Source: Chryseobacterium sp.
GTDB lineage: Bacteria > Bacteroidota > Bacteroidia > Flavobacteriales > Weeksellaceae
Length of the DNA stretch: 64,000 bases
Reading direction: 5' to 3'
Assembly (NCBI RefSeq): GCF_008831505.1
Contig: NZ_CP044507.1
Span: 1,798,001-1,862,000 of the forward strand
In this document: positions 1 to 64,000 of the stretch, piece after piece
Numbering within the stretch: position 1 is the stretch's first letter
How the letters are laid out: each line of letters opens with the position of its first letter
Made by a program: the position numbers and the translations under genes
Notes under the pieces: generated by a model
The model's database searches: none
Told to the model about the DNA's origin: nothing
What the model saw: the letters and a program-made list of their open reading frames with translations, nothing else

Positions 1-277
1 GCAAAGTTATTTTGGTTAATAAGCTTGGTAACTGATATAGTGGTCAGCGACCTTAAAATTAACATTTACCCGGGAATTAAAGTTAAATACACTGACTTAT
101 GATTATCAGCTAATGTTTCAACTAAAAATTTGGTAACAAAAAGGTACGATAAATATTTAACCAATCTACAAACATTAAAAGCGTCAGGCAACACCTGAAT
201 TATAATTATACAAACAAGTATTGTAAGAGAATTTTAATCAGTTTTCTCTAGCTCATTATTTTGCCAACATTTCAACC
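1..277. other. Intergenic, no gene seen
   Basis: A+T-rich stretch at the window edge, downstream of carB. I find no open frame with family features on either strand and no RNA gene. The only recognisable element nearby is the carB terminator just after it. Confidence 0.5.
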
Positions 278-302
278 AAAAAACGCGCCCTCCCGGACGC
301 GT
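278..302 (-). terminator. Rho-independent terminator of carB
   Basis: On the minus strand an ACGCGTCC/GGGCGCGT stem (8 bp with one G-U pair, GGGA loop) is followed by six T. It lies 24 bases past the carB stop and probably ends the pyrB-carA-carB transcript. Confidence 0.8.
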
Positions 303-325
303 CTTCACTTATAAAAAATTGGATT

Positions 326-3300
326 TTACATCTTCTCCATCTTAAAACTCATGCTTTCAATAACCTTCAGAATAGCCTCAACGGTATCCATGGAGGTCAG
401 ACACGGCACACCGTTCTCCACCGAGGTGCGGCGGATCTGGAAGCCGTCGCGCTCCGACTGCTTGCCTTTAGTCATGGTGTTTACAATGTACTGAACCTTG
501 CCGGTCTGGATCAGGTCAATAAGGTTAATCTCAGGATTTTCCTCGATCTTGTAACCGATCTTGGCACGGACGCCGCGCTCTTCAAAGTAGTTGGCTGTTC
601 CTTCGGTGGCCCAGATCTTAAAGCCGATTTCCTGGAACCGTCGGGCCACTTCGCAGGCTTCTTCTTTATGCTTATCTGCAACGGTGAAAAGAATCGCGCC
701 GTGCAGCGGCATCTTGCGGCCGGAACCGATAAGGCCTTTGTAAAGAGCTTTTTCCAGCGTGGTGTCCTTGCCCATCACTTCACCAGTGGATTTCATCTCA
801 GGTCCCAGGGAAATGTCCACCTTGGTCAGTTTGGAGAAGGAGAATACCGGAACTTTTACATAAACACCGTCCTTCACCGGTGCCAGACCGGATTCAAATC
901 CTAAATCCTTCAGTTTCTGACCCAGGATCACCTTGGTAGCCAGATTGGCCATTGGGATTTCTGTAATCTTTGAAAGGAAAGGTACCGTTCTACTCGACCT
1001 TGGGTTTACCTCAATCACGAACACTTCGCCATCGGCCAGAACAAACTGGATATTCATCAGACCTATGACGTTAAGACCGCGCGCCAGTCTTTCGGTATAA
1101 TCCACCAGCGTGTCAATCTGCTGCTCGGTGATATTCTGCGGCGGGTACACCGCGATGGAGTCACCGGAGTGAACACCAGCCCTCTCAATATGTTCCATAA
1201 TCCCCGGAATAACTACCGTTTCACCATCGGAAATGGCATCTACTTCAACTTCCTTACCGGTAAGGTAACGGTCGATGAGAATCGGATGCTCAGAGTTTTC
1301 TTTAACGGCGTTGGTCATGTAATAGTCCAGTTCCTTTTCATCGTATACGATTTCCATGGCGCGGCCACCCAGTACATAACTTGGTCTTACCAAAACCGGG
1401 AAACCTATTTCGTTGGCAATCACGAGTGCTTCCTCTTTTGTGAAGCAGGTCTTACCCATAGGTTGCGGAATGCCGAGTTCCTGCAGGGCCGCTTCAAATT
1501 TGTTACGGTTTTCGGCGCGGTCCAGGTCTTCAAGCGTAGTGCCGAGAATCTGAACACCGTGTGCCGCTAACTTATCGGCCAGGTTGATGGCGGTCTGTCC
1601 GCCAAACTGTACCACAACGCCTTCAGGTTTTTCCAGTTCGATGATGTTCATCACATCTTCTTCGGTAAGCGGTTCAAAGTAAAGTTTGTCGCTAATGGAG
1701 AAATCTGTGGATACGGTTTCCGGATTATTATTGATAATGATGGCCTCGTAACCCATTTCCTTGATTGCCCAAACGGAATGCACGGTCGCGTAATCAAACT
1801 CCACACCCTGCCCGATACGGATAGGACCAGAACCCAGGACAATTACTTTCTTCCGGTCGGAAGGAATGCTTTCATTCTCTTCTTCATAGGTACCGTAAAA
1901 GTAAGGGGTGGCACTTTCAAACTCAGCGGCACAGGTGTCCACCATTTTGTATACCGGCATTACGGCGTTGTCGCGTCTGAAATCGAAGACAGTTTTCTGG
2001 TGGGATTCCCAAAGGTGCGCAATGTGTAGGTCCGAGAAGCCTGATTTCTTGGCTTCAAGCAGCACATCTTTATTAAATTTATTCTCTGTGATGGTTTTTT
2101 CGAAGTCAATGAGTTTCTTGATCTTCCAGATAAAGAACTTGTCGATCTTGCTCCACTCCACAATCTGTTCCCAGTCGTAACCTCTTCTTAAGGCATCACC
2201 GATGATGAAAAGACGCTCGTCATCACAAACGCGGATCCTTCTTTCAATTTCCTCGTCAGTCAGCGCTTCTGCCTGCTTGGATTTGAGGCCAATATGTCTC
2301 AGACCTGTTTCCAGTGAACGGATGGCTTTCTGCAGGGATTCCTCAAAGTTCCTGCCGATGGCCATTACCTCACCCGTGGCTTTCATTTGAGTGGAGAGAC
2401 GGCGGTCGGCCGTTTCAAATTTATCGAACGGAAATCTTGGGAACTTGGTTACTACATAATCTAAAGCCGGCTCGAAACAAGCGTAGGTTTTTCCTGTAAC
2501 GGGATTCATGATCTCATCCAGGGTAAGTCCTACGGCAATCTTGGCTGCGATCTTGGCAATCGGATAACCGGTAGCCTTACTCGCCAGGGCTGATGAACGC
2601 GACACACGAGGGTTCACCTCAATGATATAATAGTCGAATGAATGCGGATCCAAAGCCAGCTGTACGTTACAGCCGCCTTCAATGCCCAGCGCACGGATGA
2701 TCTTCAGGGAGGAATTCCGGAGCATCTGGTACTCACGGTCCGAAAGCGTCTGCGAAGGTGCTACAACAATGGAATCTCCGGTGTGAACACCTACCGGATC
2801 TATGTTCTCCATATTACAGACCACGATGGCGTTATCATTTTTGTCGCGCATCACTTCGTATTCAATTTCCTTGAAACCCGCGATAGATTTTTCAATCAGA
2901 CACTGGGTTACAGGTGAATATTTAAGTCCAAAACCGGCGATTTCCTTAAGTTCATCGTCATTGTGTGCTATACCACCACCGGTTCCGCCCATGGTAAAGG
3001 CAGGCCTCACGATCACAGGATAACCGATATTATGCGCAAATTCCAGAGCACCGCGCACAGTATTTACAATGTCTGATTCCGGCACCGGCTCGTTCAGTTC
3101 TCGCATAAGCTCGCGGAAAAGGTCACGGTCTTCGGCCTGATTGATTGCTGAAAGTTTGGTACCCAGGACTTCCACTTTACATTCTTCCAGGATGCCGGAT
3201 TTCTCCAGTTCCACCGCCATGTTCAGACCAGTCTGACCGCCCAGTGTAGGCAGCAGCGCGTCCGGTCTTTCCTTTCGGATAATGTGGCTCACAAAAGGCA

Positions 3301-3508
3301 GTGAGATAGGCTCAATATAGACTTTGTCGGCAATTTCAACATCCGTCATAATGGTTGCGGGGTTGGAATTGATCAGGATGACTTTATAGCCTTCTTCCCT
3401 GAGGGCCAGACAGGCCTGGGTTCCGGCATAATCAAACTCGGCCGCCTGCCCTATTATTATGGGGCCGGAGCCGATAACGAGGATCGTTTTAATATCGTTT
3501 CTTTTCAT
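326..3508 (-). CDS. carB: Carbamoyl-phosphate synthase large subunit
   Basis: Makes carbamoyl phosphate from bicarbonate, ATP and ammonia delivered by CarA; first step of pyrimidine and arginine synthesis in the cytoplasm. The 1060 residues (E. coli 1073) show the expected internal duplication: [17 protein letters not shown] near residue 13 and [16 protein letters not shown] near residue 560, each opening an ATP-grasp half (GGTGGGIA in the first, GGRAMEIV in the second). Paired metal-binding EVNPR motifs close each active site. The last ~130 residues form the MGS-like allosteric domain that binds UMP/ornithine in characterised enzymes. It is the last gene of a minus-strand pyr operon, separated from carA by an inserted S23 ORF. 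Start is the ATG at 3508; no Shine-Dalgarno is visible, as is normal in this phylum. Confidence 0.97.
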
Positions 3509-3571
3509 TTCTTTTTAGATTCAAGATTTCAGATGTTAGATGTCAGATGTCAGATTCAAGAGCTAAGAGCC

Positions 3572-3984
3572 AAGAACCAAGAGCCAAGATTCAAGACTTT
3601 AATTGAAGGTTATTTTTGAAGGAATAAATCATTTTTTGAATTGCTGATAAATCTTCCAAAAGTTCATTTGCTGTTTCTACGTTGAGTAATTCGAGTTCTT
3701 TGGCCAAAATGATTTGGGTCTGGAGCTCAAAGGCAGAGCCTAATGAAATTGAGAGGAAATGATTGAACTCCCTGTTGCTGTTTCTACCCGAGCCTTCCGC
3801 AATATTTGAAGGGATTGAGATGGCAGCACGTTTCATTTGAGAAATCAAACCAAATCTTTCATCTGATGAAATATTCTGGGAGATTAAATAAATCTTTTTT
3901 GCAAAGCCAATAGACTTTTGCCAAAAAACCAATTTCTCAAAATTATGCATAATCTTGATTCCTGGTTCTTGGCTCTTGGTTCTT
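3572..3984 (-). mobile_element. S23 ORF unit bounded by perfect 18-bp inverted repeats
   Basis: AAGAACCAAGAGCCAAGA at 3572-3589 is repeated exactly in inverse orientation at 3967-3984. Both arms carry a further TCAAGA/TCTTGA on the inner side (3591-3596 and 3953-3958). The S23 gene lies between the arms and its stop codon falls inside the left arm, while the right arm encodes the last codons of carA. More TCAGAT-type repeats continue outside to 3516. The arrangement looks like a small non-autonomous insertion cassette; no transposase is present and no target duplication was identified. Calling it mobile is inference. Confidence 0.5.
3591..3950 (-). CDS. S23/IVP-type four-helix bundle protein
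   Basis: A 119-residue all-helical protein of the family first described inside 23S rRNA intervening sequences (TIGR02436-like). Diagnostic text is the early FEKLVFWQKSIGF segment and the central SIPSNIAEGSGR motif followed by a FLSISLGSA helix. Function is not established for the family; members are thought to form pentamers. I chose the ATG at 3950 over an upstream non-ATG start because residues before it are encoded by the flanking repeat and do not belong to the family. That ATG overlaps the carA stop region by eight bases, so it can be translated by coupling to carA. It sits between inverted repeats in the carA-carB gap, where most bacteria have nothing. Confidence 0.85.
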   Translation of the reverse strand: MHNFEKLVFWQKSIGFAKKIYLISQNISSDERFGLISQMKRAAISIPSNIAEGSGRNSNREFNHFLSISLGSAFELQTQIILAKELELLNVETANELLEDLSAIQKMIYSFKNNLQLKS

Positions 3985-5049
3985 AAAGACATGCATCAAC
4001 TCAAGGAACTCATCAAACAGATAATTGGCATCTTCCGGGCCGGGGCTGGCTTCGGGGTGGTACTGTACCGAGAAGCAGGGGTGGATCTTGTGTTTCAAAC
4101 CTTCGTTGGTTCTGTCATTCAGGGCGATGTGGGTTTCTTCCAAATCAGTATTTTTCAGGGATTCCTGATCTACAGCGTAGCCGTGGTTCTGGGAGGTAAT
4201 GGCCACTTTGTTTTTCTGAAGGTCCAGTACAGGGTGGTTTCCGCCGCGGTGACCGAATTTCAGTTTGAAGGTTTTGGCACCACAGGCCAGCGCAATAAGC
4301 TGATGACCCAGACAAATCCCGAAAATCGGCACTTTACCCAGCAGTCCGTTGATCAGTTCTGAAGCACCTTTCACATCTTCCGGGTCGCCGGGACCGTTGG
4401 AAAGCATGACCCCGTCCGGGTTCATAAGCAGGATTTCTTCGGCAGTTACGTCCTGGGACACTACGGTTACATCGCAGTCACGCTGCGTAAGTTCGCGCAG
4501 GATGCCCAACTTTGAACCGAAGTCTACCAGTACCACTTTCAATCCGCGGCCGGGACTTGCGTAGGCGGTCTTGGTAGAAACGCTGGCCACCTGATCTGTT
4601 GGGAAAGTGGTGTTTTTAAGGCTTTCAATTACCGTCTGGTCATCGGCATCAGCGCTCACAATCTTACCTTTAAGCACCCCTTTGCTTCTTAGGATGCGGG
4701 TAAGACGTCGCGTATCGATACCACTGATTCCCGACAGGTTTTTCTTAGCAAAAAGCTCGTCCAGGGTAAGCTGGTTACGGAAGTTGGACGGAAGGTCACA
4801 AAGTTCCTTTACGATGAGACCTTTGATGGCTGGCTCTATACTTTCGTAGTCGTCGCGGTTGATACCGTAGTTTCCGATAAGCGGATAGGTCATACATACG
4901 ATCTGGCCGCAGTAGGACGGATCGGAAATCAGTTCCTGATAGCCGGTCATTCCGGTGTTGAAGACTACCTCGCCGGCCGTTTCCAGGTCAGCCCCGAAAC
5001 CGGTTCCGTGAAACACCTCCCCTGATTCTAATATCAATTTCTTTTTCAT
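3943..5049 (-). CDS. carA: Carbamoyl-phosphate synthase small (glutaminase) subunit
   Basis: Hydrolyses glutamine and channels ammonia to CarB. The N-terminal small-subunit domain includes MTGYQE and SDPSYCGQI. The class I amidotransferase domain starts near residue 172 and has nucleophile Cys246 in GICLGHQ with His331 and Glu333 in QYHPEASPG. Length is 368 residues. The last 13 residues (from Lys356, KNQEPRTRNQDYA) are read from the inverted repeat that bounds the neighbouring S23 ORF, so the C-terminus looks replaced or extended by an insertion. The catalytic core is intact and the gene should be functional. It is cotranscribed with pyrB upstream and carB downstream. Confidence 0.97.
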   Translation of the reverse strand: MKKKLILESGEVFHGTGFGADLETAGEVVFNTGMTGYQELISDPSYCGQIVCMTYPLIGNYGINRDDYESIEPAIKGLIVKELCDLPSNFRNQLTLDELFAKKNLSGISGIDTRRLTRILRSKGVLKGKIVSADADDQTVIESLKNTTFPTDQVASVSTKTAYASPGRGLKVVLVDFGSKLGILRELTQRDCDVTVVSQDVTAEEILLMNPDGVMLSNGPGDPEDVKGASELINGLLGKVPIFGICLGHQLIALACGAKTFKLKFGHRGGNHPVLDLQKNKVAITSQNHGYAVDQESLKNTDLEETHIALNDRTNEGLKHKIHPCFSVQYHPEASPGPEDANYLFDEFLELMHVFKNQEPRTRNQDYA

Positions 5050-5064
5050 TTTTATTTAGATGTG

Positions 5065-5186
5065 AGATTTCAGACTTCAGATTTCAGACTGAAAAACTCT
5101 TATTACTGCTTATTTTAAACCTTCATATCAGACTGCTGACATCCGACATCTCAAAACTGACATCTGAAATCTGAGATCTGAAATCT
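5065..5186. repeat. Palindromic TCAGATTTCAGA repeat between pyrB and carA
   Basis: A 24-base arm at 5065-5088 (AGATTTCAGACTTCAGATTT plus CAGA) matches the inverse of 5163-5186 at 22 of 24 positions. Each arm is itself a tandem of AGATTTCAGA units. The loop of about 75 bases has no coding potential. The same units reappear near 3516-3550. In the operon mRNA it would form a long hairpin between pyrB and carA. Confidence 0.7.
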
Positions 5187-5191
5187 GATTT

Positions 5192-6082
5192 CTATTTAAA
5201 CTTAAACCCTTTCTCTTCCAACGCTTCCTTCAGGATGGCCATGCGCGCATACACGCCGTTTTCCATTTGTTTGAAAATCCGCGAACGCTCACTTTCCACA
5301 AGTTCATCGGCGATTTCAACTCCGCGGTTGATAGGCGCAGGATGCATGATGATGGCACCCTCGTTCATGGTTTTTACACGTTCAGTGGTAAGGCCGAATT
5401 TCCTGTGGTAGGATTCCAGGGAGATCTTCATCTTCTCGCCGTGTCTTTCGTGCTGTATGCGCAGCAGCATCAGGACATCCACTTCTTTTACAAGATCATC
5501 TATAGACAGGTAGGTTCCGTTGATGATGGTTCCCTCGTCAAACCACTTCTCGGGTCCGGAGAAATAAACTTTGGCACCGAGTTTACGCAGCGCCTCAGCA
5601 TTTGAGTTGGCCACGCGGCTGTGTTTTACATCGCCCACGATACCTACTTTCAGACCTTTGAACTTTCCGAACTCCTGGTGGATGGTCATCAGGTCCAGGA
5701 TGGTTTGCGTAGGATGATTCCCGCTTCCGTCGCCACCGTTTATAACCGTCAGCTTCACATTTTTCAGCTCTTCGTAATACTTGTCTTTCCCATGGCGGAT
5801 CACAGCCAGGTTAACACCCAGACTTTCCAAAGTTCGTACCGTATCGTACAGGGATTCGCCTTTGTTCACGGAACTGGAGGTTACATCAAAAGGTACCACA
5901 TGCAGTCCCAGCCTGCGCTGCGCGATATCAAAACTCGTTTTTGTACGGGTACTGTCTTCAAAAAATAGATTGGAGACATAAATCTCATCCACCGCCTTCA
6001 GTGTTTTGCCGGCAGCAAATTCTTCCGCGGTTTTCAGTAAAGAATTGATCTTTTCTACCGTTAAGTCTGTGGTTGTAAGCAT
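5192..6082 (-). CDS. pyrB: Aspartate carbamoyltransferase catalytic chain
   Basis: Condenses carbamoyl phosphate with aspartate to carbamoyl-aspartate, the committed step of pyrimidine synthesis. Motifs include the carbamoyl-phosphate loop STRTKTS (residues 44-50), [17 protein letters not shown], and the aspartate-binding segment [12 protein letters not shown]. The length of 296 residues is normal for the catalytic chain; no regulatory pyrI gene is adjacent. I place the start at the ATG at 6082; the longer frame from a TTG at 6103 would run into the terminator stem of the leader. First gene of the operon, so the attenuator in front would control carA and carB as well. Confidence 0.96.
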
Positions 6083-6101
6083 GGTTTTGTAAGTTAAGGT
6101 C

Positions 6102-6130
6102 AAAAAAAAACGAAGCCCAAAGGACTTCGT
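6102..6130 (-). terminator. Intrinsic terminator in the pyrB leader (attenuator)
   Basis: On the minus strand ACGAAGTCC-TTT-GGGCTTCGT forms a 9-bp stem (one T-G pair) followed at once by nine T. It lies 20 bases before the pyrB ATG and downstream of the only recognisable promoter. The upstream neighbour acs is divergent, so this hairpin cannot belong to a preceding gene. Inference: a transcription attenuator of the pyr operon. Confidence 0.8.
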
Positions 6131-6204
6131 TAAATAAAATAAATATGGTAGTTACCGGCATCGCTGCCTTTGTGTAAATCGTCTAATGGAAATATTCTTT
6201 TCAT
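6130..6204 (-). CDS. Putative 24-codon pyr leader peptide
   Basis: An ATG at 6204 opens a frame that begins MKRIF and ends YHIYFI, with its TAA at 6132-6130 abutting the terminator stem. The final codons are very U-rich (AUU UAU UUU AUU UAA). This is the layout of E. coli pyrL, where a ribosome following a UTP-starved, paused polymerase covers the terminator. The ATG is only about 7 bases past the -7 box, so the message would be leaderless or nearly so. Translation is inferred, not shown. Confidence 0.5.
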
Positions 6205-6210
6205 TAGCTG

Positions 6211-6240
6211 CAAAGATAGGAATATTTTTAGGAACTGCAA
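6211..6240 (-). promoter_or_regulatory. pyrB operon promoter
   Basis: A perfect Bacteroidota -7 box TATCTTTG (6218-6211) with TTG at 6240-6238 and a 19-base spacer, reading toward pyrB. Transcription should start near 6205, giving a leader of about 120 bases before pyrB. Confidence 0.75.
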
Positions 6241-6381
6241 ATTCATCAGGTAAAATGACCAATAATCGATTCGGCGGTTCAAACAGAATTTTCTGTGCCT
6301 GTATTAAATCCTTAAAAATGTAACCTGACTGTAATAAAGTTGAGAAGAAAACCGGCTCACTTTGATATTTATACTAAATTT

Positions 6382-6500
6382 AGGCTCCTGAATTTTCTAA
6401 GCATGCCACACCGTTACCAGCCCTGATTGCAGCGGAAATCCCGCAGTCCCGTCTGAAGGACGGGACGAGGAATTGCAGCGGAAAGCAGGAAAAAGCTCCT
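6382..6500. repeat. Intergenic interspersed repeat with hairpin, upstream of acs
   Basis: The block contains GTCCCGTC-TGAAG-GACGGGAC (6446-6466), two direct copies of ATTGCAGCGGAAA (6426-6438 and 6472-6484) and CTCCT at both ends. From memory, related blocks (CAGCCCTGATTGCAGCGG ... AGCTCC) occur between genes in many flavobacterial genomes. No second copy is in this window, so its repeat status rests on that recollection. Confidence 0.45.
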
Positions 6501-6526
6501 AAAAATTAATCAATATAAAGGCGAAC

Positions 6527-8434
6527 ATGAAAAATTATTTTATAGATGACCTACCGGACTACTTTAAACAGTATAAAAAATCAATTAAAAACCCAAAGAA
6601 ATTCTGGGACAAAATAGCGGATGAGAACTTTGTGTGGTACCAGCGCTGGAATAAGGTGGTGGAATATGACATGAATGAAGCCAAAATAAAATGGTTTAAA
6701 AATGCCAAACTCAACATCACCAAAAACTGCATAGACCGGCACCTGAACAGCCGCGGCGACAAGACCGCCATTATTTGGGAGCCCAACGACCCCGCCGAGG
6801 CCGCACAGCATATCTCTTATGCCGAACTGAGGGAAAGGGTGTGCAAAATGGCCAATGTGCTGCGCGACCAGGGAATAGAAAAGGGCGACCGGGTATGTAT
6901 CTATCTGCCTATGATTCCCGAACTGGCAGTTACGATGCTGGCCTGCGCCAGACTTGGAGCCGTGCATTCGGTGATTTTTGCAGGTTTTTCAGCGTCGGCG
7001 GTATCTTCGCGGGTGAATGACTGTGAAGCCAAAATGATTATCTGCTCAGACGGAAGCTACCGCGGCAGTAAAGCCATTGACCTGAAAGGTATCATAGATG
7101 AAGCCGCTGAAAGCTGCCCAACGGTTGAAAAAGTCCTTGTTGTAAAACGCACCGGCGGAGAAGTTAATATGAAGGAAGGCCGCGACCTTTGGCTGGAACC
7201 CCTCTATGAAAAGGCGCCGTCAGATTTTATTTCGGTAATTATGGATGCTGAAGACCCGCTGTTCATCCTATATACTTCTGGCTCAACCGGCAAACCGAAA
7301 GGCATGCTGCACACCACGGCGGGTTACATGGTTTATACGGCATATACCTTTAAAAATGTATTCAATTACCGGGAAAATGATGTGTACTGGTGTACTGCGG
7401 ACATTGGCTGGATTACAGGACATTCCTACATCCTTTACGGTCCACTTGCAAACGGTGCTACGACGGTAATTTTTGAAGGCGTACCAACGTATCCGGAACC
7501 GGACCGTTTCTGGGAAGTAATTGAAAAACACAAAGTTACCCAGTTTTATACGGCTCCAACTGCGATACGTTCTTTGGCCAAGGAATCCTACGAATGGGTG
7601 GAGAAGCACGACCTTTCCAGCCTGCGCATTATCGGGTCCGTGGGCGAACCCATCAACGACGAAGCCTGGCACTGGTACAACGACCATGTGGGCAAGAAGA
7701 AGTGCCCTATTGTAGATACCTGGTGGCAAACAGAGACCGGTGGTATTATGATTTCGCCGATACCATTTGTAACGCCTACCAAACCCACTTACGCCACGCT
7801 TCCACTTCCGGGAATTCAGCCCGTCCTGATGGATGACAAACGCAATGAAATTACCGGAAATCAGGTGGACGGTAACCTTTGTATCCGTTTTCCGTGGCCG
7901 GGAATTGCCAGAACGATTTGGGGTGACCATCAGCGGTACAAAGAAACCTATTTTACCGCTTTTCCGGGGAAATACTTCACCGGAGACGGCGCCCTGCGGG
8001 ATGAGGTAGGCTACTACAGGATTACGGGACGTGTAGACGATGTCATTATCGTGTCCGGACACAACCTTGGCACAGCACCCATTGAAGACAGCATTAACCA
8101 GCATCCGGCGGTGGCCGAATCGGCGATTGTGGGTTATCCGCACGATATTAAAGGCAGCGCGCTTTACGGCTATGTCATATTAAAAGATGTGGGCGAGAGC
8201 CGTGACCGCGACAACCTGAGAAAGGAAATCAATCAGGTTATCAGTGATACCGTAGGACCGATTGCGAAGCTGGACAAGATCCAGTTTGTAAGCGCTTTAC
8301 CAAAAACACGTTCGGGCAAAATTATGCGGAGGATTTTAAGGAAAATTGCGGAGGGTGACTTTGCGAATTTTGGAGACACTTCTACCCTTCTGAACCCCGA
8401 GATTGTGGAGGAGATTAAGGAGGAGAGGATTTAG
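6527..8434 (+). CDS. acs: Acetyl-CoA synthetase (AMP-forming)
   Basis: Activates acetate to acetyl-CoA through acetyl-AMP in the cytoplasm. At 635 residues it is near the usual 650. Visible motifs: adenylation P-loop YTSGSTGKPKGMLHT (about residue 249), DTWWQTETGG, the hinge region TGRVDDVIIVSGHN, and the C-terminal PKTRSGKIMRRILR, whose Lys is the residue acetylated by Pat-type regulators. The canonical GHRLGTAEIE reads GHNLGTAPIE here, so an Arg is replaced by Asn. The start at 6527 gives an N-terminus with the typical FW..A....WY..W pattern of the family. It is monocistronic and divergent from pyrB, with a repeat element in its upstream region. Confidence 0.95.
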   Translation: MKNYFIDDLPDYFKQYKKSIKNPKKFWDKIADENFVWYQRWNKVVEYDMNEAKIKWFKNAKLNITKNCIDRHLNSRGDKTAIIWEPNDPAEAAQHISYAELRERVCKMANVLRDQGIEKGDRVCIYLPMIPELAVTMLACARLGAVHSVIFAGFSASAVSSRVNDCEAKMIICSDGSYRGSKAIDLKGIIDEAAESCPTVEKVLVVKRTGGEVNMKEGRDLWLEPLYEKAPSDFISVIMDAEDPLFILYTSGSTGKPKGMLHTTAGYMVYTAYTFKNVFNYRENDVYWCTADIGWITGHSYILYGPLANGATTVIFEGVPTYPEPDRFWEVIEKHKVTQFYTAPTAIRSLAKESYEWVEKHDLSSLRIIGSVGEPINDEAWHWYNDHVGKKKCPIVDTWWQTETGGIMISPIPFVTPTKPTYATLPLPGIQPVLMDDKRNEITGNQVDGNLCIRFPWPGIARTIWGDHQRYKETYFTAFPGKYFTGDGALRDEVGYYRITGRVDDVIIVSGHNLGTAPIEDSINQHPAVAESAIVGYPHDIKGSALYGYVILKDVGESRDRDNLRKEINQVISDTVGPIAKLDKIQFVSALPKTRSGKIMRRILRKIAEGDFANFGDTSTLLNPEIVEEIKEERI

Positions 8435-8668
8435 TGAATGGTGGTTGGTGGTTGGTGATTGATGGATGGTTTTGGTAATTTATCAATATGCTGATTTGTA
8501 GAAAGCAACTGACGTTGTTGTATTTGATATTTTAATACGTTTCAGTCTAAAAGACGCAGAACCTGAAAGTAAGCAAGATGGTCTAAGTTAAACTGTGTAA
8601 ATATGATATTTACTTAGTACTTAACTTAGGAATACATTTTGATTGACCGCATCCGTTATCTGTTATAA

Positions 8669-9850
8669 ATGAAAAACTTACTATATGCACTCGCTTTGGG
8701 AACAGCGGTGATTTCCTGCTCCAAATCGGAGATGCAGCAAACCAGTGATACAATAAAAAGTGCCGACAGCCTCTTTACGCGTGCCAATGACGGCGTGCGA
8801 ACGCTGGATTCCATTTCGAAAATCGTGAGAGATACGGCAAAATTTAACAAAATTGTCGTTCCGGAAATAGAAAAAACCAAGGAAAGTGTGGGCAAAGTGA
8901 TTCAGGAGAATGCGAAAAGCCTGGACTCGCTGAACGCCGTGCTTAAAAATGCCAGAAGGGATATCCAGAAGGGTTCGGAAGTTCTTAAGACTGTGGATTC
9001 TGCCGGCAGAGTTCTGAAAGAGACCTCAAGCCCTATTGATGTTCTTTCCACCATTTCCAAAACCATTGACAAGGTCTCAAAATCGGCAAGACAAAGTACA
9101 CAACCTGAAAAGAATGAGGATAAGGCTGAGGGAAAATCTGTCATTCCGGACGATAATACGGCAGAGCCGCCGGTGGCTGCACCAGCACCCGTTATTTCAA
9201 ATCCCGTAACCAAAAACGGTGTGATGGAGGTTACAGTGTACGACCTCAGCAATTCACGCGACGACCTGGCGCTGGCGTTAAGGAGGTTTGATGGCAATAT
9301 TGTTTCGGAAAAATATGAAGATATCAACGGTGACCGGAAGCAGGTGATCCGCATTCAGATTCCGACTCAATATTTTGACGAAGCCGCCACCCACTTACCT
9401 GAAAGGCTGGGTACACTAACCACCCGAAGCGTAGAAAGCACCGGCACAGATTACGACCCGAACCGTATATCCAGCCTGGAGTTTATTCTTAGAGAAAAAA
9501 AGCAGGAGGGCATGAGTGATATCCTGACGGAAACCGGACCGGAGAGTTCCGCGGAGAAAAGTGAGGAAAGCGCGTCGGGTGCATTTATGAAAGGATTTGA
9601 TGTATTAGGCAAAGTCCTGCTAGCACTGTTGCCTTTTTGGCCCGTGGCCGTAATCGGAGCCATAATCTGGTATTTTATGCGTGGCCGAAACCGGAATAAA
9701 AAATTCGAGGAAACCGCTTCACCTTACGTGGAAGAAGTCCCGCAGGAGGAATTTATTGAAACTCATCCGGAAAAGAAGGTTGAAGAAGTTAATCCACCGG
9801 CGGAAGATCAAAACGGTAAAGATCCTTATGAGAAGTACCGCCCCAAATAA
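8669..9850 (+). CDS. DUF4349-like lipoprotein with C-terminal membrane segment
   Basis: 393 residues. A lipobox-like signal (ALGTAVISC, Cys17) is followed by a long Ser/Lys/Asp-rich helical stretch to about 160. A folded domain at about 185-275 has RFDGNIVSEKYEDINGD and ...IQIPTQYFDEA..HL..LG, matching the DUF4349 pattern of protecting a strand and a coiled coil. One membrane helix (VLLALLPFWPVAVIGAIIWYF, about 312-332) is followed by an acidic tail. It is therefore an envelope protein with both a lipid anchor and a membrane helix. The family has no firm function. It has no operon partner: acs ends 234 bases upstream and the next gene is convergent. Confidence 0.7.
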   Translation: MKNLLYALALGTAVISCSKSEMQQTSDTIKSADSLFTRANDGVRTLDSISKIVRDTAKFNKIVVPEIEKTKESVGKVIQENAKSLDSLNAVLKNARRDIQKGSEVLKTVDSAGRVLKETSSPIDVLSTISKTIDKVSKSARQSTQPEKNEDKAEGKSVIPDDNTAEPPVAAPAPVISNPVTKNGVMEVTVYDLSNSRDDLALALRRFDGNIVSEKYEDINGDRKQVIRIQIPTQYFDEAATHLPERLGTLTTRSVESTGTDYDPNRISSLEFILREKKQEGMSDILTETGPESSAEKSEESASGAFMKGFDVLGKVLLALLPFWPVAVIGAIIWYFMRGRNRNKKFEETASPYVEEVPQEEFIETHPEKKVEEVNPPAEDQNGKDPYEKYRPK

Positions 9851-9888
9851 TATTTGTCAATATAATTAAAGTATACAACTCACTAACA

Positions 9889-9918
9889 AAAATCCCCTGA
9901 GCTATTGCTCAGGGGATT
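9889..9918. terminator. Bidirectional terminator between convergent genes
   Basis: AAATCCCCTGAGC-TATT-GCTCAGGGGATTT, a 13-bp perfect stem. The minus strand continues with T5, which suits the 9940-10317 gene; the plus strand serves the DUF4349-like gene. Confidence 0.8.
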
Positions 9919-9939
9919 TCTGCAAAAAAAGAAGAAAAA

Positions 9940-10317
9940 TTAATTTCCATAATGTGATTTTACTGCTTCCAGAAGCTGCTGCTCACCCATTTGCTGTGAC
10001 GTCTGAAGTGTAATATCCAGGTCTTTAAATTCGGGTGTGGCCAGAAGATGGCTTTTAAGTTCTTCCTGAATTGTTCCGGGTCCTGTAATCAAAACTTTTT
10101 CTGTGTTTACAAGCAATTCCGCTATTTCCTTGAAATACTTGCGCTTATTGGTTTGCTCAGCGTTATTGCCGGTATGCTCATTTGAGTTTCCGTGCTGAAT
10201 TTCATGCTTCACGGGATTGCAGAGAAAAAATTCAGACGCGGATTGCGCATCATGATTTTTGGCTACAATTGCTTTTTCGGTATCGATCCACAGACCGGCT
10301 AATCTTTGATTGTTCAT
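9940..10317 (-). CDS. Small protein resembling eRF1 domain 3 (baeRF-like)
   Basis: 125 residues, soluble, no signal peptide. The N-terminus (RLAGLWIDTEKAIVAK) and the C-terminal part (KYFKEIAELL, VLITGPGTIQEELKSHL) resemble the C-terminal domain of bacterial/archaeal eRF1-related proteins, in which a conserved GPG segment precedes a helix. Such small Bacteroidota proteins are annotated only as hypothetical or translation-related; a role in stress or ribosome rescue is speculation. It is a single gene ending at a strong bidirectional terminator. Confidence 0.55.
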   Translation of the reverse strand: MNNQRLAGLWIDTEKAIVAKNHDAQSASEFFLCNPVKHEIQHGNSNEHTGNNAEQTNKRKYFKEIAELLVNTEKVLITGPGTIQEELKSHLLATPEFKDLDITLQTSQQMGEQQLLEAVKSHYGN

Positions 10318-10400
10318 CTTTTAATTGTTTATTTAAGAGGGATGAACAACAATAATGCAAAGCTTCTGTTAAGGTCTGTTAAAGTTAACCAATCTTATAA

Positions 10401-10637
10401 TCAGATTGTGCCAATTGATTTTAAGTAATAAACGGATAATGTAGCTACGAAAAGGACACAGAAAATAATCAAAGTAACCTTTTGCTTACGGTACCAGGCC
10501 AGGGTGATCAGCCCGCCGATTCCAAGAACCAGTAAGCCAACTTTAAGCACCGGTTCATCCAGGAATACAGACACAGTAATGGCAATCAAAGACAGAAGCC
10601 GTATTACGCCTTCACGTTTTAAAAAGTATTCTTTCAT
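10401..10637 (-). CDS. Small three-helix membrane protein, function unknown
   Basis: About 78 residues, nearly all hydrophobic: segments at roughly 11-27, 29-45 and 53-69, the last two separated by the basic WYRKQK loop. I do not recognise the family. The start is uncertain: an ATG three codons earlier (10646) is in frame but lies next to the T-tract of the preceding terminator. The strong terminator between it and the 11085 gene suggests largely separate expression. Confidence 0.6.
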   Translation of the reverse strand: MKEYFLKREGVIRLLSLIAITVSVFLDEPVLKVGLLVLGIGGLITLAWYRKQKVTLIIFCVLFVATLSVYYLKSIGTI

Positions 10638-10649
10638 CGTTATCATTTA

Positions 10650-10677
10650 AAAAAATCCCTCCGATATCTCGGAGGGA
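10650..10677 (-). terminator. Terminator after the 10684-11085 gene
   Basis: On the minus strand TCCCTCCGA-GATA-TCGGAGGGA (9 bp) is followed by seven T. Confidence 0.8.
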
Positions 10678-10683
10678 CTGCTG

Positions 10684-11085
10684 TTATTTCATGTTGACAA
10701 TCCTGTCCACCACGTATCTGGTATTACCACGCCATGGAATGGCTCCGTTGTACTCCTTATAATGAAGGTCGAAATGTTTTCCGCTGTTTTCCTCGAGTTG
10801 TTTAAAAACTTTGGGATCATCTACAGAAAATTCAAACTCATAACTGGTAAGCGCTCCGGTCCGGCCTTTACCAAAACCTTCCTGTATAATCTTACCCTCA
10901 TAAGTTTTGAAGACATAACCTTTCTTCACCACATAGTTCAGGTAACCGGATTTCACTCCTTCTCCAAATACAAAATAGTATTTATACCAGATGAATACAC
11001 CTCCGAAAAGGAACAGTACAAGCAGTACCCAGAAAAGGATCTTTCCGTAGCTGCCTTTTTTTTCTTCAAACTGATACTCGGCCAT
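10684..11085 (-). CDS. Membrane-anchored small protein, function unknown
   Basis: 133 residues with a single N-terminal membrane helix (about residues 15-35) and a basic/aromatic C-terminal domain containing FGEGVKSGYLNYVVKKGYVFKTYEGK. Proteins of this type are common in Flavobacteriia and are sometimes misnamed 6-phosphogluconate dehydrogenase; nothing in this short sequence supports that activity. It is downstream of the acyl-CoA dehydrogenase on the same strand with a 43-base gap, so cotranscription is possible. Confidence 0.65.
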   Translation of the reverse strand: MAEYQFEEKKGSYGKILFWVLLVLFLFGGVFIWYKYYFVFGEGVKSGYLNYVVKKGYVFKTYEGKIIQEGFGKGRTGALTSYEFEFSVDDPKVFKQLEENSGKHFDLHYKEYNGAIPWRGNTRYVVDRIVNMK

Positions 11086-11128
11086 TTTTGTGGTTATAAA
11101 TTTATTTTCAGGACTGACTTTTAATCAG

Positions 11129-12271
11129 TTATTTCTTTGCAATGCTTCTGGAGATCACGATACGCTGGATTTCAGAAGTTCCTTCGTAAATCTGAGTAAT
11201 CTTGGCATCACGCATCATACGCTCTACATGATATTCTTTCACGTAACCGTATCCACCATGGATCTGCACGGCTTCAATGGTGGTATCCATTGCCACCTGA
11301 GAGGCATACAGCTTGGCCATTGCACCGCTTTCGCCGATATCCATTCCCTGGTCTTTTTCCGAGGCGGCTTTCAGGCACAGCATTCTGGCGGCAGTGATCT
11401 GCGTAGCCATATCAGCAAGTTTAAAGGCAATAGCCTGGTGGTTAATGATCTCTGTACCGAAGGCTTTTCTCTCCTTAGCATATTTCAGTGCCAGTTCATA
11501 CGCACCGGAAGCAATTCCCAGAGCCTGGGAGGCAATACCGATACGGCCGCCGTTCAGTACACCCATTGCAAAGTTGAATCCAAATCCATCCTCACCGATT
11601 CTGTTTTCCTTTGGAACTTTAACATCGGTAAAAAGAAGGGAGTGCGTATCACTGCCGCGAATTCCGAGTTTATCTTCCTTAGGACCTATTTCGAAACCTT
11701 CCCAACCTTTTTCTACGATAAAGGCGTTAATTCCCTTATGCTTTTTCTCAGGATCGGTTTGTGCGATAACGATATAATAAGTGGCATTACCACCGTTTGT
11801 AATCCAGTTCTTGGTTCCGTTCAGGACATAATGATCACCCATATCTACCGCGGTAGTTTTCTGGGAAGTGGCATCCGACCCGGCTTCGGGCTCTGAAAGG
11901 GCAAAGGCACCGATCACTTCGCCACTGGCAAGCGGTTGCAGATACTTCATTTTCTGCTCCTCGTTGCAGTATTTTTCCAGACCGGCACATACCAGAGAGT
12001 TATTTACGGACATTACTACAGCTGCAGAAGCATCCACTTTTGCAATCTCCTCCATGGCCAAAACGTAGGAAATACTGTCCATCCCTGCTCCGCCGTATTT
12101 TGGGTCCACCATCATGCCAAGAAAACCGAGTTCCCCCATTTTCTTAACCTGTTCGTGCGGAAATTTCTGAGCATTATCCCTTTCGATAACACCAGGCAGC
12201 AGTTCAGCCTGTGCAAAATCTCTGGCTGCCTGCTGTATCATTAAATGCTCTTCTGATAAATTAAAGTTCAT
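11129..12271 (-). CDS. Acyl-CoA dehydrogenase
   Basis: FAD-dependent alpha-beta dehydrogenation of acyl-CoA in fatty-acid or branched-chain amino-acid breakdown. 380 residues, the usual length. Family signatures seen: GAFALSEPEAGSDATSQKT, then WITNGG, and the C-terminal QIHGGYGYVKEYHVERMMRD with the catalytic-type Glu in IYEGTSEIQ. The substrate (short-chain, butyryl or isovaleryl) cannot be fixed from sequence alone; it reads like the short/medium-chain group. It is divergent from a long-chain acyl-CoA ligase, consistent with a shared beta-oxidation theme. Confidence 0.93.
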   Translation of the reverse strand: MNFNLSEEHLMIQQAARDFAQAELLPGVIERDNAQKFPHEQVKKMGELGFLGMMVDPKYGGAGMDSISYVLAMEEIAKVDASAAVVMSVNNSLVCAGLEKYCNEEQKMKYLQPLASGEVIGAFALSEPEAGSDATSQKTTAVDMGDHYVLNGTKNWITNGGNATYYIVIAQTDPEKKHKGINAFIVEKGWEGFEIGPKEDKLGIRGSDTHSLLFTDVKVPKENRIGEDGFGFNFAMGVLNGGRIGIASQALGIASGAYELALKYAKERKAFGTEIINHQAIAFKLADMATQITAARMLCLKAASEKDQGMDIGESGAMAKLYASQVAMDTTIEAVQIHGGYGYVKEYHVERMMRDAKITQIYEGTSEIQRIVISRSIAKK

Positions 12272-12291
12272 AATACATTTTTGTTTGCGTG

Positions 12292-12299
12292 CAAATTTA
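12292..12299 (-). promoter_or_regulatory. -7 box of the acyl-CoA dehydrogenase promoter
   Basis: TAAATTTG on the minus strand matches TAnnTTTG perfectly, 20 bases before the ATG. No good TTG at the right spacing was found. Confidence 0.5.
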
Positions 12300-12334
12300 C
12301 GGTTTTTTGCTGCAAAACGGAAATTTGTTTCGTG

Positions 12335-12365
12335 TTGTTAATTTCACGGAAAATAGCTACATTTA
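12335..12365 (+). promoter_or_regulatory. Promoter of the acyl-CoA ligase gene
   Basis: TTG (12335-12337), 20-base spacer, TACATTTA (7 of 8 to TAnnTTTG), 36 bases before the ATG at 12402. It lies back to back with the acyl-CoA dehydrogenase promoter. Confidence 0.6.
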
Positions 12366-12401
12366 CCCATAGGATTGAATTTTTAACAAAAAAAACACCG
12401 T

Positions 12402-14186
12402 ATGTCTATAAGAAGATTATTTGATATTGCGCACCATGCCCTGAAGAATTTCCCGAAGGAGAATATGTTTGTCACTAAATATGATGGTGAATGGAAAAAG
12501 ACCTCCTCTCAGGAATATATCAACCTGGGCAACCGCATTTCGCGCGGGTTACTTAAGCTCGGTATTAAACCCGGCGACAAGATTGCGCTTATCACCACAG
12601 CCTCACGTACGGAATGGGCCGTTATGGACCTCGGGATCTCTCAAATCGGCGCCATCAGCGTGCCTGTTTATCCTACTATTTCGGCGGAGGACTATGTATA
12701 CATTTTTAACGATGCGGAAGTAAAATACTGCTTTGTATCAGACCGCGACCTGCTGACTAAGGTGAAGACAGCCAAGCCCGGTGTCCCGTCACTGCAGGGT
12801 ATCTTCACCTTCGACAGTATTGAAGGTGCGGCTAACTGGCAGGAAGTGCTGGACCTGGGCAGCGACGAAGCAAACCAAAGTGAGGTAACTGACCTGTCCG
12901 CAACAATAAATCCCGAAGACCTGGCCACGATAATTTACACCTCCGGTACGACCGGAAAACCAAAAGGTGTAATGCTTACTCACCTGAATATTGTGTCCAA
13001 TGTGCTGGCCTCCGACAAAAGGATTCCGCGCGACAGAAAACTGGATTACCATGATGCACGCGTGCTGAGTTTCCTGCCCATCTGCCATATTTTCGAAAGG
13101 ATGCTTTTCTACCTTTTCCAGTACAATGGTTTCAGCATCTACTTCGCGGAGAGCATTGAAAAGATGGGCGACAATATCAAAGAGGTGAAACCTCATTATA
13201 TGAGTGTGGTACCGCGACTTATTGAGAAGGTCTATGACAGGATTTATGACAAAGGAACCAGTGCAGGCGGACTTAAATCAAAAATATTCCTTTGGGCTCT
13301 GGGCGTTAACAAAAATAAGAAAGGCATCGGAAAACCCTCCGGTCTTAAGGAAATCATTGCGGACAAACTTGTATTTTCCAAATGGAGAGAAGGTTTGGGC
13401 GGTAACATCATTACACTGGTTTCGGGTTCGGCGGCACTTTCGGAAAGGCTCAACAAAATGTTCCAGAATGCCGGAATCCCTATTCTGGAAGGATACGGAC
13501 TGACAGAAACTTCGCCTGTAATTTCGGTGAATTCATTTGAAAGAATGAAAATCGGAACCGTAGGATATGTGCTGGACAATCTGGAAGTAAAGATTCAGGA
13601 AGATGGTGAAATTACCGTAAAGGGACCTTCCGTTTTCAAAGGTTATTTTAAGAACGAAGAGATGACCCGTGAAGCTTTTACGGAAGACGGCTTTTTCCGT
13701 ACCGGCGACATCGGACATATAGACAGTGAAGGTTTCCTGAAAATCACGGACCGTAAAAAGGAAATGTTCAAGACATCCGGCGGTAAGTATATCGCACCGC
13801 AGGTTATTGAAAACCAGGCCAAGGCTTCTAAATTCATAGAACAGATTATGGTGGTGGGCGATGGCGAAAAAATGCCCTGCGCTTTTGTTCAGCCGGATTT
13901 TAATTTTGCCAGACACTGGGCCGAGCGTCATAAGCTGGATATTGGCTCCACCCCGGAAGAGATTGCACAAAGCCGCGAACTTAAAGAACGGATCGGTAAG
14001 GAAATAGACTACCTGAACACCAAGTTGGGAAGCTGGGAGCAGATTAAGCGCTTTGAGCTTACTCCTGAAGTCTGGTCCATAGATGACGGCCTGCTTACAC
14101 CCACTTTAAAACTTAAACGAAAAGCCATCAGGGAACGTTTCTTAACCTTGTACAACAGGATGTACGGACATGAGGGCGATAAATAA
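12402..14186 (+). CDS. Long-chain fatty acid-CoA ligase
   Basis: AMP-forming acyl-CoA synthetase of 594 residues that would activate long-chain fatty acids. P-loop IIYTSGTTGKPKGVMLTH (about residues 180-197), the linker-type segment LPICHIFERM, the YGLTETSP A5 motif, and FFRTGDIGHIDSEGFLKITDRKK (A7/A8) followed by a basic C-terminal subdomain. The overall layout is that of the FAA1/FadD15 type. Divergent from the acyl-CoA dehydrogenase across a 130-base gap with overlapping promoters, and followed by a strong terminator, so it is monocistronic. Confidence 0.92.
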   Translation: MSIRRLFDIAHHALKNFPKENMFVTKYDGEWKKTSSQEYINLGNRISRGLLKLGIKPGDKIALITTASRTEWAVMDLGISQIGAISVPVYPTISAEDYVYIFNDAEVKYCFVSDRDLLTKVKTAKPGVPSLQGIFTFDSIEGAANWQEVLDLGSDEANQSEVTDLSATINPEDLATIIYTSGTTGKPKGVMLTHLNIVSNVLASDKRIPRDRKLDYHDARVLSFLPICHIFERMLFYLFQYNGFSIYFAESIEKMGDNIKEVKPHYMSVVPRLIEKVYDRIYDKGTSAGGLKSKIFLWALGVNKNKKGIGKPSGLKEIIADKLVFSKWREGLGGNIITLVSGSAALSERLNKMFQNAGIPILEGYGLTETSPVISVNSFERMKIGTVGYVLDNLEVKIQEDGEITVKGPSVFKGYFKNEEMTREAFTEDGFFRTGDIGHIDSEGFLKITDRKKEMFKTSGGKYIAPQVIENQAKASKFIEQIMVVGDGEKMPCAFVQPDFNFARHWAERHKLDIGSTPEEIAQSRELKERIGKEIDYLNTKLGSWEQIKRFELTPEVWSIDDGLLTPTLKLKRKAIRERFLTLYNRMYGHEGDK

Positions 14187-14206
14187 CTGAACGGGAATAA
14201 AATGGA

Positions 14207-14242
14207 AAATCCGGCTCCACATTCATGGGGCCGGATTTTTTT
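14207..14242 (+). terminator. Terminator of the acyl-CoA ligase gene
   Basis: AAATCCGGCTCC / GGGGCCGGATTT arms around an ACATTCAT loop, followed by a run of T. Confidence 0.8.
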
Positions 14243-14479
14243 ACCTCTGATCCTATATGAACATCTCCTTGCGCAATGCAGAATATCTATATCTCATTAG
14301 ATTTCGCATCGCCTCGATAACTCAACTGCTTGGTAGAACAATAAGAGCACAGATCCTTATAATACGAATGTTTACAGTCGCAGAGCCCCGGCGAAGCTTT
14401 TCGCTAAAATATGAAGGCGAAACGGGAAATGATGACATTGCTAATGCAGGCAAATCACCCTCCTAAAAAGCTATCGAAC
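14243..14479. other. Intergenic without a supported gene
   Basis: A 69-codon plus-strand frame (14257-14466) has no family features and a composition unlike its neighbours, so I do not call it. A tRNA-D-arm-like string (about 14318-14340) is present without a closed cloverleaf. Nothing else is seen. Confidence 0.5.
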
Positions 14480-14512
14480 AAAAAAATCCGACTCAGTACT
14501 GAATCGGATTTT
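14480..14512. terminator. Terminator of the COG1579-like gene
   Basis: On the minus strand ATCCGATTCAGT / ACTGAGTCGGAT is self-complementary apart from one G-U pair and is followed by T7; the plus strand also ends in T4. Confidence 0.75.
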
Positions 14513-14532
14513 ATATATTTCGTAAAGTAACC

Positions 14533-15312
14533 TTAAAACTTGATGATCTCCTTCATCTTTTCGTTTTCTTCATTTACCATTTCGTCGTCAATCAGGATTT
14601 TCCCGGAATGCTCGTCTATGATAATTTTCTTACGCTGTGCAATCTCCATCTGCTTCTGTGGCGGAACGGTGAAGAACGATCCCTTCGGAGCACCTCTTTC
14701 CAGACCTACTACCGCAAGACCAGTGGTCGAATTGGAACGGATCCTGTTATATGAAGCCAGCAGACGCTCATCAATCTTCTTGGAAAACTCGGCAGATTTT
14801 TCAACCAGGAAATCCTCCTCTTTCTGGGTTTCGGCTACTAGGTTCTCAAGCTCTTCCTTCTTGAATTTCAGGTGGTTCTTCAACTGCTCAATTTTAGCAT
14901 TCAGCTCATCCAGAGTTTCATTTTTGTGGGAGATCTTGGCCTCAAACTCATTTATTCTTTTTTCCGCCAGCTGGATTTCCAATTCCTGAAATTCGATTTC
15001 CTTATCCAGAGATTCAAATTCCTTATTGTTGCGTACGTTGTCCTGCTGCGATTTGTATTTTTCTATCAGGGAATTGGCATGGTTAATCACTTCCCTCTTG
15101 GTATTGATCTCGTCGTTCTGCTCCTTAATCTCAGCCTGAAATTTCTCTGCTCTTTTTTCCAAGCCTTCAATCTCAATTTCCAGATCCTCCACTTCAATTG
15201 GAAGCTCGCCTCTGGTATTGCGAATATCGTCTAATCTGGAATCAATAATCTGCAGGTCATACAGCGCCCTTAATTTTTCTTCAACAGAAATTTCTACGTT
15301 TTTCTTAGCCAT
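14533..15312 (-). CDS. COG1579-like coiled-coil protein lacking its zinc-ribbon cysteines
   Basis: 259 residues. Residues about 10-190 form an uninterrupted coiled coil rich in Glu/Lys heptads, and residues about 200-250 match the C-terminal C4 zinc-ribbon region of COG1579 (zf-RING_7) proteins: GLAVVGLERGAP..SFFTVPPQKQMEIAQRKKI..DEHSGKILID. In typical members this segment reads roughly GACGGCF ... CEHCGRILV with four zinc-binding Cys. All four are absent here, although the surrounding residues are retained. The protein contains no Cys in this region, so it should not bind zinc there. Function is unknown; the family is often encoded next to Nif3-like proteins, and the Nif3-like gene is indeed directly upstream with a 3-base gap. 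Confidence 0.8.
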   Translation of the reverse strand: MAKKNVEISVEEKLRALYDLQIIDSRLDDIRNTRGELPIEVEDLEIEIEGLEKRAEKFQAEIKEQNDEINTKREVINHANSLIEKYKSQQDNVRNNKEFESLDKEIEFQELEIQLAEKRINEFEAKISHKNETLDELNAKIEQLKNHLKFKKEELENLVAETQKEEDFLVEKSAEFSKKIDERLLASYNRIRSNSTTGLAVVGLERGAPKGSFFTVPPQKQMEIAQRKKIIIDEHSGKILIDDEMVNEENEKMKEIIKF

Positions 15313-15315
15313 ATA

Positions 15316-16413
15316 TTATAAAAAGTAATTAACAGGATTGGTATTCCCGGTTGATTTTGAGACTGCAAATTTAGGAAATTTTTCCGACAAAATCTCAAAT
15401 AATTGTTGAGTTACAAACTGTTCCGATTCATAATGGCCGATATCACAGATCATCATTTTATCCTCGGCCTTAAAGAAATCGTGGTACTTCACATCGCCGG
15501 TTAGGTAAGCGTCACACCCCGCGGCTATCGCAGCATCAATTCCTGAAGCACCACTGCCACCCAGCACTCCTACCCTTCTGATGGCTTGTGGAAGCTGAGC
15601 GCTGTGACGGATTACTTCCAGGCTGAATTTTTCTTTCACCAGTTTCAGGAAATCGGCCGGAGCCAAAGGTTCAGGAAGATCGCCGTAGCGCCCCAGTCCG
15701 GAATAGGGATTCTCATTATCCAGCCGGATAATATTATAGGCCACCTCTTCATAAGGATGCGCCTCTTTCATCGCCCTCAGGATCCGGTTCTGTTTATAAG
15801 CTTCAAAAACGACTGCAACTTTTTCCTCGTCTGCCTTACTGCGCTCGCCCTGCTTCCCTGAGTAAGGGTCCGAACCTGCTAAAGGCCGGAAGGTACCTGT
15901 ACCGCCATGACTGAAACTGCACTGGTCATAGAAACCGATACCGCCGGCACCCGCTGAAAAAAGGGCCTCGCGAAGAGCCTCTGCATCGTCTGCCGGAACC
16001 ATGACTTCCAGCGTTTTGAGGTTTTCTCTTTTGGGCATCAGTATCTTTTGATCCGAAAGTCCGAGTCGTTCGCAAATCCCGAAGTTCACCCCGTAATAAT
16101 CATTGTCAAATGCAGTATGAATGGCATAGATGGCAATTTTACTTTCGACAGCCTTCAGAACTGCCCGCTCAACATAGTTTTTGCCGGTCAGAGATTTCAG
16201 TCCTGAAAAAATAATGGGGTGAAAGGTCACAATCAGGTTGGCAGAGCAGGCAACAGCTTCATCCACCACCTTTTCCAGCGCGTCATGACATACCAGAATG
16301 CCGGTAATTTCACGTTCCGGGTTACCGCAGAGCAGTCCCACATTATCAAAGTCTTCTGCCTGCTTCATTGAAAATGTATTTTCAATTTCAAAAACCACCT
16401 CCTTTAAGTTCAT
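15316..16413 (-). CDS. Nif3-like dinuclear metal centre protein
   Basis: 365 residues from the ATG at 16413; the frame extends further upstream, but that part overlaps the divergent channel gene on the other strand and has no family features. The two Nif3 halves flank a PII/CutA-like insert (about residues 135-240), the layout of YqfO-type proteins. Metal-site features are FHPIIFSGLK (His/Asp-type ligands), AIHTAFDNDYYGVN, and the C-terminal TGDVKYHDFFKAED and DIGHYESEQ. The biochemical role of the family remains unsettled (GTP cyclohydrolase I type 2 is an old name). Probably cotranscribed with the COG1579-like gene, a pairing found across Bacteroidota. Confidence 0.9.
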   Translation of the reverse strand: MNLKEVVFEIENTFSMKQAEDFDNVGLLCGNPEREITGILVCHDALEKVVDEAVACSANLIVTFHPIIFSGLKSLTGKNYVERAVLKAVESKIAIYAIHTAFDNDYYGVNFGICERLGLSDQKILMPKRENLKTLEVMVPADDAEALREALFSAGAGGIGFYDQCSFSHGGTGTFRPLAGSDPYSGKQGERSKADEEKVAVVFEAYKQNRILRAMKEAHPYEEVAYNIIRLDNENPYSGLGRYGDLPEPLAPADFLKLVKEKFSLEVIRHSAQLPQAIRRVGVLGGSGASGIDAAIAAGCDAYLTGDVKYHDFFKAEDKMMICDIGHYESEQFVTQQLFEILSEKFPKFAVSKSTGNTNPVNYFL

Positions 16414-16461
16414 TTCATTAAGTTTGTAACGAAAATAAGGAATAATTGCAAACAGAACCCT

Positions 16462-17334
16462 ATGGAGCCGCATCACGCCATTGAAAAGGAGCACGATTTC
16501 ATCCCGGAAAGAAAAAAGTGGAAGCGGCAGCTGTTCAGGATCATCTATCGCGCAGATACGCCTTTGGGTAAGATGTTTGACATTTGCCTGCTGATCCTGA
16601 TTTTCCTGAGCACCTTCATCGTTATGTTGGAGAGTGTGCCTTCCTTTGACCTTCAGTTTCATACGCTCTTCATTGTTCTGGAGTGGACCATCTCGCTTTT
16701 TTTCACCGCAGAGTACATTTTAAGGATCATTACCATCCGCAACAAACGTAAATACATCTTCAGTTTCTTCGGAATCATAGACCTGCTGGCCATTCTGCCT
16801 TTTTTCCTGAGTCTTTTACTGCCCGTAACCAAGTTTTTCCTGATTATCCGAATGCTGCGCATCCTGCGTATTTTCAGGATTCTTAACCTGCTCGATTTTA
16901 TGAATGACGGCTATCTGATTGTACGTGCTTTAAAGAACAGCTCCCGTAAAATCTACATCTTCCTGCTCTTCCTGATGATATTTTCCGTAATTGTGGGTTC
17001 CATGATGTATATGGTGGAAGGTCATAAAGAAGGTTTTGAAAGTATTCCGCAGAGCATTTACTGGGCGGTAGTAACGGTGACCACTGTAGGTTACGGCGAT
17101 GTTTCGCCCACTACCCCACTTGGAAAACTGTTTTCCATACTTCTTATGTTGGCCGGTTATTCCATCATTGCTGTACCTACGGGAATTGTAACTGCTGAAA
17201 TGCGCAACAAGAGGCAGAATTTTGAAAAAGTGTGCAGCAGATGCATGAACGATGATATAGATGATGATGCCAACTACTGCAAGCGCTGCGGCGAAAAGAC
17301 CACCATTCCTGAAAGGTATCTGGGCAATCAATAA
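16462..17334 (+). CDS. Voltage-gated potassium channel with C-terminal zinc ribbon
   Basis: 290 residues, six membrane helices. The S4-like helix at 124-144 carries Arg130, 133, 136 and 139 every third residue. The pore loop has the K+ selectivity filter TVGYGD at 208-213, then S6 (AGYSIIAVPTGIVTAEM). The cytoplasmic C-terminus has two CxxC pairs (Cys258, 261, 273, 276), a small zinc ribbon often fused to channels in this phylum. It would conduct K+ in response to membrane potential; whether the ribbon gates it is unknown. The gene starts 49 bases from the divergent Nif3-like gene. Confidence 0.9.
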   Translation: MEPHHAIEKEHDFIPERKKWKRQLFRIIYRADTPLGKMFDICLLILIFLSTFIVMLESVPSFDLQFHTLFIVLEWTISLFFTAEYILRIITIRNKRKYIFSFFGIIDLLAILPFFLSLLLPVTKFFLIIRMLRILRIFRILNLLDFMNDGYLIVRALKNSSRKIYIFLLFLMIFSVIVGSMMYMVEGHKEGFESIPQSIYWAVVTVTTVGYGDVSPTTPLGKLFSILLMLAGYSIIAVPTGIVTAEMRNKRQNFEKVCSRCMNDDIDDDANYCKRCGEKTTIPERYLGNQ

Positions 17335-17497
17335 AACCAAATACTGCCCTGCGCACTTTAGGACTATTTACCAATTATGCTTTTTAGCGTTCGTTCGCCC
17401 ATTGAAATACACTATTAAAAGCAGATCCGTTTGTACCTGTATGAAACAGGAAACAGCCCCGTTAACGAGGCTGCTGTTTGTATATTTCATCTGAATT

Positions 17498-17925
17498 TTA
17501 CTTCTTAATCACTTTTCGGGAATACTGGGTACCATCCTGTAGGGTAAGTACCGCCACATAATTTCCGTTAATCAGTCATCTGACATTAACTTCGGTCATT
17601 TTTCTCCCACCTTCAAACAGTATCACTCCAACCGTCATTGATTAGGATTCCACCATAATAACATCAGCTTTTGTGCTGATAGTGGCAAGATCTGCCTTTG
17701 GATCCGGACTGATTTGATTGCGTACATGCGCATTAGCAACATCGTTTACACCCATACTGCAGTTTGGATTAGCATCAAGTGTGGCGATCACTTCCCGCAG
17801 TGCTGATTCACATTTGGAGAATAACTGCCGGTTATAGAAATATAATAAAGGTCATTTCGAGTGGTGTTAGCAGATGCTGCGGTTAGGACACCTGTATTTA
17901 TTGCTAAATGCCTGCAATACACAAA
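17498..17925 (-). pseudogene. Decayed T9SS-exported protein (C-terminal remnant)
   Basis: Minus-strand translation gives a recognisable tail: SMGVNDVANAHVRNQISPDP, ATISTKADVIMVES-stop, TVGVILFEGGRKMTEVNVR-stop and LINGNYVAVLTLQDGTQYSR then KVIKK with a TAA at 17500-17498. These are the N-P, sheet and basic-end features of a type A sorting domain interrupted by two in-frame stops. Further upstream (about 17830-17925) TTRNDLYYISITGSYSPNVN continues in a different frame, so at least one frameshift is also present. No start or signal peptide remains. The tail type differs from the four intact neighbours (KVIKK, not KAIKK), so it is not a simple copy of one of them. Confidence 0.75.
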
Positions 17926-17957
17926 GGGAAAGCAAAAATAACTATCGGCTCATCCAT

Positions 17958-17986
17958 TAAAAAAAAGCGGCCAGAATTGGCCGCTT
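17958..17986 (-). terminator. Terminator of the 18001-20715 gene
   Basis: On the minus strand AAGCGGCCA-ATTC-TGGCCGCTT continues into a run of T, 15 bases after the stop. Confidence 0.85.
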
Positions 17987-18000
17987 ACATTTATGAATTT

Positions 18001-20715
18001 CTACTTTTTAATTGCTTTCACTGACTTTGAAGAACCGTCTTTAAAGTCAAGCTTCAAAATATACAGTCCCGATTTCAGCTCAGACAAATTAACTTGTCTT
18101 CCCGGATTACTGATTGATTTTACCAATCTTCCGGACATATCAATAACAGAAACAGATTTCAGGTCCTTGGCATCGGCAATGTTAACAACATCGGTAAATG
18201 GGTTTGGATAAACCCTCACTTCACTGCTCTGAGCTGCGATTTCTGAAGTTGAAAGTGCACCGGTCGTTACCGCAAAATTATCAACATGGAAATCATAGTC
18301 TTCAGCATCATCCACTGTACCGTCGGTACCAAAAATAGCGAACTTCACCTGCGCGGTAGCCTGTGCTGCCGGAACGGTATAAGTAAAGGTATTGGAGGTG
18401 TTGCTGATATTGTCCATATAAGTAAACTCTTCAATAATGGACCAAGTAGCACCGTTATCAGTAGATATTAGGACATTCACCACATCATCGGAACCCATCG
18501 CAATCGGATCTGAACCGTAATATTCTGTAACGCCATAATTGAAGGTCATCGTATGCGTACCTGCACCAGACAAATCAAAAGTTGGGCTGATAAGCCATCC
18601 GGCACGGTCAAAATAATAAAGGTTTAATGCTGCACCACCTGTGCCTCCGTTACCCAACAGGAAGGCTTCAGATCTCCAGTTATAGCTTACAGTTGCACCA
18701 GGTGCAGGTCCCGAAGCCGGGGAACCACCGGCCGCAATTAACCAGCAGTTACCGGGTACTGTATTAAAGTTATTGGTATAGTTAGGCTGGATAGCAGCGC
18801 AAGCTGTAGTGAAAGTTCTCACTGTACAGGACTGCGAAAGTACAGTACCGTTAGTTGCATTCACCGTATAATAATATGTGGTGCTGTTTGCAAGTGCTGT
18901 AGGTAGTGTATAGGAAGTTACATTGCCAACATTAACGGCATTCAGGACATCGGTCCCGCCGGAAGTGGTTCCCATGGTGATAATATAGGAGGTTGCACCC
19001 GGCATTGCATTCCACGTGATTGTTGGCGTGATAGAGACTCCGCTGAGGGCGTTGGCCGGTGCAGTGACCACAGGACAGAAAGACACGGTGGTAAATGAAG
19101 GTCCCGCCGCCCAAAGACTCTGAGCACTGGACGAACATTTTGATCTCACCCAAACATAATACGTGGTTGACGGCAATAAACCGGTTAACTGGTATGCAGG
19201 TGTCGTAAGACCAGTGGCTGTTGGCACTGTAGCTGCTGTAGGAGCAGTGTTGGTTGCACTGTAATAAAAGTCATACCCGTTTGCCGGCACCGGAGTGGTT
19301 GCATTCCATACGAAATCAGCGGTGAAACTGGTAACGTTAGATACAGCTACACCCGTAGGTTGTACACAGGTTGGCGTTTCCATCACACGTACCTCGTCCA
19401 GGAGAAGGTCATCATAAAAATAACCGTTTCCTGCAGCATCTTTATCGACGGTGAATCTAATACGGATGGTAGCTCCCGAATATGCCGTTCCAAGTGGAAT
19501 TCCCTCTAGTCTCCAGTTACTTGAATTGGTATCAGCTGTAAAAATCTGGTTCCAGGTGGTTCCGTCGCTGGTTACGTGTACCGTAAGCTTGTTATTATCA
19601 TAAGGTGGCAGTGTTCCTGTAGCTGACGTAAGGTGATTCTTATACCATTCAAACTGTATATAAGGATTGGTAAGTCCTGTCAAATTGATTTGAGGAGAGA
19701 TGAGCTGAACCTGATGTTCTCCCAGGTACGGTGAACTTGCATCAACCCAGGCAAATGTACCTCCTGTCCTACCGTTATTCACCGGGCTTGCACCATACTC
19801 AGGGTTCCCCGCAAACTTCCAGAAAGCATTGGTACTGGTGGAAGTGGTAGTCGGATTGATATTTGTCCAGCAGTTAGGCAATGTACCCGAACTGAATGCT
19901 TCGTAAAACGGAGCTGCAAATGCGACACATGACGTTACTGCAGAACCTGCCGCCACCCATATACTCTTATCTGCTGCTGAACAGTTGGAGCGGATCCACA
20001 CATAATAGGTTGTGGCTGGGGAAAGAGACGGAATCAGGCCGGGTGATGACGGCACATTTAATATTGGTGAGGTAGTCGCTGTAGGAGCAACATTCGTTGT
20101 ATTGTAATAAATGTCATATCCCAGAGCCGGAGCAGTTGGAGGAGCCGTGAACGATACCTGCAGTGAAGATGAAGATACAGTTGTTGTGCTTGCCGCTGTT
20201 GGAATTGTACAGCTAGGCGGGGATGTTACAGCCAGTGTATAGTCATGAGCTTCACCATAACCATCTGTGTTACATGGTATCGGTGCAGTATTCCAACGGT
20301 CGGCTAAGCGCATTCTGTAAGTACCCACCGGGGTTCCCGCAGGAACTGTAATTGTGGAAGCCGTCTGTAATCCGGACCCACTTGATCCTGAACCTATCAG
20401 TTCAGAAGCAGGATCAAAGGTCCCGTCATTGTTAAAATCTGCCCAGATACTTACATACTGACCGCTGTAACCATGATCCACCGTAAAATTGTAAGGTAGT
20501 GAGGCCTGCAGAGTGACGGTCTGGGTAGCACTGAAATCTCCATAAGCGGCATTGGAACAACCCGTGTTAAGATGACTGAATCCAGCGGAGGGGATGGAGA
20601 AACTGCTAATTTGATCTCCGTCCGCACATCCACTTGCAAATTCGGGCACACAGTAGGTTTGCGCCGATGCTCCGAGCCCGAGGGACAAAAAGCATGATAG
20701 TAGTACTTTCTTCAT
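18001..20715 (-). CDS. T9SS-secreted multidomain protein (GEVED, FN3, jelly-roll)
   Basis: 904 residues. Signal peptide to about 18 (...LGLGASAQ). A GEVED-type domain at 60-165 (VSIWADFNNDGTFD, GTYRMRLADR, GEAHDYTL); FN3 domain at 170-262; a MAM/cleaved-adhesin-like jelly roll at 270-445 (NCWTNINPTTTSTSTNAFWK ... GYFYDDLLLDEVRV); two FN3 domains to about 640; a second jelly roll at 645-815; and a type A sorting domain at about 833-904 (VYPNPFTDVVNIADAKDLKS, ending KAIKK). The sorting tail directs passage through the outer membrane by T9SS and attachment or release at the surface. Adhesin-like composition suggests cell-surface or extracellular binding; the ligand is unknown. One of four related genes in tandem. 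Confidence 0.9.
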   Translation of the reverse strand: MKKVLLSCFLSLGLGASAQTYCVPEFASGCADGDQISSFSIPSAGFSHLNTGCSNAAYGDFSATQTVTLQASLPYNFTVDHGYSGQYVSIWADFNNDGTFDPASELIGSGSSGSGLQTASTITVPAGTPVGTYRMRLADRWNTAPIPCNTDGYGEAHDYTLAVTSPPSCTIPTAASTTTVSSSSLQVSFTAPPTAPALGYDIYYNTTNVAPTATTSPILNVPSSPGLIPSLSPATTYYVWIRSNCSAADKSIWVAAGSAVTSCVAFAAPFYEAFSSGTLPNCWTNINPTTTSTSTNAFWKFAGNPEYGASPVNNGRTGGTFAWVDASSPYLGEHQVQLISPQINLTGLTNPYIQFEWYKNHLTSATGTLPPYDNNKLTVHVTSDGTTWNQIFTADTNSSNWRLEGIPLGTAYSGATIRIRFTVDKDAAGNGYFYDDLLLDEVRVMETPTCVQPTGVAVSNVTSFTADFVWNATTPVPANGYDFYYSATNTAPTAATVPTATGLTTPAYQLTGLLPSTTYYVWVRSKCSSSAQSLWAAGPSFTTVSFCPVVTAPANALSGVSITPTITWNAMPGATSYIITMGTTSGGTDVLNAVNVGNVTSYTLPTALANSTTYYYTVNATNGTVLSQSCTVRTFTTACAAIQPNYTNNFNTVPGNCWLIAAGGSPASGPAPGATVSYNWRSEAFLLGNGGTGGAALNLYYFDRAGWLISPTFDLSGAGTHTMTFNYGVTEYYGSDPIAMGSDDVVNVLISTDNGATWSIIEEFTYMDNISNTSNTFTYTVPAAQATAQVKFAIFGTDGTVDDAEDYDFHVDNFAVTTGALSTSEIAAQSSEVRVYPNPFTDVVNIADAKDLKSVSVIDMSGRLVKSISNPGRQVNLSELKSGLYILKLDFKDGSSKSVKAIKK

Positions 20716-21022
20716 AATTTATGATTTATAAGGTTATGGCTAATTTATAAAATTTTAATATATTATAGATAAAAAAAAGCACATTAAATCAAAAGGTAAT
20801 TAAACAGTCAGCATAATTGTTGCGAAATAGATTTACACAGGACAAAATCAAGTTATTTGAAGATAGACACCGTTCATCTAATCTTCAAAAAAAATCAGGA
20901 GGTAAATTAGAACTGCTGACAACGTTCTCGCAGCATTCTCACATCACCATCATTAACCCCTATTATAATATAAGGCTTTCAGTGCAGTCATGTTAATGTG
21001 ATTGCCTGAAGGATAGAGGTAT
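20716..21022. other. Intergenic, A+T-rich
   Basis: Separates two tandem T9SS genes. It should hold the promoter of the 20715 gene, but I find no clean TTG-N19-TAnnTTTG on the minus strand. No gene is seen. Confidence 0.4.
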
Positions 21023-21055
21023 AAAAAAACTGTCCCACCGGTTGGTGAGACAGCC
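21023..21055 (-). terminator. Terminator of the 21079-23739 gene
   Basis: On the minus strand GCTGTCTCACC and GGTGGGACAGT arms (one internal mismatch) are followed by T7. Confidence 0.7.
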
Positions 21056-21078
21056 TTTTCTATTGATTAGATAACTGC

Positions 21079-23739
21079 TTACTTTTTAATCGCTTTCACA
21101 GTTTTGGAAGTTCCATTTTTATAATCCAGTTTCAGGATATAAAGTCCGGCTTTCAGTTCACTCAGATTGATCTGTCTTCCAGGATTGGCTATTGTTTTCA
21201 CCATTCTTCCGGACATATCAACTACAGTTAATGATTTCAGATCCTTCGCATCCGATATATTAACGATATCAGTAAACGGATTCGGATACACAGAAGCTTT
21301 ATCTGTTTCAGCTACCACATTTGAAGTACCCAACGTACCTGAGGTAGAAATTGTATAAGTACCAAACTGTGTTGCGGAGTATCCGGTTAGCAGGACATAA
21401 TAAGTAGTTCCCGCTGTAGCATTAAACGTCACAGTCGGAGCATTGTTAATACCAGGACAACCAGCGTCAGCATACCCCACACCTGATGTATTAGCCACAC
21501 AGGTTAAAGTGCTGCAATCACCGGTATAAACTCTCATATAAGCATCAAACTGTGTCCCGCATGCACTGATGGTAATAGGACCGGATACCTGTGAAGTAAC
21601 CGTATACCAAACACCGTTATAACTAGCTGTTGATCCAGTACTTCCGCAAGTAGAGGTAGGCAGCGTGTCGGCCGTTGCCAGCGCATTAGTACCTGTCACA
21701 CTTCCGTTTGGAGCAATCGCAATAGCGGTGCTGCAGGAATCATTTGCCGGCACTTCAGGCGTCGTTACACAAATAGTAAAATTAGAAGTGGTAGCTGCTG
21801 TACTTGTTGAAGAAAAAACTCTGACATAATAGGTTTGTCCTACGGTCAATGTAGTAAGCAGGACATTGGAATTTCCGTAATTCCCGGCAAAGCAGGCTAC
21901 GGCTGTCAAGCTTCCGCATGAACCGGAATAAACCTGCGTAGTGGTAGCGTTATCGGAGTAAATTACATTTACCAAATGTGTTGTGGATGTAGCAGTGAAT
22001 GAATACCAAACATCATCATTTATACCCGTAGCTGAACATGTAGGTGTTGTACCTGTACTTGCACTGGCACTGGCGGTACTACCAGACACCGGATTTGCAC
22101 ACACACCTGTTGAACTCGGTGTAAGTACAACCGCTGCGGAGCAGTCATCATTGGCCGGCACCGGTGGCTGTGTCCCTACACAGATATCAAACGAGGCCCT
22201 TGTGGTTGCAGATGTAGAATTGGTCCACACCCGAACATAATAGGTAGTACCAGCTGTCAGTCCTGTAGCATTTAACGTATTTGGATCACTGCAGACTACC
22301 TGTACAAGGGAACCACAGGCACCACTATAAATAGCCATTGCCATATCGGTGCTGCCTGAAACGTTGGATAATGTAATTCTGTGCGCCGTACCGGTGGCTG
22401 TAAATTTAAACCAAACATCATCATTGGTCCCTGTAGCAACACATGACGGTGCAGTTTCAGTAGAAGCAGTTGCGTTGACTGTTGTACCCGAAGCAAACGA
22501 TCCACATAAATAATCGGGATTTACCGTAAGGGTAACTGCACCAGCACAGTCATCGTTTGCCGGTGGAGGTGGCGGACTGGTTACACAGATATCAAAAGAG
22601 GCTGCTGCTGTTTGTGTGCCTGAATATGTATATACCCTGATATAATAGGTATTTCCAACAGTGAGGCCCGTCACAGTACCCGTGTTAGGATCAGAACAGA
22701 GTAAACTGGTTGTTGAACCGCAGGCTCCGCTCAGTACCTGAAAATACATATCAGTTGTGGAAGGATTACCCACCGAGACAACGTTTGAAAGGGTAACAAT
22801 GTGGGTAGTGCCCGTAGCTACAAACGAATACCAAACATCATCATTTGGTGTACCGCCGCAAGCGCCTGCCGGCATTGATTCCGTGGCTCCCAGTGTAGTA
22901 CCGCTTACGGGCGTTGCACATGTTGCACCGGTATTAGCGGTAAGCATAACCGCATTCGCACAATCATCATTGGCAGGTGCCGCAGGTGCTGCAGGACTTG
23001 TAAATGACCAGATTACAGCATCGCAACCCAACGCATCGGCACCTCCATTAGTAGGCACAATATACCAGTAGTACTGCGTATTATATTGAGTAAGACTGGC
23101 TGTATAGGTTGTGGCCGGTGCGGTAACTGTTGAAACCAAAGTTGTGGGCGGATTGGTGGTCCCCAGGTATACCTTGTATCCGGTTGGCGGTACACCTGAG
23201 GCAGGAGCGGTCCAGCTTAACGTAGGGGTTAGCGTTGTGACAGTACTTCCATTGGCCGGCCCCGTAAGCGTTCCGCAGTTTGGCGGCGGTGGCCCCTGAG
23301 TGATATCAAGTGTGAAACTACCGCAGTCTGGAGTGGGCCAGGTATCAACGATGATATAGTACGTACCGTTTGTTGGAATGTTAATTACACCGGAACCGGA
23401 ACTTGCAGAACTTGTGGTCACATTTCCTACGCTGTTAGCTGGTGTAGGTGCACATGCCGAGTGAACAGAAGCAATTTTCCATGTTGCGGAACCCCCCAAA
23501 GCCAAATTCAAAGTTGTAGGAGCATTCGTGATATTAATGGAATATACAAAATCCTCGCCTGCACCATAGTTAGCGTTGGCGTAGCTTCCCGCAGGAAAAT
23601 CGTTCACTTTTCCACATGTGGTTTGAGCACCACTTGAAAAAGGAATTGCGGTAATCGGAATTGCCGTAGCACAGTCGTTCTGTGCTTTAGCGAATGTGCC
23701 CACTATTGACAGAAGACACATCAGTAAAATTTTCTTCAT
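21079..23739 (-). CDS. T9SS-secreted protein with four tandem NDDC repeats
   Basis: 886 residues. Signal peptide to about 19. Residues 20-150 form a pre-peptidase-like sheet domain, then a Pro-rich linker and an FN3-like domain to about 250. Four tandem units of about 130-135 residues follow (starts near 256, 394, 532 and 667). The first three open with ANDDCA/ANDDCS and the fourth with ANDSCS; the first three share NDDVWYSF or NDDVWFKF, while the fourth reads YNGVWYTV, and all contain a YYVRV-type or YYVLL strand. Each unit has paired Cys that could form disulfides outside the cell. The type A sorting domain at about 815-886 ends KAIKK and is almost identical to that of its neighbours. The repeated unit resembles calcium-stabilised pre-peptidase C-terminal domains but lacks a catalytic part; a binding role is likely. 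Confidence 0.88.
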   Translation of the reverse strand: MKKILLMCLLSIVGTFAKAQNDCATAIPITAIPFSSGAQTTCGKVNDFPAGSYANANYGAGEDFVYSINITNAPTTLNLALGGSATWKIASVHSACAPTPANSVGNVTTSSASSGSGVINIPTNGTYYIIVDTWPTPDCGSFTLDITQGPPPPNCGTLTGPANGSTVTTLTPTLSWTAPASGVPPTGYKVYLGTTNPPTTLVSTVTAPATTYTASLTQYNTQYYWYIVPTNGGADALGCDAVIWSFTSPAAPAAPANDDCANAVMLTANTGATCATPVSGTTLGATESMPAGACGGTPNDDVWYSFVATGTTHIVTLSNVVSVGNPSTTDMYFQVLSGACGSTTSLLCSDPNTGTVTGLTVGNTYYIRVYTYSGTQTAAASFDICVTSPPPPPANDDCAGAVTLTVNPDYLCGSFASGTTVNATASTETAPSCVATGTNDDVWFKFTATGTAHRITLSNVSGSTDMAMAIYSGACGSLVQVVCSDPNTLNATGLTAGTTYYVRVWTNSTSATTRASFDICVGTQPPVPANDDCSAAVVLTPSSTGVCANPVSGSTASASASTGTTPTCSATGINDDVWYSFTATSTTHLVNVIYSDNATTTQVYSGSCGSLTAVACFAGNYGNSNVLLTTLTVGQTYYVRVFSSTSTAATTSNFTICVTTPEVPANDSCSTAIAIAPNGSVTGTNALATADTLPTSTCGSTGSTASYNGVWYTVTSQVSGPITISACGTQFDAYMRVYTGDCSTLTCVANTSGVGYADAGCPGINNAPTVTFNATAGTTYYVLLTGYSATQFGTYTISTSGTLGTSNVVAETDKASVYPNPFTDIVNISDAKDLKSLTVVDMSGRMVKTIANPGRQINLSELKAGLYILKLDYKNGTSKTVKAIKK

Positions 23740-23885
23740 AATAAATTGTTTTTAAAATTAGCGTAAATGTACATCATTTTTACCAACATAAAACATTTTA
23801 ATGCAATTTGTGTATTTCATTACGTAAAACAATGTATTAAAACCTTTTTATTAAAAAGTAAACAATTGTTCAAATTACAGTGCAC

Positions 23886-23909
23886 AAAAAAGGCAGCCGT
23901 AAAGCTGCC
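23886..23909 (-). terminator. Terminator of the 23932-27402 gene
   Basis: On the minus strand GGCAGC-TTTACG-GCTGCC is followed by T6. Confidence 0.8.
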
Positions 23910-23931
23910 CTCCAAAAAATTATTTAAGTTA

Positions 23932-26900
23932 CTACTTTTTAACAGCTTTCACTGTTTTTGCAGTTCCGTCTTTATAATCCAGTTTCAGGATATACAGACC
24001 GGATTTCAGCTCAGACAGGTTAATCTGCCTGCCCGGGTTGGCGATGGTCTTCACCAGTCTTCCGGACATATCGATAACTGATACTGATTTCAGGTCTTTC
24101 ACGTCAGAAATATTCACCAGATCCGTAAACGGATTAGGATAAACTTTTATATCATCAGCCTGGCTAATCACTTCAGTTGTGGCAAGATTTGGGTTCTGTA
24201 TAACAGCTACCTCATCCAGCAGAAGGTCATCATAGAAATATCCATTTCCGGCAACATCTTTATCCACAGTAAAACGGACCTGAATTGTACTACCTACAAA
24301 AGATGATGGAATTGCGATTCCAACTGTCCGCCATACACTGGAGTTCGTGTCATCAGCAAATACTTCCGTCCAGGTTGTTCCATCGGAAGAAATATGTACA
24401 AGAAGCTTGTTATTATCATACGCCGGTACAGTAGTGCCTGTAGCAGATGTAAGATGGTTCTTATACCATTCAAACTGAAGATATGGTGCCGTTAGTCCAG
24501 CAAGGTTAATTTGAGGAGTTATAAGCTGTACTGTATGCTCACCTGTATAAGGTGTACTGGCATCTACCCATGCGAATGTTCCTGCAGGTTTCACACTGTT
24601 TACGATGGAAGCACCATATTCAGGAGCTCCCGAAAATTTCCAGAACGCGCTGGTACTCGTTGAGGTCGTTGTAGGGTTTACATTGGACCAACAGTTAGGA
24701 ACGGCACCGGAACTGAAAGATTCAGTAAAAGGTGCAGTAAACGGTGCACACAAGGTTGTGAATGAGATTCCACCCGACCATACACTAAAATCCGAACCAG
24801 AACATTTGGACCTTATCCAAATGTAATATACAGTACTTGGAGCCAGACCGCTAACCGTTGCGCTAGTTGTAGTACTAGCTACCGAATTGGATGCATCCAG
24901 AATGGTAGCTGCTGTTGGAGCGGTATTCACAGTGCTGTAATAGACTTCGTAACCGTTTGCTGGCGGAGTTACAGAAGCAGTCCACGAAACCTGTGCGGTA
25001 TTAGAAGTTTCATTAGATACCGTGAAGTTGCTTGGCGCAATGCATCCTGTTGGAGCGACTACGACAAGAGTAAAATCTACATAACTACCATTTGCAGGTG
25101 TACCACAGGCACCGATTGTAGATGCTGTAGCGGCGGCCACACGTACTCTGTAAGTACCTAAGGGAGTTGTAGAGGGAATAGTTAAAGCACCGACAGCTGT
25201 AGCAACTGAACCAGTTCCCAACACTTTTTCTCCGGCATCTTCAAAATCCAGGTCATTATTCCAGTCTACCCAAATATAATAATAGGTACTTGATGTTGTA
25301 GAGGCATCAATCGAATAATTGATAGTTCCGGAAGGATATGTAGAGAAGGTATTTGCAGACTGATCTACATACGGGGTGTATGATGATGCAGAGTAATTTA
25401 GGTTGGTCATCCCACCTGTTGTAGTTATTGTTTCTACATAACGTGTTGTGGTGGTACCTGTTGCAGGAATACAGTATCCGGTATAACCACTCACCACCGT
25501 ATTAGTCCAAGTACTTACATCGGATCCCGCACAATTGGACCTCACCCAGAAATAATAGGTTGTATTGGCATTCAGTGCTGGCACTGTGGCAGATAGCCCA
25601 CTCACTGTTAATGAGTTGTTAACATCAAGTACAGTTGAAGCTGTAGGTGCCACATTGCTGGTGCTGTAATAAACTGTATAATTTTGCGGGCTGGTAACAA
25701 CTGGAGCGACCCAAGCCAGCGAGACAGAATTTGCTGTGAAGCCGGTAACAGCCAGATTATCAGGCCTGTCACATGCAGGAGTCACCTCCACAAAGATGTC
25801 GTCAATACGAATTGAGGTACCAGAGCCGGTCTGCCCGGGATGCCTGAAAGCCAGATACTGGTTGGTACCGGCTGGAATATATACCGCATATTCATCCCAA
25901 GCACTACTTGTTGGTCCCAAATTGATAGGAGAACCAATCGCCGTAAATGTGCTTGGATCATTTGGATCCGAAAGTGTTCCCACTTCCATAAAATAATTGG
26001 CACCACCTGCACTGGCCATAAAGCGAACCCTGTTAAGGCCGTTCATAAGATTGGAAGTAGGCGGCGAAACCAACATACCACCTCCTGTGGTGTTTGTAGA
26101 GTAGATGTAATAGCTGTTTGGAGCACTGAAGTTTGCAGTGGAGTAAACGTAGCCATATCCTGGCCATCCGGCAGGTTCCAGGTATTTCCAGCAGTTTGGT
26201 GCATTGTTATTGGTAGTTGTACCTACCGGTGTAGAATCAAAATTTTCAGAATATGGAACTGTAAAGGAATTACACAACGTACTGAAACTACCTGCAGAAA
26301 CCCATGCAGTAGTGTCGGAACTGCTGCATCTGGATCTAATCCAAACAAAATACTGAGTGGCAGTAGCAAGACCCGTAATTGCAGCTGACGGTGCTCCAGC
26401 AGGTACAATTACAGAATTTGATGCGTCAAGAACTGTTGATGATGTAGGTGCCGTATTTGTTGTGCTGTAATAAACCTCATAACCCGCTGCCGGAGCAACA
26501 CCAGGTGCGGTCCAGCTTAAGCCTGTGGAGTTCACAGTAGTTGCATTGTATGTAAACGGTGCCAGCGGCAGGAAGCATGTAGGAGGTAACCAGTTGTAGG
26601 TTAAACCGTCTGACGGCATTCCGGGAGGATCGTTAAGTGTATTAAAAGCCTGTGTACTGCTGTTTGCTGTTCCATCCGTAGAATTTACAAATTTTATGCT
26701 TGTAGAATTTGTACGGTTAATATAGTCCGCGTTGGAAGCGCCCCTCAAGCCAATCTGTAAGGTTCCGCTGATTGATGATGTTCCGCCAACGATGTACCCA
26801 CCGTTTGAATACACAAAACTGATCTCATTACTAGATTCTTTAAGCCTTACCTGAAATGACAATGTGTACACACTGGTAGTAGAAGTACTTTGTGTAGGAC

Positions 26901-27402
26901 GGAAGTTCTTCCATTGAAAAACCATTTCCCTGTTTGGTGCAGTACCCACAGTTTGCCAACGCATTTCACCTGTTTGTCCTGCAATATCAAAGACAGAACT
27001 AATATTTCGGCTAAAAGGAGAAGCGGCACCGTCGTATGCTATGGTACCTGAAACAGGAGTCGCGGTTGAGGCATCCGGCGGCGTGGCGCCAAAGGTTATA
27101 AAGCCATTTGCAGACATATTAATGTTTGTAACCGGACTTCCGTTATACATGAATGTGAAAGACGGAACCACGGCAAAGACTCCCGTGTCCAAACTTGTGG
27201 CAGCAGTATTGCCTGTAGCAGTAGCCAGCACAGTGCCACCTGTAATTTCGGTGTATGTACTTGTAGTTTGCGAAAACGTGTACGTGCTTACCTGTGCCGT
27301 GAGCCCGTTTCCGAGAATTGCACACAAAAGCAAGAAAGCCCAGGTGTGTAAAGCCAGTAGCCGCTTAGGAACCCTGACTTTCATCGTGTAATTTTTTTTC
27401 AT
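23932..27402 (-). CDS. T9SS-secreted giant multidomain protein (FN3, GEVED, jelly-roll)
   Basis: 1156 residues, the largest of the four. A long signal region to about 36 (basic MKKNYTMKVRVPKR then a hydrophobic core, ending LTAQ). Residues 37-275 share a unique N-domain with the next gene (ITGGTVL.TATGNT.AT, NGFITFGA/NGFVTFGA). Then FN3, a carbohydrate-binding-type jelly roll (CNSFTVPYSENFDSTPVG ... IRIDDIFVEV), FN3, GEVED (YYIWVDWNNDLDFEDAGEK), FN3, a second jelly roll nearly the same as the one in the 18001-20715 gene (FWKFSGAPEYGAS ... GYFYDDLLLDEVAV), and a type A sorting tail ending KAVKK. It is exported to the surface or medium; the partner is unknown. The mosaic of modules suggests recombination between neighbours. 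Confidence 0.88.
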   Translation of the reverse strand: MKKNYTMKVRVPKRLLALHTWAFLLLCAILGNGLTAQVSTYTFSQTTSTYTEITGGTVLATATGNTAATSLDTGVFAVVPSFTFMYNGSPVTNINMSANGFITFGATPPDASTATPVSGTIAYDGAASPFSRNISSVFDIAGQTGEMRWQTVGTAPNREMVFQWKNFRPTQSTSTTSVYTLSFQVRLKESSNEISFVYSNGGYIVGGTSSISGTLQIGLRGASNADYINRTNSTSIKFVNSTDGTANSSTQAFNTLNDPPGMPSDGLTYNWLPPTCFLPLAPFTYNATTVNSTGLSWTAPGVAPAAGYEVYYSTTNTAPTSSTVLDASNSVIVPAGAPSAAITGLATATQYFVWIRSRCSSSDTTAWVSAGSFSTLCNSFTVPYSENFDSTPVGTTTNNNAPNCWKYLEPAGWPGYGYVYSTANFSAPNSYYIYSTNTTGGGMLVSPPTSNLMNGLNRVRFMASAGGANYFMEVGTLSDPNDPSTFTAIGSPINLGPTSSAWDEYAVYIPAGTNQYLAFRHPGQTGSGTSIRIDDIFVEVTPACDRPDNLAVTGFTANSVSLAWVAPVVTSPQNYTVYYSTSNVAPTASTVLDVNNSLTVSGLSATVPALNANTTYYFWVRSNCAGSDVSTWTNTVVSGYTGYCIPATGTTTTRYVETITTTGGMTNLNYSASSYTPYVDQSANTFSTYPSGTINYSIDASTTSSTYYYIWVDWNNDLDFEDAGEKVLGTGSVATAVGALTIPSTTPLGTYRVRVAAATASTIGACGTPANGSYVDFTLVVVAPTGCIAPSNFTVSNETSNTAQVSWTASVTPPANGYEVYYSTVNTAPTAATILDASNSVASTTTSATVSGLAPSTVYYIWIRSKCSGSDFSVWSGGISFTTLCAPFTAPFTESFSSGAVPNCWSNVNPTTTSTSTSAFWKFSGAPEYGASIVNSVKPAGTFAWVDASTPYTGEHTVQLITPQINLAGLTAPYLQFEWYKNHLTSATGTTVPAYDNNKLLVHISSDGTTWTEVFADDTNSSVWRTVGIAIPSSFVGSTIQVRFTVDKDVAGNGYFYDDLLLDEVAVIQNPNLATTEVISQADDIKVYPNPFTDLVNISDVKDLKSVSVIDMSGRLVKTIANPGRQINLSELKSGLYILKLDYKDGTAKTVKAVKK

Positions 27403-27554
27403 TAATTATAATTTAATATTCGGGCACTAAGTTATACATTCTATTATTATTTTATGATAATAATTGTTATAATGTTATGAGATAGCAGAACACAGTACCG
27501 AAACGATAATCATCTTTAAATGAGATGTAGTACGTAAAGAATTATTTGACATAC

Positions 27555-27582
27555 AAAAAGCGACCTCCACCGGAGGCCGCTT
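27555..27582 (-). terminator. Terminator of the 27604-30480 gene
   Basis: On the minus strand AAGCGGCCTCC-GGT-GGAGGTCGCTT (one G-T pair) is followed by T5. Confidence 0.8.
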
Positions 27583-27603
27583 AAAATCAAGTGTTATAAG
27601 AGG

Positions 27604-30480
27604 TTACTTTTTAATTGCTTTCATTGACTTGGAAGTCGCGTCTTTGTAATCCAATTTAAGAATATACATTCCTGATCTCAACTCTCTCAGATTAATCTGC
27701 GCACCCGGATTATCAATTGTCCTCAACACTCTTCCGGACATATCCAGTACTGTAACAGATTTTACACTTCGGAAATCTGAAAAATTAACTACATCCGTAA
27801 ATGGATTAGGATATATCAGCGGTTCTTTGGTGTTTCCTGCCTCTGAGGTTCCCATTGTACAGTTAGGGTCTACAGTAACGGTTACCACCGATCTGGCACT
27901 TTCGCAACCAGTGGAATAATTCCAGTTGTAGATATAATACCAATAGTTAGGACCGGAGGTGAAGTTGTTTCCGGTAACATTGATAGCCGGCGATGTAAAA
28001 GGATAATTAGCACCTGAGGTATTTCGCTGAAGATTGATGCCGACACCCTGCCCGATTCTGTAGCCGGTGCCCACAGGTAGCAGGTAGTTAAGAGTTACAG
28101 TTTGTGGTGTCACCCCATCATTCACCGCAACTGTATACGGAACTGAAACCAATGTTGTACCACTGCTGTCCCTGATCTCTATAGAAGAGGCGGTACCGAT
28201 GGCTACAGTAGACGCCGGATAAACATCGACAGAATTTAAAGTTACAGGTGTAAGTACATCAAAAATCTGGTAATAGGTACCAATTGCATAATTAGAGGCA
28301 CTAATGGTCCCAAGTGATGATGGACTTGCCGGACCCACATTCCCTGTAGTTCCTGATCCTGAAGATACATAGAAATCAGTGGTTACATTCAGTGGTCCTG
28401 TAGTAAATGTAGCTCCCGTAGCTAAAGGAGTTGTATCTGTAGCATTTGCATACCAGTTAATCTGTGCACCGGCATCTGCTGTCGCAGTAATCGTAGCAGT
28501 TCCGCCTACACATACAGGCACCGGATTTACTGTTGTTGCAGATATAACCGGTGGCTGACAAAGAGTAACCATTGTTACCGCGGTGGGTGTCCAGACACTT
28601 TTGTCCGAAGCCGAGCACACCGACCTTACCCATACATAATATACTGTTGATGGATTAAGTCCGGAAAGGGTTGCGGTTGTGCCAACCACAGAGAGTGAGT
28701 TGGTACCGTCCAGTACGGTACCGGCTACAGGAGGCGTCGGATCTGTGCTGTAATAGATTTCATATCCGGTAGCCGGTGTGGAGGGAGCCACCCAACTAAC
28801 AGTTCCTCCGGAACCGGTTACACTTCCTGCAGTTACAGAAAGGGCAGTTGGTTCAAAGCAGGTGGGAGCATTCTCAACCGTAATATTATCCATATAGATG
28901 CCACGGTAAGTACCGCCCAGGCCATGTCTGAATACCAAATACTGATGCGTGCCGGCAGGAATCATCACCGTATATTCCTGATGCGAATTCGTTAACGGAA
29001 TTGTAGTCAAAAGTGAAAGGCTGCCCAGATTGGTAGGGCTGTCCAGGGTCCCAACTTCAAGGATAGAGGTGCTGCCGCTTCCTCTGGCTGAAAATTTCAC
29101 CCACTTTGTTCCGTCAGACAGGTTTAATGTCTGAGGTGAAATCAACAGAATATTACCGGTAGTGTCCGAGCTGTTATACATATAAAAGCTGTGCGGCGCG
29201 GAAACTGAGTTGCTCGTTGAGACATATCCATAAGCCGCAGATCCTGATTCTTCGTAATACGTCCAGCACACAGGAGCGGTATTATTGGTACTGCTGCCTG
29301 ACGGTGCCGTGTCGAAATCCTGCGTATAAGGCGCATTTACAGGTACACATTCCGTAGCTAAAGTAATTCCGGCTGACCAGTTTCCGAAATCCGATGAAGA
29401 ACATTTACCCCGTATCCAGATATAATACTGAGTTCCGGAGCTTAGCCCGGAAAGCGTAGCTGAAAGGGCCGAACTTGACACAGATAAAGAGTTTGTTCCG
29501 TCCAGTACTGTTGAGGAATCCGGTGCAATGCCGGTAGTGTTGTAATAAATATCGTAACCTAAAGCAGGAACCTGAGCAGGCGCCGTCCAGTTTACCACTG
29601 CTGTACCCAAGGTTACAGATCCGGGTGTAAATGAAACCGGCGAAAAGCAAGTGGGCGGTGTCCATGTGTACGTAAGACCATCCGCAGGCATTCCCGGTGG
29701 GACATTTACGGTACTGAAAGACTGATCCAGACCGTTTGAGGTACCTGCTTCAGAATTGATGAATAAAGTTCCGGTTGGATTATAACGGTTATTAAAATCG
29801 GAGTTTGTAGCACCCCGCAGACCAATCTGATTGACGGATGATGAATATGAGGTGGAACCTATTAAATATGATCCGCTGGTATACACAGTGGAAATAATAT
29901 TCGTAGTCTCCTGTAGCCTTATCTGGAAAGAGAACGCATACACACTGGTCGTTGATGTGGTATTGGTCGGTCTGAAATCTGTCCATTGAATCACCACCTC
30001 CCTGTTTGGAGCAGTGCCTACTGTTTCCCAACGAATGTTTCCGGTGCGTCCTGCAATATCATAGAAAGAGGTTAAATCACGTGCAAAGGCCGCAATGGCG
30101 CCCTCGTAAGCGATAGATGATGAGATAGGTGCAGATAAAGTTGCACTTGGTGCAGTGGCGCCAAAGGTCACAAAGCCGTTCGAGGAGACATTTAACTCCG
30201 TGTAGCTTTGCTGGTTAAAATTAAAAGCGAAAGGAAGAGTTACAGAATAAACCTGACTGTTAAGATTGGTTGCTGATGTATTTCCTGTTGCTGTCCCTAA
30301 TACTGTTCCTCCCGTAATCGGGGTAAACGTTCCTATATTCTGGGAGAATACATAGGCACTTACCTGTGCCTTTAATTCCGTCCCGATTGCTGCCGAAAGC
30401 AGTAACACACTCAAACCAGCCAGCATACTGCGTATGCTAACCCTCAAAAGACTTGTTTTTTCCCTGTAATTTTTACTCAT
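27604..30480 (-). CDS. T9SS-secreted multidomain protein (FN3, jelly-roll, Ig-like)
   Basis: 958 residues. Signal region to about 38 (ends TELKAQ). The N-domain (about 39-280) is a clear paralogue of that in the 23932-27402 gene. Then FN3 (ALGYDIYYNTTG), a jelly roll (CVPVNAPYTQDFDTAPSG ... GIYMDNITVEN), FN3, and an Ig-like domain at about 650-715 (VCVGGTATITATADAGAQIN). A further sheet domain to about 880 precedes the type A sorting tail (IYPNPFTDVVNFSDFRSVKS ... KAIKK). No catalytic motif is visible. First of the four tandem genes in the direction of transcription, but each has its own terminator, so they are probably separate units. Confidence 0.88.
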   Translation of the reverse strand: MSKNYREKTSLLRVSIRSMLAGLSVLLLSAAIGTELKAQVSAYVFSQNIGTFTPITGGTVLGTATGNTSATNLNSQVYSVTLPFAFNFNQQSYTELNVSSNGFVTFGATAPSATLSAPISSSIAYEGAIAAFARDLTSFYDIAGRTGNIRWETVGTAPNREVVIQWTDFRPTNTTSTTSVYAFSFQIRLQETTNIISTVYTSGSYLIGSTSYSSSVNQIGLRGATNSDFNNRYNPTGTLFINSEAGTSNGLDQSFSTVNVPPGMPADGLTYTWTPPTCFSPVSFTPGSVTLGTAVVNWTAPAQVPALGYDIYYNTTGIAPDSSTVLDGTNSLSVSSSALSATLSGLSSGTQYYIWIRGKCSSSDFGNWSAGITLATECVPVNAPYTQDFDTAPSGSSTNNTAPVCWTYYEESGSAAYGYVSTSNSVSAPHSFYMYNSSDTTGNILLISPQTLNLSDGTKWVKFSARGSGSTSILEVGTLDSPTNLGSLSLLTTIPLTNSHQEYTVMIPAGTHQYLVFRHGLGGTYRGIYMDNITVENAPTCFEPTALSVTAGSVTGSGGTVSWVAPSTPATGYEIYYSTDPTPPVAGTVLDGTNSLSVVGTTATLSGLNPSTVYYVWVRSVCSASDKSVWTPTAVTMVTLCQPPVISATTVNPVPVCVGGTATITATADAGAQINWYANATDTTPLATGATFTTGPLNVTTDFYVSSGSGTTGNVGPASPSSLGTISASNYAIGTYYQIFDVLTPVTLNSVDVYPASTVAIGTASSIEIRDSSGTTLVSVPYTVAVNDGVTPQTVTLNYLLPVGTGYRIGQGVGINLQRNTSGANYPFTSPAINVTGNNFTSGPNYWYYIYNWNYSTGCESARSVVTVTVDPNCTMGTSEAGNTKEPLIYPNPFTDVVNFSDFRSVKSVTVLDMSGRVLRTIDNPGAQINLRELRSGMYILKLDYKDATSKSMKAIKK

Positions 30481-30635
30481 AAGATATAATTATTTGGTAG
30501 ACAATAAATATAGTATTTTCAAATTAAAGCGATCGAAGAAGGGACAACAAGGCATCAGCAGGGCCTTTAACTGGTGATTCAGCAAAATTTCTGGAGGTGC
30601 ATTTTATGCATAAAATAGCATCTGGAAGTCTGTTT

Positions 30636-30673
30636 AAAAAAAACACCCCTGAAAAAAGGTTATTTCAGGGGTG
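30636..30673 (-). terminator. Terminator of the efflux operon
   Basis: On the minus strand CACCCCTGAAA and TTTCAGGGGTG arms are followed by T8, 22 bases after the RND gene stop. Confidence 0.85.
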
Positions 30674-30694
30674 CTTCTGATGGAGCTACTAACT

Positions 30695-33600
30695 TTAAAA
30701 TTCCAGTTCGTTTTCCGGATGGATATGGTCATAATCTGCAACCATTTCCTCCTCATAGTTGGTCTTTTCCTTTTTGCTGAATCTGTTTTCAAGCCTTACC
30801 ATAATAAGGTAGACAACCGGAACAATAATCAGTGTCAGGAACAGCGACGAGATAAGTCCACCTATAATTACGATAGCCAGACCGTTGTTCATCTCCGCTG
30901 CGGCGCCTGAAGCGAGGGCGATAGGTAACATACCGAATACCATCGCTATCGTGGTCATCAGGATAGGTCTTAAACGGGCATGGTTGGCCTGGATTAGCGC
31001 ATTTTCTATAGTCTCACCTTTATCTACCCTGTGATTGGCAAAATCAACAAGCAGGATGGCATTCTTGGCCACCAGACCGATCAGCATGATGATACCCAGT
31101 ATCGTAAAAATGTTCAAACTCTGGTTGGTGAGCGCCAGCGCCCATAGTGCACCGATAAATGACAGCGGAATGGAGAAGAGTACAATGAACGGTTTCAGGA
31201 AGTCGTCGTAAAGCACCACCATAATCATATATACCAACATAATGGCGGCCAGCAGCGCGATACCCAAAGTTCCGAAACCTTCGCTCTGGTTTTCCATATT
31301 TCCGCCCCATACCCAGTTCACACCGGCAGGTTTCTTTATTTCAGCCATCTTGGTTTCCCATTCGGCAGCTACTGTACCGGTGGTCTTACCGACAGTCTGC
31401 GCCTGTACAGTAACCGATGGCGATCTGTCGTACCTTTCCAGCAAGGCAGGTCCCGAAGTAAAGTTAATATCGGCAAACTGCGACAGCTGTATTCTCATAC
31501 CCTGCTGGTTCACGAAGTTGATGTTGCGGACATCATCAATACTTGTCCTGTTGGCTTCATCAAGGATGATATTGATATCATACTCGTTATTACCGGTTCG
31601 GAATTTATTATCGGTATTACCGCTGAAAGCCGTTCTAAGGGTCTGACCAACGGAGGCCACATTCAGGCCGAGAGAAGTCATCTTGTCGCGGTCTACTGTC
31701 ACTGAAATTTCAGGGTTACCTTCTTCCACACTCAGTTTAATTTCAGAAGCACCGTCTATGGTTCTCAGCTGCGCTTCGGCAGTCTTTGCGTAAGCCATTG
31801 CATCTTCAAGCGTCGTGCCGGTTACCGTCATCTGCAGCGGAGCCTGTTCCGCACCCATAAATCCGACCGGAACCGTAGTTACTTTCGCTCCTACCAGAAC
31901 TTTCTCCAGATCGCGTTTCAGTTTGGCCGCATATACTTTAGTATCGTCTTCCCTTTCATCTTTCGGAACAAGCTCTACACTGATTTCGGATTTGTAATTG
32001 GTGGACTGCATAGCACCCATACCGCCACTAACGGATCCTACAGAGGTGATCATCTTCACAATCTCCGGCTTTTTGGCCAGGTGCTTTTCGGCAGCCTGGG
32101 TAATGAAGTTGGTTTCTTCCAGGGAAGTATCTTTTGGCATCTCAATCTGAACCAGGAATTCTCCTTTATCGGTACCCGGGAAAAAGTCGGAGCCAATATA
32201 ACCCATAACGGCCAATGCGATTGCACTGATGAAGAGCACAATGGTAATGGCAAAGGTTTTCAGTTTGTTCACCAAACTCCACTTCAATATGCCCTCAATC
32301 TTATGGGTAAACCAGGTAAGTCCCTCCTCAAATTTATATATAATCTTTCCGAAGAAAGAAGTATTGCTTATCACCTCCAGTTTCCCGTAGCGCGAGAACA
32401 ACCATGGAACCACCGTAAAGGACACCAACAGTGAGAGCATGGTAGCAATAATTACCGTGACGCAGAACTGCGAGATAATGTCGGATACGAGACCCGTACT
32501 CATCGCAATAGGCAGGAATACCACCACAATTACCAATGTAATAGCGGTAACCGTAAATCCGATTTCCTTGGCACCGTCGTAGGAAGCACGTACCTTATTC
32601 TTACCCATTTCCATGTGGCGGTGGATATTCTCAATAACAACAATCGCATCATCCACAAGAATACCTACCACCAGTGAAAGACCCAGCAAACTCATAAGGT
32701 TAAGACTGTAACCAAGGATAAACATTCCTATGAAAGTCGCGATAAGCGAGGTCGGAATGGCTACCATTACAATAAGTGCATTTCGGAAACTGTGCAGGAA
32801 GAACATCATAACAAAAGCCACAAGCGCAATCGCGATAAGTAAATCTTTAATTACAGCGTTCGCAGCGGCCAGGGTGAAGGTTGAAGTATCACTGGCAACC
32901 GTGATCTTAATATTGTTCCCTTTGTACTGCTCTTCAATCTCGGCAATTTTTTCCTGAACCAGACGGCTTACTTCCACAGCATTGGCATCTGTCTGCTTCT
33001 GCACCTGGAGCATCATTGTATTTTCCTGGTTGATCCTCGCTAATTTATCGGCCACCTTTTGCGTGTCCTGAACTTCAGCGATATCCGACAGTCGGATATT
33101 CTGTCCGTTTTTGGAAGAGATCGTCAGGTTTCTCAATTCTTCAACCGAACTGATCTTTCCCGCAAGACGGATCAGTGTACTGTTTTCACGTGTCTTCAGA
33201 CTTCCGGTAGGGAAATCGAGGTTCGACATGGTAATGATCTGCTGAACTTCGGGAATGGTGAGGCCATAGCCTTCCATTTTAGACTGATTCAGGTTGATTC
33301 TGATCTCCCTTTCCTGACCACCCACAATATCAACCTTGGACACGCCCGGGATTCTGGAGAATACAGGTTGAATTCTCTGGTCTATCAGGTCGTAAAGCTC
33401 ATTTTCGGTAAGGTTACCGGTAACTCCCATCCTTACGATCGGCATATCCGAAAGTGAGAATTGGGTAAGAGACGGCTCGTCTATATCTTCAGGCAAATCG
33501 GACCGGATGGCATTGATCTTCCGCTGTGCCTCATTCAGGGCAAAATCCACATCGGCATCATTGTTAAACTGAACAATTACCACGGATAAACTCTCATAGG

Positions 33601-33850
33601 ATTTGGACTGAATCTTTTTCACTCCTTCCAGGGCAGATACGGCATCTTCTATTTTCCGTGAGACCGTATTTTCCACCTCGGAGGGCGACGCACCCGGATA
33701 AACCGTTGCTACAGTTACTACCTTAACTTCAAATTTAGGGATCAGCTCATAATTCAGCTGGGAATAGCTGAATAGGCCCCCTATGACCAGTAATGCAAGC
33801 ATTACAATGACCAAACTGGGTCGTTTAATCGATACTTCTGCTAACTTCAT
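30695..33850 (-). CDS. RND efflux transporter permease, AcrB/MexB-like
   Basis: Proton-driven inner-membrane pump of a tripartite efflux system. 1051 residues, usual for the HAE1/HAE-like group. Twelve expected membrane helices in the 1+5 / 1+5 layout: first helix at about 12-30, a block at 335-545 containing the GLSLVVGILVDDAIVVIENI motif (Asp-Asp proton relay) and a second block at 855-1020 with IMLIGLVAKNAILLVDFAN. Large periplasmic loops lie between (porter and docking domains). Last gene of a tetR-tolC-adaptor-pump operon, 21 bases after the adaptor. Substrate (drugs, detergents, fatty acids) cannot be told from sequence. Confidence 0.94.
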   Translation of the reverse strand: MKLAEVSIKRPSLVIVMLALLVIGGLFSYSQLNYELIPKFEVKVVTVATVYPGASPSEVENTVSRKIEDAVSALEGVKKIQSKSYESLSVVIVQFNNDADVDFALNEAQRKINAIRSDLPEDIDEPSLTQFSLSDMPIVRMGVTGNLTENELYDLIDQRIQPVFSRIPGVSKVDIVGGQEREIRINLNQSKMEGYGLTIPEVQQIITMSNLDFPTGSLKTRENSTLIRLAGKISSVEELRNLTISSKNGQNIRLSDIAEVQDTQKVADKLARINQENTMMLQVQKQTDANAVEVSRLVQEKIAEIEEQYKGNNIKITVASDTSTFTLAAANAVIKDLLIAIALVAFVMMFFLHSFRNALIVMVAIPTSLIATFIGMFILGYSLNLMSLLGLSLVVGILVDDAIVVIENIHRHMEMGKNKVRASYDGAKEIGFTVTAITLVIVVVFLPIAMSTGLVSDIISQFCVTVIIATMLSLLVSFTVVPWLFSRYGKLEVISNTSFFGKIIYKFEEGLTWFTHKIEGILKWSLVNKLKTFAITIVLFISAIALAVMGYIGSDFFPGTDKGEFLVQIEMPKDTSLEETNFITQAAEKHLAKKPEIVKMITSVGSVSGGMGAMQSTNYKSEISVELVPKDEREDDTKVYAAKLKRDLEKVLVGAKVTTVPVGFMGAEQAPLQMTVTGTTLEDAMAYAKTAEAQLRTIDGASEIKLSVEEGNPEISVTVDRDKMTSLGLNVASVGQTLRTAFSGNTDNKFRTGNNEYDINIILDEANRTSIDDVRNINFVNQQGMRIQLSQFADINFTSGPALLERYDRSPSVTVQAQTVGKTTGTVAAEWETKMAEIKKPAGVNWVWGGNMENQSEGFGTLGIALLAAIMLVYMIMVVLYDDFLKPFIVLFSIPLSFIGALWALALTNQSLNIFTILGIIMLIGLVAKNAILLVDFANHRVDKGETIENALIQANHARLRPILMTTIAMVFGMLPIALASGAAAEMNNGLAIVIIGGLISSLFLTLIIVPVVYLIMVRLENRFSKKEKTNYEEEMVADYDHIHPENELEF

Positions 33851-33871
33851 CTATATATATGCTTAGTCGAT

Positions 33872-34927
33872 TTATTTCAGTTTACGGATGGGCGTTTTGT
33901 CCGTCAGGTTGATCTGGCCACTCGTAACCACCTCATCGCCGGCCTTCAGACCACTGATCACCTCTACACGGTCGCCATAATTTACACCGCTCTGGATCTT
34001 GGTCAGATAGGCTACGTTATTGCGTACCACAAATACGGTATTATCACTCACACTGCCCACAAACGCCTCCCGCGGAATGGTAAGCACACTGCCGCTGCCG
34101 CTTCGGCTGAAGACTGCGGTTCCGTACATACCGGCTTTAAGTTTGTTAAATGAATTGGGAACTGTAATTTCCACAGGAAACTTGAGTGCGCCCGAAGCAG
34201 CGGGTGCGATGAAGGTAATCCGGCCATCCAGCGCGCCTTCAATTACATCGGGCTGAACTTTCACGCTGTTACCTACAGATAGCTGGCTAACCAATGACTG
34301 GTCTACATCGACCTTAAGTTTAACGGAAGAGATATCCACCACCTCAACAATAGGCGTACCCGGGTTAAGCACAGTTCCCACTTCTACAAACTTTTGGTTT
34401 ACGATGCCGCTTACCTTAGAAATGACGTTGGTATCGCCGGACTGTAAGTTGGCTGACTGAAGCTGGGTTCTGGCATTTTTAACCTGCAATCTGGCCTGAT
34501 CCAGCTGAAGTGCTGTAACACCACCTGTCTTGTAAGCCTGCTCATAACGGTTTAAGGCCATCACTGCGTTATCCAGATTGGCTTTTGCACCGGAAACGTT
34601 CACATTTACTTTCTCACCTGCCAAACGGCCGATGCTTTGTCCTGCACGTACATAACTTCCCTCTCTAACATTGAGTGAGATCAGCTGTCCACCCATTTCC
34701 GCGGAAATCTGCGCCTGTCTGTTGGGCAGGAATGTACCGTTCACCATAAATTCACCGCTAATCTCCTCTTGCTTTACGAGAGTGGTACGAACAGCCACAT
34801 TGGTATTCTTTTCCGCTACCACCGCTACCTTTTCCTCATTCTTCTTCTTGTTGTTCTGAAGGATAAAGTAAAACGCGACAGCGATACCCAGTATGGCCAG
34901 TATGCTGATGATTGTATTCTTTTTCAT
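33872..34927 (-). CDS. RND efflux periplasmic adaptor (membrane fusion protein)
   Basis: 351 residues. N-terminal membrane anchor at about 6-24, then a beta-barrel/lipoyl half (GTFLPNRQAQISAEMGGQLI ... VREGSYVRAGQSIGRL), a helical hairpin at about 115-165 (AKANLDNAVMALNRYEQAYK, LDQARLQVKNARTQLQSA), the second lipoyl half (VSGIVNQKFVEVGTVLNPGT) and a membrane-proximal domain ending in GLKAGDEVVTSGQINLTDKT. It bridges the RND pump to the TolC channel. Translation is close-coupled: 7 bases after the tolC-like stop, 21 before the pump. Confidence 0.93.
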   Translation of the reverse strand: MKKNTIISILAILGIAVAFYFILQNNKKKNEEKVAVVAEKNTNVAVRTTLVKQEEISGEFMVNGTFLPNRQAQISAEMGGQLISLNVREGSYVRAGQSIGRLAGEKVNVNVSGAKANLDNAVMALNRYEQAYKTGGVTALQLDQARLQVKNARTQLQSANLQSGDTNVISKVSGIVNQKFVEVGTVLNPGTPIVEVVDISSVKLKVDVDQSLVSQLSVGNSVKVQPDVIEGALDGRITFIAPAASGALKFPVEITVPNSFNKLKAGMYGTAVFSRSGSGSVLTIPREAFVGSVSDNTVFVVRNNVAYLTKIQSGVNYGDRVEVISGLKAGDEVVTSGQINLTDKTPIRKLK

Positions 34928-34934
34928 AGTTTAT

Positions 34935-36272
34935 TTAATTATTATCAGTTAATGTTTTCAGTTTTCCCTGAGACTTAAGCAGGTCGATTTCCGCAAGTTT
35001 ATAATCAAGCTTTGCTTTTGTTAAATTATTTTTCGCTTCGGTAAGGTCGCGTTCCGCATCAAGAATATCATTCAAAGTAGCCAAACCATGCTGGTAATTG
35101 CTTCTGGTATTGGAAAGAACCTGCTCTGCCAAAACCACATTTTGCTCCTGCATGGAAATCATTGTCATGTTGTTTTCCAGTTCCGTAACGGCATTTTTAT
35201 GTTGAAGGTCCAGACCCAGCTGCGTCTCCCTTAAATCTGCGCGGGCTTTCTCTATCTCGATCATACTAAGTTCTACACGTGATTTTGTAGCGAAACCGTT
35301 AAATATCGGCACCCGAACATTTAACCCTATGGATGCCATATCGGACCAAAATACACCGTTTTCCTTACCGTTCCACCACGGCATTTTTTCACCCTGACCC
35401 AAAAAACCATAGTTAGCAGAAAGTGCTACCGACGGGTAGTATTCTGCTTCAGTTGCTTTTTTCTGCCACTCCAGCAGTTCTATCTGCTTGTTCACTAACT
35501 GTATTTCAGTACGGTCGGCGAAGTTGGCGCTGCGGTCAGGCAGCAACGAGGGTTCAAAAGTCTGCTCCGGAAGTTCAATTTCCTGATCCATGGGCATTCC
35601 AATCATAAACTTGAGTGCATTTTCAGCAAGGTCTACGGTATTCTCAAGTTGCTGCACTCCTGAACTTACATTATTGCGGGCCACAACTACCCTATCGTAA
35701 TCAATCTTTCTGGCCAGTCCTGCATCATATAAACCTTTGATCACTTTAATGGTCTGGTTGGTAATCTCCAGATTGCTGTTGGCATTGGTAAGCATCTGCT
35801 CAGCCTGGTAAACCTGAAAGTAAGCATTGGCAACGTTCTCAATAATCTGCTCCTCGGTCAGACGTGCATTGATCAGATAAAATTCTTTAGTTGACCTTGC
35901 CGCCTTCAGACCCACAAAAACCGATTGGTTAAAAAGGTTCTGGGTAAGCTGCACCATATTGCTGGAAGTCCACTTCTGGCCAAAGGCAACTTTCACCTGC
36001 TGTCCTGGTGCACCAAAGATCTCTCCAGGAAGGACGGATTCCTGCAAGAGAGGATTATAACTGGTGGAACTGTTAAAGCTGATGTTGGGGTAAGCATTGG
36101 ATTTCACTTCAGCAATCTGCGCGTCACCTTTGCGGATATCCAAACGTGCTTTCTCGGCCTCAGCCTTATGCTCCAAAGCATAAGTGATAGCCTCCGGCAG
36201 CGTAAGCAGCCTGGCGTCCTGAGCATTAAGCAGTCCGGCGGAAAGTATAAAGCCCAAAATTAATTTCTTCAT
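34935..36272 (-). CDS. TolC-family outer-membrane efflux channel
   Basis: 445 residues. Signal peptide to about 17 (...SAGLLNAQ), then the internally duplicated helix-strand arrangement of OEP proteins: long helices with LTLPEAITYALEHKAEAEKA and, in the second half, QLGLDLQHKNAVTELENNMT and NYQHGLATLNDILDAERDLT. It forms the trimeric outer-membrane duct for the pump encoded downstream. Its ATG shares one base with the tetR stop (TAATG), so the two genes should be translationally coupled. Confidence 0.93.
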   Translation of the reverse strand: MKKLILGFILSAGLLNAQDARLLTLPEAITYALEHKAEAEKARLDIRKGDAQIAEVKSNAYPNISFNSSTSYNPLLQESVLPGEIFGAPGQQVKVAFGQKWTSSNMVQLTQNLFNQSVFVGLKAARSTKEFYLINARLTEEQIIENVANAYFQVYQAEQMLTNANSNLEITNQTIKVIKGLYDAGLARKIDYDRVVVARNNVSSGVQQLENTVDLAENALKFMIGMPMDQEIELPEQTFEPSLLPDRSANFADRTEIQLVNKQIELLEWQKKATEAEYYPSVALSANYGFLGQGEKMPWWNGKENGVFWSDMASIGLNVRVPIFNGFATKSRVELSMIEIEKARADLRETQLGLDLQHKNAVTELENNMTMISMQEQNVVLAEQVLSNTRSNYQHGLATLNDILDAERDLTEAKNNLTKAKLDYKLAEIDLLKSQGKLKTLTDNN

Positions 36273-36871
36273 TATTTTATATTGTTATATTTTATTAACT
36301 GTTGTTTCCCTAATTCGGTAGTGATTGCATTCATATAAAAGTTGAGTGCTACATTACTGTATTCTGCACGGTCCGTCTTCGAGGTGTCGAGAAATGGTGA
36401 ACTGTCATAAGACATCACCATCTGAAAATAAATACTGGCATAAAGCGCAGCATCGAAATCCGTGCGGTAATAGCCCTGCTCGCGGCCGCGTTCTATATTC
36501 TGAACAAGCACTTCCGTGAACCTTTCAGAAAAGTTCATCATATGTTTGTTAAAGATGGCCGGATAATATTTAAGCAGCTGCCGAATAAGAACTGAATTAT
36601 TGGACCGGGCAGCTTTTTCTATCTCCTCATCGCGGCAATACATACGGTCCACGGCATTCTCTATCTGCTTATCCATTTTATTGAGTTTCTCAATTACTTC
36701 AGTGAGTTTATACTCCAGCACATCTTCCAGTAAAGCCTCCTTGGTTGTATACTTCTGGTACAGTGTCTTTTTAGACATCCCGAATTCACGCGCTATATCA
36801 TCCATTGTAAGGGTCTTGGCACCATTCTCAATGAACAATTCCGCTACCTTTTCCAAAAAACTTTCATCCAT
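36272..36871 (-). CDS. TetR/AcrR-family repressor of the efflux operon
   Basis: 199 residues from the ATG at 36871; the frame could extend to a TTG at 36892, but that triplet is part of the -7 box. The N-terminal helix-turn-helix is typical: MDDIAREFGMSKKTLYQKYT (about residues 25-44) followed by KEALLEDVL. The C-terminal ligand-binding domain is variable, as expected. First gene of the efflux operon, so it probably represses itself and the pump through the palindrome in its promoter; the inducer is unknown. Confidence 0.92.
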   Translation of the reverse strand: MDESFLEKVAELFIENGAKTLTMDDIAREFGMSKKTLYQKYTTKEALLEDVLEYKLTEVIEKLNKMDKQIENAVDRMYCRDEEIEKAARSNNSVLIRQLLKYYPAIFNKHMMNFSERFTEVLVQNIERGREQGYYRTDFDAALYASIYFQMVMSYDSSPFLDTSKTDRAEYSNVALNFYMNAITTELGKQQLIKYNNIK

Positions 36872-36889
36872 ACTTTGATTTTGACGCAG

Positions 36890-36921
36890 CAAAGATACTT
36901 ATTTGGAAACTAATAAACCAA
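36890..36921 (-). promoter_or_regulatory. Promoter of the tetR-efflux operon
   Basis: TATCTTTG (36897-36890) with TTG at 36921-36919 and a 21-base spacer. The spacer is covered by an inverted repeat listed separately. Confidence 0.75.
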
Positions 36922-36926
36922 ATAGG
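36898..36926. promoter_or_regulatory. Candidate TetR operator
   Basis: CTTATTTGG (36898-36906) and CCAAATAGG (36918-36926) are inverted with 8 of 9 matches around an 11-base spacer; GGAAAC/GTTTCC is nested within. It fills the gap between -33 and -7, where a bound repressor would block polymerase. Confidence 0.6.
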
Positions 36927-37158
36927 TTTCCACGTTTATTTACGATAATAATGATAGATTTTGTTGATAGAAATCGATTTATTCTGCGCGCGCAAACTTT
37001 TTACTTCATAAAAAAAGCTGTGAGTAACAGAAAGCTTTGCAGGTTTTGAAATTTACGTTATAAAAACCCTTCAGAGAGCTGCACACTTAAGTGCTTCATA
37101 ATGTAACAACTGTGAAATCATCTAGTTAAAAATTGACTAATGGATTTAGGGGAATTAA
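36927..37158. other. Intergenic between the efflux operon and curli locus
   Basis: A+T-rich with no gene. The part closest to the curlin gene holds the curli promoter elements listed next. Confidence 0.4.
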
Positions 37159-37242
37159 CCCAATATACCTAACCGCTTTCACTGATATTTCGGAAATACT
37201 GATTTACAGGGATTTGCAGTGTCTTAAGCGAGACTACATTTG
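37159..37242 (+). promoter_or_regulatory. Curlin gene promoter with upstream element
   Basis: CCCAATATACCTAACCG (37159-37175), then GGGATTTGC whose TTG (37214-37216) is the -33 element, an 18-base spacer, and a perfect TACATTTG (37235-37242). The same CTAAC-Y-G, GGGATTTGC and spacing recur at 38140-38221 upstream of the second curli unit. Confidence 0.75.
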
Positions 37243-37274
37243 TAACACAAACTAACCAAATAAATTTTTTAAAC

Positions 37275-37934
37275 ATGAAAAAATTAGTTACAGGTGCAGT
37301 GGCACTACTGGCAGTAGGTTTTACTTACGCACAATCAAATGTTGATTATTCCAGACAGTATGGAAATGGAAACATCTCCAATCTAATGCAGGAAGGACTT
37401 CAAAACAACAACGATTTACTTCAGGACGGCACTACCAACATCGCTGGCATTGCACAGGACGGCACGTACAACCGCAGCATCGCTGTGAGTCAAGGTACCA
37501 GCAACATTCTGGAGATTGATCAGGAGGGAAATGACAACAGCAACGATGCATGGCAGATTGGTGTAGGAAACTACGCCAAAGTTAACCAGAAGCAGGCAAT
37601 AGGTGGTCAGATCGCGTGGACCAGACAAAATGGTACCGACAACGAAGTTGAGTTGTACCAATGGGACACTTCTAACAGAGCATACATGACTCAAAGTGGT
37701 GACAGAAACTATGCTGGTGCACAACAGTATACTGTTGGTAACGTAACAACTGGCGAACAGTTTGGTAATGATAACAGCTTGATTAACTGGCAAACCGGAA
37801 ATGCAAATCAGAGTTTCCACCGTCAGGATGGTACCTTTAACGAGGCAACGCTTGATCAGATGGGAACCAATCAGATGCACACCGGTTTCCAGAACGGAAG
37901 CGGAAATATGATGACTGTGACTCAAATGGACTAG
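37275..37934 (+). CDS. Curlin-repeat amyloid subunit (CsgA-like)
   Basis: 219 residues. Signal peptide to about 20 (...LLAVGFTYAQS). The mature protein is almost wholly made of curlin-type repeats with N-x-(4-6)-Q-x-G-x-(2-4)-N spacing, e.g. NDLLQDGTTNIAGIAQDGTY, NEVELYQWDTSNRAYMTQSG, NEATLDQMGTNQMHTG. Such repeats stack as a beta-solenoid and form extracellular amyloid fibres. It is rich in Gln/Asn/Gly and lacks Cys. Own promoter and own terminator, so the major fibre subunit is separately transcribed from the assembly genes, as in csgBAC versus csgDEFG. Could equally be the nucleator; the assignment as major subunit follows its abundance of repeats. Confidence 0.85.
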   Translation: MKKLVTGAVALLAVGFTYAQSNVDYSRQYGNGNISNLMQEGLQNNNDLLQDGTTNIAGIAQDGTYNRSIAVSQGTSNILEIDQEGNDNSNDAWQIGVGNYAKVNQKQAIGGQIAWTRQNGTDNEVELYQWDTSNRAYMTQSGDRNYAGAQQYTVGNVTTGEQFGNDNSLINWQTGNANQSFHRQDGTFNEATLDQMGTNQMHTGFQNGSGNMMTVTQMD

Positions 37935-37953
37935 TCCCGCCTATAAAATTGCG

Positions 37954-37985
37954 AATCCGTCTCAAATTGGGACGGATTTTTTTTG
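37954..37985 (+). terminator. Terminator of the curlin gene
   Basis: AATCCGTC / GACGGATT arms followed by eight T, 20 bases past the stop. Confidence 0.85.
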
Positions 37986-38139
37986 CTCATTTTCAATGAA
38001 CACCTGTTTTCTTGCCAAGTGAAACCTAAGTATTAGATGCAGATGGCACATTTCATTGGAATGGACTTCATAATGATAAACAGTACAGCAAAAAATAAAT
38101 GGATGTCCTCTTTTAAATTGATGTAAAAAGGTTATTTAT

Positions 38140-38221
38140 CCCAACATCTAACTGTTTTTGGGGAGATTTAGGAAGTCCCTTCTAAGGGGGATTTGCGATA
38201 TATGATCAGCGGCTAAATTTG
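38140..38221 (+). promoter_or_regulatory. Promoter of the curli assembly operon with upstream element
   Basis: CCCAACATCTAACTG (38140-38154), GGGATTTGC with -33 TTG at 38193-38195, 18-base spacer, perfect TAAATTTG (38214-38221). When aligned on the -7 box, the CTAACTG and GGGATTTGC blocks sit at exactly the same offsets as those of the curlin gene promoter. Confidence 0.75.
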
Positions 38222-38252
38222 TGTATACAATAACCCTTAAACCTTTGAAAAC

Positions 38253-38450
38253 ATGAAAAGAACAACACACAGTACATTGGCACAGCCAGTCCTGAAGTCA
38301 GCCGGTACAAAACTGTCCCAGCAATCAAAGAGGCAGCAGTTTTATGAGTCCAATTCTGGAACTCATTGCACGAAAATGAAAAGTTGGTTCAATGCCACAG
38401 TTTCATCTAATCGGATTCACTTTGAAAATACAGGCACAACAATCGCCTAG
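38253..38450 (+). CDS. Doubtful small ORF in the curli operon leader
   Basis: 65 residues, basic, no signal peptide or recognised motif. Its start context (CCTTTGAAAACATG) resembles that of the following curli genes (CCCTTGAAAATG), which is the only support. It lies in a leader of about 270 bases between the mapped promoter and the curlin-like gene. It could be a decayed gene or untranslated leader. Confidence 0.25.
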   Translation: MKRTTHSTLAQPVLKSAGTKLSQQSKRQQFYESNSGTHCTKMKSWFNATVSSNRIHFENTGTTIA

Positions 38451-38499
38451 GTACACACTGACAGATTTACGGGCGTCCATCACCCAAATATTTACCACC

Positions 38500-38901
38500 A
38501 TGAAAAGAGCAATAACTTTCATTTTGTTTCTCCTGAGTTTCAATTACTGTTTCTCGCAGGAAGTTCCAATGTTTGAAATCAACAGTGATAATGTATTAGA
38601 CTATTACAGCCAGATCTCAAAATCCAATCTCCAGCGTTCTTCCGTATCAGTAGCTGCACAAATCGGGAATAACAATTTAATTGATGTCTGGGATAATGCC
38701 GCGGCCAGTATTACTATCACTCAGTTAGGAGATAATAATACAACTCTTTATCAAAACTACAACGGTTACCCTGCAACCGCAGAGATTGCCATCAGGGGCT
38801 CGAACAACCTTGTACATGTAGAAGGAAGCAACAGCATCTCAGATGGAATGAAAATGAATATAAACGCCAATGATATGACGATTCTAATGAGAAATAATTA
38901 A
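38500..38901 (+). CDS. Curlin-like minor subunit (CsgB-type candidate)
   Basis: 133 residues from the ATG at 38500; longer frames upstream lack a signal peptide. Signal peptide to about 18 (...NYCFSQ). At least three curlin-type strands: AAQIGNNNLIDVWDNAAASI, TITQLGDNNTTLYQNYNG and AIRGSNNLVHVEGSNSI. Being short, with few repeats, and encoded with the secretion genes, it could be the nucleator equivalent of CsgB; that is inference. First good gene of the assembly operon, ten bases before the csgE-like ATG. Confidence 0.7.
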   Translation: MKRAITFILFLLSFNYCFSQEVPMFEINSDNVLDYYSQISKSNLQRSSVSVAAQIGNNNLIDVWDNAAASITITQLGDNNTTLYQNYNGYPATAEIAIRGSNNLVHVEGSNSISDGMKMNINANDMTILMRNN

Positions 38902-38911
38902 ACCCTTGAAA

Positions 38912-39628
38912 ATGAAAACTCTCATCACAATTCTGACTGTTCTTTTCTGTTGTATAGGTCTTGAAGCACAGGAAACCGCAGCAGTTACGGGAAAAATTAT
39001 TTCAGAGAACAATGAAGGTCAGGTGAAAATCAAAGCCGCTGCAATCAGCAATTCGCAAACCTTTGCGGATATGAATTTTATACTGATCACGCTTAAAAAA
39101 GGTAAATCCGGTACATCTTCCAATAAACAGAGCGGTAAATTTTCGCTTAAACCCAATGAAACTCGTATTCTGTCGGAGACGTACGTAAATCTTGCTGAAA
39201 AAGACGGGCTAAAGGTTTATCTGTTTCTGAAAGACGAAGAGTCGGACCGCACCATTGCTAAAGACAGTCTTGAAATTAATCCGCAACAGTTTACGGCTGC
39301 CGTTACTTATATCCCGGAAAAAGATCTGGAGTTGGCCGGTCTTACTATTGACGAAACAAAAACGCGGATGGGACAAATGTTTTATGAAATATTTTTTAAA
39401 AAGTACAACCAGATACCAGAGAAATATGATGGTACTGTAATCATCACAGAATTGCCGTCTTTCGGACGCAACAGCAGAATTACAGTAACAGTAGATGACC
39501 GGATTATATACAGTTTCCTGTCCAAACCGGATGAGGAGGCTGTGGAGGCCGAAGCACTAACCGCACTGAATTACCTGGCAGATTTCACAGCAAATCAAAA
39601 TCTGAGAGACCGCGAATTTAAATACTGA
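38912..39628 (+). CDS. CsgH-like and CsgE domain fusion, curli chaperone
   Basis: 238 residues from the ATG at 38912 (a TTG at 38906 is less likely). Signal peptide to about 20. Residues ~24-122 resemble the curli inhibitor CsgH, with the diagnostic KKGKSGTSSNKQSGKFSLKP hairpin. Residues ~135-238 match CsgE: MGQMFYEIFFKKY, then ITELPSFGRNSRITVTVDDR and IIYSFLSKP. CsgE caps the CsgG pore and gates substrate entry; CsgC/CsgH proteins stop curlin from polymerising in the periplasm. A single chain carrying both would hold subunits soluble and hand them to the pore. The domain assignment is by motif reading; the coupled function is inference. Confidence 0.8.
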   Translation: MKTLITILTVLFCCIGLEAQETAAVTGKIISENNEGQVKIKAAAISNSQTFADMNFILITLKKGKSGTSSNKQSGKFSLKPNETRILSETYVNLAEKDGLKVYLFLKDEESDRTIAKDSLEINPQQFTAAVTYIPEKDLELAGLTIDETKTRMGQMFYEIFFKKYNQIPEKYDGTVIITELPSFGRNSRITVTVDDRIIYSFLSKPDEEAVEAEALTALNYLADFTANQNLRDREFKY

Positions 39629-39634
39629 CCAATC

Positions 39635-40045
39635 ATGAAAAAAATACTTTATCTAATCCTCATCTTTTGTGCCTTAGCAACTACACAGGCACAGCAGTTT
39701 GTATATAAACCAATCAATCCGGCCTTTGGAGGTGAAACGTTTAATTACCAATGGCTGCAAAGTTCGGCCAGTGCACAAAATCAGTTTGACAATAGTTCCG
39801 GCAGCCGGGGGCTTTCCTCACTGAACTCTCTAAGCAGTTTTACAGACAACCTGAACAGACAGCTTCTGAACGAAATATCAAGAAAACTAATGGGTGACCA
39901 ATTTGGTGAGGGCGATTTAAAGCCCGGAACTTATGTTTTTGGCTCCATGTACCTTGAAGTTGTACAGACAGGCCAGGGACTTCTTATTAACATCCTGAAT
40001 ACCAGCACAGGGGAACAGTCTGAAATCCTTATCCCCGGCAGCTAA
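39635..40045 (+). CDS. csgF: Curli assembly factor CsgF
   Basis: 136 residues. Signal peptide to about 19 (...TTQAQQ). The mature N-terminus FVYKPINPAFGGETFNYQWL is the segment that inserts into the CsgG channel in E. coli. It is followed by a Ser/Asn-rich neck (residues ~45-75) and a C-terminal domain (GTYVFGSMYLEVVQTGQGLL). CsgF anchors the fibre nucleator at the cell surface. Six bases after csgE, eighteen before csgG. Confidence 0.92.
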   Translation: MKKILYLILIFCALATTQAQQFVYKPINPAFGGETFNYQWLQSSASAQNQFDNSSGSRGLSSLNSLSSFTDNLNRQLLNEISRKLMGDQFGEGDLKPGTYVFGSMYLEVVQTGQGLLINILNTSTGEQSEILIPGS

Positions 40046-40062
40046 ACAAAACTTGAAAACCC

Positions 40063-41433
40063 ATGAAAACATATCATCAAATAAAGCAGGCATCGCTATG
40101 CCTAGTTTCCCTCTTTCTTGTGGGCTGCACCTTATTCAGCATACCTACGGAAAGGGAAAAGTCAACGATGGGAGAAATAACTCGATATACCCCCGAAATC
40201 CGCAACCTGCCTGCACCGAAGGACAGAATTGTAGTAGGAGTATATAAATTCCGTGACCAAACCGGCCAGTATAAGGCTGCCGAAAACGGCGCAAGCTGGA
40301 GTACTGCAGTTCCTCAGGGAACCACCACTATCTTATTGAAAGCGCTGGAGGACAGCCGCTGGTTCAAGCCAATTGAAAGGGAAAATATTGGAAATTTACT
40401 GAATGAACGTCAGATTATCCGCAGTACCCGCAAAGAATATTCAGGTAAAGAGGATGATGGCCCCAGTTTGCCTCCCCTGTTGTTTGCCGGAATCATCCTG
40501 GAAGGTGGTGTAGTCTCTTACGATACAAATGTAATGACGGGCGGTGTGGGTGCCAGATACTTTGGCCTGGGCGCCAGCGCACAGTACAGACAGGACAGGA
40601 TAACCGTTTATCTGCGCGCAGTATCAACATCTACCGGCGAGATTGTTAAAACGGTTTACACCTCCAAAACTATCCTTTCTACAAGTGTAAACGGCAACTT
40701 TTTCAGATTTATCGATACAGAGAGATTACTTGAATCAGATATTGGCTTTACCCAAAACGAACCCGTACATCTTGCTGTTACAGAGGCCATTGAAAAAGCA
40801 GTAATGTCACTAATTGTAGAAGGAGTACAGGACAAGCTGTGGGATAATAAACTTAAAGACCCCAATGATTTCAATGCTGTGATCGCTGCATATAACAGTG
40901 AAAAAAAGGTAAATGCTGAACGCTTTGCCGAGGGAAGCGCACATGCCATACAGCGACCCAGAAATGCAATTTTTGGATATGGCGAAGCCTATCAGCTTAA
41001 GGGAGATTACACGGGATCCAGGACCACTTTCGGAGGAAAAATCGGTTATAAGCGTTTTCTGACTGACCACCTGAACGCTGAGCTGAACGGTGGGGTTGTC
41101 ACCATGGAAAATACCGGAATTCTGAAAAGGTCGGGTATCACCTCAGAGTTTAACCTGGAATATCTGATGATGCCGAGATATAAGTTCTCACCTTTCATCT
41201 ACGCGGGGGCAGGTATGATGATGCTACCGGATGATGTACGCTACAAAGCCCAGCTTGGAGGAGGTTTGGAATATCTGATGAGCCGAAGTTTGGCGGTGAG
41301 GTTGATGACTCAGTATGACCTCGGGTTTACGGACGACTGGGACGCAATGGCTCAGGGGTCCCGAAACGATCACGGTGTACGTGTGGGCGTAGGCTTAAAT
41401 CTATACTTCGGCAACAAAAAAATTAAAAAATAA
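40063..41433 (+). CDS. csgG: Curli secretion channel CsgG with C-terminal barrel-like extension
   Basis: 456 residues against about 277 in E. coli. Lipoprotein signal with Cys22 (FLVGC). The CsgG domain spans about 22-290: RIVVGVYKFRDQTGQYK, SWSTAVPQGTTTILLKALED, RWFKPIEREN, LLFAGIILEGGVVSYDTNVM, VYLRAVSTSTGEIVKTVYTS. The remaining ~165 residues, after a short linker (AHAIQRPRNAIFGYGEAY), alternate polar and apolar residues in strand-like runs and end GVRVGVGLNLYFG, as in small outer-membrane barrels. CsgG forms the nonameric outer-membrane pore for curlin export. How nine extra barrels would be arranged around it is not known to me. Confidence 0.9.
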   Translation: MKTYHQIKQASLCLVSLFLVGCTLFSIPTEREKSTMGEITRYTPEIRNLPAPKDRIVVGVYKFRDQTGQYKAAENGASWSTAVPQGTTTILLKALEDSRWFKPIERENIGNLLNERQIIRSTRKEYSGKEDDGPSLPPLLFAGIILEGGVVSYDTNVMTGGVGARYFGLGASAQYRQDRITVYLRAVSTSTGEIVKTVYTSKTILSTSVNGNFFRFIDTERLLESDIGFTQNEPVHLAVTEAIEKAVMSLIVEGVQDKLWDNKLKDPNDFNAVIAAYNSEKKVNAERFAEGSAHAIQRPRNAIFGYGEAYQLKGDYTGSRTTFGGKIGYKRFLTDHLNAELNGGVVTMENTGILKRSGITSEFNLEYLMMPRYKFSPFIYAGAGMMMLPDDVRYKAQLGGGLEYLMSRSLAVRLMTQYDLGFTDDWDAMAQGSRNDHGVRVGVGLNLYFGNKKIKK

Positions 41434-41438
41434 GAATC

Positions 41439-42938
41439 ATGAAAAATATCATTATACATACATTTTTTGCATTCCTGCTGGTCTTCGGATTAACTTCATG
41501 CAGCGAGGATCTTATAGACAAAGTACAGTCCGGTTCAATTAAGGGAACCGTAATAAAGAAAGGCACCAATCAGCCGCTTAAAAATGTGAAAATAAGCACG
41601 AGTCCGTCCACTGAAACGGTTTTCACAAAAGACGACGGTTCTTTCCTCATAGAAAATGTGCCGATTGGGGATTATTCTGTACGTGCAGAGATGTCGGGCT
41701 ATTTGGCCAGCCTGCAAGGCGTAAATATGAAGAACGATCAGCAAACCGTTTCTGTTGTATTTGAAATGAGTGACGACACCAGCAGTAATTCACCGCCTAC
41801 AATACCACAATTAATAAGCCCAATAGATAACGCGGTGGATCAACCCCTCGCGGTAGATCTTTCCTGGACCAGCACGGACCCTGATTCCACAGATGTATTA
41901 AAATATAAGCTTACTGTGAAGAACGACTTCGACCAGAATATCATTGAAATAAATGATCTTACTGCTAAACACTATTACCTGGAAAACCTGAAATATGGAG
42001 TTACTTATTACTGGCAGGTACAGGTAAGTGACGGTGTAAATCCACCGGCAAACAGTACAGTATTCCGTTTCAAGACAAGCGCAATGCCGAACAACCGCTT
42101 CCATTACGTTAAGAAGAACATGAATGGGAACTATTACATCGTTTCGTCCAATGATACCAATGTAAACTTCAACCTGACTCCTACAACACTAAGCAGCTTC
42201 CGTCCCCGTCTGAACCAGAATGCCGGTTTGGTAGCATTCCTCCGGAATGTGGGAGGAAATGTGCACCTCTTCACCGCGCAACCGGACGGCTCAGATGTTT
42301 TTCAGGTAACAACAGTTCCTGTGGCTGGCTTCAATAATAGCGAACTGGATTTCGCCTGGAAAAGCAACGTCCAGGAATTCATTTACCCAAACTTCAATAA
42401 TCTATACCGGATAAACAAAGACGGTAGTGGCCTGCAACTCATCTATACTACCCCGGATGGCAGTTTTATTACAGAATGTGACTGGAGTCATGACGGCAGC
42501 AAGATTGCCATAAAGACCAACGACGCACACGGTTACAATGTTAAAATTTATGTGATAGATATGGCAGGCAATACTTTACACACTGTGCTTCAAAATGTAT
42601 CCGGAGCTGCCGGTGGCCTGAATTTCTCGGTAGACGGAAATCAGTTACTCTACACGTACGACATTTCCGGCCATCAGGAGCCAAGTTACCGCCAGTTGGA
42701 CAACCGAATCTTCGTATATAATCTGCAGAATGATACGCGCAAGGACTGGTCAGCTGTAACATCAAAAGCGAGCGGTACAAATGACCTGGATCCCAGATTC
42801 TCGCCAAATAATGCCGAAATCATCTTTACCAACACATCCAACGATAATATATCCCCCAGGAATATCTACAAAATCAACCTGCAGGATAATACACGAACAG
42901 CTTTATTCCCGAACGCAGAAATGCCGGATTGGGAGTGA
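41439..42938 (+). CDS. Lipoprotein with regulatory-like, FN3 and beta-propeller domains
   Basis: 499 residues. Lipobox Cys21 (GLTSC). Residues ~33-110 are a carboxypeptidase-regulatory-like fold (IKGTVIKKGTNQPLKNVKIS, IENVPIGDYSVRAEMSGYLA); ~118-212 FN3-like (TYYWQVQVSDGVNPPANS); ~215-499 TolB/PD40-type propeller blades (DWSHDGSKIAIKTND, LNFSVDGNQLLYTYD, DPRFSPNNAEIIFTN). Five bases after csgG and before the operon terminator, so it is very probably made with the curli machinery. Not part of the proteobacterial curli set; a surface scaffold or fibre anchor is a guess. Confidence 0.8.
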   Translation: MKNIIIHTFFAFLLVFGLTSCSEDLIDKVQSGSIKGTVIKKGTNQPLKNVKISTSPSTETVFTKDDGSFLIENVPIGDYSVRAEMSGYLASLQGVNMKNDQQTVSVVFEMSDDTSSNSPPTIPQLISPIDNAVDQPLAVDLSWTSTDPDSTDVLKYKLTVKNDFDQNIIEINDLTAKHYYLENLKYGVTYYWQVQVSDGVNPPANSTVFRFKTSAMPNNRFHYVKKNMNGNYYIVSSNDTNVNFNLTPTTLSSFRPRLNQNAGLVAFLRNVGGNVHLFTAQPDGSDVFQVTTVPVAGFNNSELDFAWKSNVQEFIYPNFNNLYRINKDGSGLQLIYTTPDGSFITECDWSHDGSKIAIKTNDAHGYNVKIYVIDMAGNTLHTVLQNVSGAAGGLNFSVDGNQLLYTYDISGHQEPSYRQLDNRIFVYNLQNDTRKDWSAVTSKASGTNDLDPRFSPNNAEIIFTNTSNDNISPRNIYKINLQDNTRTALFPNAEMPDWE

Positions 42939-42952
42939 TGTTTTCAAGGGGA

Positions 42953-42982
42953 GTTGAGGAAGAAATTCCTCAACTTTTTTTT
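42953..42982 (+). terminator. Terminator of the curli assembly operon
   Basis: GTTGAGGAA-GAAA-TTCCTCAAC followed by eight T, 14 bases after the stop. Confidence 0.9.
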
Positions 42983-42985
42983 ATT

Positions 42986-43025
42986 TAAAAAAGGCAGAAG
43001 ATCTAAATTCTTCTGCCTTTTTTTA
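42986..43025. terminator. Terminator of the LuxR-type gene, probably bidirectional
   Basis: AAAGGCAGAAGA and TCTTCTGCCTTT arms with T runs on both sides, immediately after the curli terminator. Confidence 0.85.
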
Positions 43026-43049
43026 TAGGTTATTGTACGGTAATCAAAC

Positions 43050-43706
43050 TTAATTTACCAGACTGTTTTCAAGGGCATATTTTACAAGTTGGGAAGAACT
43101 GTTAATATTGAATTTCAACAGGATGTTTCTGCGGTGTGACTCTACTGTATGGGTACTGATAAAAAGTTTTTCCGCAATTGCCTTGGTCCGCAGTCCGTCA
43201 CAGATCAGGTTCAGTACATCCATTTCACGTGCAGTGAGTTCTGAATTGCGCGGACCTGTCTTTTCCTTTTCATCGTCAACACTGCAGATGAAGTTAACAA
43301 GAGCTTCCTTCGAGTCATTACTGATGTACACATTACCATCAATAATCTGTGCCAAAGCTTTATGGAACTCTTCATAATCGGTGTCTTTTCCAAGATATCC
43401 TTTAACCCCCCTGTCAAAGAATCTCTTCACCATTTTCATCTCTGATTTCACAGAAATGACGATAATCTTTAAATCCGAATTAATTGCCAGCACCTTTTCT
43501 ACTACATCCAGCGCTTCATGCATATTCATACTGTTCAGATACAGCAGAAGAATTTGCGAATTGTCCGTAACAAGATCCCGAACTTCACTTAAAGAACTGG
43601 TTTTTAGAATTTCATACTGATTATGAAAGCCATGTTCCCGTAGCGAATTGACCATGAAACTCAGGCAGAGTCCATGCTCACTGTAAATAATTGTTTCTTT
43701 TTTCAT
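43050..43706 (-). CDS. LuxR/NarL-type regulator with degenerate receiver domain
   Basis: 218 residues. Receiver-like domain about 1-125: the site after strand 3 reads LLLYLNSMN, with Tyr where the phosphorylated Asp should be, and the acidic pair near residue 8 is reduced to Ser-Glu; the late Lys (GYLGKDT) remains. C-terminal LuxR helix-turn-helix at about 150-212 (LTAREMDVLNLICDGLRTKA, STHTVESHRRNI). It probably acts without phosphorylation or with another input, as E. coli CsgD largely does. Convergent with the curli operon, making it a candidate curli activator; that link is by position only. Confidence 0.88.
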   Translation of the reverse strand: MKKETIIYSEHGLCLSFMVNSLREHGFHNQYEILKTSSLSEVRDLVTDNSQILLLYLNSMNMHEALDVVEKVLAINSDLKIIVISVKSEMKMVKRFFDRGVKGYLGKDTDYEEFHKALAQIIDGNVYISNDSKEALVNFICSVDDEKEKTGPRNSELTAREMDVLNLICDGLRTKAIAEKLFISTHTVESHRRNILLKFNINSSSQLVKYALENSLVN

Positions 43707-43838
43707 GCTTGTGTTGTTTTTACTAAATTACTAATAATTACAACACTAACCTAATATATTTACTAATTTTTAGCTGCAAAACATAAGTATCATCAATATT
43801 TTACGTAGATCGACGTAGGATGACGTTTTGCAGTATTT

Positions 43839-46800
43839 TTAATTTAGGTAAATTTCATAGCGCTGCATCTCATTAAATACTCCAATGAGGTCTCCGCTGA
43901 TATTTACCTGAGTCTGCAGACTGAGTAGCTCAATATGACTTTGGTCTTCCGGATTCTTTACATAAAAACCAAGTTTCTGGTTTCCGGCCCAGCGTGTCAG
44001 TGTTTCCCGGAGGAAAATCACATCATCGCGGCGAAGGTCATTGATATCAAGTACTACGGTCATACTTTTGGCAAACTGTTCAAATGCTTCCTTCAGCTCA
44101 CTCACATCTGTAACGTTTACAAAAACACGGCCGTCACGGGAAATCGTAAACTTAATTTTAAAAATAAGGAAACGCTGCACGTCAATTTTATCACGAAGCC
44201 GCAGATAATCGCGGTCTCCAAGCCTAAAGGAATAGCTGCCTGAATAATCTTCCAGTGTGATGAAGGCGATTTTCTCTCCACTGTTCCGACCGTCCCGTAC
44301 TGTATATTCAGTAACCAGTCCGGCTACCATATATTCTTTGGAATTGGTGTTAAATTTCTGCTTTTCCCGGTAATCCTGAATTTCTTCGAACAGTCGGATT
44401 TGTTCTGGACCAAAATTCCGGTCGCGAAAGGCATCGATTTCGTCCAGATTCAGAAAATTAAAGCTTCCTCTGGCCTCAACGTTCCTTTGCTCGTCCTCCA
44501 GCACTCCTTCGTCCTCATCCATGATAAGATCCAACAGGTCTTCGTTTTCCTCCTCGTCCTTTTCCACAGGAACAATTACAGGATCCAGAGCCACAATTTC
44601 ATCCTCCGGTCTCCCTTCCAGAATACTGTTCCTGCCAAGCGCTCCCTGAATAAAACTGTACTGATATTTAAATTCGTCCAAAGGATGAGCCGACAGATAA
44701 AACCCGATGATTTCCTTCTCCTTGTTGAGCAGATACATATTGGGCCATTCCGGTGCCGGGTTAATCTTAGGCGGCTCGATGCGGACCTCCTCAGCAAAAT
44801 CAGCAAACAGTGAATTCTCAATTTCATTCCGACTTTCCTGAAAACTCTGCCCGTAACGTAGCAAACGTTCCAGGTTGGTTTTTCCGTTATTGTCAATATC
44901 AAAATACTGTGCTCTGTGATAGTTGTCTACTTCATCAAAAGCACCGGCCATAACCAGACTTTCCGCCACCCTTTTATTGATCTGTGAAGAAGGTATACGC
45001 TGGAAAAAATCGTAGACATCGCTGTAAGATCTTTCTTTCCTCGTTTGCACTATGGCTTCACTGGGTCCCTCGCCAATACCTTTAATGGCTCCCAGTCCAA
45101 AACGGATCTGACCCTTGTCATTCACAGAGAATTCATATTGTGATTCGTTTACATCGGGTCCCAACACATCAACGCCCATATTTTTGCAGTCTTCCATAAA
45201 CATGGTGATCTGCTTGGTATTGTTCAGGTTATTCGTCATCACACTGGACATATATTCCGCCGGATAATTGGCTTTAAGAAAAGCTGTTTGGTAAGCGATC
45301 AGGGCATAACATGTTGAGTGTGATTTATTGAAAGCATACTCAGCAAAGGCTTCCCAGTCCTTCCAGATTTTATTGAGGCGATCTACGTCCAGATTGTTTT
45401 TTTCGCCCCCTTCCAAAAACTTGGGATACATCTTATCCAGCGTTGCACGGTCCTTTTTACCCATCGCTTTTCTAAGGGTATCGGCCTCGCCTTTTGTAAA
45501 ATTAGCCAGCTTTTGTGAAAGCAGCATCACCTGCTCTTGATAAACAGTAATACCGTAGGTTTCCTTCAGATACTCTTCCGTTTCAGGTAAATCATATACA
45601 ATTTCTTCGGAACCATGTTTCCGGTTAATGAAATTAGGTATGTATTTTATAGGTCCCGGCCGGTAAAGGGCGTTCATGGCGATAAGATCAGCAAACTTGG
45701 TGGGCTTCAGTTCACGCATGTATTTCTGCATTCCCGGACTTTCATACTGAAAAATACCAACGGTTCTCCCTTCCTTAAAGAGCTGATAGGTTTTCAGGTC
45801 ATCCAGCGGTATCTCGTCAGGATTAATCTCAATACCGTGTCTTTCCCTGATCAGTTTAATGGCATGCTTGATGATGGTTAAAGTCCGGAGACCAAGAAAG
45901 TCCATCTTAAGCAGTCCGGCATTCTCCGCAACAGAGTTATCAAACTGAGATACCAGGATATCCGCATCCTTTGAAGCAATTGTGATAGGTACAAGATTGG
46001 AAATGTCTTCCGGTGTAATGATCACCCCGCAGGCATGAATCCCGGTATTCCGGATGCAGCCTTCCATTTTCTGAGCTGCCGCAAGCACCTCGTAGCGGCT
46101 GTCTTCAGGATTGGCCAGGATGTCTTTCATCTCCTGCGCCAGAACTTTATCTTCATCGCCGAGTTTCTCAAATTTGGCAAAAGCTTTAGCAATATTCATC
46201 CCGGGTGTTGATGGTACCAGCTTGGCAATATTGTTGGTTTCCGGAATCGACAGATCCAGCACGCGGCCGGCGTCCTTTATGGCCGACTTTCCACCCAATA
46301 CGGAATAAGTAATAATCTGTGCTACGTTTGTTTTGCCGTATTTTTCAACCACCCACTTTATGATCCTGTCCCTGCCTTCATCGTCAAAATCGATATCAAT
46401 GTCGGGCATTGAGATCCTCTCAGGATTAAGAAAACGCTCAAAAAGCAGGTCGTACGCAATTGGATCCACATTCGTAATGCCGGTACAGTAGGCTACTGCA
46501 GATCCAGCGGCAGATCCTCGACCTGGCCCTACCCAAACGCCCATTTTCCTGGCTTCGTTACAGAAATCCTGCACAATCAGGAAATATCCGGGATAACCGG
46601 TCTTGGCAATGACTTCAAGTTCAAAATCCAGCCGTTCACGGATCTCATCAGTAATCACCTCATAACGCCTTGCGGCACCCTCGTAGGTAAGGTGCCTCAG
46701 GTAGGCATTCTCACCTCGTTTCCCTCCATCTACGAGATCTTCTTTACTTAAAAATTCCCCGGGAATATCAAATTCAGGCAACAGCACATCCCGTTTTAAT

Positions 46801-48470
46801 GTGTACGCCGAAAATTTAGCAAAGAACTCAGAATATGCAGCGAATGCATCCGGGTACTGGATGAAGGTACGCCTTAATTCCTCGGGTCCTTTAATATAAA
46901 ATTCTCTTGTGGGTAAACCACGTCTTTTCCCAAAACCGCGGCCAACGGGTGAGCTTAATTTTTCGCCATCCTTAATGCAGTAAAGAATATCCTGGATGTG
47001 GGCATCGTCTTTATCTGTATAGAAAGTTTCGTTTTGCGCCAGTATTTTAACTTCATACTTATCCGCAAACTGCAGCAGGATTTCATTAAGGTGCTCTTCT
47101 TCATCAACTCCGTGGTTTTGAATCTGAACATAGAAATCATCACCAAAGGTTTCCTTCCACCAGCGGAATATCTCCTCCCCTTTTGTTTCTCCAAATTCAA
47201 GGACCGTATTTGGTACATCGCCCGCTATTCCCGCCGTAAGAGCGATAAGATTGTCTTTATATTCAGCAATCATCGACCTGGAAATCCGGGGAACCCCGAA
47301 GTAAAAACCGTTTACATACCCCAAACTTGATAATTTGGCGAGGTTACGGTAGCCGTCAAAGTTTTTTGCAAGCAAAACCACGTGCGTCCTGCGGTCCGGA
47401 TCGTCTTTGGTGAACTGTTTCTGCTCAGGCCGGTCTGAAATATAAAATTCACAACCGATTATGGGTAAAAGCGGAGTCTTTCGGGGTTCAGACAATTTCA
47501 TTTCCTGCCCACCTGCCGCTTCTTTCTGTTTTAAATACTCATCATAATTCTTTCTGATGGAATCATTGGCTTTTTCAACTTCCGAAACAAATTTAAAGGC
47601 GCCCATCATATTGCCCAGGTCCACCAGACCTACTGCCGGAAAATCATTTTCCAGCGCCTTGCGTACCAAATCGGAAATTGTGCTTGTAGCCTGAAGTGAA
47701 GAGTAGATACTGTGATTGTGAAAGTGAAAGTAATCGCCCAATTCAATTTCATCAGACTCACCAAAATCAACGGTTTTCTTTTTCTTAAATGCGGCTACCT
47801 GCCTTCTTACGACAATTGGGAAGGGCGCAAAAGGCAACGGATGGCCGGCAATAAATTCCTTGAGTTCCGTTTCTGAAATTCGGAGCAGTTCGGCAGGGAT
47901 CAATCCGATGCGCATCATCTCAAAGAAAACCTGTGCGGTCGCATTTACATCGGCGGCGGCGTTGTGCGCCTCGTCAAATTTGGTTCCGCAAAGTTTCTCG
48001 TACAGTTCCTCAAGTTTGGGCGACTTAAAGCGTCCGTTTTTGCCACCTCCCAACTGACAGTAAGGGGTACCAAGCTCCATTGTATCGGCTGCGGGTATCT
48101 CCTGCAAAGTGTTTGGAATACCAAGCCGGAAAAACTCTGCACCCACAATTTTATAGTCAAAATCAATATTGTGTCCCGCCACGACCTGTGCCTTCTCTAA
48201 AACCTGCTGAAATTCCGCCAAAACCTCACTGAGATCACGACCAAATTCATGTGCCATCTGGGTGGAGATACCATGGATTCTGGCCGCATTATAAGGAATA
48301 TCGTATCCGTCAGGCTTTATGATATAATCCTGATTTTCAATCAGATTACCGTCACGGTCATGGAGCTGCCAGGCAATCTGTACCATCCTGGGCCAGTTTT
48401 GCGAATCGGAAAGCGGAGCATTAAAATTTTGAGGTAAACCGGTGGTTTCAGTATCGAATATTAAGAACAT
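43839..48470 (-). CDS. dnaE: DNA polymerase III alpha with N-terminal DnaQ-like exonuclease
   Basis: Replicative polymerase, 1543 residues against 1160 in E. coli. Residues 1-~185 are a DEDDh proofreading exonuclease: IFDTETTG (Asp6, Glu8), AGHNIDFDYKIVG, and the HNAAADVNATAQ motif. The PHP domain follows (FHFHNHSIYSSLQA ...); its usual T-D-H-G reads VDLGNM, so a metal ligand looks lost. The polymerase core has PDIDIDFDDEGRDRIIKWV with the catalytic Asp set and the GPGRGSAAGSAVAYC motif; helix-hairpin-helix, OB fold and tail complete it. Exonuclease-PHP-polymerase order in one chain recalls PolC, but the core is DnaE type. No separate epsilon gene is in the window. Confidence 0.94.
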   Translation of the reverse strand: MFLIFDTETTGLPQNFNAPLSDSQNWPRMVQIAWQLHDRDGNLIENQDYIIKPDGYDIPYNAARIHGISTQMAHEFGRDLSEVLAEFQQVLEKAQVVAGHNIDFDYKIVGAEFFRLGIPNTLQEIPAADTMELGTPYCQLGGGKNGRFKSPKLEELYEKLCGTKFDEAHNAAADVNATAQVFFEMMRIGLIPAELLRISETELKEFIAGHPLPFAPFPIVVRRQVAAFKKKKTVDFGESDEIELGDYFHFHNHSIYSSLQATSTISDLVRKALENDFPAVGLVDLGNMMGAFKFVSEVEKANDSIRKNYDEYLKQKEAAGGQEMKLSEPRKTPLLPIIGCEFYISDRPEQKQFTKDDPDRRTHVVLLAKNFDGYRNLAKLSSLGYVNGFYFGVPRISRSMIAEYKDNLIALTAGIAGDVPNTVLEFGETKGEEIFRWWKETFGDDFYVQIQNHGVDEEEHLNEILLQFADKYEVKILAQNETFYTDKDDAHIQDILYCIKDGEKLSSPVGRGFGKRRGLPTREFYIKGPEELRRTFIQYPDAFAAYSEFFAKFSAYTLKRDVLLPEFDIPGEFLSKEDLVDGGKRGENAYLRHLTYEGAARRYEVITDEIRERLDFELEVIAKTGYPGYFLIVQDFCNEARKMGVWVGPGRGSAAGSAVAYCTGITNVDPIAYDLLFERFLNPERISMPDIDIDFDDEGRDRIIKWVVEKYGKTNVAQIITYSVLGGKSAIKDAGRVLDLSIPETNNIAKLVPSTPGMNIAKAFAKFEKLGDEDKVLAQEMKDILANPEDSRYEVLAAAQKMEGCIRNTGIHACGVIITPEDISNLVPITIASKDADILVSQFDNSVAENAGLLKMDFLGLRTLTIIKHAIKLIRERHGIEINPDEIPLDDLKTYQLFKEGRTVGIFQYESPGMQKYMRELKPTKFADLIAMNALYRPGPIKYIPNFINRKHGSEEIVYDLPETEEYLKETYGITVYQEQVMLLSQKLANFTKGEADTLRKAMGKKDRATLDKMYPKFLEGGEKNNLDVDRLNKIWKDWEAFAEYAFNKSHSTCYALIAYQTAFLKANYPAEYMSSVMTNNLNNTKQITMFMEDCKNMGVDVLGPDVNESQYEFSVNDKGQIRFGLGAIKGIGEGPSEAIVQTRKERSYSDVYDFFQRIPSSQINKRVAESLVMAGAFDEVDNYHRAQYFDIDNNGKTNLERLLRYGQSFQESRNEIENSLFADFAEEVRIEPPKINPAPEWPNMYLLNKEKEIIGFYLSAHPLDEFKYQYSFIQGALGRNSILEGRPEDEIVALDPVIVPVEKDEEENEDLLDLIMDEDEGVLEDEQRNVEARGSFNFLNLDEIDAFRDRNFGPEQIRLFEEIQDYREKQKFNTNSKEYMVAGLVTEYTVRDGRNSGEKIAFITLEDYSGSYSFRLGDRDYLRLRDKIDVQRFLIFKIKFTISRDGRVFVNVTDVSELKEAFEQFAKSMTVVLDINDLRRDDVIFLRETLTRWAGNQKLGFYVKNPEDQSHIELLSLQTQVNISGDLIGVFNEMQRYEIYLN

Positions 48471-48862
48471 TATTCAGGGGAAATTTCGGTAAAATTAGCG
48501 CAAAATTTCTTCAAAAAAAACTTGACGACCTTATGTATTTGAGAATAAAATAATCGTGATTAGGATCACCCCTCTTCACTTCGTGCATAAACAACTTTAA
48601 GTATAAATACTATGATTAAACTAAGTTGATAAAGTTGTTAATCCGATTACAACAGCACTCGCCAGTATTTAACTTTTTAGGCAAATTTTCATCAAAATGT
48701 TTAGATTTAAAAGCCACTACCGGCCATTTTTTGCAGTAATGTTTAGCCACTGCAGTTATGAGGTTTAAGTCGGAAAGTGATCACAGTGTCGGCAAAACTT
48801 TTTCATTTTTACTAACATTTTAATGTGTAATGCATATATCATGTTAAGTTGTTAATAATTAT
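48471..48862. other. Intergenic upstream of the T9SS subtilase
   Basis: Over 400 A+T-rich bases between divergent dnaE and the subtilase gene. No gene or repeat seen; presumably holds upstream control sequence for the subtilase. Confidence 0.4.
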
Positions 48863-48870
48863 TATATTTG
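48863..48870 (+). promoter_or_regulatory. -7 box of the subtilase promoter
   Basis: TATATTTG matches TAnnTTTG perfectly, 41 bases before the ATG at 48911. A TTG at the expected distance is not obvious. Confidence 0.5.
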
Positions 48871-48910
48871 TCATCTTAATAATGTACCATTTAATCTAAT
48901 AGATAATCAA

Positions 48911-50983
48911 ATGAATAAAGCAGTAATATTTTTACTGGGTTTGGGTATGACATCCGCGGTGAGTGCCCAAAAGCAGGATAGATTAGCACAAAAATTGGAG
49001 CGAGACCGTATTGAAAATCAGCAAAAAATTGAGAATTATATTTCAAAACAGGGTCGTGAGAACTTCACTGAAACTGAAATTGCCGAAATGAAAGCTACGG
49101 TTGCGGGATTCATAGACGGCAGACCTTACTTTTGGCAGACAGATGATTTGGCAGCCAACAGAAGTGCAAATCTTGTTAACCTGCAAAACGGATCATATAC
49201 AGGCCTGAACGGTTTGCCAATTGACGGGGAGGGGCAGAATATTATGGTAATGGATGGCGGACGTGTCTATGATAGACATGTTGACTTCGGTGCATCTTCC
49301 ACCGGTGTACCTCCAGCGGTTCCAAGAGTTTTTGATATGGAGGGCGGAACCGTTGGGTATAATTTTCACGCAACCAATGTTGCCGGAATTATTGCTTCGG
49401 AAGGTATTGCCAATTCAAATGATATCGGTGTGATCAAGAAAGCGAAGATCAACAGTTATTCATTTAATACTACAGCACAAGGAACAAACTATCAGAAACT
49501 AGCCTCATCACCGAACGCAAATATTTCCAATCACTCTTACGGAATTGTTAGAGGATGGAGACAAGAAGGTGCTAATTGGTACTGGGAAGGTGACTACAAT
49601 TTAACTCCTACAGATACTTGGTCTGGTGCCTATGTGAGTAATGATGCGACATATGATGCTATAGTTTATGATAATCCTAATCAGATAGTTATTAAATCAT
49701 CAGGTAATTACTTCGGAGACGGACCCAGCGGTTCATATGTGAATGCATTTAAGAACGTAAATGGAAGTTGGGTTCCCTTCACACCTTCCGATGTTATTCC
49801 TGCTAACAACTGCAGCGATGGATACAACTGTATTGGCTGGGGCTCATTAGCCAAAAACCTTATTATTGTAGGTGCTACAAACCGACTGGCAACCTTGGGA
49901 CAACTTTATACGCAACCGTCTGATGTAATTAAAGCCGGTTTCAGCAGTGCAGGACCTCGAAAAGATGGAGCTATAAAACCAGATATTGCTGCTACGGGGG
50001 TTTCAATGGTAATGCCTACATACACCAGTTCAACAAATTACACTGCCGTTAGTACAAGCCAGGGTACCTCCTACTCGGCACCGGTCATCAGCGGTATTGC
50101 AGGTGCCCTAACCCATGTAAAGAGAAACCTTTCTGGTAATGCTTCGTTTATGTTTAAAGCTGATGAGATGAAGGCGCTTCTAATGCATACAACTAATGAG
50201 GCAGGACCAAACCCGGGCCCCGATGTGTGGTTCGGATGGGGTTTTGCAGATGCTTCGCAAGGCGCACAGGTGCTTATCGACAATGCAGCTAATAAAAACA
50301 TTTTCAGCAGAAACGTACTGACATCAGGAACCCCAAATAACAGAGTTGTTGTAGGGCAGGCAGGTTCTCCTTTGAAGGCGACTATTTCGTGGATAGATCC
50401 TGAAGGAGTTCCTTTTACTAACAGTAATGATATGTGGCAGAACCGCACACCGAGGTTGATTAATGATTTTGATCTCAGGATTATTGATATGGTTACCAAT
50501 GAGGTTACTTATCCCTGGAAGATTGACGCATTGAATCCGATGGCGGCAGCTACAAAAGGAGATAATGTTGTTGACAATATTGAACAGGTTCTTTTGGAAA
50601 ATCCGGTAGCCGGCAGACAATACAGAGTAGAAGTGAGCAATAAAGGGACTCTGAAAGATGACTCCGGTGCGCCTATGCCACAGTTTTATGCACTTGTCGT
50701 AACTGGATACGATTTTAATGCGACCAACCAGCTTAGCGTTAAAGATATAGACCCTAAGGAAGGTATAGCTGTATATCCAACAGTCACTTCGGATTATGTT
50801 ACAGTGGTGAACCCTCTAAAAATGGGTCGTATCACAATGCATGATATGAGCGGTAAAATGGTGCTTAATGTGAAGGCAAAAGATACGCAGATGATTGACA
50901 TGACATCAATGCCTAAAGGTGTTTACTTGATTAATATAGAAACCGAGCATGGCAACGTGACAAAGAAGGTGATTAGAAAATAA
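48911..50983 (+). CDS. T9SS-secreted subtilisin-like (S8) serine peptidase
   Basis: 690 residues. Signal peptide to about 20 (...SAVSAQ), then a probable pro-region to about 85. Catalytic triad by motif: Asp115 (IMVMDGG), His153 (NFHATNVAGIIAS) and Ser387 (SQGTSYSAPVISG), with oxyanion Asn266 (SSGNYF). A P-domain-like sheet at about 465-600 includes LKATISWIDPEG and RLINDFDLRI. The type A sorting domain (about 618-690) has GRITMHDMSGKMVLNV and ends KKVIRK. The protease is exported by T9SS; the substrate is unknown. Monocistronic with its own terminator. Its sorting tail differs from the KAIKK group upstream. Confidence 0.94.
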   Translation: MNKAVIFLLGLGMTSAVSAQKQDRLAQKLERDRIENQQKIENYISKQGRENFTETEIAEMKATVAGFIDGRPYFWQTDDLAANRSANLVNLQNGSYTGLNGLPIDGEGQNIMVMDGGRVYDRHVDFGASSTGVPPAVPRVFDMEGGTVGYNFHATNVAGIIASEGIANSNDIGVIKKAKINSYSFNTTAQGTNYQKLASSPNANISNHSYGIVRGWRQEGANWYWEGDYNLTPTDTWSGAYVSNDATYDAIVYDNPNQIVIKSSGNYFGDGPSGSYVNAFKNVNGSWVPFTPSDVIPANNCSDGYNCIGWGSLAKNLIIVGATNRLATLGQLYTQPSDVIKAGFSSAGPRKDGAIKPDIAATGVSMVMPTYTSSTNYTAVSTSQGTSYSAPVISGIAGALTHVKRNLSGNASFMFKADEMKALLMHTTNEAGPNPGPDVWFGWGFADASQGAQVLIDNAANKNIFSRNVLTSGTPNNRVVVGQAGSPLKATISWIDPEGVPFTNSNDMWQNRTPRLINDFDLRIIDMVTNEVTYPWKIDALNPMAAATKGDNVVDNIEQVLLENPVAGRQYRVEVSNKGTLKDDSGAPMPQFYALVVTGYDFNATNQLSVKDIDPKEGIAVYPTVTSDYVTVVNPLKMGRITMHDMSGKMVLNVKAKDTQMIDMTSMPKGVYLINIETEHGNVTKKVIRK

Positions 50984-51036
50984 GAGATAAATTTTTAGTG
51001 TCACCCTATTACTTAGGCGGTGACATACTAAAATTA

Positions 51037-51068
51037 ACCGAAGCATTATTTTATGCTTCGGTTTTTTG
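51037..51068 (+). terminator. Terminator of the subtilase gene
   Basis: ACCGAAGCAT / ATGCTTCGGT around TATTTT, followed by T6. A second hairpin (GTCACC / GGTGAC) lies just upstream. Confidence 0.85.
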
Positions 51069-51209
51069 TTGCATTTAATTTAAAACATAATATTTTAAGT
51101 TTGTTAAACAGACCATCTTCCAGTGTTTTATAATAGAAGATAAAGAAAAGATTATACTCAATATTTCAACTAAATAAATTTTTAATACCTGCCGTAAGAA
51201 CAATTTACC

Positions 51210-51232
51210 TATTTTTGTTAGTCTAATCTAAC
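51210..51232 (+). promoter_or_regulatory. mntH promoter -7 box with DtxR/MntR-like box
   Basis: TATTTTTG (51210-51217) fits TAnnTTTG. It overlaps GTTAG-TCTAAT-CTAAC (51217-51232), an inverted repeat resembling the DtxR/MntR consensus core GTTAGCCTAAC. A bound metal-sensing repressor would cover the start site, ten bases before the ATG. Confidence 0.5.
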
Positions 51233-51241
51233 TTTCGATCT

Positions 51242-52579
51242 ATGTTTTTTAAATCTGGCGCTAACGCATGGCGGCGTGAACGCTCTGCCGACTCGCTGCC
51301 CGAGGTATTTTCAAGCATTCACATACCCAAAGATGCCGGATTCTGGCGAAAACTTATGGCTTTCACCGGCCCAGGCATGATGGTGGCCGTGGGATATATG
51401 GATCCGGGTAACTGGGCAACGGATATTGCCGGCGGCGCAAAGTTCGGATACACCCTTTTGTCTGTCATTCTAATATCCAATATTTTTGCAATCATCCTCC
51501 AACATCTTTCCCTGAAACTGGGTATTGTAGCCGAAAGGGATTTGGCCCAGGCATGCAGGGACCATTTCAGTCCTAAAGTGAACTTTATACTCTGGATGCT
51601 TTGCGAGATTGCAATTGCGGCCTGCGACCTTGCGGAGGTGATCGGCTCTGCCATTGCGCTGAATCTGCTGTTTGGTATACCCCTGACATGGGGTGTAGTA
51701 ATAACAGTCATTGATGTATTCCTTATTTTATTCCTGCAGGCAAAAGGTTTCCGCGTCATCGAAAGTATTGTGGCCGGCCTCATTTTCGTGATCTTAGTAT
51801 GCTTCGCCTATGAAATTATCCTTAGCAAGCCGGACATCTTCCCCATCCTGAGCGGACTGGTTCCGCAAAAAGAGGTCATAACAAATCCTTCCATGCTGTA
51901 CATTGCTATTGGAATTTTGGGTGCCACAGTAATGCCTCACAATCTTTACCTGCACAGCAGTATAGTACAGACCAGAAATTACGAGCGCACCACCGCAGGA
52001 AAGAAGGAAGCTATAAAATTTGCTACCATAGACAGTACAGTCGCATTACTTTTGGCTTTCTTCATAAACGCAGCGATCCTGATTGTTGCAGCGGCTACCT
52101 TTCATACAACAGGAAACCGTGATGTTGCCGACATCCATGACGCACATAAAATGCTGGCACCGATTCTCGGAACAACCCTCGCAAGTATTTTCTTCGCTGT
52201 AGCACTCTTGGCTTCAGGACAGAACTCTACATTAACAGGAACTTTGGCAGGTCAGATCGTGATGGAAGGCTTCCTCAACATCCGCCTGAAACCCTGGTTG
52301 CGCAGGCTTGTTACCCGGCTCATAGCAGTGATCCCCGCCTTAATAGTGACCATCATATATGGTGAACAGGGAACTACAGATCTCCTCCTTTTAAGCCAGG
52401 TCATCCTGTCCATGCAACTGAGCTTTGCCGTGGTGCCCCTCGTAATGTTCACAGGTTCCAAACTTAAAATGGGTCAGTTTGCAAATAAACTTTGGCTCAA
52501 GATACTTATTTGGGTGATCGCCATAATCATCATATCGCTTAATCTTTATCTTCTTTATGAAACCTTTTTCATCAACTGA
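51242..52579 (+). CDS. mntH: Nramp-family Mn2+/Fe2+ transporter
   Basis: 445 residues and about eleven membrane helices. The metal site is canonical: DPGN at 54-57 on helix 1 ([18 protein letters not shown]) and MPHN at 231-234 on helix 6 ([14 protein letters not shown]), including the Met that selects transition metals over Ca/Mg. The transport motif [19 protein letters not shown] lies later. Proton-coupled uptake of manganese or iron is expected. The start ATG at 51242 follows a DtxR/MntR-like box, which fits metal repression. No regulator gene is adjacent. Confidence 0.93.
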
Positions 52580-52594
52580 CTTTATTGAGACTAA

Positions 52595-52622
52595 TTGCCG
52601 GGACGCTACCGGTTTATATTTG
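52595..52622 (+). promoter_or_regulatory. grpE promoter P1
   Basis: TTG (52595-52597), 17-base spacer, TATATTTG (52615-52622). Confidence 0.6.
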
Positions 52623-52644
52623 AATTTTGGGAAAGTGTGCCGAA

Positions 52645-52676
52645 TTGTCCTTAAACCTGCTTTGGCAATATCTTTG
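52645..52676 (+). promoter_or_regulatory. grpE promoter P2
   Basis: TTG (52645-52647), 21-base spacer, TATCTTTG (52669-52676), 28 bases before the ATG. Confidence 0.6.
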
Positions 52677-52704
52677 TGAAAGCGATGGTATAAATTATAA
52701 AAAT

Positions 52705-53244
52705 ATGTCGGAAAACGAAGATATTCAGCAGGAAATGCATAATGAAACGGAAGAGCAGACTGCTGAAAACACGGAGCAGAATACGGAAAATGTGACAGCG
52801 GAAAAAGGTGCGGAGGAACTTTTGGCAGAAGAGAAAGAACGTTATATCCGTCTTTTCGCAGAATTTGAAAATTACAAGAAGAGGACCGCAAAGGAGAAAT
52901 TGGAATATTTCCAGTTTGCCAATCAGGAAATGATGATTTCAATGCTGGGTATTCTTGATGATTTTGAGCGTGCGCTTAAAGAAATCAGTAAATCCGGTTC
53001 AGAAGATCAGCTTCAGGGTGTTGAACTTATTTATCAGAAATTCCAGCACAGACTTGGCGAAAAAGGTCTTAAACCGATGACTGTTCAGGCAGGAGACGAT
53101 TTCAATGTTGATTTTCATGAAGCCATTACCCAAATCCCAGCACCCAATGAGGCGCTTAAAGGTAAAATTGTAGACGTGATTGAAACAGGTTACACCCTGC
53201 ATGACAAGGTAATACGTTTTGCCAAAGTGGTAACCGGAAACTAA
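52705..53244 (+). CDS. grpE: Nucleotide exchange factor GrpE
   Basis: Releases ADP from DnaK. 179 residues from the ATG at 52705; the longer frame is upstream leader containing both promoters. Acidic N-terminus rich in Glu/Asn/Thr, long helix (EERYIRLFAEFENYKKRTAKE-type region, residues ~47-75), then the beta-wing domain with MISMLGILDDFERAL, VELIYQKFQ and the C-terminal motif GYTLHDKVIRFAKVVTGN. Forms a heat-shock pair with dnaJ 72 bases downstream; dnaK is not in the window. Confidence 0.96.
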   Translation: MSENEDIQQEMHNETEEQTAENTEQNTENVTAEKGAEELLAEEKERYIRLFAEFENYKKRTAKEKLEYFQFANQEMMISMLGILDDFERALKEISKSGSEDQLQGVELIYQKFQHRLGEKGLKPMTVQAGDDFNVDFHEAITQIPAPNEALKGKIVDVIETGYTLHDKVIRFAKVVTGN

Positions 53245-53316
53245 TATAATCAAACGGTCACGACGGTCCGGTAAGTATGCGGATGGTCCTCTGACTGAAG
53301 AAACAAATAACAGAAC

Positions 53317-54438
53317 ATGTCTAAACGAGATTACTACGAAGTACTTGGCATATCCAAAGGTGCTTCGGCTGATGAGATAAAGAAAGCCTACCGCAAGATG
53401 GCATTGAAATACCATCCCGATAAGAATCCGGGTGATAAAGATGCGGAAGAAAAGTTTAAAGAGGCGGCGGAAGCTTATGAAGTTCTGAGCGACGACAATA
53501 AAAAAGCCCGTTACGATCAGTACGGACACGCCGGAATGGGCGGAGCAGGTGGTTTTGGCGGCGGCTTCGGTGGTGGCGGAATGAATATGGAAGATATTTT
53601 CAGCCAGTTTGGAGATATTTTCGGCGGCCACTTCGGCGGAGGCGGTTTTGGCGGCGGTGCGCAGCGCCAGCAATTAAAAGGCAGTAATCTGCGGGTACGT
53701 ATTAAACTTAATCTTGAAGAGATGGTGAACGGTACCCAGAAGACCATCAAGGTAAAGAAAATGAAACTGGCACCGGGTGCAACGAGCAAAACATGCAGCA
53801 CCTGTAACGGCAGCGGGGTTCAGGTAAAGGTCATGAACACAATGTTCGGCCAGATGCAGACCCAGACCCACTGCGGTACCTGCCAGGGAATCGGAAAAGT
53901 GGCCGATAAAATTCCGGCGGGTGCCAATTCTCAGGGTCTTATTAAAGATGACGAGGAAGTTACAATCAATATTCCGGCGGGTGCCCGCGAGGGAATACAG
54001 CTTAACGTGAGGGGAAAAGGGAATGATGCACCATTTGGCGGAACTCCCGGCGACCTTCTGGTTGTTGTAGAAGAGGAAACCGATTCCGCCATCAAACGTG
54101 AGGGCGACAATCTTCATCAGGAACTGTATATATCATTTGCCGAAGCGGCACTTGGTACACAAAAAGAAATCCCAACTGTTGGTGGTAAAGTTAAGATTAA
54201 GGTGGATGCCGGAACCCAGTCCGGAAAAATCCTGCGTCTGAGCGGCAAAGGTCTGCCAAGCATAGACAGTTACGGAAAAGGCGACATGTTTGTACATGTT
54301 AATGTATGGACACCTCAAAACCTGTCTGCAGAACAGCGCGAATTTTTTGAAAGTCAGCTGAAACGCGGAGAAATGATAGCCGAACCGTCAGGTAAGGAAA
54401 AAACCTTTTTCGATAAGGTTAGAGATCTGTTCAACTGA
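53317..54438 (+). CDS. dnaJ: Chaperone DnaJ lacking zinc centre I
   Basis: 373 residues. J-domain at 1-70 with HPD at 33-35, Gly/Phe-rich linker at 71-115, substrate-binding domains and dimer tail to the end. Normal DnaJ has four CxxCxGxG motifs. Here only motifs 2 and 3 are present (CSTCNGSG at Cys160/163, CGTCQGIG at Cys186/189). Motif 1 is replaced by [10 protein letters not shown] and motif 4 by [10 protein letters not shown]. Zinc centre II (motifs 2+3) should still form; centre I (1+4) cannot. It remains recognisably DnaJ rather than CbpA, which has no zinc region at all. Cotranscribed with grpE. Confidence 0.94.
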
Positions 54439-54442
54439 AGAA

Positions 54443-54479
54443 AAATTAGAGAGGCCATCCGGTCTCTTTAATTTTTTTT
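54443..54479 (+). terminator. Terminator of the grpE-dnaJ unit
   Basis: AATTAGAGAGGCC-ATCC-GGTCTCTTTAATT stem (with minor mismatches) followed by T8. Confidence 0.75.
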
Positions 54480-54519
54480 ATAGCGCTTTTATTAAGTTTG
54501 TATCTGAAACGGTTCGCTG

Positions 54520-55383
54520 ATGAAAACCTACAGATTTAAATTAGGATGGAGTCTGCTTGCGTTAACTGCCCTTTTTTCATGCAATAACAGGCACAGGGTT
54601 TGGGTAGGAAACTACAGCGAGCAAAAAATCTTCAACCTGCCGTACGGCAGTCACAAAAAACAGGTCATGGACATCTTTCTGCCGGCTAAATACGCGCCGG
54701 ACAGTCCCACTGTAATGATTGTCCATGGAGGCGCCTGGAAGTATGGCCGCAAGGAGCATATGATTATGATACAGAAATACCTGCATCATCACAAGATTCC
54801 TACCGTCAATATTGATTACCGGCATGCCTCCGGAAAGCGCAGGATAACATACAGAGAACAGTTGGAAGATATCGCCCTGGCTCAGAAAAAATTTAACAGT
54901 ATTGCTCCAAAGGCGAAATTAAAACCGGATAATTATATTATTCTGGGCGAAAGTGCCGGAGCGCATCTCGCACTTTTATACGGTTACCGAAATCCGGAAA
55001 AAACAAAGAAAATCATCAGCCTCAGTGGCCCTACAGATTTCTTTACTTCACAGTATACCTCTACTATGCACAGTTGGTACAGTGCTCCAACAGTAGGAAC
55101 AATGGTGGGCACTAAGTTCAGCCGGAAAAATATATCAGACCGTTTTAAGGAAGCCAGTCCCGTGAGTCAGGTGTCCAATGTGCCTACACTGCTGTTTCAG
55201 GGAGATTCAGATTTTCTTGTGAACCGGCGTCAGGCAATTTCACTTGATTCTGTTTTGGAGGAAAAAGGAGTTCCTCACCAACTGATTTATATGAAGAATA
55301 CAGGTCATACTCCCCGCTTTTTCAGTAAATATAAACGAGACAGCATAATACTGCCCGCCATTCTGGACTGGATAAAAAAATGA
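54520..55383 (+). CDS. Alpha/beta-hydrolase lipoprotein, esterase-like
   Basis: 287 residues. Lipobox Cys21 (ALFSC), so probably membrane-anchored on the periplasmic side. Hormone-sensitive-lipase-like features: oxyanion HGGAW at 69-73, nucleophile Ser145 in GESAGAH, acid Asp near 229-231 (GDSDFLV) and His263 (NTGHTPRF). Likely a carboxylesterase or acetylesterase acting on small esters or acylated sugars; the true substrate is not predictable. It follows the dnaJ terminator and its stop codon is part of the next hairpin. Confidence 0.85.
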   Translation: MKTYRFKLGWSLLALTALFSCNNRHRVWVGNYSEQKIFNLPYGSHKKQVMDIFLPAKYAPDSPTVMIVHGGAWKYGRKEHMIMIQKYLHHHKIPTVNIDYRHASGKRRITYREQLEDIALAQKKFNSIAPKAKLKPDNYIILGESAGAHLALLYGYRNPEKTKKIISLSGPTDFFTSQYTSTMHSWYSAPTVGTMVGTKFSRKNISDRFKEASPVSQVSNVPTLLFQGDSDFLVNRRQAISLDSVLEEKGVPHQLIYMKNTGHTPRFFSKYKRDSIILPAILDWIKK

Positions 55384-55405
55384 CCTCGCAAAATGCGGGG
55401 TCATT
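55374..55405 (-). terminator. Terminator of dedA
   Basis: On the minus strand AATGACCCCGC-ATTTT-GCGAGGTCATT (one mismatch) is followed by T7. The plus-strand esterase stop codon is inside the stem. Confidence 0.75.
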
Positions 55406-55410
55406 AACTT

Positions 55411-56103
55411 TTATTCAGGATTCTGCGGATCAAAGTCCGGATCTTTATGCTTATTAAAGAAAAATTTCATCACCAGCGGTAAGGTTGTAATAAGCACAAT
55501 AACTAGAATGATGAGTTCCAGATGTGCCTTCAGGTCAATATCGAACTGCTCAATGAACAGCCTGTCCAGGTAATGTCCAGCGAAGATCAGGGAAAAGGAC
55601 CAAAGGATGGCGCCCACGATATTATCAAAAAGAAATTTCCTTTTATCCATATCTACTATTCCCGCCACAATAGGTGTGAAGGTCCGGACAATCGGGAGAA
55701 ACCTCGCCATAATTACAGCCAGAGCGCCATGCTGCTCAAAGAAGTCATGCGCCTGCTTCAGGTATTTCTTCTTGAAAAAGAAACTGTCCTCACGTTTGTA
55801 AAGAGAAGGCCCGGTTTTGCGGCCAAACCAAAAACCTACCTGATTACCAATTATTGCAGCTATTGCAATGCATGATGCGAGTATCGTAGTATCCAGCAGG
55901 TCATTTCCCGTGGATCCAATACTTTCATGAACGATTTCAACTGCATAAATTCCGGAAACAAACAGCAAACTGTCTCCCGGAAGGAAGAAACCTACAAAGA
56001 GACCTGTTTCGGCAAAGACAATGAATAAAACGAGCCAGAAACCGCCCATTTTTATATAAAATTCGGGATTTAAAAGATCCCGCCAGCTCTCAAAATGTTC
56101 CAT
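55411..56103 (-). CDS. DedA-family membrane protein
   Basis: 230 residues with the hallmarks of the DedA/SNARE-associated family: FAETGLFVGFFLPGDSLLFV near residue 25, GRKTGPSLYKRE, and ARFLPIVRTFTPIVAGIVDM with conserved Arg and Pro in the re-entrant loop. About five membrane helices. Members act in membrane homeostasis, some as undecaprenyl-phosphate or polyprenyl carriers; which applies here is unknown. Single gene, 64 bases from prfB on the same strand. Confidence 0.92.
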   Translation of the reverse strand: MEHFESWRDLLNPEFYIKMGGFWLVLFIVFAETGLFVGFFLPGDSLLFVSGIYAVEIVHESIGSTGNDLLDTTILASCIAIAAIIGNQVGFWFGRKTGPSLYKREDSFFFKKKYLKQAHDFFEQHGALAVIMARFLPIVRTFTPIVAGIVDMDKRKFLFDNIVGAILWSFSLIFAGHYLDRLFIEQFDIDLKAHLELIILVIVLITTLPLVMKFFFNKHKDPDFDPQNPE

Positions 56104-56167
56104 ATTCGCAAAGATAAGAAACAGCAGGTTTTTCAGGGATTTCCGCGCTGTTAAAGTTTCCCAAAAC

Positions 56168-57280
56168 TTAGAAGGTCATATCGTCTTCAGAAACTGAAGT
56201 ACCGTCCGCCATTAGAAAGGCTTTCAGGAAAGGAGTTATATTACCGTTCATTACACCGTCTACATCCGAGGTTTCATAGCCGGAGCGTACATCCTTAACC
56301 AGTTTGTACGGATGCATCACATAATTCCGGATCTGGCTGCCCCACTCGATCTTCATTTTACCAGCTTCAATTTCATTACGTGCCTTCATTCTCTCTTCCA
56401 GTTCCATTTCGTAGAGGCGGGAACGGAGGAGCTGCATGGCCTTTTCTTTATTTTGAAGTTGTGAACGGCTTTCAGAATTCTCGATGATGATTCCTGTAGG
56501 TGCGTGCCTAAGCCGGACCGCCGTCTCCACCTTGTTCACATTTTGGCCGCCGGCACCACTGGAACGCATGGTCTCAAAGGAAATATCCGCCGGATTGATA
56601 TTGATCTCAATGGTATCATCTACCAAAGGATAAACATATACCGAGACAAAACTGGTATGGCGTTTTGCGTTGGAATCAAATGGGGAGATACGCACGAGAC
56701 GGTGCACACCGTTCTCACCACGCAGATAGCCGAAGGCGAACTCGCCGTCAATTTCGAGTGTCACCGTTTTCACACCGGCCACATCGCCCTCCTGAAAATT
56801 AAGTTCACGAAGTTTATAACCCTGCTTCTCTGCCCACATGGTGTACATACGCATCAGCATAGACGCCCAGTCGCAGCTTTCGGTACCACCCGCGCCGGCT
56901 GTAATCTGGAGTACCGCCGATAATTCATCACCTTCGTTGGACAGCATATTCCTGAATTCCAGGTCTTCAATTTTCTCCATCAGTGCCGGATATGCTTCAT
57001 CCAGTTCCTTCTCCGAGTCTGGATCTTCTTTGGCAAAATCTGCCAGCACCAGCAGGTCCTCAAAACCGTTAAAAATCTCTTCATAGTCCGTTACCCATTT
57101 CTTGCGGGAACGGAGCTGTTTCATGAATACTTCGGCCTCCTTTGGGTTGTCCCAGAATTCCGGTGAAACGGTCTTTTCCTCATCATTGGCAATTTCAATC
57201 TTCTTTTTTTCGATCTGCAGATATTTGTACAGGTCTTCAATCCGGGACTTCAGAGGTTTCAGTTGTTCTTGTGTAATCAC
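56168..57280 (-). CDS. prfB: Peptide chain release factor 2
   Basis: Recognises UGA/UAA and releases the finished chain. 370 residues. SPF anticodon motif at 199-201, GGQ at 244-246 ([17 protein letters not shown]). The start is a GTG at 57280; the only in-frame ATG alternatives lie well inside the protein, and a TAA precedes it. The usual +1 programmed frameshift near codon 25 is absent: residues [10 protein letters not shown] are read straight through with CTGCAGATC where E. coli has CTTTGAC. So RF2 is not autoregulated that way here. Confidence 0.95.
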
Positions 57281-57398
57281 AGGGGAAATTTAGGTTTGCA
57301 AATTTAAGGTTTATTAGGCAATTCATTAACTAATTATTATCTATGTGCAAGGCTGATGTTCATATTACGGCACAGCAGATTAAATAGTAAAAATAAAT

Positions 57399-58754
57399 CT
57401 ACGTTTCTTTGTTTTGATCACTGTTGTGACTAAACCCTATGGTCTTCCTTGGCTTTTCCACAATCTTATAACTGTTGAGTTCCATGATGAGTTCCCGCAC
57501 ACGGTTGGGGAAATCATCAAAATTATTATTCGAAACATCCAGAATAAACCTGTCGATGCTATCCAGATATTCGTCCGTGAGTTTTACACGCGCGTCGCGC
57601 AGGGCACCATTCAGGAGTTTAGCATCCAGTTTGATGTTTTCATTGCTGTTTTTAAGGTACTGATTGCGAATCCTGATCTTCAGGCTTTGTGTAAAGTCTA
57701 CGATCATGGTGTTACTGAAAACCTTCATCTGCGCAGCAATCTCGTTCCAGAAGGGCCTGTGGTCCGCGTTGTTATGCCGGAGAATCTTAAGCAACAGCGA
57801 ATTCTCAGGTAACTTATCGATCATATGATACAGGATCATTTCCGATCTTTCTCGTGCATTGGGCGGGAATACCGGAATAAGCACATCAAACCTTCCGGGC
57901 GCCATTACTTCTTTATCAATGGGCGCAAGCGTATTTGCAGAGCCTATCATCAGTAAATCTTCTTCTTCAAAACGGCTTACAGAATGCAGGACGATTTCCT
58001 TGGTTGCCTCGTCGCAGGAATTTACCGAACTGTCTTCGCTTCGAGGTCTCATTATCCTGTCAAAATCATCCATAAAAAGAAGTACCTTTTCGTCCTTCAT
58101 CATCTGGATCAGAAAATCGTTAAAACTGGTTTTATGCCCGTCTACAAATGAAGTTCCCAGGTAATGTTTTTTAACTTCGGTAAATTTATAACCGATAATT
58201 TCGGCGATTTTGTTTGCCCAGAAAATCTTGCCGCTTCCCGGCGGTCCGTACAATATGATTCCCGCCGGTTTATGGATTCCCCAGTTCAGGATCTGTTCCT
58301 GATTGATAAATGGATCCAGACTTCTGGATATATAAAAAAACAAATCCCTGTATCCTATGAAATCCCGTTCCTTTAAATTCGTCTTCTTACCGAAATAATC
58401 ATAGACAAACTGATAGTTTCCGCCCAGCTTATTATCGATTCCGAAACTTGAAACCGAGGATTTGAAAATTCCGTTGTCATACAGTACGGGTTTTTCTTTT
58501 TTAATAAATTCTTCTACCTTCTCTTCCGGCTGGTTGATGGTCTGAGCGATATCACTGACCGATTTGGCATGATCCAAGTCGGCCTGATACCGTTTGAGAA
58601 AATCTGCGTTTTCCCGGGCAAAACGTTCAAAATCAGGCTTCACTTCCATTTGGGTGGACATGCACTCGGAAAGCTCTAGGTCAAAATCCTGTATAAATTT
58701 CATAAAGCTTTCGGTGGTAATGCCAAGGTCTTTGGCGAGTTGGTTAAGTTTCAT
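57399..58754 (-). CDS. AAA ATPase with IF2N-like N-terminus
   Basis: 451 residues. N-terminus (about 1-90) has two short helix-turn-helix units resembling the IF2 N-terminal domain: KLNQLAKDLGITTESFMKFI and SVSDIAQTINQPEEKVEEFI. AAA core at about 160-330: Walker A GPPGSGKI at 170-177 (Ile in place of Thr/Ser), Walker B LLFMDDFD at 225-232 (second acid is Asp), sensor-1 Asn274 in IGSAN, and GRFDVLIPVFPP near 287. The C-terminal ~110 residues are helical. Closest in style to katanin/FtsH-like AAA cores but no protease or membrane part is present. Function unknown. Monocistronic. Confidence 0.8.
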   Translation of the reverse strand: MKLNQLAKDLGITTESFMKFIQDFDLELSECMSTQMEVKPDFERFARENADFLKRYQADLDHAKSVSDIAQTINQPEEKVEEFIKKEKPVLYDNGIFKSSVSSFGIDNKLGGNYQFVYDYFGKKTNLKERDFIGYRDLFFYISRSLDPFINQEQILNWGIHKPAGIILYGPPGSGKIFWANKIAEIIGYKFTEVKKHYLGTSFVDGHKTSFNDFLIQMMKDEKVLLFMDDFDRIMRPRSEDSSVNSCDEATKEIVLHSVSRFEEEDLLMIGSANTLAPIDKEVMAPGRFDVLIPVFPPNARERSEMILYHMIDKLPENSLLLKILRHNNADHRPFWNEIAAQMKVFSNTMIVDFTQSLKIRIRNQYLKNSNENIKLDAKLLNGALRDARVKLTDEYLDSIDRFILDVSNNNFDDFPNRVRELIMELNSYKIVEKPRKTIGFSHNSDQNKET

Positions 58755-59031
58755 AGAATAGTCAAATTTTTCATCCGCTTAAGCACAGGCGCTTACGGAT
58801 TAAGTTATAATCAGGACCTTGTTTAAAGCAATTATTATTCCCCTTACCTGATTTACATCCAGCTGATGATGCCGAAAACCGGCCCGCCTCTGGCCGTTAT
58901 CTCAGAACTTATCTTCATTTTTTGAGGTTTAATCGGAAAATTTATAAGACAACAGAAAGGATGACGCAAATTTTGAATTAGGTTTCATCTGTTTTTAAAT
59001 ACATAATAACCGACATATCTAATATCTTCCT
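58755..59031. other. Intergenic between the AAA gene and alaS
   Basis: Contains a leader hairpin near the AAA gene start (ATCCG / CGGAT with AAGC / GCTT, about 58775-58803) and otherwise nothing recognisable. Confidence 0.35.
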
Positions 59032-59039
59032 TAAATTTG
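59032..59039 (+). promoter_or_regulatory. -7 box of the alaS promoter
   Basis: TAAATTTG, perfect match, 53 bases before the ATG. No clear TTG at 17-23 bases upstream. Confidence 0.45.
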
Positions 59040-59092
59040 CCATCTTATAAAAATGCCATGAAGCCCGTGGCTTTCAGCATAAATTCTAAACT

Positions 59093-61750
59093 ATGACTTC
59101 ACAACAGATCCGCCAGCAGTTCTTAGATTTCTTTAATGCCAAAGGCCACCTTATCGTACCTTCAGCACCCATCGTCCTGAAAGACGATCCTACCTTAATG
59201 TTCTCCAACTCGGGTATGACCCAGTTCAAGGATTACTTCCTGGGCTATAAGGAACCTAAGGCTCCTCGAATTGCCGACACCCAAAAATGTCTGCGTGTTT
59301 CCGGTAAACACAATGACCTGGATGATGTTGGTCGTGACACCTACCACCATACGATGTTCGAGATGCTGGGTAACTGGTCTTTCGGTGATTATTTCAAGAA
59401 AGAAGCTATTGACTATGCCTGGGAACTGCTTACAGAGGTGTATAAAATTCCTAAAGAAAACCTGTACGTCACCATTTTTGAGGGCGACGCCACCGAAAAT
59501 CTGGACCGCGACCAGGATGCCTACAATTTCTGGAAAGCTCATATTCACGAAAGCCGCATCATCAACGGAAATAAAAAGGACAACTTTTGGGAAATGGGCG
59601 AAAGCGGTCCCTGCGGTCCATGCTCCGAAATCCACGTCGATCTAAGAAGTGAAGAGGAAAAAGCTGCAGTTAACGCCCTCGATCTAGTAAACAACGACCA
59701 TCCTCAGGTGGTGGAGATCTGGAACCTGGTATTCATGGAATTTAACCGCAAAGCTGATGGCAGTCTGGAAAAATTACCGGCTCAGCACGTGGACACCGGA
59801 ATGGGTTTCGAAAGGCTTTGCATGGCATTACAGGGCAAAAAATCCAACTACGATACCGACGTTTTCACTCCGCTTATCACTAAAGTAGAAGAAGTTTCAG
59901 GAAAAAAATACACCGGCATCCTGGAAGATGAAAAGGACATTGCCATACGCGTACTTGTTGATCACATCCGTGCAGTTTCCTTTGCAATTGCTGATGGACA
60001 GCTGCCTTCTAATGGCGGAGCAGGCTACGTGATCCGCAGAATATTAAGACGGGCAATCTCATATTCCTATCGTTTTTTAGGCATGAAAGAGCCCTTCCTG
60101 TATCAGCTTGTTGCGGTGCTGAAAAACGAGATGGGTACATTTTTTCCGGAAATGCAGAAACAGGAAAAACTGGTGACCGAAGTAATCCGTGAAGAGGAAA
60201 CTTCTTTTCTTAAGACCATTGAACACGGACTTAAGCGAATAGACCTCATCATTGCTGAGACACTCAGCAGAAATGAAAAAACGCTTCCCGGCGCGGAGGT
60301 ATTTGAACTTTACGACACGTATGGCTTCCCGGCCGACCTTTCGCGCATCATCGCTGAAGAAAAAGGCCTCACTGTGGATGAACCCGGCTTTGATGAGGAA
60401 ATGGCCAAACAGAAACAGCGCTCGCGTAAATCGTCAGCTCAGAAAGTACACGACTGGGTGATTCTGGAAGAAAAACAGGAAACCTTCGTAGGCTATGACC
60501 TTACTGAAACCGAAACATACATCACCCGCTACCGTAAAGTTGAAAACAAGGACGGCGAATTTTACCAGATTGTCCTGGCAAAATCGCCATTTTATCCTGA
60601 AGGTGGTGGCCAGGTAGGCGACAAAGGAATCCTGATACCCAGCTATACTGAAGGATTCGACATTTCAAATCCGAGCCTTACGATGGTAAATAACTGCGCT
60701 GACATTATAGAAGTACTCGAGACAAAAAAGGAAAATAATCTCATTGTTTCATTGATCAAAGATTTGCCAAAAGACGCCGGGGCGGTATTTTATGCCAGGG
60801 TTAATACTTCCGAAAGAAAGAACACCCAGGCCAACCACTCCGTAACCCACCTTCTGCACGAGGCCTTGCGCGAGGTTTTGGGTACACATGTGGAACAGAA
60901 AGGCTCTTTTGTTGGTCCGGACTATCTTCGTTTCGATTTTTCCCACTTCTCCAAAATGAGTGAAGAGGAAATCACACTTGTGGAAGAGAAAGTGAACGCC
61001 AAAATTAAGGAGAATATCAGCCTGGAAGAATTCCGCGACATTCCCATCGCTGAAGCTATGGAAAAAGGAGCAATGGCTCTTTTTGGCGAAAAATATGGCG
61101 ACAGTGTACGCATGATTCAGTTTGGGACCTCCAGGGAACTTTGCGGCGGTACGCATGTGCGCAACACCAGTGAGATCGGTCATTTTAAGATACAGAGCGA
61201 AAGTTCTACCGCTGCCGGCATCAGGAGAATTGAAGCCATTTCCGGCGACAGGTCGGCGGAATATTTCCGTAACCTGGAAACTCAGGTGAAGCAGATATCC
61301 GCTTTGCTGAAAACCAAAGACCTGACGAAAGCGGTAGAGAAGTTGCTGGAGGAAAATGCTGGTTTAAAATCTGAAGCCGAAAACTATAAAAAGGAAAAAG
61401 CCAAGGGTGAAACAGCAAACTGGAAGAACGATTTTAAGGACGCCGGTGATAAGAAACTGCTCGTGAAAAAGGTTTCTCTGGAGGCTGCCACTGTGAAAGA
61501 CATTGTATTCCAGCTTAAAAAAGACGTTGCAGATGCCGTAATTGTAATCATCTCCGATGCGGGTGAAAAACCAATGATCACCGTGGGAGTTTCGCAGGGT
61601 CTGGAAGGAAAATACCACGCAGGAAACATCGTGAAAGATTTGGCCAGGGAAATCCAGGGCGGCGGCGGCGGAAACCCCGGTTTTGCTACTGCGGGGGGCA
61701 AGGACATCACTGGTCTGCACCGTGCCTACGAAAAAGCTTTGGCACTATAA
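59093..61750 (+). CDS. alaS: Alanine-tRNA ligase
   Basis: 885 residues, normal length. N-terminal catalytic class II core ([50 protein letters not shown]), tRNA-recognition helices, then the editing domain with the HxxxH zinc site in [13 protein letters not shown] and the CGGTHV motif, and the C-Ala dimer domain ([13 protein letters not shown]) at the end. It charges tRNA-Ala and clears mischarged Ser/Gly. Single gene ending in a strong hairpin. Confidence 0.97.
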
Positions 61751-61764
61751 GATATAAGAACAGC

Positions 61765-61792
61765 AAAATTCCCGGTAACTGCCGGGAATTTT
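61765..61792. terminator. Terminator between alaS and the DUF5715-like gene
   Basis: AAAATTCCCGG / CCGGGAATTTT, an 11-bp perfect stem; usable on both strands. Confidence 0.8.
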
Positions 61793-61802
61793 CAATTTGA
61801 CT

Positions 61803-62402
61803 TTAGGCTCGTACAGTGACATGATAGCAGCTTTGCTGCTTTTCCTTAATGAAGTAAATTTTGCCAGATTTCTCAAAATCCCTGAGTACATTTTCCAGTA
61901 TTCTGTCCAACCTGCTGTTTACTGCCAGGCGGTCGTTGAAACGTACATAAGAAATATCGAAAGAATTGCCGTAATTATGTGAACTCAGGCCCACACTCGC
62001 ATTAGGATTCACCTTTCTTAGCCGGCACTGGTCCTCCAGCGTACGGGTCATGGAGGTGAGGGTAAGCGTGCTTCCGTTACTGCTTGCGCTGAATTTTTTA
62101 GCAATTTCACGGAGGGTTGCTTTGGCTTCCGGAACCAAGACGGGCTTGCTGTGACTCAAACTTTGGATCCTGTATCCTTTTCCAAGAGATTTCACAGGAC
62201 TTAATTTTCCGTTTTGCCGGTATTTGGTAAGTGTTTTGGTATCTTTCAGAACCTTCATATTAAATTTCCTGGATGCCTGCAGATGCTTTTCATAAACCGG
62301 ATGTATTTTTGCCGACAAAAGCGCGTTGAGATCATAACATTTCTGTGCCTGCAAGCCCTTGCTGAAACAGGCAAGCAGTAGCACCGGGAGGATTTTTTTC
62401 AT
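61803..62402 (-). CDS. DUF5715-like periplasmic protein, M15-peptidase-related
   Basis: 199 residues. Signal peptide to about 20 (GLQAQ). Motifs resemble VanY/M15 D-Ala-D-Ala carboxypeptidases: S-H-x-x-G in SSHNYGNSFDISY (His142, Asp149) and the C-terminal His in CYHVTV (His194), which would form the zinc site. An Arg (MTRTLEDQ) sits where M15 enzymes bind the substrate carboxylate. So a peptidoglycan-trimming role is plausible but unproven. Gene is convergent with alaS and divergent from the next. Confidence 0.7.
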   Translation of the reverse strand: MKKILPVLLLACFSKGLQAQKCYDLNALLSAKIHPVYEKHLQASRKFNMKVLKDTKTLTKYRQNGKLSPVKSLGKGYRIQSLSHSKPVLVPEAKATLREIAKKFSASSNGSTLTLTSMTRTLEDQCRLRKVNPNASVGLSSHNYGNSFDISYVRFNDRLAVNSRLDRILENVLRDFEKSGKIYFIKEKQQSCYHVTVRA

Positions 62403-62442
62403 AACAGGTATTAAAAATACTCATAACGGATTTTTGCGGAAT

Positions 62443-62470
62443 TTGTTATTTTTTTTAATCCTTAAACTTG
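62443..62470 (+). promoter_or_regulatory. Promoter of the DUF5686-type gene
   Basis: TTG (62443-62445), 17-base spacer, TAAACTTG (7 of 8 to consensus), 24 bases before the ATG at 62494. Confidence 0.5.
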
Positions 62471-62493
62471 TAACCGAAAACGAACAATATCAG

Positions 62494-64000
62494 ATGAAGA
62501 ATTATTTACTTTTAATCCTGTGTTTACTTCCCTGCTTAAGCCTGGCACAATCTAAAATCATTATTACAGAAACCGGCACCGGTACTCCGGTAAGCCGGGC
62601 CGCAGTTTCATGTAATGGCCAAATCCTGGGATACACAAATGCTGAAGGCGAACTTAGCTTCCGCACCAAATGCCGCCAGGTAGATATTTCAGCCCCGGGC
62701 TACGACCGGGACAATGCGGTAGTGGATAAGGTGATGCAGGCGGCACTGTCCAAAACCGATCCCAATACCAAATCAATTGAAGAGGTAGTGATCACCGATA
62801 AAAGTGATCCCAGGGCCCTGGCCATCTTAAAGCTGGTTAACGAGCGTTATGCCGACAACATGCCTACCAGCCTGGACTCCTACAGCTATAAGTCCTATGA
62901 AAAAATCTCAGTTGATATAGACGAAGACAGCCTGCAGTACTACAATCAGTCACTGAACAGTATGATGAAGATGATGGACCGTTTCTCCATGACAAAACAG
63001 CAGCCGGAGGACACTGCGGTAACTGTAAAGGAAGTATTTGCCAACAGTAAACTTTTCCTTTGGGAACGTGCCCAGGAATTTCTTTACAGCAAAAAATATG
63101 GCGAGAAGATTAACGTGCTGGATAACCGAATTGCCGGACTTAATGAGCCACTTTATGAAATGATGGCCATCCAAAGTAACCGCAGCAGGATGCCGAAGGA
63201 AATCCGGGAAGAAAACCGTAATCTGTACAGATACTTCCTTACCGACTCCATAGATATTGAAGGCCGTAAGAACTACGTAATCAGTTTTCGGGAGGTGACC
63301 TACCGCCAGGCCGTTCAGCGCCGCAAATTCAATGGCTACCTTTATGTAGACGCGGCTACTTATGGCCTCAAAAAGATTGAAAGTAACAGCAAAATAAAAA
63401 GTGACGGCACCATTACCAGCATTTGGAAACTCATTTATGGAAAATGGTTCCTGCAGTCGGAAAACCTGAAAATGAAACTCACGACGATGAACATGGAGCC
63501 CGATGCCAAAGACAGGAAGAAAGCCGGTAATCAGGATTCAGAAAAAGATAAGACTCCGGACAACTTCCGGACCTATGGTTTTGTAACCTCTACCTATTTT
63601 GACCATAAGTCACCCACTGAAGACCGTGCCTCTGATTTCCGGGGTTATACCTTTTCTGTTAAGAATTCAGACGGCAGCCTGCTTCAAAAGTACCGGCAGG
63701 AGCCTCTTTCATCACGGGAACAGAATACTTATGTTGTAATAGACAGCCTGGGCCAGAAATACAATATAGACCGCCGTGCCGGTCAGCTGGCAGCACTTAC
63801 CCGCGGGAAATTCCGGTACCGGCAGGTTGATTTTGACCTGGGAAGACTCATAGGATACAATTTATACGAAGGAATCAGGCTGGGAGCAGCGGCAAAGCTG
63901 AATGAGAAATTCAATCCCTATTTTTCACCGGACGCTTATATTGCGTATGGTTTTAAAGACCGCGGAATCAAATATGGAGTTGGCATAGATTTCAACACCT
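62494..64000 (+). CDS. DUF5686/carboxypeptidase-regulatory-like outer-membrane protein, partial
   Basis: The frame is open from the ATG at 62494 to the window end (502 codons seen), so the 3' part is missing. Signal peptide to about 19 (...CLSLAQS). Residues 20-95 are a CarbopepD-regulatory-like domain (ITETGTGTPVSRAAVSCNGQ, GYTNAEGELSF). The following part has DUF5686 features: EEVVITDKSDPRALAILKLV, then RRKFNGYLYVDAATYGLKKI, and at the visible end the first barrel-like strands (LYEGIRLGAAAKLNEKFNPY, GYGFKDR-type). Such proteins are TonB-receptor-like outer-membrane barrels without a plug; function unknown. Confidence 0.8.
   Translation, partial: MKNYLLLILCLLPCLSLAQSKIIITETGTGTPVSRAAVSCNGQILGYTNAEGELSFRTKCRQVDISAPGYDRDNAVVDKVMQAALSKTDPNTKSIEEVVITDKSDPRALAILKLVNERYADNMPTSLDSYSYKSYEKISVDIDEDSLQYYNQSLNSMMKMMDRFSMTKQQPEDTAVTVKEVFANSKLFLWERAQEFLYSKKYGEKINVLDNRIAGLNEPLYEMMAIQSNRSRMPKEIREENRNLYRYFLTDSIDIEGRKNYVISFREVTYRQAVQRRKFNGYLYVDAATYGLKKIESNSKIKSDGTITSIWKLIYGKWFLQSENLKMKLTTMNMEPDAKDRKKAGNQDSEKDKTPDNFRTYGFVTSTYFDHKSPTEDRASDFRGYTFSVKNSDGSLLQKYRQEPLSSREQNTYVVIDSLGQKYNIDRRAGQLAALTRGKFRYRQVDFDLGRLIGYNLYEGIRLGAAAKLNEKFNPYFSPDAYIAYGFKDRGIKYGVGIDFNT

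Follow-up and report, generated by a model that had tools for sequence, protein, structure and literature searches.

Introduction

The pyr operons of Bacillus carry an attenuator in front of the pyr genes that needs PyrR and an antiterminator. At the Escherichia coli rph-pyrE locus, the role of the translated ORF is played by the complete rph gene, which ends just before the terminator, with a U-rich stretch in between. In the E. coli pyrL leader of pyrBI, a hairpin (GCGUCU-GAAAAA-AGACGC) is followed after 10 nt by UUUUUCUU, then by the terminator and pyrB, and both hairpins fold well. There, low UTP slows the polymerase at U-rich pause sites (PMC7818426), and close ribosome coupling keeps the terminator from forming (PMC5021804). 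In Flavobacterium psychrophilum, leader-peptide attenuation has been proposed for amino-acid operons (PMC9723704).

We analyzed the region upstream of pyrB in a 64,000-nt stretch of the Chryseobacterium sp. contig NZ_CP044507.1 (hereafter, the window, in whose positions all coordinates are given), together with the corresponding regions of related genomes. A search of the open-licence literature found no report of the leader described here. Our results suggest that the leader of pyrB-carA(-carB) is probably a translation-coupled transcription attenuator that works like E. coli PyrL and senses UTP.

The leader and the operon in the window

The following features were identified in the leader and the operon downstream of it.

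6238..6241, minus strand: -33 box TTTG, from the sequence, with a 19-nt spacer to the -7 box
6211..6218, minus strand: -7 box TATCTTTG, from the sequence, of the TAnnTTTG type, conserved in relatives
6130..6204, minus strand: leader ORF of 24 codons (ATG at 6204, TAA at 6130), nearly leaderless, its TAA overlapping the terminator base
6157..6168, minus strand: pause-type hairpin GGCA-GCGA-TGCC (GGCAgcgaTGCC) inside the leader ORF, from conservation and folding
6132..6146, minus strand: U-rich stretch AUAUUUAUUUUAUUU, the proposed UTP-sensitive pause region, from T content in relatives
6102..6131, minus strand: intrinsic terminator (attenuator) with a 10-bp stem and T9, from sequence and folding
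5192..6082, minus strand: pyrB, aspartate carbamoyltransferase catalytic subunit (NCBIfam NF002032, 363 bits)
3943..5049, minus strand: carA, carbamoyl-phosphate synthase small chain (Pfam)
326..3508, minus strand: carB, carbamoyl-phosphate synthase large chain (Pfam)

A first-pass annotation of this DNA had described a minus-strand promoter, a 24-codon ORF and a terminator in front of pyrB, and every one of these parts is present. The terminator stem, AACGAAGTCC-TTT-GGGCTTCGTT, occupies 6131-6109 of the minus strand and is followed by the T9 run at 6110-6102, as annotated, although the stem has 10 bp and not 9. Likewise, the terminator does lie just before the pyrB ATG at 6082, at a distance of 19 bases from the end of T9, where 20 had been given. 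Folded alone, it has dG of -12.4 kcal/mol (z -5.0), and it is the top-scoring site of its kind within the first 10 kb of the window.

In flavobacteria, the TAnnTTTG box spans positions -12 to -5 (PMC9723704). Based on this placement, transcription should start near 6206/6205, leaving a 5'UTR of 1-2 nt.

The gene on the other side of the leader, acs (plus strand, from 6527), is divergent, and hence the terminator is part of the pyrB transcript. In the 104 relatives where the neighborhood was examined, carA is found 3' of pyrB on the same strand, while acs rarely adjoins, indicating that pyrB-carA and the leader move together. A Flavo-1 RNA (Rfam RF01705, 51.2 bits) lies at 6415-6496 of the plus strand of the window, in the interval separating acs from the divergent pyrB leader. 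The gap between pyrB and carA (5080-5190, minus strand) carries short degenerate repeats of the type CAGATTTCAGATCTCAGATTTCAGATGTCAG. A gene encoding a 23S rRNA-intervening-sequence protein (PF05635) at 3591-3992 of the minus strand, between carA and carB and overlapping the end of carA, is an insertion in the operon.

Conservation of the layout in Weeksellaceae

We gathered pyrB with its upstream regions from genomes of the family, including Kaistella, Chryseobacterium, Riemerella, and one Weeksellaceae metagenome-assembled genome, and applied one uniform parser for the promoter, ORF and terminator, accepting slightly relaxed -7 boxes. The complete layout was found at 154 loci comprising 108 distinct leaders, and these loci include all 28 representatives of the 22 genera; related leaders are not independent, but the peptides of the genus representatives are for the most part different. 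Occurrence of the same layout at 154 loci excludes chance. The distance from the -7 box to the ATG is 6 nt at 146 of these loci, 5 nt at seven, and 7 nt at one. This fixed spacing makes the ORF essentially leaderless throughout, in agreement with the near-leaderless start proposed in the first-pass annotation.

The position of the stop codon is similarly constrained. At 139 loci, it falls between 2 nt inside the stem and 4 nt before it. In 94 of the 108 distinct leaders, the stop is at the stem base, and in another 12 it is within the terminator or past it; the remaining two stop 8 nt and 13 nt before the stem, which we counted against the PyrL-like reading. Thus, 106 of 108 leaders keep frame 0 open as far as the terminator or past it, as compared to only ∼15-16% per leader after shuffling. 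In frame 0, eight leaders have a stop before the stem, mostly right at its base; the corresponding numbers are 107 for frame 1 and 87 for frame 2. The annotation had named loss of the ORF frame in relatives as an observation that would speak against its reading; the frame proves to be retained, while the peptide drifts.

Two loci of a single genus with the most divergent type of PyrB, L146 and L147, have no recognisable leader, and this was also counted against the PyrL-like reading. At L147, a terminator-like hairpin precedes pyrB.

A covariance model built from the leader yielded a single copy in the genome containing the window, at pyrB, with the score of 106.5 bits. Over 198 Bacteroidota genomes, it found no credible copy outside Weeksellaceae. 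The inspected matches outside the family were ordinary terminators with CGAAG stems and unrelated adjoining genes.

Pause hairpin and U-rich stretch

The leader ORF contains a small GC hairpin absent from the first-pass annotation, which adds to the PyrL-like layout. In the window, it is located 10 nt upstream of the U-rich stretch; its stem has only 4 bp there, which counts against the PyrL-like reading. To assess it in relatives, we required at least 4 bp, at least three G-C pairs, and an end 14-30 nt before the terminator, with codon-shuffled leaders as the control. Such a hairpin is present in 101 of 108 distinct leaders, with 5.0 expected, and in 27 of 29 representatives, with 1.0 expected; the 14-30 nt range was picked after a first look, and the contrast is somewhat inflated by this choice but cannot be explained by it. 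An initial search that did not constrain the position had given weak significance per sequence, and the test at the fixed position was decisive.

The sequences of both the stem and the loop turn over completely among relatives (GGCAGCGATGCC, GGGCGAAAGCGCCC, CGGTTTTCAAACCG, CAACTCACTTTGAGTTG). In the alignment, the proposed structure scores above each of 500 shuffles and every slid version on all measures. Two-sided (compensatory) changes are seen at five of nine terminator pairs and at three of four pause-stem pairs, the latter figure being lowered by MAFFT, which misregisters the Chryseobacterium rows in that alignment.

Over the 12 nt that precede the terminator stem, the T fraction in the 28 representatives reaches 0.7-0.8, and C and G are nearly gone. 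One could argue that this U-rich stretch is a by-product of A+T richness and that the leader responds to growth rate or to the overall activity of translation and not to UTP, any ribosome being able to block the terminator. The anatomy, which requires translation up to the terminator, agrees with such a role. However, the hairpin held across genera at a fixed distance before the U-rich stretch would then lack a role, the rise in T is accompanied by near disappearance of both C and G, and the operon makes the UTP precursor. We therefore regard sensing of general translation as unlikely.

Search for competing RNA structures

RNAalifold run on the leader alignment recovered the terminator only. 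Pairing of an upstream segment with a terminator arm did not improve on that obtained after swapping the arms among species (p = 0.62); hence, neither the swap test nor RNAalifold revealed a conserved antiterminator or a mutually exclusive antiterminator hairpin. In the minimum-energy fold of the window, the U-rich stretch pairs with the start region, but this pairing did not exceed the swapped controls either (p = 0.62). Rfam covariance models yielded nothing near the gathering score in the leader; the near-misses, ncr1241 and the L20 leader, were far under the cut-off.

These results bear on an attenuator of the trp or his type, in which the terminal codons would sense charged tRNAs. The final codons of the ORF are mostly those of tyrosine, isoleucine and phenylalanine, as such a device would need. 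Yet the swap test gave no pairing of an upstream segment with that arm above the controls, the residues vary (IYFI, IYCY, IFIF, KYIF), and these amino acids are unlinked to pyrimidines, making sensing of charged tRNA very improbable.

Control of the terminator thus most likely does not rest on a competing RNA fold but on something else, namely a ribosome on the stop codon. On the assumption that this ribosome covers ∼12 nt, 35 of 37 leaders would have either 7-11 nt of the terminator 5' arm hidden or translation running through the arm.

The leader peptide

Between leaders differing by at most 20%, we counted 187 synonymous and 1315 non-synonymous codon changes. The synonymous fraction, 0.12, compares to 0.20 expected for random changes. 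Therefore, the peptide sequence is neither conserved nor protected, and what persists is translation as far as the terminator. In some leaders, a single-base indel shifts the frame, and the new frame is also open, running through the terminator. Retention of translation without retention of the peptide is what is expected of a PyrL-type leader.

An FPLDDL-like motif that recurs in several genera had made peptide conservation a candidate, which was rejected given the mostly non-synonymous changes. Together with the suitable length of the peptide, this motif is also what could be put forward for a nascent-peptide arrest leader of the TnaC or ErmCL type, with the peptide sensing a ligand. We give this possibility very little weight, as the peptide is unprotected, peptides of different genera are unrelated, and frame shifts are tolerated.

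Absence of PyrR

Matches to the PyrR model (NCBIfam NF003549) above the cut-off were found in 0 of 31 Weeksellaceae genomes and in 9 of 9 genomes selected to represent other families in the order. Outside Weeksellaceae, at least 24 of 36 pyrB loci have a PyrR-sized ORF (∼180-225 aa) that ends at or overlaps pyrB, and all seven such ORFs scanned were PyrR; a leader of the Weeksellaceae type was found at none of the 36 loci. The first-pass annotation had looked for PyrR-type boxes and seen none, which is explained by the family having no PyrR gene. Attenuation at the RNA level by PyrR or a riboswitch, as might be suggested by PyrR being the usual neighbor of pyrB in the phylum, is highly unlikely given the absence of PyrR from the 31 family genomes, of any Rfam match in the leader and of an antiterminator, and the varying loops of the hairpin.

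The simplest reading would be that PyrR was lost and the attenuator gained in the ancestor of most Weeksellaceae. In the lineage of L146 and L147 (PyrB ∼49% identical), both PyrR and a recognisable leader are missing.

Compared to PyrB from the rest of the phylum, its own order included, Weeksellaceae PyrB shows only ∼40-47% identity. It either evolves fast or was acquired from elsewhere around the time of PyrR loss. In 35 of 299 Weeksellaceae genomes, consistently in several genera, there was no PyrB match at E <= 1e-60; these bacteria either are pyrimidine auxotrophs or have a different PyrB.

Proposed mechanism

From this anatomy we infer the start site, UTP-sensitive pausing and ribosome-dependent readthrough, which could operate as follows. 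The transcript would be nearly leaderless, with the ATG at about +2/+3, and a ribosome would load at once. After ∼50 nt, the small hairpin would fold behind the polymerase, which ∼10 nt further on would reach the U-rich stretch. If UTP is low, the polymerase would linger there, and the leading ribosome would catch up, melt the pause hairpin and trail the polymerase. Being at or near the leader stop codon, the ribosome would cover the terminator 5' arm, and transcription would continue into pyrB-carAB. If UTP is ample, the polymerase would be past the U-rich stretch by the time the ribosome gets there, allowing the terminator to fold and end synthesis. The leader peptide itself would have no function. 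The PyrL-like reading of the first-pass annotation is supported by the kept frame, the terminator before pyrB, and the U-rich end.

We know of no demonstration of ribosome-polymerase coupling in this bacterial group, and our search of the open-licence literature found nothing on it. In addition, we counted against the PyrL-like reading that leaderless mRNAs constitute just 5.5% in a related flavobacterium (PMC9723704).

We also lean, with more reserve, towards a broader view, namely that this is an independently evolved, UTP-sensing, ribosome-coupled attenuator in Bacteroidota that replaced PyrR in one family and uses the leaderless start as a timing device. If so, the ribosome begins its race with the polymerase at nucleotide one, and tight coupling of transcription and translation in Bacteroidota is implied. 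As the device can work only if the ribosome and the polymerase move together, it would provide a natural test of such coupling, and this in bacteria that make no use of Shine-Dalgarno sequences. Replacement of a regulatory protein, PyrR, by a protein-free device at the RNA level would also be clearly exemplified. The mechanism predicts control of pyrimidine synthesis across most Weeksellaceae, including Riemerella and many Chryseobacterium species.

Comparison with known systems

The attenuators proposed in Flavobacterium psychrophilum belong to amino-acid operons, and the passage on them names no pyrimidine operon (PMC9723704). The PyrR-regulated pyr operons of Bacillus and other Bacteroidota serve the same pathway, but they need PyrR and an antiterminator, neither of which was found in Weeksellaceae. 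The rph-pyrE locus is similar in having an ORF stop near the terminator base and a U-rich stretch in between; unlike the full gene rph, the Weeksellaceae ORF is a dedicated leader.

The closest likeness is to E. coli pyrL-pyrBI, which shares with the Weeksellaceae locus a translated leader ORF, a pause hairpin, a 10-nt distance, a U-rich stretch, and an intrinsic terminator shortly before pyrB, and controls the same enzyme. The two differ in ORF length, as pyrL has 44 codons and runs through the terminator, whereas the Weeksellaceae ORF has ∼22-24 codons and usually ends at the stem base. They also differ in the start, which follows a Shine-Dalgarno leader in pyrL and lies at about +2/+3 in Weeksellaceae, and in the downstream genes, pyrI in E. 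coli and carA-carB here. Alignment of the peptides with that of E. coli pyrL showed no similarity, a weak test for such short peptides. As far as sequences allow this to be tested, the Weeksellaceae leader appears to be an analogue and not a homologue of enterobacterial pyrL, and the PyrL layout would have evolved convergently in this distant phylum.
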